Source: a virus
Length of the DNA stretch: 32,843 nt
Direction: 5' to 3' (one strand)
IMG/VR virus record: IMGVR_UViG_3300025660_000017
Coordinates: 1-32,843 of that record
Positions 1-32,843 of the stretch are shown in pieces. Positions within the stretch are counted from its first letter, which is position 1. Each line of letters starts with the position of its first letter. The notes beneath the pieces were generated by a model. That model did no database searches. It was given only the letters and a program-made list of their open reading frames with translations, and was not told where the DNA came from. Made by a program: the position numbers and the translations under genes.

Positions 1-111
1 CAGAAGTGGTTGGGGCAACAATGGTTAGGGCAGGCAGACAAGCAGGATATTAATCAAAATATAGATCATAATGTAAAACATGAGCGATTATTAAGGCATG
101 TTGATAACTTA
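1..111. repeat. Left copy of 111-bp terminal direct repeat
   Basis: Bases 1-111 match 32733-32843 with two differences: 30 is G here and A there, and 33 is G here and A there. Both are third-codon-position changes (GGG/GGA Gly, CAG/CAA Gln) in the terminase small subunit frame. The repeat indicates that the assembly closes into a circle or is terminally redundant. The differences suggest population variants rather than one exact molecule. Confidence 0.9.
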
Positions 112-192
112 AATGAACAAAAGGGGCTTAAAGATGGAAGAGAAGAACAGGAAAGAATCAGTGAATCTAGAGAAGAGAGTAGCGGAACTTAG
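1..192 (+). CDS. Terminase small subunit candidate, C-terminal part (continues from 32490 across the genome join)
   Basis: The reading frame is open from base 1 and ends at 192. Joined to the right end of the window (32490-32843) through the shared 111 bases, it gives one 144-residue protein. The part here contains the WLGQQWLGQADK stretch, which resembles the conserved region after the helix-turn-helix of many small terminase-like proteins, followed by a charged Lys/Glu/Arg-rich tail. The large terminase follows at 1677. The next gene starts inside this one in another frame (134), a usual phage overlap. The split is an artefact of where the circular or terminally redundant molecule was opened. 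Function is inferred from position and family resemblance. Confidence 0.7.
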   Translation, partial: QKWLGQQWLGQADKQDINQNIDHNVKHERLLRHVDNLNEQKGLKDGREEQERISESREESSGT

Positions 193-538
193 AGCGCAAC
201 TTGAAAAGCAATCACTAGAGAAGCAATCGTTAGAGGACAAGCTAGACACATTCGAAGAAATGAAGTCGATCATGCCGGAAGCGAGTAAAGGCATAGCTAT
301 CTGTCGGAGAGAGTCGGATCATCCGGGATTACGGTTTGTAAAAGGTGAACGCTATGATTGCGTCAAAGCAAAAGACCATAACAAAATTGTGTCATTTAAC
401 TTTAAGGCTGGTGGACATCAATACATGTACCACACACCTACTTTCTATCGCTTTTTTGATTATGAGAATAAAGATAGCGAAGTAACAAAGGGTGACGATT
501 TTTTAAAAGAGATGAGAAGGAATAGGGGTAAATACTAA
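134..538 (+). CDS. Coiled-coil small protein of unknown function
   Basis: This encodes about 134 residues. I chose ATG 134 over ATG 113 because AAAAGGGG lies about 8 bases upstream of 134. The first 45 residues are Glu/Lys/Leu-rich with a heptad-like pattern (ELRAQLEKQSLEKQSLED), predicting a coiled coil. The rest is a small mixed domain with several aromatic and His residues (HQYMYHTPTFYRFFDY). It overlaps the end of the small terminase gene and precedes the metallophosphoesterase. I do not recognise a family. It could assist packaging, but that rests only on position. Confidence 0.7.
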   Translation: MEEKNRKESVNLEKRVAELRAQLEKQSLEKQSLEDKLDTFEEMKSIMPEASKGIAICRRESDHPGLRFVKGERYDCVKAKDHNKIVSFNFKAGGHQYMYHTPTFYRFFDYENKDSEVTKGDDFLKEMRRNRGKY

Positions 539-572
539 ATACAGACGCAAGGATGCGCCGGGGGTTGTCGGG

Positions 573-1433
573 ATGGACGTTAAAAAGACTGATACTAATG
601 TTTTGCGTATAACAATGGATGCTAAAAGTGGCAATGAGTTTTGGTTTTTGTTAAGGAGTGACGCTCATCACGATAGCCCTAAGTGCGATAGGTCGCTAGA
701 AAAAAAGCACCTTGATCAAGCCCTAGAACGAAATGCAAAAATAATTGACATAGGGGATTTATTCTGTGCCATGCAGGGAAAGTATGATCCCAGGTCGGAC
801 AAGGGTTCGTTGCGACCTGAACACCAAGTTAATGACTACCTAGATGCACTAGTTAGAACGACAGTGGACGATTACACACCCTATGCAAAAAACTGGCTAG
901 TAATGGGAAAGGGCAACCACGAAACGGCCATCACTAAAAGACATGAAACGGATTTGACAGACAGGCTTGCTACTGTTCTTAACTACAAAGCAAATTCGAA
1001 TATCCAAACATTAGGCTATAGTGGTTGGATTAAATTTATTTTTAAGTATTCCCAAACAGGTCAGTTAACCCAATCACTATGGTTCACTCACGGGTACGGC
1101 GGGGGATCGCCCGTTACTCATGGTATAATCGCATCAGCAAGAGAGAATGTTTACATTGAGAACGCCGATATTATGGTAAGTGGGCATGTCCATAGATCGT
1201 GGGTACAAGAGTTTGTAAAACTTAGATTAACAAACACCGGCGTTGTGCAGCGGAGGATAGGCTTCTACGTAAAAACCCCGACATATAAAGACGCTTACGG
1301 AGATGGCACGGGAGGGTTTGAAGTTGAAAGAGGTATGGGGCCTAGACCGCTTGGGGCTTATTGGTTAAAGTTTACTTGTGGCTATCTTGATGGGCGAAGA
1401 ATTGTAACGCCTCAAATAATCAAGGCTGACTAG
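573..1433 (+). CDS. Calcineurin-like metallophosphoesterase
   Basis: This is a 286-residue metal-dependent phosphoesterase. The family motifs appear in order: D30-x-H32 (SDAHHD), G61-D62 (DIGDLF), GNHE at 114-117, a THG motif near residue 172 and GHVHR near residue 203. These are the dinuclear metal ligands and catalytic His of the calcineurin-like fold. The substrate cannot be read from sequence; known relatives act on nucleic acids, cyclic nucleotides and phosphoproteins. It sits between the small and large terminase genes, which hints at a DNA-end or anti-defence role, but this is inference. There is no signal peptide, so it should be cytoplasmic. Start ATG 573 has only a weak upstream ribosome-binding site. 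Confidence 0.88.
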   Translation: MDVKKTDTNVLRITMDAKSGNEFWFLLRSDAHHDSPKCDRSLEKKHLDQALERNAKIIDIGDLFCAMQGKYDPRSDKGSLRPEHQVNDYLDALVRTTVDDYTPYAKNWLVMGKGNHETAITKRHETDLTDRLATVLNYKANSNIQTLGYSGWIKFIFKYSQTGQLTQSLWFTHGYGGGSPVTHGIIASARENVYIENADIMVSGHVHRSWVQEFVKLRLTNTGVVQRRIGFYVKTPTYKDAYGDGTGGFEVERGMGPRPLGAYWLKFTCGYLDGRRIVTPQIIKAD

Positions 1434-1434
1434 A

Positions 1435-1680
1435 ATGGTTTTCAAGGTCGGCGGGTGGTACTATTTTAAGATAGCAGATCATTCGAAAGATACAGCACCG
1501 GGGGATGAGTTTACACTAGAAATATGTGGACAAGTTGAGAAAATAACAGGGACGCACGTTCACTTAATTTATTGGAGGTGCAACTCGTCGCAAGGTGATC
1601 GTGAGGCAGAAAACGACAACAACGAGCGGGCGGCGTTGTCTCTTAGCTCTATTCTAAGAAAAAAACGGCTAATTATTTGA
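1435..1680 (+). CDS. Small protein of unknown function between phosphoesterase and large terminase
   Basis: An 81-residue protein whose ATG follows the phosphoesterase stop by one base. It begins with an aromatic beta-rich stretch (VGGWYYFKIAD), has an acidic middle (QGDREAENDNNERAAL) and ends with a basic hydrophobic tail (RKKRLII). The N-terminal half could be a small SH3-like or beta-barrel fold, which I cannot confirm. Its last codons overlap the TTG start of the large terminase, so the two are probably translationally coupled. Family not recognised. Confidence 0.7.
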   Translation: MVFKVGGWYYFKIADHSKDTAPGDEFTLEICGQVEKITGTHVHLIYWRCNSSQGDREAENDNNERAALSLSSILRKKRLII

Positions 1681-3332
1681 AAACAGCATTAGAAGATTTT
1701 TATGATGAGTATGTGTTAGACTTTTACAAGTTTTCTGAATACTTTTTAAGAGTCGAGGCAAAGGGTGGGCGACTACTTGCTTTTAAGCCCCGCCATTACC
1801 AACGAAGAATCATCGATCCTATTTTAGAAGCGTACTATGCTAAAAGACCTGTGCGCCTCTTAGTCTGCAAAGGTCGTCAAATGGGGATATCGACAACAGT
1901 TGCGGCGGTATTTTTTTGGTTAATGGTTAGTAATGAGCATATGAAAGGGAAGCTTATAGCAGATCAGTCCAAACGAACCGATGAGGTCTTTGGGATTTAC
2001 AAAAGGTTTTTGTCTAACCTCCACCCTGATTTGATGCCGATGGTTGAGACAGACAACACAAGAGAAGTGCTATTCCAAAACCCCAATAGGGATAAAATTA
2101 AAATCGATCCGGGGCTTGATAGCGGGATGAAAGCGGAGACTGCAAAAGATCCTAACGCTGGTCGTGCTGGTACTGCCACTCTAGCACATGAGACTGAACA
2201 CGCATATTTTGATTATGCTTCAAAGATTGACGAGGGGTTGGGTAATTCTATCCCATTAATGGAAGGCGTCTTTAGCGCAGTAGTTAAAGAGACAACGTCC
2301 AATGGGATGGACGGAAAAGGATCGGCTTTTTACACGGCGTGGTGTGAAGCAGAAGCAGGAGCGTCTAACTCTATTCCTATTTTTATAAGCTGGACAGAGA
2401 ATACAGAGTATGAATGGAACGACAAGGGAATTATTCTGACGGAAAAAGAAAAGCAACTACTTGAAGCTTTCCCTGAGTTAACACTTAGGAAACTATCTTG
2501 GAGGCGCAACAAAATAAAAGAGTATTCAAATAATACCGGCGACGAGGATGGAAGCTTGTATTCACCAGAAGAGAGGTTTCAGCAAGATTATCCACTATCG
2601 GCAGAGGAATCATTTTTATCAAGCGGCAATCCTGTTTTTGATCAAGAGAAGTTAAAAGCGCAGATTGAAAGAATGAGGCAATCACCACCGCCAAAGTTTG
2701 ATATTATCCATTTTTTTAAAGACACATTACTCGAAAAGTATTCAGAGGGATTAGAGGTTTACGACATTCCAAAAGAAGGCACCATCTACGCTATTGGTGC
2801 GGATATCTCAGAAGGGTTAGAGCATGGGGATGCGTCTAGTGCGTTCGTAACCGATAAAAACCTAAATCAAGTGGCACGATGGCATGGTAGAATTGATCCT
2901 GATTTGTTTGGTATCCTGCTCGTTGCACTGGGTAAACTTTACAATAATGCGCTTTTGGCCCCTGAGATTAACAACATGGGTTATAGTACCCTCTCAGCAA
3001 TTAAAAACGCAGAGTACTGGAATGTTTATGAGCGGGACGTAAGGGACGAGCGCACAGAAGAAATCAAGAAAAAGATAGGGTGGAGGACGACAGTTGCAAA
3101 TAAGCTGGATATGCTGTCATACTTGCAAGCGAGGCATAGGGATAATGAAGTTTTAATTAGGGATGATTTGCTTTTGAAAGAGATGCGTGGGATAACTAGG
3201 GATAGTCAAGGCAAGGTTAGCCTTAACGGGAAGGATAGGGTTGTCGCGGCTTGTATTGCCCTACAGGCAGCGAAGCAAGCAACACTACAGCAATACGAAC
3301 CGATAAAACAAAAGGAAAAGGGATGGTATTAG
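1677..3332 (+). CDS. terL: Terminase large subunit (DNA packaging ATPase/nuclease)
   Basis: This 551-residue packaging motor has an N-terminal ATPase and a C-terminal nuclease. A Walker A-like motif (CKGRQMGIST, residues 64-73) sits where the terminase P-loop should be. A Walker B/catalytic Glu segment (LAHETEHA, from residue 169) follows. The RNase H-like nuclease begins with an Asp-containing strand (IGADISEG, Asp near 376) and has a later acidic segment. It would dock on the portal and cut and pump DNA. The start is read as TTG at 1677, overlapping the previous stop (TTGA); no better start lies nearby. Downstream are small membrane proteins rather than the portal directly. Confidence 0.93.
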   Translation: MKTALEDFYDEYVLDFYKFSEYFLRVEAKGGRLLAFKPRHYQRRIIDPILEAYYAKRPVRLLVCKGRQMGISTTVAAVFFWLMVSNEHMKGKLIADQSKRTDEVFGIYKRFLSNLHPDLMPMVETDNTREVLFQNPNRDKIKIDPGLDSGMKAETAKDPNAGRAGTATLAHETEHAYFDYASKIDEGLGNSIPLMEGVFSAVVKETTSNGMDGKGSAFYTAWCEAEAGASNSIPIFISWTENTEYEWNDKGIILTEKEKQLLEAFPELTLRKLSWRRNKIKEYSNNTGDEDGSLYSPEERFQQDYPLSAEESFLSSGNPVFDQEKLKAQIERMRQSPPPKFDIIHFFKDTLLEKYSEGLEVYDIPKEGTIYAIGADISEGLEHGDASSAFVTDKNLNQVARWHGRIDPDLFGILLVALGKLYNNALLAPEINNMGYSTLSAIKNAEYWNVYERDVRDERTEEIKKKIGWRTTVANKLDMLSYLQARHRDNEVLIRDDLLLKEMRGITRDSQGKVSLNGKDRVVAACIALQAAKQATLQQYEPIKQKEKGWY

Positions 3333-3493
3333 GCGCAATTAAAAAAACTTCTTTTTGGGTGATGATAGTCTTTTTCCTTTCACCTTTTTTCCTAGCGGGA
3401 TTGATAGCGAGGTTAGTCAGGGACTCGATCAAAGGTGGATGGGTGAGTGGCCCTAAATTTAGGCAATCGCTAGTAATCAAAAGGGGTGAGTAA
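3323..3493 (+). CDS. Small single-span membrane protein
   Basis: A 56-residue protein read from ATG 3323, which has AAAGGAAAAGGG just upstream and overlaps the end of the large terminase gene. One hydrophobic segment (about residues 11-29, FWVMIVFFLSPFFLAGLIA) is followed by a positively charged tail, predicting a single membrane span. It is the first of three small membrane proteins in a row. Roles such as holin modulation or envelope association are possible, but nothing in the sequence decides between them. Confidence 0.6.
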   Translation: MVLGAIKKTSFWVMIVFFLSPFFLAGLIARLVRDSIKGGWVSGPKFRQSLVIKRGE

Positions 3494-3609
3494 TGGAAGC
3501 GGGGAACAAAAAGGTGCTTAAGATGAATATAGTATTCTGGACAACCATAGCTATTCTCACACCGTTATTTATCGCCGAAAAAGTATTCGAGTTGTTGAGG
3601 AAATCTTAA
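3493..3609 (+). CDS. Tiny single-span membrane protein (38 aa)
   Basis: The ATG overlaps the preceding stop codon (TAATG), and AAGGGGTGAG supplies a ribosome-binding site. The 38-residue product has a short polar N-terminus and a hydrophobic helix (MNIVFWTTIAILTPLFIA), then a charged end. The coupling to its neighbours and the clear ribosome-binding site support a real gene despite its size. Function unknown. Confidence 0.55.
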   Translation: MEAGNKKVLKMNIVFWTTIAILTPLFIAEKVFELLRKS

Positions 3610-3610
3610 T

Positions 3611-3847
3611 ATGTCACTCCATACGCTTATTGTCATAACTATGATATTGCTTGTTATTGTTATCTCACTTGCTACACACCTAACGTGGCTTTTTCTAAAA
3701 GAGAGAGAGTCGAAAGAAATAAACGGGGAACGGTTACGCTGTGTGGAGCGGAGAATCGATGAGATAATGTTTGGCAGCGACGACAGTGGTGCATACCTTC
3801 CTAGTAAAGATATTAAAAAAACGATGAATAGGGAAGGGTGGTATTAG
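3611..3847 (+). CDS. Small membrane protein with cytoplasmic tail
   Basis: A 78-residue protein with a strong N-terminal membrane helix (residues 4-30, LIVITMILLVIVISLATHLTW) and a charged tail. It starts two bases after the preceding stop and ends three bases before the stop of the convergent zinc-ribbon gene. Third of three small membrane proteins after the large terminase. It could be an i-spanin-like or holin-accessory protein, but a good spanin pair exists elsewhere (19986-20403), so I leave it unassigned. Confidence 0.65.
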   Translation: MSLHTLIVITMILLVIVISLATHLTWLFLKERESKEINGERLRCVERRIDEIMFGSDDSGAYLPSKDIKKTMNREGWY

Positions 3848-3849
3848 TA

Positions 3850-4323
3850 TTACCCGGCCGTCAATTTAGCAATATCTTTTTTAAATTCTGTCGACTTCAT
3901 ATACTCGCCGCTTTTTAGCGCAGTGGCCTCTCTCCCCGATACTTTTAGTCCAGCTTTTGCAAAGTCTTTTAATGTCGCATCGTCAACTATGGGGGTTTCA
4001 ACCTCTTTTTGTTGGGGCGGTTTTTCATTCCCATATTCAGCAAGCCCCTCTGATTTTAAGTATTCACGATAATGTTTAGGCCCTTTAAAGTTCATATTTA
4101 ACCCGTTGTGCCAACCAAACCCGTCAAATTCTTTTCGCTGGCGAGTTAGTGCTGCTCCCATCTTCATGGCGGGGGCATTGTTTATAATGCGCTCTAATCT
4201 CTTCCCTCCACACTCGACACACTTAAGTTTTACTATCGCACCGATAGAGGGTGCCACGCTAGACTCTAGTTGATATTCAAGGTGGGTAGAACAGAGAGTG
4301 CAATTAAATTCGTAAATTGGCAT
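3850..4323 (-). CDS. FmdB-type zinc-ribbon protein
   Basis: A 157-residue protein beginning with the FmdB-like signature MPIYEF, followed by C8-x2-C11 and a second CVECGG pair near residues 35-38: one zinc ribbon in the first 45 residues. The remainder is lysine-rich with a Pro/Glu linker. FmdB-family ribbons are called putative regulatory proteins; in phages such ribbons often lie near structural genes. It is the only gene on the minus strand inside the late block, and it is convergent with the membrane-protein genes and divergent from the portal. A TTGACA-type promoter lies so close that the mRNA may be leaderless. It could regulate late transcription, but this is inference. Confidence 0.8.
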   Translation of the reverse strand: MPIYEFNCTLCSTHLEYQLESSVAPSIGAIVKLKCVECGGKRLERIINNAPAMKMGAALTRQRKEFDGFGWHNGLNMNFKGPKHYREYLKSEGLAEYGNEKPPQQKEVETPIVDDATLKDFAKAGLKVSGREATALKSGEYMKSTEFKKDIAKLTAG

Positions 4324-4357
4324 ACCTAATTCTCAACCCATCATTGCGATCTGTCAA
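4323..4357 (-). promoter_or_regulatory. Minus-strand sigma70-like promoter for the zinc-ribbon gene
   Basis: On the minus strand, TTGACA (4357-4352) and GAGAAT (334-329 of the 4000s) are separated by 17 bases. The expected start of transcription falls at or next to the ATG at 4323, leaving no room for a normal leader. The consensus -35 is convincing; the -10 is four of six. Confidence 0.5.
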
Positions 4358-4401
4358 ATTTTACTTTACTTTTACTGTTTCACTCCATTAACATTTTAGG
4401 C

Positions 4402-6393
4402 ATGGTAAAAAAATCAAATGACATTCTGAAAAAACAGCGAAAATTACTCAAAGAAGCGCAAGGGTATGTAAAACCTTTCCGGCAGGATTTACAGCAGTAC
4501 GAAGATTTTTATAATAATAAGCAATGGCCATTCGGACAGAAACGGCCTGCGAGAAATGAAGTTTTTAAAATTATCGAAACGGAAGTTCCTATTTTAACCG
4601 ACTCAATGGAAGGAACAGATATTTTATCAGAACAGGAGGGGCGCGAAGAGGACGCAAGGCTCTTAGAGACAGCAGTTCATAATGTTTATGAGTTCAATCA
4701 TCTTGCTTCACTACAAGAGGAGGCAATAAGATCCTCCCTAATTTCATGGCCTGCGTGGTTATATCCCGATTTTGATCCTGATGCCGCCCGTGGAGATGGT
4801 GAGATTATTATAAAACTACTTCCTTGGCGACAAGTGCTAGTAGATCCAACTGCTGTGTCTATTGACAAAGCGAATTATGCGATTATTCAAATACCGACAA
4901 AGGTTGAGGAGATAAAACGAAGATTCGGCGCAAAAGCAAAAGACGTAAAACCGCAAAAGTTATTAATGTCCGAGCAAGGAGATATCCTCGACAAAAACCA
5001 GACAGAAAGCTTTGATAGCAACTTTTTTGGTGACTCAGAAGCTGAGGGCAACAAATTCAATCTTGACGATATGGCGCTACTCGAAGAGACATGGATGCGT
5101 GACTACACGATGGTTCCAATCCCGGAAGAGGACACAATTATCGAGGTGCAGTCTGAGAACCAAGAGCTATTGAACGGGATCAACCCCCGCGCTAGTAAGT
5201 ATGAAAGCCACCAAGCGCATATTGAGGCGCACACTTCACAGCTTTTACAAATCTTGTCACAGGCGTTATTTATACCAGTGGAAAATATCACTCAAGATGA
5301 CATAGAGGCGTTAAAAGAGGATGAGAATCTAGGAGTATTGATTGAGATTCACCAAGATCATGTAAGAGTACATGGCATGTTGGTTGATGAAAACGAAAAA
5401 GGAGAACGTCCTAAGTACGCAACAAATTGGCGGGTGTTAATTAATGCCGGGGATGTAATTCTATACGATGGTCAACCAGATGTTTTAGATGGGATGATCC
5501 CTCTTGTTAACTTCCATTCATATAAGAACGGGACTTGGCACGGTTTTGGTGAGGTTAAAAATATTATTGAGATCCAAAAAACACTAAATGAAAATCGGTA
5601 TGCAATGCTCCAAGGGTTAAGGTTGATGAGCAATCCTATCTGGATAAGAGATGAGGATAGCGGCGTTCCGGCAGCACAGATAAACAACGAACCGGGAGCG
5701 GTCTATACTAAGAAGCGTGGGACGGAATTGAGGAGAGAGTCAGGCGTTCCAATCTCTGCCGATCTAGTAAGACAGGTCGAACAGGACGCTATTGTTATGG
5801 GTGCGATATCAGGGCTAAACGAAGCGACACAAGGGGTTTCCCCCGGCGCTAGTGCGTCAGGGAGACAAACTCGAATATTAAGAGATCAGGCGGTTGGTAG
5901 AATTAGGCTAAAGAGTCGTCATATAATTGACAGTATGACAAGGCTTGGCAATCTAGTCGCGTCAAGAATAATTAAATATTATCCCCCTGAAAAAATGCTC
6001 AGAACAAAAGCAAAGACAGGGGAGATAGAGTTCCAACGATTTGATCCTGAGAGGGTTCAAGATTTAAAGTATTTTGTTAACGTGGTGCCGGGAACAACTG
6101 CCGGTATCGACAAGGAGATAGTGGAGGCGGAAGCAAGGACATTGTTAGACAAAGGACAAATAACTTTCAAAGAGTATCTATCAATTTCTAGCCTGCCCTT
6201 TAAAGACACGCTTGTAAAATCACTAAACGAGCGAGAGAATACAGATGCAGCTATTCAAGATTTAGAAATGAAAAATCTTGTATTGCGAGCAAAACTCGAT
6301 CCTGAAAGTTTATCACCAGAAGAGGTAAAAATATTAGAGGAGCTTCAAAGAGAAGAGGCAACAAACGAGTTAACGCAGCTACAAGGAGAGTAA
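4402..6393 (+). CDS. Portal protein (P22-like podovirus type)
   Basis: A 663-residue protein, the size expected for P22/T7-type portals. It has a long charged N-terminal region, an aromatic WPF/FYNNKQWP segment and the late stretch NEATQGVSPGASASGRQ near residue 475, typical of podovirus portals, followed by RILRDQAVGRIRLK helices. The acidic C-terminus (EEVKILEELQREEATN) is coiled-coil-like. It would form the dodecameric ring at the capsid vertex through which the terminase pumps DNA. The scaffold and capsid genes follow directly, in normal order. The start ATG has a weak ribosome-binding site (TTTTAGG). Confidence 0.88.
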   Translation: MVKKSNDILKKQRKLLKEAQGYVKPFRQDLQQYEDFYNNKQWPFGQKRPARNEVFKIIETEVPILTDSMEGTDILSEQEGREEDARLLETAVHNVYEFNHLASLQEEAIRSSLISWPAWLYPDFDPDAARGDGEIIIKLLPWRQVLVDPTAVSIDKANYAIIQIPTKVEEIKRRFGAKAKDVKPQKLLMSEQGDILDKNQTESFDSNFFGDSEAEGNKFNLDDMALLEETWMRDYTMVPIPEEDTIIEVQSENQELLNGINPRASKYESHQAHIEAHTSQLLQILSQALFIPVENITQDDIEALKEDENLGVLIEIHQDHVRVHGMLVDENEKGERPKYATNWRVLINAGDVILYDGQPDVLDGMIPLVNFHSYKNGTWHGFGEVKNIIEIQKTLNENRYAMLQGLRLMSNPIWIRDEDSGVPAAQINNEPGAVYTKKRGTELRRESGVPISADLVRQVEQDAIVMGAISGLNEATQGVSPGASASGRQTRILRDQAVGRIRLKSRHIIDSMTRLGNLVASRIIKYYPPEKMLRTKAKTGEIEFQRFDPERVQDLKYFVNVVPGTTAGIDKEIVEAEARTLLDKGQITFKEYLSISSLPFKDTLVKSLNERENTDAAIQDLEMKNLVLRAKLDPESLSPEEVKILEELQREEATNELTQLQGE

Positions 6394-6397
6394 AAGA

Positions 6398-7387
6398 ATG
6401 GAATTAAATGATTCACTTGAGAACAGCAACGACGACAGCGCGACTGTACCTCAGAGTCAGCTAGACGAATGGGCGGGACTTCCCGCTGATGAAATTTCAA
6501 ACGACCAAGATGAAAGTCAGTCAGCAGATGAGATTGAGTCAAAAGATGCCGCCACATTGACGGCAGAGCAAATTATGGATAACGAGGGTGAAAGTCAATC
6601 TAGTAGCGAAGAACAACTCAACGGAGATTCGGACATACTAGCAGAGATTAATAAGCTTGACTTAGTCCATAATAACGTCCCTTTTGATGTTAAGGACACC
6701 AATCAAGTGATTGAGTTTTTACAAAAGGGATATAATTACACTCAGGATAAGCAAGCCCTTGCGGCAGAAAAAGAGCAAGCTTATACTGAGTATGATGGTA
6801 AGGTCGCCGAGCTGCAAAAAAGCTATGACGATCACTCAGAACTAATTAACAAGGCACAGGTATTCGATTACGCATTAAAAAACATGGAAGAGAGTGACCC
6901 TGACCTCTATGATCAGGTTATGGGGCATGTTAACAATTCCACCCAATCATTTAACAACCCAGTTGTGGCAGACCTTCAACAAAGGTACGCTGCACTAGAG
7001 CAAAGGCTTTCCCAGACGACAGAGCTAAATGAAAGTAAAAGCATCGTCGGTGGGTACGAGCGGGACGAAGCAACTTTTAAAAAAGAGATTGCTCCCGCCG
7101 CTAAGAACATTGGGCTAGTCTCAAACTGGGATAATGTGCGGGATATATGGAAAGACTCAAATGGCAAAATGACTGTCAAGCAAGCGTTTTACGCCGTCCA
7201 CGGTGAGGACATTCAAAAGCTTAGAGCGTCAAAGCAGACAGTCGCCAACACCGAGAGGAAAGCTGCCGCTGCTAAAAAAACACCATCCACCGCAACGACA
7301 GGTGGAGCAAAGGCTGGTGGTACATCTAGCGACGACTACACCGGGATGAGCCTAGAACAAGCGGCCATGAAAATTGCGTTCGGGTAA
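6398..7387 (+). CDS. Scaffolding protein
   Basis: A 329-residue protein between portal and capsid. The first 100 residues are strongly acidic (Asp, Glu, Ser). A central Ala/Glu/Lys-rich coiled coil follows (about residues 120-200), then a basic Ala/Thr/Gly-rich segment (ERKAAAAKKTPSTATTGG, about 285-310). Acidic start, coiled coil and basic capsid-binding end are the usual scaffold organisation. AAGGAGAGTAAAAGA gives a ribosome-binding site. No protease gene is seen, so scaffold release may be intact, as in P22. Confidence 0.75.
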   Translation: MELNDSLENSNDDSATVPQSQLDEWAGLPADEISNDQDESQSADEIESKDAATLTAEQIMDNEGESQSSSEEQLNGDSDILAEINKLDLVHNNVPFDVKDTNQVIEFLQKGYNYTQDKQALAAEKEQAYTEYDGKVAELQKSYDDHSELINKAQVFDYALKNMEESDPDLYDQVMGHVNNSTQSFNNPVVADLQQRYAALEQRLSQTTELNESKSIVGGYERDEATFKKEIAPAAKNIGLVSNWDNVRDIWKDSNGKMTVKQAFYAVHGEDIQKLRASKQTVANTERKAAAAKKTPSTATTGGAKAGGTSSDDYTGMSLEQAAMKIAFG

Positions 7388-7416
7388 ACTGTAAAACTAA
7401 CCACAAGGAGTTAGAA

Positions 7417-8370
7417 ATGGCATTACAAACTAGTCAACTAACGGCCACCACCAACAAACTTATTGATAAAAAAGTTGTTGACGGTGTCTTTAAGTCAAAC
7501 GGGGCTTACGCTCTACTATCCCAACCGGGAAAAATGAAAATGAGAGATGGAGGGGTAAAACTATCTTTCCCTATCTCAACAGCGAGCGAAGATGACACAA
7601 CTGGCGGCTGGTATGCCGGGAGTGCGGGGCTTGATGGATCTGAATATGATCCTATCACTGACAGTCAACACGATTGGAAGTTTATCTATGAGCATGTAAC
7701 AATCCCTTGGGATATGTTGCTCAAAGCATCAGGGCCAGCTAACCAAGTTGGACTACTTGCGAGTCGTGTTGATATTGCATTTAAGGCCATGGCACACAGG
7801 ATGGGAACAGGATTGCATAATGACGGCACGACAGCCGATGCTTTTATTGGGCTTGATGCCATCATGTCTACGTCGTCAACTTATGGCGGGATCGCTGTAG
7901 CCGACTTTGCGGAATGGATTGCTGCGATCTTACAAGGGGATACCCCCGGAACAAACCAAGCATTGACTCTTGCTCGTATTCAGCAAGCAATGGGAAGCGC
8001 AACAGAAGGACAAGACAAACCCGATTTTGCAATCCTACGTCAAAATGTTTTTAACGAGCTATGGGAATTGTTACAACCCCACCAGCGATTAAGCCACGAC
8101 GAGAATTTAAGCGGGCTTGGGCATAGTGGAGTTCTAAAGTTTAACGGTATTCCTTGGATCGTTGATTCAAAACACAAGGCAAATGCAATCAGCTTTTTGA
8201 ATAGCGACTATTTTTTCCTAGTTGCTCATCCAAAAAAGAATATGAAGCGCGAAAGTTTTAACACTCTTGAGAGTGCTGATGCTTTTAGAACGCGGATTAC
8301 TTTCGGTGGTGCGCTTGTCTGTTCAAACCGACGTTTTCAGGGACGACTTGAAGACATCACAGCATCTTAA
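7417..8370 (+). CDS. Major capsid protein
   Basis: A 317-residue protein straight after the scaffold with a strong ribosome-binding site (CACAAGGAGTTAGAA). It starts MALQTSQLTATTNKLIDK and has a beta-rich middle (GGVKLSFPISTA), a long spine-helix-like segment (VGLLASRVDIAFKAMAHRMG), and C-terminal capsid-like elements (GVLKFNGIPWIVD, FRTRITFGGALVCSNRR). This fits an HK97-fold capsid subunit of the non-cleaved podovirus kind. The gene order portal-scaffold-capsid makes the call safe, although the exact family is not named. Confidence 0.88.
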   Translation: MALQTSQLTATTNKLIDKKVVDGVFKSNGAYALLSQPGKMKMRDGGVKLSFPISTASEDDTTGGWYAGSAGLDGSEYDPITDSQHDWKFIYEHVTIPWDMLLKASGPANQVGLLASRVDIAFKAMAHRMGTGLHNDGTTADAFIGLDAIMSTSSTYGGIAVADFAEWIAAILQGDTPGTNQALTLARIQQAMGSATEGQDKPDFAILRQNVFNELWELLQPHQRLSHDENLSGLGHSGVLKFNGIPWIVDSKHKANAISFLNSDYFFLVAHPKKNMKRESFNTLESADAFRTRITFGGALVCSNRRFQGRLEDITAS

Positions 8371-8381
8371 GGAGGGGTGAG

Positions 8382-8873
8382 ATGAAAAATCTTTTAATTG
8401 TTTTAATTGGGATGCTTTTTACTTTTAACGCTCATGCTTTTGCATTGATCTGTAATAGCGGCAGTGGCTTTGATGGGGCCGGTACTGTTATTAGTGGAAC
8501 CAACGCAAAATGTTATATCAAGATTAAAAACGCTTCTGGCAGCGCCCGTGCGGATGGAGATGTGATGGCGTGGGATATTACCAACGATGGCGGTTACAGC
8601 GTTACTGGCGTAGCAACTGCACTAGTTCCTAGCGCATGTGTCTTTGACGCTGCTTGTGCCGCTGGCGCAGTTTGTAAGTGTCAGGTCTACGGCCAGCATG
8701 ATGCGGTTAAAACTGACGTCGCTAGTGCTACAGTAACAGCGGGCTATGGGTTAGTTCAATCAGGAACGGCGTTCAAGGCACAAGGGGCCGTTGTTGGTAA
8801 CGGCTACTTCGCTATAGCTCTTGATACGTCTGCAGTTAGTGGGACGGTTGAGGCTATGATTAATGCTCTTTAA
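8382..8873 (+). CDS. Secreted cysteine-containing beta-rich protein
   Basis: A 163-residue protein with a textbook signal peptide (hydrophobic residues 3-16, AHA cleavage site after about residue 19). The mature part is Gly/Ala/Ser/Val-rich with several Cys residues (LICNSG, AKCYIK, SACVFDAACAAGAVCKC), suited to disulfides in the periplasm. The ribosome-binding site AAGGAGGGG is strong. It takes the place where a capsid decoration protein might be expected, but decoration proteins assemble in the cytoplasm and would not be exported. It overlaps the O-antigen ligase-like gene by 11 bases, suggesting the two act together on the envelope. Family not recognised. Confidence 0.75.
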   Translation: MKNLLIVLIGMLFTFNAHAFALICNSGSGFDGAGTVISGTNAKCYIKIKNASGSARADGDVMAWDITNDGGYSVTGVATALVPSACVFDAACAAGAVCKCQVYGQHDAVKTDVASATVTAGYGLVQSGTAFKAQGAVVGNGYFAIALDTSAVSGTVEAMINAL

Positions 8874-10089
8874 AAGGGGCAATCTTTACGCTTATTTTGT
8901 AGGAGGGGCCTTATTGGCCCTTCCTTTTTTCGTTAGAGTCTCAAATATAGCTAGTGACATCACTCATAGCAAAAACCTTTTTTTTATATTCATAACAGTG
9001 CTATCGATAGCATTATTTGGGTTCTTTAAAAAAATACCAAAAACATTATCTGTAACGCTAGGGACTATCCTGATCCATGCTTTCGTAAATCAAATGGACT
9101 ACATGCATGGCGCAGTGCTATACCAGTTTATTTGCTTGTGTGCTGGTGCGCTTCTCTTGGCACAATCAACTACAAACTTTAAAAAAGAAGATTCATATAT
9201 TATCCTAAACGCAATGGCCATCACCGCAATTTTGCAGTCATGCTGGGTTTTTGCAGAATATCTTTTCGGGCTAACGTACTCAGATATTTTTAATTTCTTT
9301 GGTGGTGAATATGCCACGGTGACGCACGAGGGGCGTCACATATTGAAGGAAGATCGAGTTATAAGCGGATCACTGGCCAACAGTAATTATAGTGGCGCAT
9401 TACTCGCTATTTGTAGCATTGCACTGCTAAGACGGGGCTGGCGTTGGGTTCTGTCGTTTACTATTGCGGCGCTATTCATGCTAGGGGCAACGCTCCCCGC
9501 TATCTCGTTTTTATTTGGGGCTTGCGTATCTATAGCGTTAAATATGCAAGTAAAAGGGAGCGCTCTTGTCAAAATTATGACAGTAATCGCCGCCATCCTC
9601 GTTGTGATAACACTTACAAGTAGTCGTACAAGTGTTTTCAGGTCTAATTCAAGGGTTACGGCCTGGAACGCGACAATTAAAAATATCTTTATAGGAAAAT
9701 CGGTAAAAGTAGAGATTGATCAGGATAAAAAAGAATCGGTAACGATAGGCAGAAGGTACATTGCAGGCCATGGTTTGGGGTATTTCCCCTCGGTAAGTGC
9801 TGCTTTTATGCCCGAATCGGTAACGAGGAGTGGTAGAGTGTGGAGACAGGCTCATAACGAATATTTGGAGTTCATCTATATATTTGGACTAATTGGGGTG
9901 CTTTACCTGTACTTGCTTTTTAGGCCTCTCTCTCTCTTGCGTTTTCCCGATCCTTACATTGTCGGAGCGTTTGCGGTAACTATTTTCAATAGCAGCGGTC
10001 ACTTTTTGTTCCATATCTCATCGACTGCGTTTATTGGTATAATACTTCTGGGTTTGCTCTACAACCAAACAGGCAGGGAAAACATATGA
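8863..10089 (+). CDS. O-antigen ligase/polymerase-like membrane protein (Wzy_C type)
   Basis: A 408-residue polytopic inner-membrane protein with about ten hydrophobic segments. It carries two Wzy_C/WaaL-like landmarks: SGSLANSNYSG near residue 168 in a loop before a helix, and a large periplasmic loop containing GHGLGYF and ending in RQAHNEYLEFIYIFG (near 327-341). The family transfers or polymerises glycans on undecaprenyl or lipid A-core carriers. In a phage it could alter host surface polysaccharide and block re-adsorption. It overlaps the preceding gene by 11 bases and the adaptor gene by ATGA, so it is locked into late expression rather than being an independent insert. The substrate is unknown. 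Confidence 0.75.
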   Translation: MLFKRGNLYAYFVGGALLALPFFVRVSNIASDITHSKNLFFIFITVLSIALFGFFKKIPKTLSVTLGTILIHAFVNQMDYMHGAVLYQFICLCAGALLLAQSTTNFKKEDSYIILNAMAITAILQSCWVFAEYLFGLTYSDIFNFFGGEYATVTHEGRHILKEDRVISGSLANSNYSGALLAICSIALLRRGWRWVLSFTIAALFMLGATLPAISFLFGACVSIALNMQVKGSALVKIMTVIAAILVVITLTSSRTSVFRSNSRVTAWNATIKNIFIGKSVKVEIDQDKKESVTIGRRYIAGHGLGYFPSVSAAFMPESVTRSGRVWRQAHNEYLEFIYIFGLIGVLYLYLLFRPLSLLRFPDPYIVGAFAVTIFNSSGHFLFHISSTAFIGIILLGLLYNQTGRENI

Positions 10090-11087
10090 GTGATTGGAAC
10101 GGGCTTGCACTTCAAAGCGAATATTCAACAGAGTTAGGCGACACAAGCGCAGCATTTAAAGCGAAAGTGACTAACTGGATCAATGACGGGCTATTCGATA
10201 TTTCCACCCGTCATAACTGGCCTTTTTTAAGAGTAGAGGGGCAAAAGCTTTTTACTGCGAGTGCAGAAGAACAATCGCTACTTGTAACGGCCCCAACTGC
10301 TCCGAGTGTTGCAGCGTCGGGTTCGGGTAATAGCTTAACCGCATCCACTTACGAAGTAGCTATTACTTTTTTGTCTACCACCCTTGGTGTAGAGACAAGA
10401 CTAGGCGCGGTAAGTTCTCAGCAGACTGTCGCCAGTGGGGAGCAAATTGACGTTACGTCAATCCCAATATCAAGTGATTCGGACATTGACCGTCGAAGGG
10501 TGTATTATAGGGACGACACAAATGGAGGTGATTGGTTTCTACATGAGGAGATAACAGACAACACCACCACAACATCTACTATCACAACTGACGCTACAGG
10601 TGGAAGCACAACAAGGCGACCCCCATCATGGGATTACCTGAAAGAAATAGACGGCGACCCGTGGTTCAAGTCAACAGCGCAGAGAGTTTTATCTAATCAA
10701 AGCTTGCAAGAAATATGGCGGCGCGAGTCGGGAAATATCCCAAGCGGCACAGTATCATTTTGGGGCGCAGTAACAAAAGACAAAATCTTAGTTTCCCCCG
10801 ACCCAAGCGCAGCGATTACAGCAAGTTTTTATTTTTTCAAAAACCCCGGAAGAATTTTCGCAGATCGCACACATATTCCGCAATTTCCTTTTAGTATGAA
10901 AGCAGCGCTTGACGAATATGTAAAATGGCGAGGAATGCGTTATCGTGACCGTGACGGTGTAATAGGACAGTTACAAATATATGACGCGACAATTACCAGA
11001 CTAATTAAAGATTATGGGAAAGCAATTAATGTTGTTGGCCGGGTTAGGGATACCATGGGTAATTCTGATGGCCATATCGTAAACTAG
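10086..11087 (+). CDS. Head-tail adaptor with inserted FnIII/Ig-like domain
   Basis: A 333-residue protein. The N-terminal 50 residues (LALQSEYSTELGD, WINDGLFDISTRHNWPFL) and the C-terminal 80 (FPFSMKAALDEYVKWRGM, YRDRDGVIGQLQIYDATITRL) look like the gp4/adaptor family that docks under the portal. Residues about 68-165 form an inserted beta domain (APTAPSV, TYEVAITF, VETRLGAVSS, RRRVYYRDD). The same domain recurs in the next gene. It overlaps the membrane-protein gene upstream by four bases and is followed by the nozzle. The adaptor call comes from order and end motifs. Confidence 0.75.
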   Translation: MSDWNGLALQSEYSTELGDTSAAFKAKVTNWINDGLFDISTRHNWPFLRVEGQKLFTASAEEQSLLVTAPTAPSVAASGSGNSLTASTYEVAITFLSTTLGVETRLGAVSSQQTVASGEQIDVTSIPISSDSDIDRRRVYYRDDTNGGDWFLHEEITDNTTTTSTITTDATGGSTTRRPPSWDYLKEIDGDPWFKSTAQRVLSNQSLQEIWRRESGNIPSGTVSFWGAVTKDKILVSPDPSAAITASFYFFKNPGRIFADRTHIPQFPFSMKAALDEYVKWRGMRYRDRDGVIGQLQIYDATITRLIKDYGKAINVVGRVRDTMGNSDGHIVN

Positions 11088-11095
11088 GATAACTG

Positions 11096-12988
11096 ATGCC
11101 GCTAAGAGGACGATCTACAATAAAAGTTAATAATTTCGATATTAATGTCTCTTATCGTGTAAACGAGGAAAGACTAAGACTAAGGGACGCCGTTAATATT
11201 TTTTCAAATCAAGGGAGGCTTGATACTCGTTTTGGGACGTCAAAATTTAATGCAATAACTCTTGGCAGTAGCGTTTTAAGTCAGTCTTTTTTTAAAACCA
11301 CAGGAGACTCTAAAAAGCTGTTAGCAAAGGCCTCAACTAAGTTATATAGCGTCGCAGAGAGTGGCGCACACACTGAGTTAAAAACGGGGTTAACCTCTTC
11401 AACTGTGCATAGAGCAATCACGTTGAATAATCGCCATATTGTTGCGGTAGAGAGTGACGGGCTGTTCTCATACGACGGCACGACATTCACGCAACTAGGA
11501 CAAGCTGTACCTACAGCACCAACAATAGTAAAGGCGGCGGGCGGCTCGTTAACTGACGCGACCTATGAGGTAGCAGTAACTTTTTACGATTCAACAAACG
11601 GGTTTGAAACGAATATAGGGGCAGCAAGCTCCCAAGCGACAACAGAGACAACAAATAATACTATCGAAGTTAGCGACATTCCAACAGTAGCAGCAAATGG
11701 AAACATTGACAAAGTGAGGGTTTATTTTAGAGATGCATCAACTACCCCGTGGCTTTTTTGGGAAGAGATAAGTCTAGGCACGGCAACGTCTACTATTGAT
11801 GAGGACGCAACTAGCACACAAGTTCCACCAACGAAGAACGCGGCACCAACCGCAGGAGGGGGAAGGTTTCTAACGTCATTTAATCGGAAATTTGTCTACA
11901 GCGGAAACCCTACATTTAAAAATGATGTTTTTTTTAGTGAGCAGGACTTGCCCGATGCTTTTGACGATGGAAGCACGGCCATTAGATTATTTATCCCCGG
12001 CAACGGCGCAGTGACAGGTATAGCGACGGGGTTTTTTAATGATAGCTTACTTGACCCATTTTTGGTTATTTTCAAAAAAACGTCTACTCATATTTACTCA
12101 GAGATTGGAGGCACTTCTCGATTTGCAACGATTAGTAACGAAGTCGGGTGCGTATCAGATCAAACAATTATCGTTAAAAACGGCGCGGTGTACTTCTTAA
12201 GTATCAACGGCTGGCGGGTGATTCAAAACGGGCTTTTTGTAAGTAAAAATAAAAACCCCATTACCCTTAGTGATGGCGACCTTGACGACATATTTACAAG
12301 CCCCGGCTATATCTACGAACTAAACAAGTCGGACTATGGGGCTTTTCACTCCGTTTACTATCCCGCGCTGGATCAATATTTAACATGGGTTTCGGAGGGT
12401 GCAAGTACAGGAAAGACCAAGGCATATGTGTACGAGTTTAAATCTAGTGGCTTTAAGCCTTATAACTTCCCTGTCTCTGCAATATCGTCTACCATGTTCG
12501 AGGACAGTGAAGGAAAAGATATTGTCTTATTTGGCGACGCATCGGGACAGATATATAAACACTCCACAGGCGAGACTAAAAACGATGTCGATAATAACGG
12601 CGCGGCTGTAAATATTGACGCATTTGCTCTTGTTGGCTGGCTTCAAGGGCCTGATGCCGACGCGACGTTCAACTTTAGGGAATTATTATTAAGAGGGTTG
12701 GCCGATGCAGATACGCTCACAGTTAAAGCCTTCTTTAGTTACAATTTGAATGATTCATCGGAACAAACATATCAATTTGTTGACCCCGAATCTGGCTTCG
12801 TTTTGGATATAAGTAGACTAGATGAAGGTATTTTTAGCGACGGGCGCACTCTTGTTACATCAAGAGCGGATATCAATAGAACAGCAGAAAATATCATGGT
12901 AGGATTTTACCAAAATGAAGCAGATGGAAATATAGGACTAATTGCTTTACAATTAGATTTTTCAAAAAATGGCAACAGGAATCTCTAA
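11096..12988 (+). CDS. Tail nozzle / tubular protein
   Basis: A 630-residue beta-rich protein. The N-terminal signature LRDAVNIFSNQGRLDTRFG is typical of podovirus tail tube B/nozzle proteins (P22 gp10 and T7 gp12 analogues), which have a propeller-like fold. Residues about 135-250 hold an Ig-like domain (VPTAPTI, TYEVAVTF, GFETNIGAASSQ, KVRVYFRD) homologous to the insert in the preceding adaptor. The remainder alternates short strands, as in propeller blades. It should form the distal tube that carries spikes or fibres. The gene ends with CTAAGGAGG, which also supplies the ribosome-binding site for the next gene. Confidence 0.78.
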   Translation: MPLRGRSTIKVNNFDINVSYRVNEERLRLRDAVNIFSNQGRLDTRFGTSKFNAITLGSSVLSQSFFKTTGDSKKLLAKASTKLYSVAESGAHTELKTGLTSSTVHRAITLNNRHIVAVESDGLFSYDGTTFTQLGQAVPTAPTIVKAAGGSLTDATYEVAVTFYDSTNGFETNIGAASSQATTETTNNTIEVSDIPTVAANGNIDKVRVYFRDASTTPWLFWEEISLGTATSTIDEDATSTQVPPTKNAAPTAGGGRFLTSFNRKFVYSGNPTFKNDVFFSEQDLPDAFDDGSTAIRLFIPGNGAVTGIATGFFNDSLLDPFLVIFKKTSTHIYSEIGGTSRFATISNEVGCVSDQTIIVKNGAVYFLSINGWRVIQNGLFVSKNKNPITLSDGDLDDIFTSPGYIYELNKSDYGAFHSVYYPALDQYLTWVSEGASTGKTKAYVYEFKSSGFKPYNFPVSAISSTMFEDSEGKDIVLFGDASGQIYKHSTGETKNDVDNNGAAVNIDAFALVGWLQGPDADATFNFRELLLRGLADADTLTVKAFFSYNLNDSSEQTYQFVDPESGFVLDISRLDEGIFSDGRTLVTSRADINRTAENIMVGFYQNEADGNIGLIALQLDFSKNGNRNL

Positions 12989-12997
12989 GGAGGATAT

Positions 12998-13879
12998 GTG
13001 CGCACATTAATTATTTACTTGATATCGGCTACATGGGGGATTGCTGCACTTGCGGGAACTTGCACAAGCATCTCTCGCACCAACAATTCTGCAAATACCG
13101 TACTTACTTCGACAAAATACAATGCGGATCTCAATACAAGCTATTCGAATCAAAACGCCTACGATCTTGGGTGTGGCACTGATGGCACTCTTGAAAAGAC
13201 AGCACTAGACACAACGGATTTTACCGTTCCTCTCAACTATTTTAAAGATGGGTGTAAAGTAATTAAATCCACCGCCGCCGCCCTCACGATTGAAAAGTGC
13301 GTTATGGCCATCAACGGGGAGTGGCTACAAACAACGGCAGGGACGAGCGCGACTTGGGGCTGTTCGGGGTGCGCCAGTGAGGCAAATTCTACTGAATATT
13401 ACATCTATGCAAAAGACGGTTCGACGGGCGCGACTCTAACGCCGTTAATAAGCACGACAGCACCAGATTCCGATGGGTATAGTTCGGGCAACAAGATACT
13501 AGCAAAGTTCTATAATAACGGTAGTGGCGACATTGTTGATAGAATCGCTATGTGGAATGGGTATGCATTTAATGACAGAGAAATTTTCTCTGCAAGGATC
13601 GATAATGACGGCACGGCCACAATAACCGGCCAGACGGGTACGTGGATATCGAGTGTTAACCGACCATCTTTAGGACAAGTAGAGGTTAATTTCGTGACAG
13701 GCTTATTTACCGTTATCCCGTCATGCTCCCCTGTCTCTGCCGGTTCTAGTGAAATCCAGTGCAAAACTATTAGCGTAACAACGTCAACATGCCTCGTTCT
13801 TTGCGAAAACCTTGCGGGGGCCAATGTTGACAAGAATTTTGCTGTCACGGCGGGGCGGCTTGGTGCAGATGTATGGTAG
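12998..13879 (+). CDS. Tail-fibre-like protein with N-terminal signal peptide
   Basis: A 293-residue protein read from GTG 12998; the nearby ATG 12996 frame stops after four codons. AAGGAGG lies four bases upstream. Residues 1-20 look like a signal peptide ending in AALA. The mature start (NNSANTVLTSTKYNADLN) is a motif common at the head of phage tail-fibre and tail-needle-like proteins. The rest is beta-rich with Cys pairs (WGCSGCAS, PSCSPVSAGSSEIQC, TSTCLVLC). The position after the nozzle fits a receptor-binding or distal tail protein, but the signal peptide is odd for a virion part assembled in the cytoplasm. Confidence 0.65.
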   Translation: MRTLIIYLISATWGIAALAGTCTSISRTNNSANTVLTSTKYNADLNTSYSNQNAYDLGCGTDGTLEKTALDTTDFTVPLNYFKDGCKVIKSTAAALTIEKCVMAINGEWLQTTAGTSATWGCSGCASEANSTEYYIYAKDGSTGATLTPLISTTAPDSDGYSSGNKILAKFYNNGSGDIVDRIAMWNGYAFNDREIFSARIDNDGTATITGQTGTWISSVNRPSLGQVEVNFVTGLFTVIPSCSPVSAGSSEIQCKTISVTTSTCLVLCENLAGANVDKNFAVTAGRLGADVW

Positions 13880-13896
13880 ATATAAAAGGAGCTTTT

Positions 13897-14241
13897 ATGA
13901 AGGTTTTAATTTTAATTATAGCTTTGGCCGCGAATACCGCCTTTGCGAATTTTGTCTCGCTATCAGGGCATAATTCCGGTTCCCCTGCAGTGTATGCAAA
14001 AAAGGAAAAATGTAAAAAAGCGGAAGGAGAGGTCTGCTACTTAGTACCCAATGGATATAATGTTAATTATTACGCAAGTAGGGCTGGGAAGTTTGAAGTA
14101 GTGCCAGCGCTAAAAGCTAGTCACAATGCTTTGCGGGCAAAAGAAAAAAAAATGAGGGATGATTTGCAATCTGAGATTCGGGCATATGATTGCGAGAAGT
14201 TAACGGGGTTTATCAATCTACTTTGCAAGAGGTATAAATAA
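13897..14241 (+). CDS. Small exported protein
   Basis: A 114-residue protein. I prefer ATG 13897 (AAAGGAGC upstream) over the in-frame ATG 13873, because it exposes a clean signal peptide (MKVLILIIALAANTAFA). The mature part has two Cys near its start (EKCKKAEGEVCYLV) and two near its end (YDCEKLTGFINLLCKRYK), plus a charged helix between, suggesting a disulfide-stabilised periplasmic protein. Its stop overlaps the next start by one base (TAATG). Unknown family. It could act on the envelope, like the secreted protein after the capsid gene. Confidence 0.7.
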   Translation: MKVLILIIALAANTAFANFVSLSGHNSGSPAVYAKKEKCKKAEGEVCYLVPNGYNVNYYASRAGKFEVVPALKASHNALRAKEKKMRDDLQSEIRAYDCEKLTGFINLLCKRYK

Positions 14242-14561
14242 TGTATCTAAAATATCTAAAAGAGCGCGAAAACATGGATGCAATACAGACGCAACATGGC
14301 CTTGTCTTATATAAAATCGAGGGGAGCTTGGTTCTTATTGCAGATATCTACATAAAACCAGAAGTTAGAGGCGCAAAAAAAAGTTTTACGCTTGCTGATA
14401 TTGTTCTGGCTAGGGCCAAAGCTAAGGGCTGCACGGGTGCTGTTTGTCAAGTCGATACATCGGCGGGCGGGGTATCGCAGTCAATCGCTATTATTTTAAA
14501 GTATGGGTTCGTCCCTAGCGGTGCTGATGGCGGGCTAGTCTTTTTTACAAAAGAGGTGTGA
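14241..14561 (+). CDS. GNAT-like acetyltransferase-fold protein
   Basis: A 106-residue protein with GNAT-like order: a strand segment (LVLIADIYIKPEVRGA), the R/K-rich pyrophosphate-binding position degenerate (RGAKKS), a helix (FTLADIVLARAKAKG), a strand (TGAVCQVD) and the late ILKYGFVPSGADGG element typical of motif B. It is shorter than a full GNAT enzyme (about 150 residues). T7-group phages carry a small GNAT-like gene near internal virion genes, and this position matches. It may be a virion-assembly factor rather than an active enzyme. Start ATG overlaps the previous stop; the later ATG 14274 (residue 12) is an alternative. Confidence 0.55.
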   Translation: MYLKYLKERENMDAIQTQHGLVLYKIEGSLVLIADIYIKPEVRGAKKSFTLADIVLARAKAKGCTGAVCQVDTSAGGVSQSIAIILKYGFVPSGADGGLVFFTKEV

Positions 14562-14562
14562 T

Positions 14563-15183
14563 ATGGGAAGGGCGGTAAGTAGCATAGGAAGGGCAGTAGG
14601 GGGCGTACTTGGGGGCGCGGGAGATGTTCTCTTTGGTAAAAAAGTAACAGAGGGCGGGGAAACAGCAAGTCAAGCGGCACTAAATCAGCTTGCATTAAAA
14701 CAGTCGAAAGAAGCGGGAAAACTTCGAACACTAGGCTTTAAGCGCTTAAGAGCAGAGGTAGGACAAGATCCTAGCGGTATAGTGGCGGCACAAGTAGGAA
14801 GAGAGGCATCGGCAACAAGAGCGGGGCTTGCTGATGCACAGCGACGCTTGCAAGGTCTTGTTGCTCGCAGGGGATTGGGGCAATCGTCAATCGGCTTAAG
14901 TCAAGAGGTAGGATTGCAAAGAAGAGGGGCGCAGCAACTTGCAGAACTTCAAGCGTCAATCCCTGAGAGACAGCGAGGATTTAGACAGCTTCAAACTCAG
15001 CGCTTGTTATCAGCAGCGGGCGGGCGACAAGGATTTACCCCATTTCAACCAAAAAGAACAGGAAGGAAAGGCGGGCTTGCACCATTGATCGGCGCAGGAA
15101 TAGGTTTTGCAGCTACCGGCAGTCCTGCCGGGGCGCAATTAGGATTAGGCATAGGACAAGCTGCACAAGGTTCATTTTCATAG
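14563..15183 (+). CDS. Internal virion / DNA-ejection protein, small
   Basis: A 206-residue protein. The Gly-rich N-terminus (SIGRAVGGVLGGAGDVLFGK) is amphipathic. An Arg/Ala/Gln-rich helical middle follows (ASATRAGLADAQRRLQGLVARRG), then a Gly/Ala hydrophobic C-terminus (PLIGAGIGFAATG). This composition is typical of ejection proteins that leave the virion and line the host envelope (P22 gp7/gp20/gp16 group). It is the first of three consecutive genes of this kind. Confidence 0.65.
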   Translation: MGRAVSSIGRAVGGVLGGAGDVLFGKKVTEGGETASQAALNQLALKQSKEAGKLRTLGFKRLRAEVGQDPSGIVAAQVGREASATRAGLADAQRRLQGLVARRGLGQSSIGLSQEVGLQRRGAQQLAELQASIPERQRGFRQLQTQRLLSAAGGRQGFTPFQPKRTGRKGGLAPLIGAGIGFAATGSPAGAQLGLGIGQAAQGSFS

Positions 15184-15192
15184 AGGTATATT

Positions 15193-16158
15193 ATGGCCGG
15201 TTTTGATGAGTTTAGACAAAGACAACAACAAATGGGTTTCCAGAATATCCTTGGAGGACTAAAGAGCTTCCAACAACAGGGCCAGCGAGAAGAAACTGAG
15301 AGGCAGCGGGCTTTTGAAGCACAACAAAAGTTTGATGACGAACAGACAGCACTCGCCAATAGGCAGCTATTCGCGAAACAACAGGCCGCCGAACAAAGAG
15401 CTTTCCAGACAGAACAAAAAGCACTTGATAGGAGACTTCGAGGGGAGGAGTCTCGGATTAAATCAAGTGAAAGCCGAGTAGAGCGTGAAAGGAAAGAGGG
15501 GGCGTTGTTTACTGCGGGGCAAAAAAAGATCCGTAGATCACTCACAGGAAAAAGAGACAAGATAGTTAAAGAATTTAAAGATATTGACCGGGTTTTTGGC
15601 AATGTTGATTCCTTTGCTGCAAAATTTAACAGAGGCGAGGATCTAACAGCGTCCGACCAGTTCCAACTAATTCGGTCAATCGTCCCTCTTGCTGAGATTA
15701 ACCCCGGCGTTGTTAGGGGTGAAGAATTTGAGACTGCAAGATCACTAGGTGGTAAGATTGGGGAGATTCAGGTCAGATTTAACAATTTAAGAAAAGGAGA
15801 GTTGCTTCCCCGCAAGGTCATTAAAGAGATGCTGGACACTACAAACACTATGAGGGACGTTGTGGTAAGAGGAAAAGAGGGCCGGTTCTCTGACTTATTA
15901 GAAGAGACACAATTTGAAGGGTTGAGCGAAAAAGATCAAGATGTCGTTCTTGGTGGTAGTGGCAGAACAATTTTAGAAACGATGCGCAATAAGTTAGCAG
16001 CAAGAGAACAAGAGCAGTTAGAGCAACAACAAGCGGCGCAATCGAACCAGAGATTTTTCGCCGGGCTAGGTCAATCAGCTATCGCCGCACCCCCTCCACA
16101 ACTAACACCTAAACAGCTCCGATTTTTAGAGCTTCAACAAAAAGCGGCGGGTAGATAG
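15193..16158 (+). CDS. Internal virion / DNA-ejection protein, coiled-coil
   Basis: A 321-residue, strongly helical protein rich in Gln, Arg, Glu and Ala. Residues about 20-105 look like a long coiled coil (QREETERQRAFEAQQKFDDE), with a middle helical domain and a Gln-rich end (EQEQLEQQQAAQ). Ribosome-binding site TAGAGGTATATT is modest. It lies between two other ejection-type proteins and abuts the next start. The assignment rests on composition and position. Confidence 0.65.
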   Translation: MAGFDEFRQRQQQMGFQNILGGLKSFQQQGQREETERQRAFEAQQKFDDEQTALANRQLFAKQQAAEQRAFQTEQKALDRRLRGEESRIKSSESRVERERKEGALFTAGQKKIRRSLTGKRDKIVKEFKDIDRVFGNVDSFAAKFNRGEDLTASDQFQLIRSIVPLAEINPGVVRGEEFETARSLGGKIGEIQVRFNNLRKGELLPRKVIKEMLDTTNTMRDVVVRGKEGRFSDLLEETQFEGLSEKDQDVVLGGSGRTILETMRNKLAAREQEQLEQQQAAQSNQRFFAGLGQSAIAAPPPQLTPKQLRFLELQQKAAGR

Positions 16159-17940
16159 ATGGCACTAACAGCGGCAGAGTTGGCAGAACTCCAAGCATTG
16201 CAAAATGATCCGGAGATTGCTGCGCTTCAAGCCCCACCACAAGCTGCGCCCGTTCAAGCGGGGGGGTTAACGCCGGAAGAGGCGCAAGAGTTAGCACTGC
16301 TTCAAAACGATCCAGAAGTCCAGCAATTCCAGCAACAACAGCAACAACAGCAACAACCTCAAGCTACAGGTTCGGCGGCAGAAACGGCAGAGGCGGCAGT
16401 TCAAGGGTTTGGACAAGCTGCAACACTGGGGTTTTTGCCTCAAATCCAAGCGGCAGCAAGTCAGATTTTACCTGACCCATCGGCTGGTGTTGACGAAGAG
16501 TTGGCAGCACAAGGGTTCAACATTGAACAAGATCCTGAGACATATACACAAGCAAGGGATGCGTTTATAAGAAGAAACGAGCGACTTGCACAGGAAAGCC
16601 CTATCGCATCAACAGCAGGGCAAGTTGCAGGCGCATTAACAACAGGGATAGCGGCAGGCGGGGCGGGGGCATTAGTTAAAGGTGCCTCACTTGCTAAACG
16701 AGTAGGTGTCGCCGCCCGAACAGGGGGGCTGTTAGGCTTTTTGGAAAATCCGGGCGATACAGAAGGAGAGATTAACCCTTTACAGATCAGAGAAAGGTTA
16801 GAAGGCGCGGCGATAGGGGCGGCTACAGGTATAGCAACGCAAGGAGCGCTTGAAAGTGTGGGCGGCGTAGGTAGAGCGATAAAGTCACTCCCTGATACTG
16901 TAAAAAATTTCTCTGAGTTAAAAGCTGTGAAAGCATCGGGCGCAATGCTCAAAGATTTTAGAAAGCTTTTTGACAAAAACCGAGCGAATAAAGCGGGGCG
17001 TTTTTTACTTGATAAAAAAATCGTCCAAGCTGGCGACGACGTAGAGCGGATTGCGAAAAAAGTATCGGCGCTCAAAGAAGAAACAGGGAAAGAGCTTGGC
17101 GATATTTACGCAAAAGTCAATGATGAATTACTAGACCGCCGCATTATTGATAAAATGTCAAAAAATCAACTAGCGAAGATGCTGGACACCTCGTTAAATA
17201 TGGAAATTGTCGCGGAAGACATTAGGCGCTCAATAGGGAAAGCGCTACAAGGAAAGCCCGGAGCAAAAGCGGTGTTATCCCGTGTTGGCGACGAGCTAGA
17301 TACACTGGCGACAAATGGCACTAATTTAAATGTGAAAGAAGTTCATCAGATACGACGGGGCTTTGACGATTTGATTAACTTTGACAAGGTGAGTCGTGAT
17401 ACACCATTATTACAACAGCAATTTATCAAGATAAGAACCGAGTTAAATAAAAGGATACAAAAAAGATTAGGGTTTTTTGATGATGTTTTCGGAAGTCAAA
17501 AAGCCAAAAAGTTGCGTCAATTAAATGACGAATTTTCCACCCTCGCCGAAATAGATAAAATATCGGCAGACAGAATAGCGAGGGATAACGCAAATCAGGC
17601 GTTTGGATTGAGCGAGAAACTAGCAGGGGGCGCAACCCTCATTACAGGTACAGCCGTTGGTGGGTTGCCGGGCGGGGTTGCACTAGGTTTAGCAGGTTCA
17701 TTCGGCGCAAAAGCCCTTCGAACGTACGGCAATGCTGCAACCGCAAGCCTTGGAAACAAACTGGCCCGAACGCTTGCAAATAATCCATCACGGCTAGGCA
17801 ATGAAGGCTTAAAACTAATCGAAGCAGCGAGGCAGTCACCCCAGCAATATATGGTAATATTACAAGAGCTGCTAGTCGATCCTGATTTTAAAAAGAGTGC
17901 AGATAGAGCGGCGCAAGATAGGCGCAGGGGTTTGAAGTGA
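16159..17940 (+). CDS. Internal virion / DNA-ejection protein, large
   Basis: A 593-residue helical protein. Two short repeats near the N-terminus share LxxLQNDPE (residues about 10-20 and 46-55). A glutamine run follows (about residues 56-65). The middle has hydrophobic Gly/Ala segments (TTGIAAGGAGALVKG, AAIGAATGIATQGA) able to insert into membranes, and the C-terminal half is charged and helical with another glycine-rich segment near 495-525. It fits the large ejection protein of P22-like phages. The ATG follows the previous stop directly, and the last bases overlap the next GTG start. Confidence 0.7.
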   Translation: MALTAAELAELQALQNDPEIAALQAPPQAAPVQAGGLTPEEAQELALLQNDPEVQQFQQQQQQQQQPQATGSAAETAEAAVQGFGQAATLGFLPQIQAAASQILPDPSAGVDEELAAQGFNIEQDPETYTQARDAFIRRNERLAQESPIASTAGQVAGALTTGIAAGGAGALVKGASLAKRVGVAARTGGLLGFLENPGDTEGEINPLQIRERLEGAAIGAATGIATQGALESVGGVGRAIKSLPDTVKNFSELKAVKASGAMLKDFRKLFDKNRANKAGRFLLDKKIVQAGDDVERIAKKVSALKEETGKELGDIYAKVNDELLDRRIIDKMSKNQLAKMLDTSLNMEIVAEDIRRSIGKALQGKPGAKAVLSRVGDELDTLATNGTNLNVKEVHQIRRGFDDLINFDKVSRDTPLLQQQFIKIRTELNKRIQKRLGFFDDVFGSQKAKKLRQLNDEFSTLAEIDKISADRIARDNANQAFGLSEKLAGGATLITGTAVGGLPGGVALGLAGSFGAKALRTYGNAATASLGNKLARTLANNPSRLGNEGLKLIEAARQSPQQYMVILQELLVDPDFKKSADRAAQDRRRGLK

Positions 17941-19373
17941 AATTGATCTTGCTTATATTATTATCAGTTATGGCGGGGGTATCTTTTGCTGCAGGCCCTA
18001 TCCAGTTTACAGATGAAAGCGGCGGCAATCCTTATGGGATTAGACAGACAGATAACGAACCTCACGTTAGAGCGAAAATTGTTAACTCATCTGATACTAT
18101 TATCGATCTAAATGTTAATGAATCTGGACAATTGAAAGTAGTTCTTGACGGGAAAGTTAGCTCTATAAACTCAACATCTACGCTATTAACCAGCGGCGCA
18201 GTTTTCACAGGCACGGGAGAGGAAACGCTAGACTATGCAATGATTTTTGTAACCGTTTTTGCAGACACGGCAAGCGCAACAGATGGACTAATGACCCAGG
18301 TTAGTAGTGATAACCTGACTTGGCGTGATAGCGATTCCTTTACAATCCCTGCGTCAACTGAAAAAACTTTTTCCTTTCAGACAAACAAGAAGTATTTTCG
18401 GATTAAATATACTAATGGCACTTCGTCGCAGGGCGTTTTTGATCTTCACACCGTTTTTAAAAAAACCAACTCTAAGCCATCAAGTCATAGAATTGCGGAT
18501 ACTATCTCTCCACAAGATGACGCAACACTCTCAAAATCGGTACTAACCGCGCTAAATGATAATGGAAATTTTACTAATATCAATGCAACAGCTTCTAATA
18601 ACTTAAAAGTTGCTAACGTCGAAAACGGACTCGCCATAGCGAAGGGTGATGTATCTGGATCGACACTGCTTCATAAGTTTGGAGATGCTCCTGATTTCGA
18701 TATTAGTGACGGCTTTGTTACTATATGGGATGGCGCGAATGACGGCGGGATAAATGCCATGGCATACACTTACTCTGCGACTGCCGATATTACACAAGTC
18801 TCATCGAGTAATGCGGCAGACTCAACCGAAACAGAAGTTCAAGGGCTTGACTCTAGCTATGAATTGACAAACCAAACAGTAACGCTAAATGGCCAAAACG
18901 CCGTACTTCTCCCCACGCCGCTTATTCGAGTTTTTCGCGCAAAAAATGAAAACGGGACAGTATTTCTTGGTGATATTTATATCAGTACGTCAGGGGCCAC
19001 ACTATCATCAGGAGTACCAACCGTAGTAACCGAAGTTAGAGCAGTAACAAGAGCAGAACACCAGCAGACATTAATGGCCATCTATACCATTCCCGCCGGG
19101 AAAACGGGTTATATGCGCGATTGGTTTGTTTCAGCATCGGGCGCAAAGAAAAACTCAGCGCACCAGATCCACCTCGCTGCAAGAAAATTCGGCGGCGTTT
19201 TCCAAACGAAACACGTATCAAGTATCCAGACTGATGGGACAAGTTATATCCAACATAAATATCAAGAACCGGAGGTTTTCGCAGAGAAAACGGACATAGA
19301 AATGCACGCTAACACCGACTCGGATCAAGCGGGAATTGCGGCGGGGTTCGATATTGTATTGATAGATAATTAA
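17937..19373 (+). CDS. Phage structural beta-rich protein with signal peptide
   Basis: A 478-residue protein starting at GTG 17937, overlapping the previous stop (GTGA). Residues 1-18 form a signal peptide ending SFA. The C-terminal half (from about residue 240) resembles a domain common in phage virion structural proteins: TIWDGANDGG, TVTLNGQNAV, GDIYISTSGATLSSG, TLMAIYTIPAGKTGYM, GFDIVLIDN. The N-terminal half is a separate beta-rich module. It ends the structural block before the lysis genes and may be a distal spike or fibre, or a secreted decoy. The signal peptide is the unusual part. Confidence 0.7.
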   Translation: MKLILLILLSVMAGVSFAAGPIQFTDESGGNPYGIRQTDNEPHVRAKIVNSSDTIIDLNVNESGQLKVVLDGKVSSINSTSTLLTSGAVFTGTGEETLDYAMIFVTVFADTASATDGLMTQVSSDNLTWRDSDSFTIPASTEKTFSFQTNKKYFRIKYTNGTSSQGVFDLHTVFKKTNSKPSSHRIADTISPQDDATLSKSVLTALNDNGNFTNINATASNNLKVANVENGLAIAKGDVSGSTLLHKFGDAPDFDISDGFVTIWDGANDGGINAMAYTYSATADITQVSSSNAADSTETEVQGLDSSYELTNQTVTLNGQNAVLLPTPLIRVFRAKNENGTVFLGDIYISTSGATLSSGVPTVVTEVRAVTRAEHQQTLMAIYTIPAGKTGYMRDWFVSASGAKKNSAHQIHLAARKFGGVFQTKHVSSIQTDGTSYIQHKYQEPEVFAEKTDIEMHANTDSDQAGIAAGFDIVLIDN

Positions 19374-19385
19374 AAGGGGCGCGCA

Positions 19386-19592
19386 ATGGCAAAAAAGAAA
19401 AACAAACAGGGGTTAAAAAACATACAAAAAAGCCCACTCTCTAGGAAGGTAAGTATGCGCCGCCCCCCTAGCTCGCTGAGTAAAGAAGAGAGTTTCTGGG
19501 TTATAGAAAGCGCAATGGACGTACTAAAAAACAGAAGGAAAGAGAAGCTACTAGGTGCGTTATTGGACGAGTTGAACACCGAGGATTTTTAG
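19386..19592 (+). CDS. Small basic helical protein
   Basis: A 68-residue protein with AAAAGGGGCGCGCA upstream. The first 30 residues are highly basic (MAKKKNKQGLKN, SMRRPPSS) and the rest is one or two helices (FWVIESAMDVLKNRRKEKLLGALLDEL). It sits between the structural block and the lysis cassette, and one base separates it from the next ATG. Function not recognised. A nucleic-acid-binding role would fit the basic start. Confidence 0.65.
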   Translation: MAKKKNKQGLKNIQKSPLSRKVSMRRPPSSLSKEESFWVIESAMDVLKNRRKEKLLGALLDELNTEDF

Positions 19593-19593
19593 A

Positions 19594-19791
19594 ATGGCCC
19601 TTAAATCTATTGTTATCCCCCTTGTTACAGCAGCAATCCTCGGTTGGATCGGTTTTACATTTGCAATAAGCGGAGATGTTGCTACACTAAAGGAGAAAGC
19701 TTCTCACACTGAGAGGCGTTACGTTGAGATAAACAGGAAGCTTGATAGGTTGATCTTTTATATTATGAGAAAAAACCCCAAGCATCAGTAA
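19594..19791 (+). CDS. Small membrane protein, lysis cassette
   Basis: A 65-residue protein with one hydrophobic helix (about residues 5-25, IVIPLVTAAILGWIGFTFAI) followed by a charged helix (LKEKASHTERRYVEINRKLD). This N-terminal anchor plus coiled-coil design resembles hemolysin XhlA-like or i-spanin-like phage proteins next to holins. It precedes the holin candidate and the spanin pair, so involvement in lysis is likely though unproved. Confidence 0.65.
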   Translation: MALKSIVIPLVTAAILGWIGFTFAISGDVATLKEKASHTERRYVEINRKLDRLIFYIMRKNPKHQ

Positions 19792-19802
19792 GGAGAAAAT
19801 CA

Positions 19803-19985
19803 ATGGAAGCAAAAAAACCTTATTACAGCAAAACACTAATCACCAACCTACTCATGGCGATTGTTGCTTTTTTCCCACCCGTGGAGGAATTTGTTGTCGC
19901 TAACCCAACTATTTTTATCTTTCTATTTGCTGCTGTAAATATGGGACTTCGTTTGGTCAGCAAAAAAGAGATCGTTTTTTACTAG
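19803..19985 (+). CDS. Holin candidate
   Basis: A 60-residue protein with two hydrophobic segments (about 13-27, LITNLLMAIVAFFPP, and 34-50, NPTIFIFLFAAVNMGLRL) and charged ends, the topology of a class II holin. AAGGAGAAAATCA gives a strong ribosome-binding site. The spanin pair follows immediately. Holins release or activate the endolysin, here an Amidase_3 enzyme encoded on the opposite strand at 20400-21077. Confidence 0.65.
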   Translation: MEAKKPYYSKTLITNLLMAIVAFFPPVEEFVVANPTIFIFLFAAVNMGLRLVSKKEIVFY

Positions 19986-20192
19986 ATGATAATAGTAAAA
20001 ATATTCGAAATCTTACGCATTATCAAGTGGCTTGTCACTCTCGTTATGAATTGGGAGAGTGGACAAGCCGCCAAGCGGTTACGGGAATTAAAAGAACGCC
20101 GTGCCGTAAATATCCAAAAACTAAAAGAGGCAAAAACGAATGAAGAACGCCGCGCCGCTCTTGATGTTATTTACGATTCTGATTTTATGTAG
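19986..20192 (+). CDS. Inner-membrane spanin (Rz-like)
   Basis: A 68-residue protein with an N-terminal membrane anchor (IIVKIFEILRIIKWLVTLVM) and a highly charged alpha-helical remainder (AAKRLRELKERRAVNIQKLKEAK), the i-spanin layout. It is short compared with lambda Rz (153 residues), which is common in small phages. Its last 53 bases overlap, in another frame, the start of a lipoprotein gene. This overlapping arrangement is the hallmark of Rz/Rz1 pairs. Together they would fuse inner and outer membranes in the last lysis step. Confidence 0.75.
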   Translation: MIIVKIFEILRIIKWLVTLVMNWESGQAAKRLRELKERRAVNIQKLKEAKTNEERRAALDVIYDSDFM

Positions 20193-20403
20193 CTGTAGAT
20201 CAGGGGGGTATCGCGTCCCTAAAACGGAGTTATGTATAATCGGGGAAGATGTTTGTAGCTGCCGCTATGGTCGGAAAAAATATGATCGACCATGGGAAGA
20301 GTGCTTAAATTATACAGCGACCAACCCCGACGACTATAAGCAACTTCGGGATTGGGTGGATGACAAGCTAAACGATCTGCGCCGCTGTAAACGCAGAAAC
20401 TAA
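20140..20403 (+). CDS. Outer-membrane lipoprotein spanin (Rz1-like)
   Basis: An 87-residue protein with a hydrophobic N-terminus and a lipobox-like LILCSC near residues 15-20, predicting lipidation and outer-membrane anchoring. The mature part contains extra Cys residues (ELCIIGEDVCSCRYG, EECLNY, LRRCKRR). It starts inside the i-spanin gene in another frame, supporting an o-spanin role. Its stop codon overlaps the stop of the convergent endolysin by four bases, so the two main transcription units meet here. Confidence 0.75.
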   Translation: MKNAAPLLMLFTILILCSCRSGGYRVPKTELCIIGEDVCSCRYGRKKYDRPWEECLNYTATNPDDYKQLRDWVDDKLNDLRRCKRRN

Positions 20404-21077
20404 ATAGTCACTGATTTAATTATTGCTCTTGCTAAAATATCTGCAAATCGTTCGTCATCTTCAAATATTGCTCTACTCTCTTCGTTTTCATATTTAGCGA
20501 AACATGGTTCAATTAAAACAGATGGGATAGACTTCTTTCTCATTGCATTTAGCATCCCATAGCCGTTGTGCCGACTCTTTATGACCTTAACGCCGTCTTT
20601 GCCTCGTTCTTTTATCCCTAACTCTTCATTAAGAAAATCAGAGAATATTTTAGCAAGTTTATTGTCTAGGTGATCGCTTGTGTCAATGATTAGATTTTCA
20701 ACCCCCCGTGCGTTACGTCCTGCCGAGTTAAAATGGCAGAGAACCACTATGTCTGCGTTCCATAGTTCTGCCTTACGGGCTGAGTCGCGGCACTGTGTTG
20801 AATAACCTACTGTTGCCGCTCTATCAATCTGCAGTGTTACAAATTTACCCGGCGCAAGCGTATGGATTTGACGCTTAACTTTTGGAATTATTCGTCCGTA
20901 GTATTCCCACTCACTTTCGCCTTTGTAATTATCAGCACCCTGTTTTTTTTGAGTATGCCCCCTACCAAGCGCCACTCTCACTGTTTGGCCTGTCTCTGAA
21001 ATCGGTTCTATGGCGGGCGTTTGGTTTACTGGCTTTTTCCCCTTCGCTTTTACTTTTGCTAATCTAAAACATTTCAT
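20400..21077 (-). CDS. Endolysin, N-acetylmuramoyl-L-alanine amidase (Amidase_3)
   Basis: A 225-residue zinc amidase that cuts the bond between muramic acid and L-Ala in peptidoglycan. The Amidase_3 ligands are visible: H41 in GRGHTQ, a Glu at 54 or 56 in GESEWEYY, H115 in VVLCHFNSAG, and catalytic E190 in LIEPCF. The first 30 residues are a basic Pro-containing linker without a signal peptide, so release would depend on a holin. AAAAGGGGAAT gives a ribosome-binding site. It is the last gene of the leftward operon, opposite in strand to the holin and spanins, which is unusual for lysis genes. Confidence 0.88.
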   Translation of the reverse strand: MKCFRLAKVKAKGKKPVNQTPAIEPISETGQTVRVALGRGHTQKKQGADNYKGESEWEYYGRIIPKVKRQIHTLAPGKFVTLQIDRAATVGYSTQCRDSARKAELWNADIVVLCHFNSAGRNARGVENLIIDTSDHLDNKLAKIFSDFLNEELGIKERGKDGVKVIKSRHNGYGMLNAMRKKSIPSVLIEPCFAKYENEESRAIFEDDERFADILARAIIKSVTI

Positions 21078-21103
21078 TTTTTTATTCCCCTTTTGTTAAC
21101 AAT

Positions 21104-21193
21104 TTATTTTTCTAAAATCACCCTAACCCATGCTATAAAAACTGGAACCATTGCAATTGTGATTAGAGCTAGTAGTGCGAGTATATAATCCAT
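21104..21193 (-). CDS. Tiny membrane peptide (29 aa)
   Basis: A 29-residue ORF, almost entirely one hydrophobic helix (MDYILALLALITIAMVPVFI) with a short charged end. GGAGGAATAAGGG upstream is a strong ribosome-binding site that lies in the end of the preceding 22-residue ORF, implying coupling. It precedes the endolysin and could be a small holin or antiholin. Support is the ribosome-binding site, composition and operon packing. Confidence 0.5.
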   Translation of the reverse strand: MDYILALLALITIAMVPVFIAWVRVILEK

Positions 21194-21196
21194 CCC

Positions 21197-21265
21197 TTAT
21201 TCCTCCACTTTTTCGTAAGTTAGCCACCTTCTCTTACCATCACAACTCTTTAAATAAACCTTCAT
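21197..21265 (-). CDS. Tiny coupled ORF (22 aa)
   Basis: A 22-residue ORF (MKVYLKSCDGKRRWLTYEKV and two more residues) with ATAGGAGAATTATAAG upstream. It starts two bases after the preceding gene's stop, and its end contains the ribosome-binding site of the 29-residue membrane peptide. It may be a real small protein or a coupling leader; sequence alone cannot decide. Confidence 0.4.
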   Translation of the reverse strand: MKVYLKSCDGKRRWLTYEKVEE

Positions 21266-21266
21266 C

Positions 21267-21476
21267 TTATAATTCTCCTATGTAGAAAGAATCACCCCAC
21301 CCGTAAGACACTGAATCCTCTACTATGTAAACCACGCCTCTCCCGCCTATATGGAACCTCTGTAGTGTAGGCCCTGCACCATTAACAATAGATCGGCTGT
21401 AAATCCTTTGTCCAACCACTACAAGCTCGTCTATTTCGGCTAAATAGTAAATCTGCCCCTCCTTAATTTTTCTCAT
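21267..21476 (-). CDS. Small beta-rich protein of unknown function
   Basis: A 69-residue protein beginning MRKIKEGQIYYLAEIDELVV, with alternating hydrophobic strands and a Gly-rich second half (GGRGVVYIVEDSVSYGWGD). It resembles small phage proteins that display a value-type or SH3-like barrel, but I do not recognise a family. GGAGGAATAAAAA upstream is a good ribosome-binding site. It is in the leftward operon between the repeat array and endolysin. Confidence 0.65.
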   Translation of the reverse strand: MRKIKEGQIYYLAEIDELVVVGQRIYSRSIVNGAGPTLQRFHIGGRGVVYIVEDSVSYGWGDSFYIGEL

Positions 21477-21495
21477 TTTTTATTCCTCCATTTTA

Positions 21496-21699
21496 TTAAC
21501 TAATCTTCGTATCTATATCCACTACAATTACCCAATCAGGCCCTACATCAACTCTTTTCGCTTGCCCTAACAAATCAATAGCTTTTTCAAGGGTGTGCAC
21601 TGTATTGCCAAACTGGCCACTTACCATCCCCCCCTCGCTATTTTCAAAATATTCTACCGCAAAAGAAATTTTGTGTTTTGTTGTTACTGTTATCTCCAT
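21496..21699 (-). CDS. Small protein of unknown function
   Basis: A 67-residue protein, MEITVTTKHKISFAVEYFEN at the start, with a helix in the middle (TLEKAIDLLGQAKR) and a C-terminal strand (WVIVVDIDTKIS): a small alpha/beta fold. GGAGGAATAAGAA upstream is a good ribosome-binding site, supplied by the relic cassette end just before it. No family recognised. Confidence 0.65.
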   Translation of the reverse strand: MEITVTTKHKISFAVEYFENSEGGMVSGQFGNTVHTLEKAIDLLGQAKRVDVGPDWVIVVDIDTKIS

Positions 21700-21718
21700 T
21701 TCTTATTCCTCCATTTCC

Positions 21719-22009
21719 TTAATTAGTTTCATCCAACGCCTCCAAAATTATTTCGACTTGCTTTGACCTTTTTGTCATACCCACTGCTGACCAATTTGAT
21801 GGCCACACTGCTGAATCCGCTGAATACCTTGCCGACACCCCTACTGAACGCTCTGCTGAACTCGCTGCTGAATTCGCTGCCCCCCCCGCTGCTCCCTCTG
21901 CCGACCACGCTGCTGTCCACGCTGCTGAATGTGCTCCTGTCTTCCTCGCTCCCTCTGTTGCTGCTCCCGCTGCCCTCCTAGCTTTTTTTAACTCCCTATC
22001 CAATTTCAT
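21719..22009 (-). CDS. AAWS-repeat protein 6
   Basis: A 96-residue member of the array family. It starts MKLDRELKKARRAAG, carries four-residue Ala/Ser/Trp repeats (HSAAWTAAWSAEGAA, NSAASSAERS) and ends KQVEIILEALDETN, the shared tail. The start overlaps a relic tail rather than an intact gene. Its own end contains another junction (ATGAAACTAATTAA) leading to a nine-codon frame, then the next gene. All-helical, function unknown. It is more divergent in its repeats than its paralogues. Confidence 0.7.
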   Translation of the reverse strand: MKLDRELKKARRAAGAATEGARKTGAHSAAWTAAWSAEGAAGGAANSAASSAERSVGVSARYSADSAVWPSNWSAVGMTKRSKQVEIILEALDETN

Positions 22010-22024
22010 CTAATGCCTCCATGA

Positions 22025-22354
22025 TCATTTCGAGTTGCCTTGACTCCGCTTTTTCTTTTGCTCGATCTTTAAGATTTTGTCTTGGCCTAGCTGTAAGCAA
22101 TTATGACAAACATGATAAGCTTTAATGCGAAGGTCATTTTTAAGCTCTAGGCACTTATTTTCAAACGCACGGTAATTAGTCCAGCCTGAGTAGCTTTCTC
22201 CATCCTTCTTGCTTGCTTTGAACGCATCAATATCGGGCATATTCACTCTAAGTGTTGGGGTTACTGCCCCCCAACCGAGCGGAGTTTTTATTTTTGAGTC
22301 ATTAGACACAAATATTTCGTTGCAAATGTTACAAGTGAACTTTATTTCAATCAT
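22025..22354 (-). CDS. Zinc-ribbon-like protein with captured repeat-family tail
   Basis: A 109-residue protein with two CxxC pairs: CNIC near residues 8-11 and CHNC near residues 83-86, suggesting one zinc site. Between them lies a Gly/Pro/Trp segment (PLGWGAVTPTL). The last codons (SQGNSK) read the nucleotide sequence of the array's conserved tail in a different frame. The frame that would encode RQLEMIMEALDEIG runs on for about 25 bases past the stop. So this gene appears joined to the remnant of a repeat gene. It overlaps the preceding repeat gene by eight bases. Possible nucleic-acid or metal binder; not recognised. Confidence 0.7.
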   Translation of the reverse strand: MIEIKFTCNICNEIFVSNDSKIKTPLGWGAVTPTLRVNMPDIDAFKASKKDGESYSGWTNYRAFENKCLELKNDLRIKAYHVCHNCLQLGQDKILKIEQKKKRSQGNSK

Positions 22355-22541
22355 TTAAAACCTCCAAAATTATTTCGACTTGTTCACTCTTTTCCGTTCC
22401 GTCTGCTGACCTTGCTGCTGACCTCGCTGCTGTCTCTGCTGTTGCCCTCGCTGCTGTCTCTGCTGACCACGCTGCTGACCACGCTGACCACGCTGACCAC
22501 GCAGCTTCTTTAGCCTTTTTCAATTCTTTATTTAATCTCAT
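22347..22541 (-). CDS. AAWS-repeat protein 5
   Basis: A 64-residue family member: start MRLNKELKKAKEAAWSAWSA, repeats containing Trp, Glu and Arg variants, then tail TEKSEQVEIILEVLND. Its start overlaps the end of repeat gene 4 by exactly 14 bases, and its end overlaps the zinc-ribbon start by eight. The tail is closest to that of repeat gene 3 (TEKSEQVEMILEALDE), so tails exist in at least two types. All-helical with no membrane segment; function unknown. Confidence 0.7.
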   Translation of the reverse strand: MRLNKELKKAKEAAWSAWSAWSAAWSAETAARATAETAARSAARSADGTEKSEQVEIILEVLND

Positions 22542-22857
22542 CCAACGCCTCCATGATCATTTCTACTTGCCTTGACCTTTCTGCCGACCTCGCTGCCGCC
22601 CTCGCTATTGACCACGCTGCCGACCTCCCTGCCGACCTCGCTGCTGACCACGCTGCCGACCACGCTGCTGAACTCGCTGCTGAACTCGCTGCTGAACTCG
22701 CTGTTGAACACGCTATTGACCTCGCTGCTGAATACGCTGCTAAATGCGCTGCTGACCACGCTACTGTCTCTGCTGACCAGCCTGCTGCTAGCTCTGCCGA
22801 CCTCGCTGCTGCCCACGCTGCTTCTTTAGCCTTTTTCAATTCTTTATTTAATCTCAT
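22528..22857 (-). CDS. AAWS-repeat protein 4 (longest array member)
   Basis: A 109-residue family member, MRLNKELKKAKEAAW at the start. It has the longest run of four-residue units (SSAASSAASSAAWSAAWSAA, SAGRSAAWSIARAAARSAE), then the tail SRQVEMIMEALDEIK. The last about 37 codons are almost identical to those of repeat gene 2 in DNA. Start and stop overlap neighbours by 14 bases each. A helix with Ala every third or fourth residue could pack very tightly on partners. Length differences between paralogues look like changes in repeat number. Confidence 0.75.
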   Translation of the reverse strand: MRLNKELKKAKEAAWAAARSAELAAGWSAETVAWSAAHLAAYSAARSIACSTASSAASSAASSAAWSAAWSAARSAGRSAAWSIARAAARSAERSRQVEMIMEALDEIK

Positions 22858-23143
22858 CCAACGCCTCCAGAATCATTTCGACTTGTTCACTCTTTTCCGT
22901 TCCGGCTGCTGACCACGCTGCTGACCTCGCTGCTGTCTCTGCTGACCACGCTGCTGACCACGCTGACCACGCTGACCACGCTGCTCTCGCTGCTGAATAC
23001 ACTGATCTTACTGAATCCGCTGTTGAACATGCTGCTGACCACGCTGTTGAACATGCTGCTGAACATGCTCCTGTCCTCCTTGCTCTCTTTGCTGCTGACC
23101 TCGCTGCTGACCTCGCCTTTTCTAACTCCTTATCTAGTTTCAT
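22844..23143 (-). CDS. AAWS-repeat protein 3
   Basis: A 99-residue family member: MKLDKELEKARSAARSAAKR, then mixed repeats with Cys variants (CSAACSTAWSAACSTADS) and Trp units (AWSAWSAWSAAWSAE), ending TEKSEQVEMILEALDEIK. It overlaps repeat gene 2 upstream and repeat gene 4 downstream by 14 bases at each side. A Ser/Val-Tyr interruption (VRSVYSAARA) breaks the regular pattern. Function unknown. Confidence 0.72.
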   Translation of the reverse strand: MKLDKELEKARSAARSAAKRARRTGACSAACSTAWSAACSTADSVRSVYSAARAAWSAWSAWSAAWSAETAARSAAWSAAGTEKSEQVEMILEALDEIK

Positions 23144-23342
23144 CCAATGCCTCCATGATCATTTCGACTTGCCTTGACCTTTCTGCCGACCTCGCTGCCG
23201 CCCTCGCTATTGACCACGCTGCCGACCTCCCTGCCGACCTCGCTGCTGACCTCGCTGCCGACCTCGCTGCTGAATCTGCTGCTGACCAGCCTGCTGACCT
23301 CGCTGTTGACCTCGCAGCTTCTAACTCTCTATCTAGCTTCAC
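23130..23342 (-). CDS. AAWS-repeat protein 2
   Basis: A 70-residue family member. I place the start at GTG 23342 rather than ATG 23369. GTG gives VKLDRELEAAR, the same opening as its paralogues. It makes the usual 14-base overlap with the preceding gene (23329-23342), and AAGGG lies seven bases upstream. Repeats follow (SAGWSAADSAARSAARSAAR) and the tail SRQVEMIMEALDETR. The C-terminal part is near-identical at DNA level to repeat gene 4. Confidence 0.72.
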   Translation of the reverse strand: MKLDRELEAARSTARSAGWSAADSAARSAARSAARSAGRSAAWSIARAAARSAERSRQVEMIMEALDETR

Positions 23343-23925
23343 TTCCATACCCTTTTCGATCGTACTCACCGAAGTTACAAGCTATCCATTTCTCCTTCAT
23401 TTGAATAGCTTCTCTCGGTCGTTTATCATTTGGATAAGTATCTTCAAAACGATGCAGACAGCTCCATGCGAATCGAGTCGCTAAAATGTGAAGAGTTTTT
23501 TCGGGGATAAATTCAGGACGTAACACCAAGCTGATAGTATCTTCTGACAGTACACCTTTCACGCCGCCTAAATATTTCAGAGTATTTTTGCCGAAAATTT
23601 TGATACATTCTTCGGTGTATTCTTTTAGAGCGTCAAGAGTTAAGTTTTTATTAAGTTCTTCGACATTATGTACACCCTCTATGTCAAGCCCCATCATTTC
23701 GCAAAAGTCTTTTATTCCATATTCGCAAAAACCCATCTCTCTTGCTTGCTTAAAGCTAATAGTAGAGTAGGGGTAATAACCACTCTTTAGCTTCTTTTCG
23801 ATTTCTGCTTCTGCTATTTTTATCGCTTCTGCCTCACTTAGCTTTTCAAACTCTTCTATTGAGAAGTGATACTCACCCTTTTTGGTTGTAATTAGTACAT
23901 GAGTTTCTTTTTTAGTAATTTTCAT
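23329..23925 (-). CDS. Imm-5-like head protein within the repeat array
   Basis: A 198-residue protein that is not repetitive. The N-terminal 60 residues are Glu/Lys-rich, and the middle contains FCEMMGLDIEGVHNVEEL. Residues 151-181 (RFAWSCLHRFEDTYPND, KRPREAI, MKEKWI) resemble the signature of Imm-5-like putative immunity proteins, in which this head is normally followed in the same protein by Ala-rich AAW/AAR helices. Here those helices lie in the next gene instead. Both ends use the array's 14-base overlaps. So it may be one half of a split protein working with the repeat proteins. Family link is from memory of the motif, not a search. Confidence 0.65.
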   Translation of the reverse strand: MKITKKETHVLITTKKGEYHFSIEEFEKLSEAEAIKIAEAEIEKKLKSGYYPYSTISFKQAREMGFCEYGIKDFCEMMGLDIEGVHNVEELNKNLTLDALKEYTEECIKIFGKNTLKYLGGVKGVLSEDTISLVLRPEFIPEKTLHILATRFAWSCLHRFEDTYPNDKRPREAIQMKEKWIACNFGEYDRKGYGSEAR

Positions 23926-24205
23926 TCTTAACCTCCTCTAAGATTATTTCAATTTGTTTATTCTTTCCTACTGCACTCGCTGCTGAATATGCTGACCGGC
24001 TTGTTGTCTCTGTTGAATACGCTGCCGACCACGCTGCCGACCTTTCTGCCGACCACGCTGCCGACCACGCTGCCGACCTCGCTGCCGACCTCTCTGCTGA
24101 CCACGCTGCTGACCTCGCTGCTAAACACGCTGCTGTCCACGCTGCTAAACACGCTGCTGTCCACGCAGCTTCTTTAGCCTCTTTTAATTCCCTATCAAGC
24201 TTCAT
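23912..24205 (-). CDS. AAWS-repeat protein 1
   Basis: A 97-residue family member. I chose ATG 24205 because it overlaps the preceding 15-codon frame by ATGA and matches the paralogue opening (MKLDRELKEAKEAAWTAA); ATG 24211 is two codons upstream. Regular units (ARSAAWSAAWSAERSAAWSA) lead to a diverged tail, GKNKQIEIILEEVKNENY. It is the first array gene transcribed. The last 14 bases form the start of the Imm-5-like gene, with GAGGAGG as its ribosome-binding site inside this coding end. Confidence 0.72.
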   Translation of the reverse strand: MKLDRELKEAKEAAWTAACLAAWTAACLAARSAAWSAERSAARSAAWSAAWSAERSAAWSAAYSTETTSRSAYSAASAVGKNKQIEIILEEVKNENY

Positions 24206-24249
24206 TTCCATATTCCCTTAAAGTATCCACCCGCTGGCGTTTTTCTCAT
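24202..24249 (-). CDS. Possible 15-codon coupling ORF
   Basis: ATG 24249 overlaps the previous stop (ATGA), and the stop overlaps the first repeat gene's start (ATGA). The peptide MRKTPAGGYFKGIWK is basic and aromatic. GGGGGGAGCA lies upstream as a possible ribosome-binding site. It may be only a bridge that lets ribosomes re-initiate on the array. Confidence 0.35.
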   Translation of the reverse strand: MRKTPAGGYFKGIWK

Positions 24250-24374
24250 TGCTCCCCCCGTTTTAACAGAACTTCATTTTTAAGCCTATCTAGCCTCGCT
24301 CTTTCGTTGTGATAGTTTTTCCAAAAGTGCCAAGATAAAAATATTAAATATGCGGTTAAAATTGCTCCGATCAT
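24246..24374 (-). CDS. Small membrane protein (42 aa)
   Basis: ATG 24374 overlaps the exonuclease stop by four bases (ATGA). The 42-residue product has an N-terminal hydrophobic helix (MIGAILTAYLIFLSWHFW) and a charged helical tail (NERARLDRLKNEVLLKRGE). Single-span topology with an amphipathic tail. Function unknown; coupling to the recombination genes and to the following ORF supports it being translated. Confidence 0.5.
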   Translation of the reverse strand: MIGAILTAYLIFLSWHFWKNYHNERARLDRLKNEVLLKRGEQ

Positions 24375-25057
24375 ATCTTTGCCCATTGGTCGCCGAAACT
24401 AAATCCCCTGCTTTTTAATTTTTGATCCATTGTTGTGATAAATTCTTTTGATGCCTCGTCAAGTAGCGCCGCTATCTTCTCGTCCTTTTCGACTAGCTTC
24501 ACATGTAACACGCTCTTTGTCATCCGGGGATCATAGCTTGCAAAGTACCACGATTGCGCATCAGTCACCCACATTGAGAACTGGATCTGCTTTATATATT
24601 CGCTCTTAATCGTATCGTCAAAAAGAAAATCAATATGCACCTTAGATGTTTTCGGGCATTTTATTTCAACGCCGGGAAGCGCTGCTATCGCATCAGGACT
24701 GCACCCAATTCGCAACCCCGTATCTTTAAAAATAAAAGGGAGGGTGTAGGTATCAATACCAGTGTGAAATTCAAAAGCGGATAGCGCCGCTGGTTCGTTA
24801 TCATGCCCCCAATCCATCGATGCCGATGATACGCTATTGCTTTTACCTGTGCAGACTTCCGCAATTAACTCATTCATATAAGTTTTATATTTTGCTGTTT
24901 TAACTCCTGCTAAGAGACAATCGGCTTTTGATGCTGTTAAAACGCCGTGGCGCATAGACAACCATTCGTCGCTCCCTTGCGATATTTCAGAAGGATCGAA
25001 ACCAAAAACCGACTCAAGTTTTTTTAGGTCGTCCATGTGTTGTTGCTGTGTTTTCAT
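24371..25057 (-). CDS. YqaJ/lambda-type exonuclease
   Basis: A 228-residue PD-(D/E)XK nuclease of the YqaJ viral recombinase family, a 5'-3' dsDNA exonuclease. Visible motifs: SDEWLSMRHGVLTASKAD near residues 28-45 (the R...G.TAS element), a WGHDNEPAALSAFE helix near 84-97, then the catalytic D...EIKCPKTSK segment (GCSPDAIAALPGVEIKCP, about 118-135) and IQFSMWVT with the last catalytic Gln. It follows RecT by 13 bases and works with it: the nuclease makes single strands that RecT anneals. AAAAGGGGCAGGG gives a ribosome-binding site. Confidence 0.88.
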   Translation of the reverse strand: MKTQQQHMDDLKKLESVFGFDPSEISQGSDEWLSMRHGVLTASKADCLLAGVKTAKYKTYMNELIAEVCTGKSNSVSSASMDWGHDNEPAALSAFEFHTGIDTYTLPFIFKDTGLRIGCSPDAIAALPGVEIKCPKTSKVHIDFLFDDTIKSEYIKQIQFSMWVTDAQSWYFASYDPRMTKSVLHVKLVEKDEKIAALLDEASKEFITTMDQKLKSRGFSFGDQWAKI

Positions 25058-25070
25058 CCCTGCCCCTTTT

Positions 25071-25997
25071 TTATTGATTATATTGTTTTAAAAAGCTTAT
25101 ACAATAATTAACCTCATCGGCGTTCAGGTCGTCGATATTTTCAACTACTCTTCGGTATTTCGCCTGGCAGTGACCCAGTAAACGCTCGGTGCTTGATTTG
25201 CCGTCCTTCTCAGGGATTTGAGTTAGTGCATCGACAAGCATTGTCATTGCGGTTTCAGAGGGGGGGGTCACATCACGCTCGCCATTGTTAATGCTCTCGT
25301 ATCCCTCTGATTCATTGGCGACAAGAATCGCCTCGTCCAATCTTTTTGTGCGGTCAGATGCTGGCCATGTTTTCGCTGCCCGCTTGATAACTGTTTTCTT
25401 AATCATCTCTCTTTCGTCGCTGCTCCCTGCCACCGCCCACGGTCCAGACTTTCTCTTGTATGCCTCTGACTTGTTTCTAATCTCGTAGATATCTTTGATA
25501 GACATAACTGTCGTCAAGAAGTCGCCTTCATTTGTTTTTGCTGTGCAATATGCACCCACTATTTCGCCCCTGTCGTTTGAGAAAGAGTCTCTTTTGTGTG
25601 TGGGGCGCTCACCGATTCCGTTGTCAATAAAGTCATCGTTTTTAAAGACAACTTCCGCCACAACAAAAGAGATCGATCCGGCATCAGTTGCCAACTTCAA
25701 TAGTCCTCGGTAGCTAATGTCGAGGCATACTTGCCCTTTGCGTGGAAGCAGGTAGCAATGACTAGATGCTGGGTTTAGAGATAGCCCGATAGATGCTACA
25801 TTCATAATCGCCGCTTGTACGCTTTGCGGTTTTTGGATTGCTACCTTCATTAAAAAATCATTTTTAGATAATAGGTCAAGCGCAAAAAAAGATTCCTTTT
25901 TAAATGTTACCGCGTCATGTGTTATTGCGATTTCATTAAATGCCTGTTCTTTTACTTTTAAAATTTCTTCACACTGTACTACTGGTAATTTGTTCAT
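25071..25997 (-). CDS. recT: RecT-family single-strand annealing protein
   Basis: A 308-residue protein of the RecT/Redbeta group. The family core is visible: a LSLNPASSHCYLLP element (residues about 73-86), followed by CLDISYRGLLKLATDAGSI (92-110) and the later DIYEIRNKSEAY, GPWAVAGSSDEREMIKKTV, IKRAAKTWP motifs (about 168-215). It binds ssDNA and promotes annealing in phage recombination and concatemer formation. AATAGGAGACAAAAA gives a strong ribosome-binding site, part of which is the end of the upstream frameshifted gene. Paired with the YqaJ exonuclease. Confidence 0.9.
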   Translation of the reverse strand: MNKLPVVQCEEILKVKEQAFNEIAITHDAVTFKKESFFALDLLSKNDFLMKVAIQKPQSVQAAIMNVASIGLSLNPASSHCYLLPRKGQVCLDISYRGLLKLATDAGSISFVVAEVVFKNDDFIDNGIGERPTHKRDSFSNDRGEIVGAYCTAKTNEGDFLTTVMSIKDIYEIRNKSEAYKRKSGPWAVAGSSDEREMIKKTVIKRAAKTWPASDRTKRLDEAILVANESEGYESINNGERDVTPPSETAMTMLVDALTQIPEKDGKSSTERLLGHCQAKYRRVVENIDDLNADEVNYCISFLKQYNQ

Positions 25998-26007
25998 TTT
26001 TTGTCTC

Positions 26008-26168
26008 CTATTTGATGTGTGACCATCTGGTCCTGTTTAATATGTGTCTTATCGCTCTGATGCTTGCGTTAAATTTGTTGGCTAGCCATTTTATGCTATA
26101 TGTGTTTTTATCTTCGGCGTACTCATGGTGCGTTTCTCGGAGTCGCCAACCCTTGTTAATCGGCCCAT
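26008..26168 (-). pseudogene. Helix-turn-helix-like gene with one-base frameshift near its start
   Basis: From ATG 26168 (AAGGAGG seven bases upstream; TAATG overlap with the previous gene) the frame reads MGRLTRVG and stops after 25 codons. One base over, an open frame ends at 26008 and contains INKGWRLRETHHEY and a helix-turn-helix-like SIKWLANKFNASIRAIRHIL. One missing base in ATGGGCC (for example ATGGGGCC) would give an intact 53-residue protein starting MGPINKGW. The open downstream frame has no normal start of its own. Either a sequencing or assembly deletion, a true mutation, or programmed slippage. Confidence 0.6.
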
Positions 26169-26341
26169 TATTCTACCTCCTTAGATGAACAGGACTTTAC
26201 AAAGCAGTCCTTTTTAATTTTATGAATTATTTTATTTTTAAAATTACAATTATGCTCTTTACTAGAGCAATCTTTACAAACTGAGTTGGAATTATTTTTT
26301 ATTGCTGTTAGTGCGCTAGGTTCTTGAGTGTCCACCCTCAT
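26168..26341 (-). CDS. Small cysteine-rich protein, first gene of the leftward arm
   Basis: A 57-residue protein with five cysteines in a spaced pattern: C22-x2-C25, C32, C46 and C50, with basic residues between (HNCNFKNKIIHKIKKDCF). This suggests zinc or iron-sulfur binding. CAAGGAT lies directly before ATG 26341. It is the first gene after the leftward promoter, and its stop overlaps the next ATG, so it starts the RecT operon. A regulatory or host-takeover role is plausible for an early small protein; not recognised. Confidence 0.6.
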   Translation of the reverse strand: MRVDTQEPSALTAIKNNSNSVCKDCSSKEHNCNFKNKIIHKIKKDCFVKSCSSKEVE

Positions 26342-26354
26342 ATCCTTGTAAAGT

Positions 26355-26390
26355 TTTTTTCAATATAGAATTATTCTAACTCAAAGTAAA
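26355..26390 (-). promoter_or_regulatory. Leftward sigma70-like promoter (RecT operon)
   Basis: On the minus strand TTTACT (26390-26385) and TATATT (26367-26362) are 17 bases apart, four of six and five of six matches to consensus. Transcription would start near 26355, about 14 bases before ATG 26341. Confidence 0.5.
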
Positions 26391-26420
26391 AGATAAAATT
26401 TCCCGTGTAAAAAAAATACA

Positions 26421-26448
26421 TTCTCAAATCAAAAAGTTGTGCTATACT
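26421..26448 (+). promoter_or_regulatory. Rightward promoter for a short transcript
   Basis: TTCTCA (26421-26426) and TATACT (26443-26448) are 16 bases apart, pointing right. The predicted start near 26455 is only about 60 bases from a strong terminator, so the product would be a short RNA. Confidence 0.45.
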
Positions 26449-26454
26449 CAGATC

Positions 26455-26516
26455 TCAACATTTCCGTGTTGTTCCATAGGCCCTTGCTCGTCCACAAGTA
26501 AGGGCCTTCTTTTTTA
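26455..26516 (+). ncRNA. Candidate small RNA or attenuated leader
   Basis: Between the promoter at 26421-26448 and a U-tract terminator lies about 60 bases with no ORF. It can form two hairpins: CAACA/TGTTG (26456-26460 with 26467-26471) around a six-base loop, then the GGCCCTT/AAGGGCC terminator stem. It sits between the divergent arms, where phages often place regulatory RNAs. It could instead be a leader whose termination is relieved for read-through into the replication genes. Confidence 0.4.
26479..26515 (+). terminator. Rho-independent terminator
   Basis: GGCCCTT (26479-26485) pairs with AAGGGCC (26500-26506), followed by TTCTTTTTT. This is a compact GC stem with a U-run on the rightward strand. 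Confidence 0.65.
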
Positions 26517-26517
26517 G

Positions 26518-26546
26518 TTTACATGTGCAATTATTGGGTATATAGT
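26518..26546 (+). promoter_or_regulatory. Rightward promoter for the replication operon
   Basis: TTTACA (26518-26523) and TATAGT (26541-26546) have a 17-base spacer, each five of six to consensus. The start would be near 26553, inside the left arm of a 15-base inverted repeat, so the repeat may act as operator or leader structure. Confidence 0.55.
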
Positions 26547-26547
26547 G

Positions 26548-26637
26548 CCACTACGTTTTTGCAATTTAATCAAAATTTAACCGAGAAATCGGATAAAAAC
26601 GCCAAACCCCCTCACTTGTCTCGCAAAAACGTAGTGG
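26548..26637. repeat. 15-bp perfect inverted repeat with internal GAAA hairpin
   Basis: CCACTACGTTTTTGC (26548-26562) is mirrored by GCAAAAACGTAGTGG (26623-26637). In the 60-base interval CCGA-GAAA-TCGG (26581-26592) forms a tetraloop hairpin, a third AAAAACG copy lies at 26595-26601, and a C-run at 26607-26611 faces a G-run at 26636-26644. The element lies just before the replication-organizer gene, so it may be an origin, an operator or a riboregulatory leader. Confidence 0.8.
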
Positions 26638-26684
26638 GGGGGGGCGGCTGTTTTTGAGGCTTATATATATAAGGAGCGACTACG

Positions 26685-27512
26685 ATGAAATGGTTTAGGC
26701 ATTTTAGTTCAGCATGGAGTTCTATAAAATTAAATCAACTAATCGACGATTTAGGCGTTGAGGGATATGGCCGATACTGGCTTTTTTTGGAGCTACTTTC
26801 CGAATATTTTAATGGAGAAAATTCTAGTTTTGCTATGCATTATAGACAAATTTCGCCCCGTGTTATGCTAAAAAGTGAACGGAAATTAGAGGATTTTCTC
26901 AAAAAGTTGTCAGTATACAAATTAATCACATATAGAATTGAAGACAAAACGTATTATATCGACTGTCCTATCCTGTGGGAATTACAGAGTAAGGACTCAA
27001 AATATAATCGTAAGCGCGTCGTAAGTAACGATCTTGGTACGACCCTAGAAGTAGAAGAGAATAAGAATAAGAATAAGAATAAGAATAAGAATAAGAGCGA
27101 AAGCGAAAAAAGTGTGAATCTTGAAATCTTGAATCATTGGAACTCTAAAAAAATTATATGCCATAAAAATAACGCTATTAGTCTTAAAAAGATAGGTCAG
27201 GGGATAAAACACCGGGGCAACTACTCATCACAAGAAATCAAACAGGCCATTGACAGCTATCATTTGGTTTTAACGGGTGATGACTATTTCTGGACACACA
27301 AATGGTCGTTGTGGGAATTTTTAAAACGCGACAATGCAGATAAGTTTTATCCAGACGAGTTTGACCCTGAAAGGTTTTTCCAAAAAAATAAAATATGTCA
27401 AAGTAAAGCCGAGGCAACGGAAGAGAGGATGCTCAAAATGTTTTCTAGTCCGACGCCGGACATATCAGGGGGAGAGGTTGTTTTAGAGGAAACCGAATGG
27501 GGGGAAGTGTGA
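26685..27512 (+). CDS. Replication initiator / replisome-organizer-like protein (Lin1244/Lin1753 N-terminal type)
   Basis: A 275-residue protein. The start WFRHFSSAWSSIKLNQLIDDLGVEGYGRYWLFLELL is split here as WFRHFSS and GYGRYWLFLELL: the DUF4373-type winged-helix module seen in phage replication organizers (about residues 1-110). A linker of six Asn-Lys pairs (residues about 126-137) leads to a C-terminal helical region (NYSSQEIKQAIDSYHL, WSLWEFLKRD). It would bind the origin and recruit helicase loaders. TAAGGAGCG gives a good ribosome-binding site. It is the first gene of the rightward arm, next to a large inverted repeat. Confidence 0.7.
   Translation: MKWFRHFSSAWSSIKLNQLIDDLGVEGYGRYWLFLELLSEYFNGENSSFAMHYRQISPRVMLKSERKLEDFLKKLSVYKLITYRIEDKTYYIDCPILWELQSKDSKYNRKRVVSNDLGTTLEVEENKNKNKNKNKNKSESEKSVNLEILNHWNSKKIICHKNNAISLKKIGQGIKHRGNYSSQEIKQAIDSYHLVLTGDDYFWTHKWSLWEFLKRDNADKFYPDEFDPERFFQKNKICQSKAEATEERMLKMFSSPTPDISGGEVVLEETEWGEV
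27060..27095 (+). repeat. Hexanucleotide repeat (AATAAG)x6 in coding sequence
   Basis: Six perfect AATAAG units encode Asn-Lys pairs in the linker of the replication-organizer-like protein. Units are six bases, so changes in number keep the frame and only alter linker length. Confidence 0.9.
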
Positions 27513-28069
27513 GTGAAAAGCTGTATAAATATTTCGCTAGGTATTGCGTAGCGAAGGGAATTGATGCAACAGAGAGTAGAATAAAAATTCAAGTAGATTA
27601 TTTAACCAAGAGACACACATACGAGGAGATAGTTTATGCGCTGGGCGAGCTTTTTGGGGAGACACAATGGTTCCCCGACGCTTCGCTGATTATAAAAAAA
27701 ATAAAGCCATCTGAGGACGAGGTAAAATCTAGGGCACAGCTCATGGCGGGGGAGATATTGGCGGCAGCTGTTAGGTATGGTCAATATCAAGCGAGGGAAG
27801 CAAAACAAGAATTGGGAAACCTCGTCTGGTTTGTTGTTGAAAGGTTTGGTGGATGGGATTGTGTGTGTCGGCTTGAATACAGTCAATTGAGCGCAGCAAG
27901 GGCACAGTTAAGGGAGGGGTGTTTGGCCGCGATAAAAGTTGGGGAGAAATATTTAGAAGTGAAGGCAATAGGCGACCAAACGCAAAAAGATAAAAGTGCG
28001 GAGGGATTTAGTCTGGCAGATTATTCGCCTCACTTAAAATTACTCAAGGGGAAAAATTATGAAAAATAA
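27497..28069 (+). CDS. Replication-associated helical protein of unknown function
   Basis: A 190-residue protein overlapping the preceding gene by 16 bases; AGAGGAAA lies about seven bases before ATG 27497 (GTG 27509 is a later alternative). It is helical, with YEEIVYALGELFGETQWFPDASLIIKK split by an aromatic turn, and a later LVWFVVERFGGWDCVCRL, QLSAARAQLREGCLAAI segment. This latter region recurs in phage replication modules by my recollection. There is no P-loop, so it is not an ATPase loader. A helicase-loader partner or primosome-like role is inferred from position. Confidence 0.6.
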   Translation: MGGSVSEKLYKYFARYCVAKGIDATESRIKIQVDYLTKRHTYEEIVYALGELFGETQWFPDASLIIKKIKPSEDEVKSRAQLMAGEILAAAVRYGQYQAREAKQELGNLVWFVVERFGGWDCVCRLEYSQLSAARAQLREGCLAAIKVGEKYLEVKAIGDQTQKDKSAEGFSLADYSPHLKLLKGKNYEK

Positions 28070-28259
28070 GCCTAGTTGTGAAGTATGTAACGATTCAGGG
28101 AGAGTGGTATTGTTTGACACTGATGCGCCAAAAGGAACGGCAGCGTACGCGTTCCGCTGTGATTGTGTTAGGGGCAATAGGTGGAGTGCTTACCCGCCTG
28201 CTAAAGAGGCAGATCTTCAATACCAGCCAGAGAGGAGGGAAAATGGAAACAATAATTGA
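28059..28259 (+). CDS. Small zinc-finger-like protein
   Basis: A 66-residue protein with C7-x2-C10-x2-SG (CEVCNDSG) and a second FRCDC pair near residues 33-36: a DnaJ-type or rubredoxin-like zinc knuckle. AAGGGGAAAAATT is the ribosome-binding site, inside the end of the preceding gene. Such small knuckles commonly travel with phage replication genes. The polar C-terminus overlaps the next gene's start. Confidence 0.65.
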   Translation: MKNKPSCEVCNDSGRVVLFDTDAPKGTAAYAFRCDCVRGNRWSAYPPAKEADLQYQPERRENGNNN

Positions 28260-28497
28260 AGTTAACGTAACTTTAACAGGAACAATAGTGCCTTACGAAC
28301 CGGGACGAATGTTTCAACCAAACGGCGATCCGGGATACCCGGAAGAGGGAGGGTATGCAGAAGATTTGAAAATTTTACTTCAAAACCCAAACCCAAAACT
28401 TGCACCGATTGACATGACTTGGCTTTTTCCTGAAAGTGAGATTGATAGTCTATCTGAAAAATATTACCGCTACATGACAGAAGCAAGGGAGATTTAA
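28243..28497 (+). CDS. Small acidic protein of unknown function
   Basis: An 84-residue protein. I take ATG 28243 because AGAGGAGGGA precedes it closely; the frame is open further upstream to 28078 but without a good start signal and fully overlapping the zinc-knuckle gene. The product has a beta strand (IIEVNVTLTGTIV), a Pro/Gly loop (NGDPGYPEEGGY) and an acidic helical end (ESEIDSLSEKYYRYM). Unrecognised family. Confidence 0.6.
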   Translation: METIIEVNVTLTGTIVPYEPGRMFQPNGDPGYPEEGGYAEDLKILLQNPNPKLAPIDMTWLFPESEIDSLSEKYYRYMTEAREI

Positions 28498-28499
28498 AA

Positions 28500-28700
28500 A
28501 TGGGACGATCTTATCCGATAAAATCAGCGACAAAAAAAACCTACAAAATCAATGGGGAAATTTTTTTACGCACAGCAGATATAGCGAAAAAATTTAGCGT
28601 TGCACAAGAAACCGCAAGATTGTGGGTAAAGAAAAAACGAACAGGGGGTGGTGATAGAATTGCCGTTCAGATAATTATCGTCGAAAACGCCAAGCCGTAA
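28500..28700 (+). CDS. Small helix-turn-helix (excisionase-like) protein
   Basis: A 66-residue protein with a central MerR/excisionase-like winged helix: FLRTADIAKKFSVAQETARL, followed by WVKKKRTGG. The helix 'TADIAKKFSVAQETARLWV' binds DNA in this fold. No integrase is seen, so excision is not its likely job; transcription control or DNA organisation is more plausible. GGGAGATTTAAAA is the ribosome-binding site. It is the last gene before a 540-base gene-free region it may regulate. Confidence 0.65.
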   Translation: MGRSYPIKSATKKTYKINGEIFLRTADIAKKFSVAQETARLWVKKKRTGGGDRIAVQIIIVENAKP

Positions 28701-29242
28701 GACATTAACCGGCGGGGGTATGGTCTATCATAGGTTTTGCAAATTAGCCGCCGATCCTTTGCCAAAACGTAAAGGATCCTTTCAATTAGAGCGGATTAGA
28801 GGAGAGTCATATGTCAGATATGGGAATATCAGCAAAATGCGGGAAAAGTCGTTAGTTAAGTTGTGAATATGGTAGCAAAAGGTAGACAGGTAGTGATTTC
28901 ACACCTTTATAATCAAAAAGACGGGGCGTGTCAGGTAAATTGACAAGATTTCTTAACAATTGACTTGTGCAAAGTGTCGAAAAATTAGTCAGTCAAGATT
29001 TTAAAATGGCAAAAGGCTAGACATGGGGGTTATTTGATAGCTAGTGCGCCGTCTAACACACTTTAGGGGCGGTAGGTGATAAATCGTTCGTGTTGTCCTG
29101 AAAATCGCTTAGAATCGAAATGTGTGCGTCGGTACAGATCGTGGTTAAAATACTAACAAGATTGTTATCACATTAACATTGCCCGTTACAGAGTGTTACT
29201 TCGTGTTATAATGTATGTATAACAACAAAAAGGGGCAACAAA
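28701..29242. other. Gene-free, promoter-rich region
   Basis: No ORF of convincing length lies here on either strand. It holds an 8-bp inverted repeat GATCCTTT/AAAGGATC (28753-28760 and 28771-28778), a TAGACA...TATAAT pair with 19-base spacing (28883-28888 and 28908-28913) pointing right, two AATTGAC copies 20 bases apart (28939 and 28959), and the strong promoter before 29243. A 14-codon ORF after GGAGAG (28811-28855) is too short to trust. It may be a regulatory hub, an origin or carry an untranslated RNA. Confidence 0.55.
29185..29223 (+). promoter_or_regulatory. Promoter with overlapping palindrome before the 101-aa gene
   Basis: GTTACA (29185-29190) and a perfect TATAAT (29207-29212) are 16 bases apart. 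GTTATA (29205-29210) and TATAAC (29218-29223) form an inverted repeat over the -10 and start site, a plausible repressor operator. Start near 29219 leaves a leader with AAAAGGGG. Confidence 0.6.
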
Positions 29243-29548
29243 ATGAAAACTAGCGTAGCAAAACATTTTTTTATTTTAAACGAGTTCGACAAGCCTTGCG
29301 TTGAATTGATTGCCCGGAGGGTTGGCGATCAGTTACGATATATTAATCACGACAATGGTGACACGCTCTTTAATATGCGTTGTGCAACCGATCTTGAAAC
29401 CTTTGGGTTTAGAGCAGAAATAAAAGGCATGACAGATACGGGTAAGATCGCTGTTAAATTTGAGCAAGAAGATCAATCAAGAGCACTTTATCCCAAGGGC
29501 AAAAAGAGAAACTGGCAAGATAGAACAGAATTTATGCTTTATTTATAA
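29243..29548 (+). CDS. Small protein of unknown function
   Basis: A 101-residue alpha/beta protein (CVELIARRVGDQLRYINHDN, GFRAEIKGMTDTGKIAVKFE) preceded by AAAAGGGGCAACAAA and by the best sigma70-like promoter in the window. It starts a cluster of very small genes ending at 30150. The strong early-type promoter suggests a host-takeover or regulatory protein, but no family is recognised. Confidence 0.65.
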   Translation: MKTSVAKHFFILNEFDKPCVELIARRVGDQLRYINHDNGDTLFNMRCATDLETFGFRAEIKGMTDTGKIAVKFEQEDQSRALYPKGKKRNWQDRTEFMLYL

Positions 29549-29567
29549 CAACACAGGAGGCAAAACG

Positions 29568-29705
29568 ATGTTTGGACTATACGACTTAAATAATGGATTA
29601 CTTGAAAAGCTTGAGACAGAGAAAGAAGCAGAAGAGTTAATGACCAAGCGAGCACTAGAATCTGCAGACAAATTTTACGTTATCGAGGAGCTAAAAGATG
29701 AGTAA
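29568..29705 (+). CDS. Small protein (45 aa)
   Basis: ATG 29568 follows a strong CAGGAGGCAAAAC. The product (MFGLYDLNNGLLEKLETEKE and acidic helical remainder) resembles small phage proteins that read like a strand-helix unit. The frame is open to 29460 but the upstream part has no start signal. Its end overlaps the next gene by eight bases. Confidence 0.6.
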   Translation: MFGLYDLNNGLLEKLETEKEAEELMTKRALESADKFYVIEELKDE

Positions 29706-29871
29706 AATTAGACTAACAATTACTATTGATGAAGAGAACATGGACTATCTTAACCAACTCGGTGAAGAAATCGGCAGCGTATCAGCAGCGATTAATTTTT
29801 TAATCAGAGATAAGAGGAACTTAAATCAAGCGCTGGGGTTTATTGAGAAAGCATTGAGGGAGGAAAAATGA
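29698..29871 (+). CDS. Ribbon-helix-helix-like DNA-binding protein (57 aa)
   Basis: ATG 29698 overlaps the preceding stop, with GAGGAGCTAAAAG upstream. The 57-residue product has an alternating N-terminal strand (KIRLTITIDEE) followed by two helices (NMDYLNQLGEEIGS and SAAINFLIRDKR), the ribbon-helix-helix layout used by phage repressors such as Arc. A repressor of the promoter at 29185-29223 would be a natural role; inference. It overlaps the next ORF by four bases (ATGA). Confidence 0.6.
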   Translation: MSKIRLTITIDEENMDYLNQLGEEIGSVSAAINFLIRDKRNLNQALGFIEKALREEK

Positions 29872-29924
29872 CAACAACATTCTGCGCAGTAGTGTTTATT
29901 TGGTTTTTATTTAGACTTTACTAG
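29868..29924 (+). CDS. Tiny hydrophobic peptide (18 aa)
   Basis: MTTTFCAVVFIWFLFRLY, almost wholly hydrophobic, starting at ATGA overlap with the preceding gene and preceded by GAGGGAGGAAAA. Its stop codon is part of the next gene's ribosome-binding site (CTAGGAGG). The strong translation signals make it a believable membrane-active micropeptide or a coupling device. Confidence 0.45.
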   Translation: MTTTFCAVVFIWFLFRLY

Positions 29925-29934
29925 GAGGTAAACA

Positions 29935-30150
29935 ATGAAAATTAAAGAGATTTTAAGTCAACACAGAAGAGATTTTACAGCAATTTATGAGTGTGAGAAT
30001 TGTAAACATGAGATCAAAAGCAGTGGTTATGACGACGCTAATTATCACCAAAACGTAATTCCAAGTTTTACTTGTCCTGAATGTGGCAAAAACGCTCCCG
30101 ACAACTATAGGGCATTAACAACAAAATACCCGGAGGACTATCAGGTTTAA
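29935..30150 (+). CDS. Small zinc-ribbon protein
   Basis: A 71-residue protein with CENC near residues 20-23 and CPEC near residues 45-48: a single zinc ribbon between helices. TAGGAGGTAAACA is a strong ribosome-binding site. Small ribbons of this type are frequent in phage early regions and bind nucleic acid or protein partners. It closes the small-gene cluster that begins at 29243. Confidence 0.7.
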   Translation: MKIKEILSQHRRDFTAIYECENCKHEIKSSGYDDANYHQNVIPSFTCPECGKNAPDNYRALTTKYPEDYQV

Positions 30151-30198
30151 TTGACAATCATTCTCGCTCATGTCCTAATCTTAAGGCATGAGCGAGAA
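30151..30198 (+). promoter_or_regulatory. Promoter with 12-bp palindrome over the VRR-NUC start
   Basis: TTGACA (30151-30156) and CCTAAT (30174-30179) have a 17-base spacer. TTCTCGCTCATG (30161-30172) and CATGAGCGAGAA (30187-30198) form a perfect inverted repeat spanning the -10, the start site and the ATG at 30188. It could be an operator or, in RNA, partly sequester the start. No ribosome-binding site is visible. Confidence 0.65.
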
Positions 30199-30556
30199 GC
30201 AGATAGAAAACGCAATTCTCGATTACTTAAATTTGATCGGGTTTTTTGCCTTCAAAGTAAAAGACCAAGCCCAATTTATCAATGGCAGTTATCGCAAGCC
30301 CGGAAGGCATTGCGTTCGAGGCGTTAGCGATATAATCGCAGTAAAAAACGGCAAAGTGCTTTTTATCGAAGTAAAAACGGACACGGGGCGGCAATCGGAG
30401 CATCAAAAAGAATTTGAGCGCTGTATACAAAACACAGGCGGCGGTTATTATGTAGTGCGGTCACTGGGTGAGTGTGAAATTCTTATCGAGTCGCTGGATC
30501 TTGCTAGACACCAGCGGATTACTAAGCTAGAACAAAATCAGGGTTATATCTACTGA
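30188..30556 (+). CDS. VRR-NUC domain nuclease
   Basis: A 122-residue stand-alone VRR-NUC (PD-(D/E)XK) nuclease. The N-terminal helix EKQIENAILDYLNLIGFFAF leads to a phosphate-loop-like KPGRHCVRGVSDIIA (catalytic Asp near 46), then FIEVKTDTGRQSEHQKEF (catalytic Glu and Lys near 58-60, followed by the conserved Q/H). Phage versions resolve branched DNA or act in recombination before packaging. Its own promoter and palindrome lie at the start codon. Length is normal for the phage form. Confidence 0.88.
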   Translation: MSEKQIENAILDYLNLIGFFAFKVKDQAQFINGSYRKPGRHCVRGVSDIIAVKNGKVLFIEVKTDTGRQSEHQKEFERCIQNTGGGYYVVRSLGECEILIESLDLARHQRITKLEQNQGYIY

Positions 30557-30559
30557 GTT

Positions 30560-30592
30560 GCGGGAAGATCCCACCCGCGGCTCTTTTTCTCT
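30560..30592 (+). terminator. Terminator-like hairpin after the VRR-NUC gene
   Basis: GCGGG (30560-30564) pairs with CCCGC (30574-30578), followed by GGCTCTTTTTCTCTC. The stem is short but GC-rich, directly after the gene's stop. Confidence 0.5.
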
Positions 30593-30680
30593 CTATCGAC
30601 AACCTAATTAAAAAATAACTACAATAAAAGAACGGCTCTTGCTAGATCGCGTGGAGCATGGAAGCGAAGCGCGGTTTTTT

Positions 30681-30709
30681 TTGACAGCGTCCTGATTTTC
30701 TGTTCTCAT
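30681..30709 (+). promoter_or_regulatory. Promoter before the 130-aa DNA-binding gene
   Basis: TTGACA (30681-30686) and TCTCAT (30704-30709) have a 17-base spacer. Transcription would begin near the GTG at 30716, again leaving no leader. A T8 run precedes the -35 and may belong to a terminator of the upstream transcript. Confidence 0.5.
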
Positions 30710-30715
30710 TAGTGT

Positions 30716-31108
30716 GTGCAACACGACAAACTTACCCTTTTTGACATCTTCGATCCAAAAATTAGTGGGCGCGACAGACTCACTCTCTTTAAAAAATTTT
30801 ATCTCTTGATGGCCCTAAGTTTTAGCAACGGGAACCGAGGGAAAGCAGCGGAATGGATGGGTATCTCTAAAAATGCTTGCACGTCATGGATAAAAAAATA
30901 TACTGACATAGAGATAGAGTCACCGACACTAGAAGAGTTAGAGCGGTATCACTCGTTAAGAGAAGATGCGAAGATCAATCACGGAAACTGTATAGCACGG
31001 CAACAAATAAATAAAACACGCAGAAGTTTTTGGTTCAAGCAATTAAATCATGCGGAGCAGATAGAGGTTATTAACAGGCTAAACCAAGTGTGGCGGGGCT
31101 TGTTGTGA
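30716..31108 (+). CDS. Helix-turn-helix protein
   Basis: A 130-residue protein with a central helix-turn-helix (GNRGKAAEWMGISKNACTSW, about residues 37-57), followed by a basic helical tail rich in Arg and Gln. Start is read as GTG 30716, directly where transcription should begin; no ribosome-binding site is visible at it or at the in-frame ATG near 30809. It could be a late-gene regulator or a terminase-like DNA-binding protein because the packaging genes follow downstream. Not recognised beyond the motif. Confidence 0.6.
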   Translation: MQHDKLTLFDIFDPKISGRDRLTLFKKFYLLMALSFSNGNRGKAAEWMGISKNACTSWIKKYTDIEIESPTLEELERYHSLREDAKINHGNCIARQQINKTRRSFWFKQLNHAEQIEVINRLNQVWRGLL

Positions 31109-31130
31109 CTAAAAAAAGGAGATTAGAGTT

Positions 31131-31718
31131 TTGAAAGTTAAATGCAGTTACGACGAATTAGTACCGCTTCACAAGCTAATACCGCACCCAAAGAATAGAA
31201 ACAGGCATCCCGACGGACAGATCGGCAGACTAGCGAAGATCATTGACTATCAAGGCATGAGATCGCCAATTGTAATATCAAAACTTAGCGGGTTTATAAC
31301 AAAAGGTCATGGGAGACTAGAAGCTCTAAAGAAACTAGGTTGGGAAACTGCACCAGTTAATCATCAAGAGTATGACAACGAAGCTCAAGAGTACGCCGAC
31401 ATTATAGCGGATAACGAAATCGCTAGGTGGGCAACGCTTGATCAAGATGGTTTGATCGAGGACTTGAAAGAGATTGAGATCGAGGATTTGGAAGTATTAG
31501 GGTTGGATGATTTTAATTTTGATGCAGTCAGCATTAAAGAGATAAATCAAGGCGACGAGAACAGCGAATGGGCTGGTCTTCCGGATTTCAATCAAGGGGA
31601 TAATTATATTAAACTTATTTTTCACTTCCCGTCCGAAGAGGCAAGGGAGGCTTATGTGAAAAAAAATAACATAGAGGTAACCATGAAAAAGAGTAATCAG
31701 TGGATTGTTCACAAATAA
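31131..31718 (+). CDS. ParB/sulfiredoxin-fold nuclease-like protein
   Basis: A 195-residue protein starting at TTG 31131 with AAAAGGAGA upstream. The ParB N-terminal fold is clear: LVPLHKLIPHPKNRNRHPDG, then IIDYQGMRSPIVISK, ITKGHGRLEALKKLGWETAP (the conserved GH-R box), and QEYADIIADNEIARWA. Phage proteins of this type often accompany DNA methylase or base-modification genes. Here the neighbour is a TAGT-like glycosyltransferase, which its end overlaps by 19 bases. The C-terminal 65 residues form an extra acidic and then small alpha/beta domain. Confidence 0.82.
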   Translation: MKVKCSYDELVPLHKLIPHPKNRNRHPDGQIGRLAKIIDYQGMRSPIVISKLSGFITKGHGRLEALKKLGWETAPVNHQEYDNEAQEYADIIADNEIARWATLDQDGLIEDLKEIEIEDLEVLGLDDFNFDAVSIKEINQGDENSEWAGLPDFNQGDNYIKLIFHFPSEEAREAYVKKNNIEVTMKKSNQWIVHK

Positions 31719-32503
31719 AATATCCTATATATATTATCTCAAAAGGACGCTGGGAAAAGCCAATCACCGCAGGGTTCCTTAAAGCCGCTGATATCCCTTT
31801 TTTAATAGCGGTTGAACCTCAGGAGTATAATAATTATTGTGATACTCTTGGCGAGGAATATGTTGCTAAGTTGCCATTTTCCAATATGGGGGTAGGTTCT
31901 TATCCTGCAAGAAACTGGTGCTGGGAGGACAGTATCCAAAAAGGACACAGAAAACACTTTCTTTTTGATGATAATATAAGAGGATTTTACCGTCTTAATA
32001 ATGGTCACCGCTCAAGATGTGAACCATATTTGCCTCTACTCACCCTACAGGACTTCTCTGATAGATATGAAAACCTTGCTGTAGCCGGTTATAACTATCT
32101 TTATTTTGCAAACAAAGAAACAAAGAAACCGTTTTCTATTAATACTCATGTCTACAGCGGCATGTTGATAACTAATAAAATTAAATATCGTTGGAGAATG
32201 AAGTATAATGAGGACGTTGATCTATGTCTACAGGCTCTGCATGAAAGGTGGTGTACTGCTTTAATTAATGTATTCTTAATTGATAAGGTATCAACGGTTG
32301 TTAAATTGAAGGGTGGTAACCAGACAGAACTTTACAAGAACAATGACCATAATTTGAAAACGCTTAAATCGAAATCCCTCGAAAAAGCATGGCCACAATA
32401 TGTGAAAGTAGTAGAGCGATTCGGTAGACCTCATCACCAAGTTAGCTGGAGAAAATACTTTAAGCACCCCCTTCGAAGGATAACTAATAATGGGAATGGG
32501 TAG
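31700..32503 (+). CDS. TAGT-like GT-A glycosyltransferase, candidate DNA base modifier
   Basis: A 267-residue protein opening with YPIYIISKGRW, followed by AVEPQEYNNYCDTLG, MGVGSYPARNWCWE and HFLFDDNIRGFYRLNNG (Asp-Asp near residues 93-94, the DxD-like metal site). Then come VAGYNYLYF, YNEDVDLCLQALH and VKLKGGNQTELY. This order matches the TET/JBP-associated glycosyltransferase family, which sugar-modifies hydroxymethylated pyrimidines in phage DNA. No TET/JBP dioxygenase or hydroxymethylase is seen in the window, so its acceptor is unknown. It overlaps the ParB-like gene by 19 bases and the terminase small subunit by 14. Family call is from memory of motifs. Confidence 0.68.
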   Translation: MDCSQIKYPIYIISKGRWEKPITAGFLKAADIPFLIAVEPQEYNNYCDTLGEEYVAKLPFSNMGVGSYPARNWCWEDSIQKGHRKHFLFDDNIRGFYRLNNGHRSRCEPYLPLLTLQDFSDRYENLAVAGYNYLYFANKETKKPFSINTHVYSGMLITNKIKYRWRMKYNEDVDLCLQALHERWCTALINVFLIDKVSTVVKLKGGNQTELYKNNDHNLKTLKSKSLEKAWPQYVKVVERFGRPHHQVSWRKYFKHPLRRITNNGNG

Positions 32504-32843
32504 ACCTCGAAAATTTATAGATTGGGAAGAGTTCGGAAAACTCTGCGCCATGCAATGTACTGCAGAAGAAATTGCGGCGTGGTTTGACATGAGCAGAGAG
32601 GTTATGAACGATAAAATTAAAGAGGAGTATGGATGCACATTCACTCAAATATTTAAAGTTATGAGGAGTAAGGGGTTTATCTCTTTGCGTCGGATGCAAT
32701 ATAAAAGTGCGCAAAAAGGGAGCGTCCCAATGCAGAAGTGGTTGGGGCAACAATGGTTAGGACAAGCAGACAAGCAGGATATTAATCAAAATATAGATCA
32801 TAATGTAAAACATGAGCGATTATTAAGGCATGTTGATAACTTA
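32490..32843 (+). CDS. Terminase small subunit candidate, N-terminal part (continues at window base 1)
   Basis: ATG 32490 (GAAGGATAA upstream; in-frame ATG 32496 is an alternative) opens a frame that runs to the window end and continues at base 1, total 144 residues. It reads MGMGRPRKFIDWEEFGKLC, then CTAEEIAAWFDMSREVM (helix-turn-helix), FKVMRSKGFISLRRMQYKSA and WLGQQWLGQADK. This pattern is common in small DNA-binding proteins placed before large terminases. It would recognise the packaging site and recruit TerL. Confidence 0.75.
   Translation, partial: MGMGRPRKFIDWEEFGKLCAMQCTAEEIAAWFDMSREVMNDKIKEEYGCTFTQIFKVMRSKGFISLRRMQYKSAQKGSVPMQKWLGQQWLGQADKQDINQNIDHNVKHERLLRHVDNL
32733..32843. repeat. 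Right copy of 111-bp terminal direct repeat
   Basis: Second copy of bases 1-111, with A in place of G at the positions matching 30 and 33 (both silent). Merging the copies gives a circular map of 32,732 bases. Confidence 0.9.

Follow-up and report, generated by a model that had tools for sequence, protein, structure and literature searches.

Tailed phages are taken to assemble in the cytoplasm up to lysis. The window analysed here, a complete IMG/VR-type viral record 32,843 bases long, contains four genes (A, B, C and D) within its virion block whose products begin with predicted Sec signal peptides. This locus raises the question of what export signals are doing on components of such a particle, and whether the proteins that carry them belong to the virion or to the host envelope.

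A reading of the open reading frames (ORFs) together with family searches places the virion block in the left half of the window (Table 1). No tape-measure gene was seen in this block, and thus the particle is likely podovirus-like. Other regions of the window hold features of separate interest. Several minus-strand ORFs between 21719 and 24211 have ends in common (MKLDRELK... and ...EIILE) and enclose 12-nt repeats rich in Ala/Trp/Ser (SAAWSAERSAAWSA), an array that looks like duplicated repeat proteins. A YqaJ exonuclease and RecT annealase pair occupies 24371-25997 on the minus strand. The ORF at 31700-32503 matches the TET-associated glycosyltransferase family (PF20691, E 2e-35), which suggests modified bases in the phage DNA.

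Table 1 Features of the virion block and lysis region (SP, signal peptide; single numbers are gene positions).
Feature	Position	Strand	Remarks
Terminase	1677		
Portal	4402		
Acidic scaffold-like gene	6398		
Major capsid protein (MCP)	7417..8370	+	No SP; upstream neighbour of A; phrog_9953, E 6e-43
A, predicted capsid decoration protein	8382..8873	+	Sec SP (codons 8382-8438); 163 aa; 6 Cys (24, 44, 86, 92, 98, 100)
WaaL/Wzy_C-superfamily membrane glycan ligase	8863..10089	+	Start overlaps end of A
Connector gene	10086		
Connector/tail hub protein	11096..12988	+	No SP; phrog_8040, E 1e-14; family marker
B, tail-fibre-family protein	12998..13879	+	Sec SP (codons 12998-13054); 10 Cys
C, small Sec-signal protein	13897..14241	+	114 aa; 4 Cys; directly downstream of B
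GNAT-like gene	14241		Follows C
Ejection-type genes	14563/15193/16159		Between GNAT-like gene and D
D, putative receptor-binding/tail protein	17937..19373	+	Sec SP (codons 17937-17990); no Cys
Lysis region	19594..20403	+	Small membrane proteins 19594, 19803, 19986; o-spanin-like lipoprotein 20140 (LCSC lipobox, overlaps 19986)
Amidase endolysin	20400..21077	-	No SP; Pfam Amidase_3, E 7e-15

IMG/VR was searched for relatives with two alignments, one of the 11096 protein and one of the fibre N-terminus, and a tree was built on the 11096 connector/tail hub protein. The signal-peptide trait is common to a whole lineage of lytic podovirus-like phages, represented by about 35 distinct IMG/VR contigs (designated by L numbers) and one MAG contig. 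A genome scan with TerL recovered one family member, L036, in a Myxococcales MAG (taxon assigned by binning); a scan with Hc2 recovered none, and the MCP alignment was too divergent for use in this search. Searches against 'phages' gave no match with megablast for 12 kb of sequence or with tblastn for Hc2, B and the ligase; tblastn matches in this set were restricted to D, some large spikes and B proteins of the collar type. PADLOC produced no match, and the tRNA clue to a host consists of a single Ser tRNA, present in L018 only.

Signal peptides in the virion block

The four ORFs singled out in the preliminary description were all present, with Sec-type signal peptides at their N-termini. In each, a basic n-region is followed by a hydrophobic core and by small residues at -3/-1. 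With a slash marking the predicted cleavage site, A begins MKNLLIVLIGMLFTFNAHA/FALIC, B (GTG start) MRTLIIYLISATWGIAALA/GTC, C MKVLILIIALAANTAFA/NFV and D (GTG start) MKLILLILLSVMAGVSFA/AGP. The sequence AAGGAGG precedes the starts of both A and B, and AAAAGGAG precedes that of C, an ATG at 13897 within the ORF 13873-14241. At D, the start overlaps the end of the upstream gene in a GTGA that couples the two, and AGGGG precedes it. True starts downstream of the hydrophobic stretches, a possibility raised earlier, are unlikely; in B, the stretch just after the signal peptide offers no usable start.

Signal peptides were called with an in-house rule based on h-region hydropathy, n-region charge and the residues at -3/-1. 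Applied to the remaining gene families of the block, the rule gave a false-positive rate of 1.9% (4/215), each of the four being an amphipathic extension of MCP or scaffold. No signal peptide is present on the packaging, portal, connector or ejection proteins. The A signal peptide is kept in all 30 relatives (28/28 distinct contigs plus L144 and L148) and that of B in 32 of 33 (29/31 by the rule, L029 by eye, and L144 and L148), the exception being L036. Mean identity across the B signal peptide is 26.5%, compared with 54.2% in the first 50 residues that follow it; by this measure it is the property, rather than the letters, of the signal peptide that is conserved. A simple motif scan of A-D in the window found no lipobox. 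A few relatives of B have a Cys near the cleavage site (e.g., AYAAC in L034), where a superinfection-exclusion lipoprotein is a possible reading.

Hydrophobic leaders are also found on MCP and scaffold genes of some relatives. MCPs of a subclade (L128, 219-1229; L129, 244-1266; L023, 5294-6316; L030, 7122-8156) have an N-terminal leader that ends in CEAG/CEVG/NESG/DETG just before the usual MCP start of the family ((M)ALTYGQ), and scaffolds of L018 (4182-5249), L021 (4117-5178) and L014 (1403-2440) have a similar leader (FLKLVLGNERG). The leader looks like a shared, possibly cleaved prosequence.

The preliminary description assigned tail-like domains to two of the four proteins, which is right for D and for the family of B. 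The N-terminal part of B follows the pattern SISRTN..ANTVLTSTKYNADLNT, and its C-terminal part is variable. The window copy has no significant family match of its own; the L034 homologue ends in a tail-collar domain (phrog_523, E 2e-33) and has fibre homologues in hundreds of cultured phages. By way of this homologue, B is fibre-like. The fibre of phiM6 was considered as a cultured example with a signal peptide and rejected; the match, from query residue 3, lies inside a 506-aa fibre that has none. D matches phrog_8198 at E 2.6e-40, and its C-terminal half matches cyanophage proteins that carry tail fibre or virion structural protein annotations. Neither of the two cyanophage homologues examined starts with a signal peptide, and the IMG/VR homologues in L001 and L002 lack one too. 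Large proteins with signal peptides follow the ejection genes in L026, L027, L028 and L035, and the one in L028 (710 aa) matches Streptomyces phage tailspikes. Against a general rule of export, D has no Cys and the large proteins at this position in L016 and L029 lack signal peptides, which indicates that export is not strictly required for receptor-binding candidates.

Small proteins with signal peptides (103-122 aa) occupy the slot of C in L012, L021, L030, L115, L127, L128 and L129, so that, with the window, eight phages encode such a protein immediately after the fibre. The similarity between C and its counterpart in L012 is weak (pairwise E 4e-5). This recurrent position fits a periplasmic partner of an exported fibre, and C is possibly a partner or chaperone of B.

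Cysteine pairs, predicted folds and a membrane ligase

Conserved cysteines were claimed for three of the four proteins, and A, B and C do contain them. After residue 20, Cys makes up 2.8% of A and B as against 0-0.86% of other virion proteins, apart from the small GNAT with its 2.88%. The Cys count of mature A is even in 28/28 copies and, judged from total counts, in L144 and L148. Such parity is absent in MCP (11/33) and the connector (13/32). Covariation was computed within A and B and cytoplasmic proteins were compared by parity only, so the argument for disulfides rests on the contrast within A and B.

Pairs of Cys in these families are gained or lost together. Counting copies with both, one or neither residue, uncorrected for shared descent and with pairs lost in scattered members, A gave 25/0/3 for positions 86-100, 17/0/11 for 92-98, 4/0/24 for 24-44 and 5/2/21 for 63-77. 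For B, the counts were 30/0/1 for 22-59, 25/0/6 for 86-101 and 24/3/4 for 122-125, where the three mismatches are copies with an unrelated C-terminal part. The 22-59 pair is present in all 30 copies with a signal peptide, and L036 has neither residue. This covariation strongly suggests disulfide bonds in A and B, and it lends the periplasmic life once deduced from conserved Cys much firmer ground.

Structural prediction indicates a role for A. A model from AlphaFold2, built from 21 family members (mean pLDDT 81.8), depicts mature A as all-beta without a membrane helix. Residues 39-163 of the model match capsid decoration proteins, and the signal peptide falls outside the match. The top match is to HFTV1 (8qsy; Z 14.2, rmsd 2.5 over 111 residues). 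Further fold matches include FCWL1, T1, the phi29 prohead and gp8.5, Sf11, Pam3, TW1 and lambda gpD, and many decoration proteins match at Z 9-11. At the level of sequence, 2 of 21 members weakly matched the head decoration family phrog_122 (best E 7e-4); the window copy gave no match. The A gene lies directly after MCP in all 30 carriers, and no other decoration gene was seen in the slot behind MCP. A is thus predicted to be a capsid decoration protein.

The preliminary description was right in its inventory of four genes with signal peptides and overlooked the conserved, WaaL-like polytopic membrane protein encoded at 8863, whose gene separates A from those of the connector. Pfam Wzy_C (PF04932) was found in 19 of 21 members of this ligase family (best 2e-13), and the window copy alone falls below the curated cut-off. 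Its AlphaFold2 model matches WaaL (7tpg) with Z 21.0. R264 and H331 are invariant in the family; Arg and His are the kinds of residue named as functional in WaaL and PglL (PMC3643930). None of the 21 members contains PglL_A (PF15864). TfpO also lacks this domain (PMC12645811), and therefore the ligase may belong to a non-PglL class of O-oligosaccharyltransferase.

The ligase and A occur together in 29 distinct contigs, and the ligase never occurs alone. Neither gene is found in five contigs, which represent three independent positions in the tree. Perfect linkage was rejected on the evidence of L148 (7285-7948), the one contig that has A without the ligase. Because adjacent genes can go in one deletion, this linkage is no more than suggestive. 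For protein-specific O-oligosaccharyltransferases, a gene position beside that of the acceptor is common (PMC12645811), which makes glycosylation of A a natural hypothesis. It is tempting to speculate that, in the periplasm, the ligase attaches a lipid-linked glycan of the host to exported A, and perhaps also to B; released particles would then carry outer proteins stabilized by disulfides and coated with host glycan. We hold this extension to be doubtful. The rival possibility is that the ligase modifies the host surface glycan instead of A.

Proposed two-compartment assembly and its alternatives

We propose, as the probable explanation of these features, that this lineage builds its particle from two compartments and that exported outer parts join it at lysis. 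The DNA-filled head, the connector and the ejection proteins would be made and assembled in the cytoplasm. A, B and often a large receptor-binding protein (here D) would be made with Sec signal peptides and translocated; after cleavage by signal peptidase I they would fold, with disulfides, in the periplasm, where exported C might assist B. Opening of the envelope by holin, endolysin and spanin would bring the cytoplasmic particles into contact with the exported proteins, and the particles would then be decorated and fitted with fibres. The signal peptides argue strongly for translocation of A, B and D; cleavage and disulfide formation would follow from signal peptides and Cys through the biology of Sec, signal peptidase and Dsb. 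For joining at lysis, we infer a chemically plausible step, since late addition to finished particles works in vitro for lambda gpD, T4 Soc/Hoc and the P22 tailspike. Presumably the two compartments would mix at lysis. Within the lysis region, which has holin-like and spanin-like genes, a Cys-rich, lipoprotein-like ORF (LCSC) overlaps that of a short membrane protein whose helix is charged (19986-20403); the two are a probable nested spanin pair.

In this lineage, signal peptides have been both gained and lost by homologous virion proteins that retain their original N-terminus. L036, which belongs to the family by its TerL, MCP and 11096 protein, has neither A nor the ligase. Its fibre gene has an in-frame stop upstream, and the product begins MSDSPISRSNFSANSVLTST and lacks both a signal peptide and the two N-terminal Cys (22/59); no signal peptides were found in the rest of its virion block. 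In the tree, L036 is nested among phages with signal peptides, next to L018 (100/99). All of these features are present in L144, the closest relative of L036 (61% in the 11096 protein): it has A and the ligase, and its fibre bears both the signal peptide and the Cys pair. On this placement, L036 is a reversal in which the fibre signal peptide, both Cys, A and the ligase were lost. A search of IMG/VR with the L036 Hc2 for more kin without signal peptides found none, and a search with an alignment returned L144 and L148, both of which have them. The opposite change is seen in hd90, a head-block gene of about 90 aa that lacks a signal peptide in 21 of 23 phages and has one only in L008 and L126. 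Predicted cleavage of the fusion restores the usual N-terminus (SFA/AFSATKQ compared with (M)AFSATLK), by which the hd90 of these two phages is a signal-peptide gain.

The preliminary description had left two options: action on the envelope by blocking or decoys, or addition of virion parts after export or during lysis. The second is now the better supported, by the decoration fold of A, the tail-fibre families of B and D, and the gain and loss of signal peptides around a kept N-terminus; the first has lost ground. If the exported proteins never joined the virion, they would serve at the host envelope as receptor blockers, surface coats or decoys against superinfection or debris, with the ligase remodelling the surface glycan. 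Phage-encoded surface modification is a known strategy, and both the signal peptides and the O-antigen ligase superfamily member adjoining A are in keeping with it. We regard this as unlikely in view of the decoration fold of A and its constant place in a slot with no rival occupant. Moreover, envelope action does not predict fusion of a signal peptide to the head gene hd90 that leaves the rest of its N-terminus as it was. The ORFs scanned include no integrase, so there would be no lysogen to protect.

The hydrophobic N-termini might also be uncleaved membrane anchors that tether assembly or insert at infection, and the MCP and scaffold leaders of the subclade, which lack typical cleavage sites, indicate that membrane-tethered assembly may exist. 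The leaders of A and B differ in having signal-peptidase-I-like sites where the mature homologue starts, the match of A to decoration proteins excludes its leader, and the covarying Cys pairs point to an oxidizing compartment. Anchoring is therefore very unlikely for these proteins. The least likely of the three alternatives is that oxidation to disulfides waits until lysis has released the proteins into the medium, and that the signal peptides have an unrelated use such as timing or sequestering fibres. Cys pairs by themselves are silent on the time of oxidation; the joint loss of signal peptide and Cys pair in L036, and the retention of both in L144, fit a single compartment for the two.

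Relation to known systems

If assembly in two compartments is correct, the route would be new; the individual protein families are already known. Part of a tailed virion would be finished in another compartment through Sec routing of a capsid coat and host-binding proteins, opening disulfides, and perhaps glycans, to these phages. The proposal predicts cleaved N-termini, periplasmic pools and undecorated capsids before lysis, and L036 and L144 provide a natural experiment. Should the ligase act on A, the phage would bring its own machinery for glycosylating virion proteins. A search of the open-access literature found no tailed phage with exported virion proteins.

A resembles decoration and cement proteins (lambda gpD, the phi29 gp8.5 base, TW1, Pam3 and HFTV1) in its predicted fold and in the position of its gene directly after MCP. 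It differs from them by its conserved Sec signal peptide and covarying Cys pairs; to our knowledge, no decoration protein is made with both. B (through L034) and D belong to the same sequence families as tail-collar and fibre proteins and cyanophage tail proteins, respectively. Unlike B and D, the phiM6 fibre and the cyanophage homologues of D that were examined have no signal peptide.

The ligase shares the Wzy_C domain, the WaaL fold and the invariant Arg and His with TfpO/PilO, PglS, PglL and WaaL. Like pilO beside pilin and pglL/pglS beside comP, its gene stands beside that of an exported protein (PMC3643930, PMC12645811). It differs from this group in that it has neither PglL_A nor Wzy_C_2, lies in a phage head operon and has a putative acceptor. 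Filamentous phages offer the nearest parallel to the signal peptides themselves: the coat proteins pIII and pVIII of M13 (G3p, PMC8310372) are virion proteins with Sec signal peptides, inserted or exported ahead of assembly, as A, B and D are predicted to be, with conserved -3/-1 sites. Filamentous coat proteins are membrane-anchored and extruded without lysis, whereas the present lineage consists of lytic tailed phages with a lysis cassette, and mature A is modelled without a membrane segment.

Follow-up and report, generated by a model that had tools for sequence, protein, structure and literature searches.

Tetrapeptide repeats of the AAxS type were described in 2007 in gp54 of mycobacteriophage Tweety; the authors counted 48, 26 and 15 of them in three phages and noted signs that variation is selected for (PMC2884959). 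In Tweety gp54, Che8 gp57 and PMC gp51, the repeat is built from a 12-nt unit that encodes Ala-Ala at positions 1 and 2, has Trp among the residues at position 3 and commonly Ser at position 4, and most of the variation falls on the first two bases of the position-3 and position-4 codons (PMC2884959). Each is an accessory gene with a variable repeat number, and each encodes a single fused protein whose N- and C-terminal parts are long and unique. According to later reviews, Tweety mutants that escape Phrann or MichelleMyBell prophage defence carry more or fewer gp54 repeats, which tunes counter-defence (PMC9262239, PMC8549241). This is the sole known functional clue to AAxS repeats: repeat number sets which prophage defence is defeated. 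Another parallel, drawn in PMC2884959, is the VR2 repeat of bbp36 in Bordetella phage BMP-1, an in-frame, variable-number repeat in a non-essential phage gene, which differs in having a 24-bp unit of other sequence.

The window analysed here is the whole of a 32,843-nt IMG/VR virus record (IMGVR_UViG_3300025660_000017). It carries six minus-strand genes with an in-frame 12-nt unit of the gp54 type, encoding Ala-Ala-x-[Ser/Tyr]; the units of Tweety gp54 itself are AAWS, AAGS, AAQS and AAxY. Unlike the Tweety type, the repeat here is stand-alone, occurs in six copies, ends in a short tail and has mainly Trp or Arg at position 3, and none of the six proteins flanks it with unique N- and C-terminal domains. 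An earlier note on this DNA had taken the repeat proteins to be of an unseen kind, a view that is not supported: they belong to a module that is common among phages and is as a rule fused behind an N-terminal domain. Already known are the repeat itself, the variability of its number and one function. What is new is the split from the N-terminal domain, the coexistence of six mosaic hairpin genes, and ribosome-binding sites encoded in their tails.

Layout and repeat structure of the array

The six proteins share an opening some 10 residues long, a run of four-residue Ala-Ala-(Trp/Arg)-Ser units and a tail of some 14 residues, and the lengths of 64 to 109 aa given in the earlier note are correct. 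From upstream to downstream, the genes are g1 (23912-24205; 97 aa from the second ATG, with an in-frame ATG two codons upstream at 24211), g2 (23130-23348; 72 aa), g3 (22844-23143; 99 aa), g4 (22528-22857; 109 aa), g5 (22347-22541; 64 aa) and the strongly degenerate g6 (21719-22009; 96 aa). Just upstream on the same strand lie the YqaJ-type exonuclease gene (24371-25057; PF09588, E=4e-24) and the RecT annealing protein gene (25071-25997; PF03837, E=1e-30), in agreement with the neighbours previously assigned. Downstream, the operon continues with endolysin and small genes.

The six genes had been called a tandem, adjacent array, but their series is interrupted. A 198-aa gene (23329-23925, minus strand) stands between g1 and g2, overlapping the end of the former and the start of the latter. 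Between g5 and g6 lies an inserted 109-aa gene (22025-22354, minus strand) with two CxxC pairs, unrelated to the repeat genes. Two minus-strand relics are also found among the units: a tail (RQLEMIMEALDEIG; 21996-22039) of a lost repeat unit, in a frame different from that of the 109-aa gene, and an opening (MKLIKEMEE, then a stop; 21703-21732) that belonged to another lost unit and overlaps the end of g6. Pfam gave no match for any of the six repeat genes, and family searches gave no convincing family for the 109-aa gene. PADLOC returned no match for g4 and a weak one for the 198-aa gene (E=0.006), while an Rfam search found no family.

The four-residue period is clear in the proteins, where residue identity at lag 4 is 0.26-0.47 compared with 0.10-0.17 in shuffles (z 4.7 to 9.5). 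Unit length, however, is not uniformly four residues: Tandem Repeats Finder reports arrays of 12 nt in each of g1-g5, and in g3 and g5 also stretches of a 9-nt unit (Trp-Ser-Ala), with 9- and 12-nt units mixed. The opening pattern occurs exactly five times in the window against 0 expected from shuffled sequence; g2, which starts MEVKLDREL, falls outside the exact pattern. Residues M1, L3, E6, L7 and A10, together with Q97, E99, I101 and E103 of the tail, are invariant across the six proteins.

This layout could also arise by decay, if a former full-length repeat gene had been broken up and its functionless pieces had stayed open since 12-nt repeats rarely hold stops. Some alternate frames of the repeat are indeed stop-free, with long chance ORFs overlapping the array, and the two relic pieces and the degenerate g6 would fit such debris. 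Yet each of the six genes has its own start and reads through opening, repeat and tail in a single frame, even though units of 9 and 12 nt are mixed. Substitutions in openings and tails are mostly synonymous (pN/pS 0.27 and 0.22, respectively, from few, non-independent codons), which speaks against simple decay, as does a Shine-Dalgarno spacing of exactly 6 nt at six starts. Debris is an unlikely source of the six units. Long ORFs in other frames or on the other strand within the array were rejected as by-products of the repeat.

Misordering or misjoining of a single repeat gene during short-read assembly also has to be weighed, since such repeats are hard to assemble and the sole record is one contig. 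The units differ by many substitutions and have unique openings, two unique inserted genes lie between them, and the exact blocks they have in common are no longer than 85 nt. These features make an artefact extremely improbable.

The module in other phages and its N-terminal domain

Homologues were sampled by scanning IMG/VR with the pattern AAWxAAWxAA, which occurs at many phage loci. Of the six genes, only g4 matches this pattern, which selects for long, regular repeats and may therefore miss some stand-alone units that are short and degenerate. In the sample, the repeat follows an N-terminal part in 69/69 complete repeat ORFs, with a prefix of 28-286 aa that reaches at least 59 aa in 67 of them; a stand-alone unit appeared in none of the 69, nor in a second, stricter count. 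Given the sampling pattern, stand-alone units are rare, not shown to be absent elsewhere.

The sampled ORFs mostly end in a short tail. The repeat is usually C-terminal in larger proteins with several unrelated N-terminal domains, and the associated families include Imm5_like, DUF7666 plus Imm5_like, and DUF6745. An exception to this order is found in contig L014 (155-1198), where an AAWS repeat is fused ahead of a DUF6745 domain. Phage contigs L029 (3556-4406) and L088 (4826-6162) resemble the present array in carrying tandem, slightly overlapping duplicates of repeat genes, but there each copy keeps its own N-terminal domain or prefix; the repeat genes of the L029 type have yet another N-terminal part. 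Erwinia phage phiEt88 (L251, 1201-1719) was considered as a split gene and rejected, as its frame is continuous. Its annotated 96-aa gene P88_00430 starts inside this longer continuous repeat-protein ORF, and the annotated start looks wrong.

Direct searches for relatives of the locus were negative. Queries with the 198-aa and g4 proteins by tblastn found nothing in annotated phages or IMG/VR, probably with the low-complexity repeats masked or scored down, and scans with the tail/opening junction and with the opening gave no relative. RecT and YqaJ queries led to no related contig carrying the array; two contigs whose terminase is 80% identical proved to be fragments that lack the array.

The closest likeness is to Imm5_like phage proteins (PF21805) and the proteins of PHROGs 18326, 8332 and 3416. 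Their N-terminal helical domain is matched by the 198-aa gene, and the six genes resemble what follows it, namely the linker, the AAxS repeat and the tail with its Q; in all sampled cases domain and repeat are fused in one gene, whereas here they are split and the repeat part is multiplied. Homologues L091, L065 and L041 exceed the Imm5_like cut-off (PF21805), and two homologues also pass Imm5 (PF14423). The 198-aa gene itself scores 21.7 bits against Imm5_like, or 22.1 bits in a second scan, below the gathering cut-off of 25 bits. A leave-one-out HMM built from twelve other phage proteins nevertheless finds it at E=1.5e-10 (Z=1000), in an alignment that includes LHILATRFAWSCLHRFEDTYPNDKRPREAI, and the conserved N-terminal core (A...A...L...D.R[PS]..A) is present. 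At the level of sequence, the 198-aa gene is shown to be homologous to the N-terminal domain of Imm5_like-plus-repeat phage proteins, here standing apart from its repeat.

N-terminal domain and repeat do not share an open frame in the array: the 198-aa frame stops 20 nt into g2, which has its own start and a different frame. Inspection by eye revealed no programmed frameshift site at this overlap, and reinitiation at the start of g2 looks simpler than a frameshift. In homologues, the core is followed by a short linker of type GKATEEELEEARGAAWS and then by the repeat. The openings of the six genes, such as MKLDKELEKARSAARS, look like this linker plus a start codon, and their tails, such as RQVEMIMEALDEIK, look like the homologue ends (AQIEIIKKYL, AQIDRLVEMFKENN). 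Measured against homologue profiles, the agreement is modest: the openings match the linker weakly, ranking within 0.3-2% of all windows, and among Q-anchored windows the tails rank within 1.5e-4 to 2e-2. Low-complexity repeats of this sort do not allow homology itself to be proved, and convergence is possible.

Structure models point in the same direction. The model of homologue L091 (pLDDT 80, pTM 0.67, 17 aligned sequences) places the domain helices between residues 3 and 79, followed by a repeat hairpin of two long helices (85-113 and 117-155) with an uncertain turn. Its first repeat helix starts at the EEEL linker motif, which lines up with the six openings, so that each of the six genes matches the hairpin as a whole. 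Modelled alone, g4 also forms a two-helix hairpin, at low confidence (pLDDT 65, pTM 0.28), and this model was used for the hairpin outline only. Fold searches recovered family relatives among viral proteins, one of them named Imm-5-like. In the PDB, sequence searches yielded no solved structure and fold searches no dependable match.

The family name invites another reading, in which the proteins neutralise the toxin of an abortive-infection or toxin-antitoxin system without any tuning by repeat number. Imm5_like is named after toxin-immunity proteins, Imm5 being described as a mostly alpha immunity protein (PMC3482391), and homologues pass the thresholds for both families. The top structural match, too, comes from a toxin entry (chain 7jtu_B, Z 6.8), a weak hit below the level that counts for helical bundles. 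Against this reading, the 198-aa gene falls under the cut-off, the six hairpins lack a Pfam match, and the name Imm5_like was assigned from sequence; a role as antitoxin would also leave the six hairpins unexplained. It is quite improbable.

Mosaicism and tail-encoded ribosome-binding sites

Comparison of the copies reveals exchange within the array. In their openings, g4 and g5 have a DNA identity of 0.97 and g2 and g3 of 82%, compared with 0.56 for g2 and g4. Over the 96 nt before the tail, the relation is reversed, with 0.98 for g2 and g4 and 0.34 for g4 and g5. Exact blocks of 85 nt are found in g2 and g4 and of 57 nt in g3 and g5. Gene g4 is a mosaic with a front like g5 and a back like g2, recombined inside the repeats, and recombination between repeats had been correctly anticipated. 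The alignment of g2 plus g3 with g4 plus g5 looks as though a block of two genes had been duplicated and sequence then exchanged within the repeats. Such short-repeat recombination would plausibly be the work of the phage's own RecT and YqaJ exonuclease, a role that we infer for these enzymes.

Fast change in repeat number, also proposed earlier, is directly visible in relatives: among Tweety-type proteins that are 91-100% identical to Tweety's over the N-terminal 135 residues, the number of tetrads ranges from 11 to 52. Homologous phages mostly have one gene, as an objection to the idea of a variable array would have it, but its repeat number is not fixed. The further proposal of a dedicated diversification system found no sign in its favour. 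Among the ORFs read and the genes scanned against PHROGs, there was no reverse transcriptase with a template repeat and no invertase with inverted sites; the phage's own recombination genes and slippage would be sufficient. Another possible slippage site lies elsewhere in the window, where a perfect AGAATA hexamer of 6.5 copies (27058-27096, plus strand) codes for a Lys/Asn run in a 275-aa ORF (26685-27512).

The tails have a second feature. GGAGG, written in the tail-end codons, lies exactly 6 nt before the ATG of g3, g4, g5, g6, the 198-aa gene and the 109-aa gene, and every intact tail directly before a gene encodes that gene's GGAGG site. The 109-aa gene starts 6 nt behind the GGAGG of the g5 tail, and the relic tail still supplies GGAGG for g6 although its own gene is gone. 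Since the tail codons hold the Shine-Dalgarno sequence of the next gene, the units would form a translationally coupled chain. The unit tail thus appears to be a portable ribosome-binding site, directly behind which other genes sit.

Such a relay might be all that selection maintains: tails and overlapping starts would serve translation in the operon, and the repeat would be free to vary without tuned binding. The service that intact tails provide to two unrelated inserted genes, and the relic tail to g6, agrees with this bystander expansion. A ribosome-binding site needs no repeat protein, however, other operon genes have ordinary sites without a tail, and the Ala-Ala frame is kept in the repeats. 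We judge bystander expansion fairly improbable.

The preferred account is instead that each of the six genes encodes, on its own, a copy of the repeat hairpin found at the C-terminus of widespread phage accessory proteins. The parent class would combine a helical N-terminal domain, often Imm5_like, with an Ala-Ala-x-Ser repeat and a short Q-containing tail. Here the N-terminal domain would have become the 198-aa gene, and recombination inside the 12-nt repeats would have duplicated and shuffled the hairpin. Taken alone, this structural and evolutionary part is very probable.

A possible role in counter-defence

Each hairpin may be an arm whose partner is the N-terminal domain or a common target, and the differing arm lengths may tune binding to host or prophage defence proteins. 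The phage would keep several arm versions at once and gain others by recombination. Prophage-encoded defence as a class of target has a precedent in the Tweety work (PMC9262239, PMC8549241). By this analogy, counter-defence tuned by hairpin length, as in Tweety gp54, is the likeliest function, though we advance it tentatively and at somewhat short of an even chance. The N-terminal domain of Tweety gp54 differs and has no Pfam match, so the function need not carry over. The whole account, in which split hairpin copies are shuffled, coupled and tuned to defence proteins, seems to us marginally the better bet. A more specific version is doubtful: one N-terminal-domain protein would act with any of the six hairpins, each pairing tuned to a different defence protein and the arms renewed by recombination inside the repeats.

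Because this phage has separated the repeat part and kept it in six lengths, the array offers a direct test of whether the hairpin alone carries specificity, and of whether it acts with a separate N-terminal domain. The account would also link counter-defence of the Tweety type to a much larger set of Imm5_like and other phage repeat proteins.

Elsewhere in the window, a gene for a 408-aa polytopic membrane protein (8863-10089, plus strand) lies within the cluster of virion genes, immediately behind those for the head; it matches O-antigen ligase weakly (PF04932, 19.5 bits, under the cut-off) and is perhaps a surface-modifying or exclusion gene. At 31131-32503 on the plus strand, a ParB-like gene is followed by a TET-associated glycosyltransferase gene (PF20691, E=2e-35), a pair that suggests modified phage DNA.
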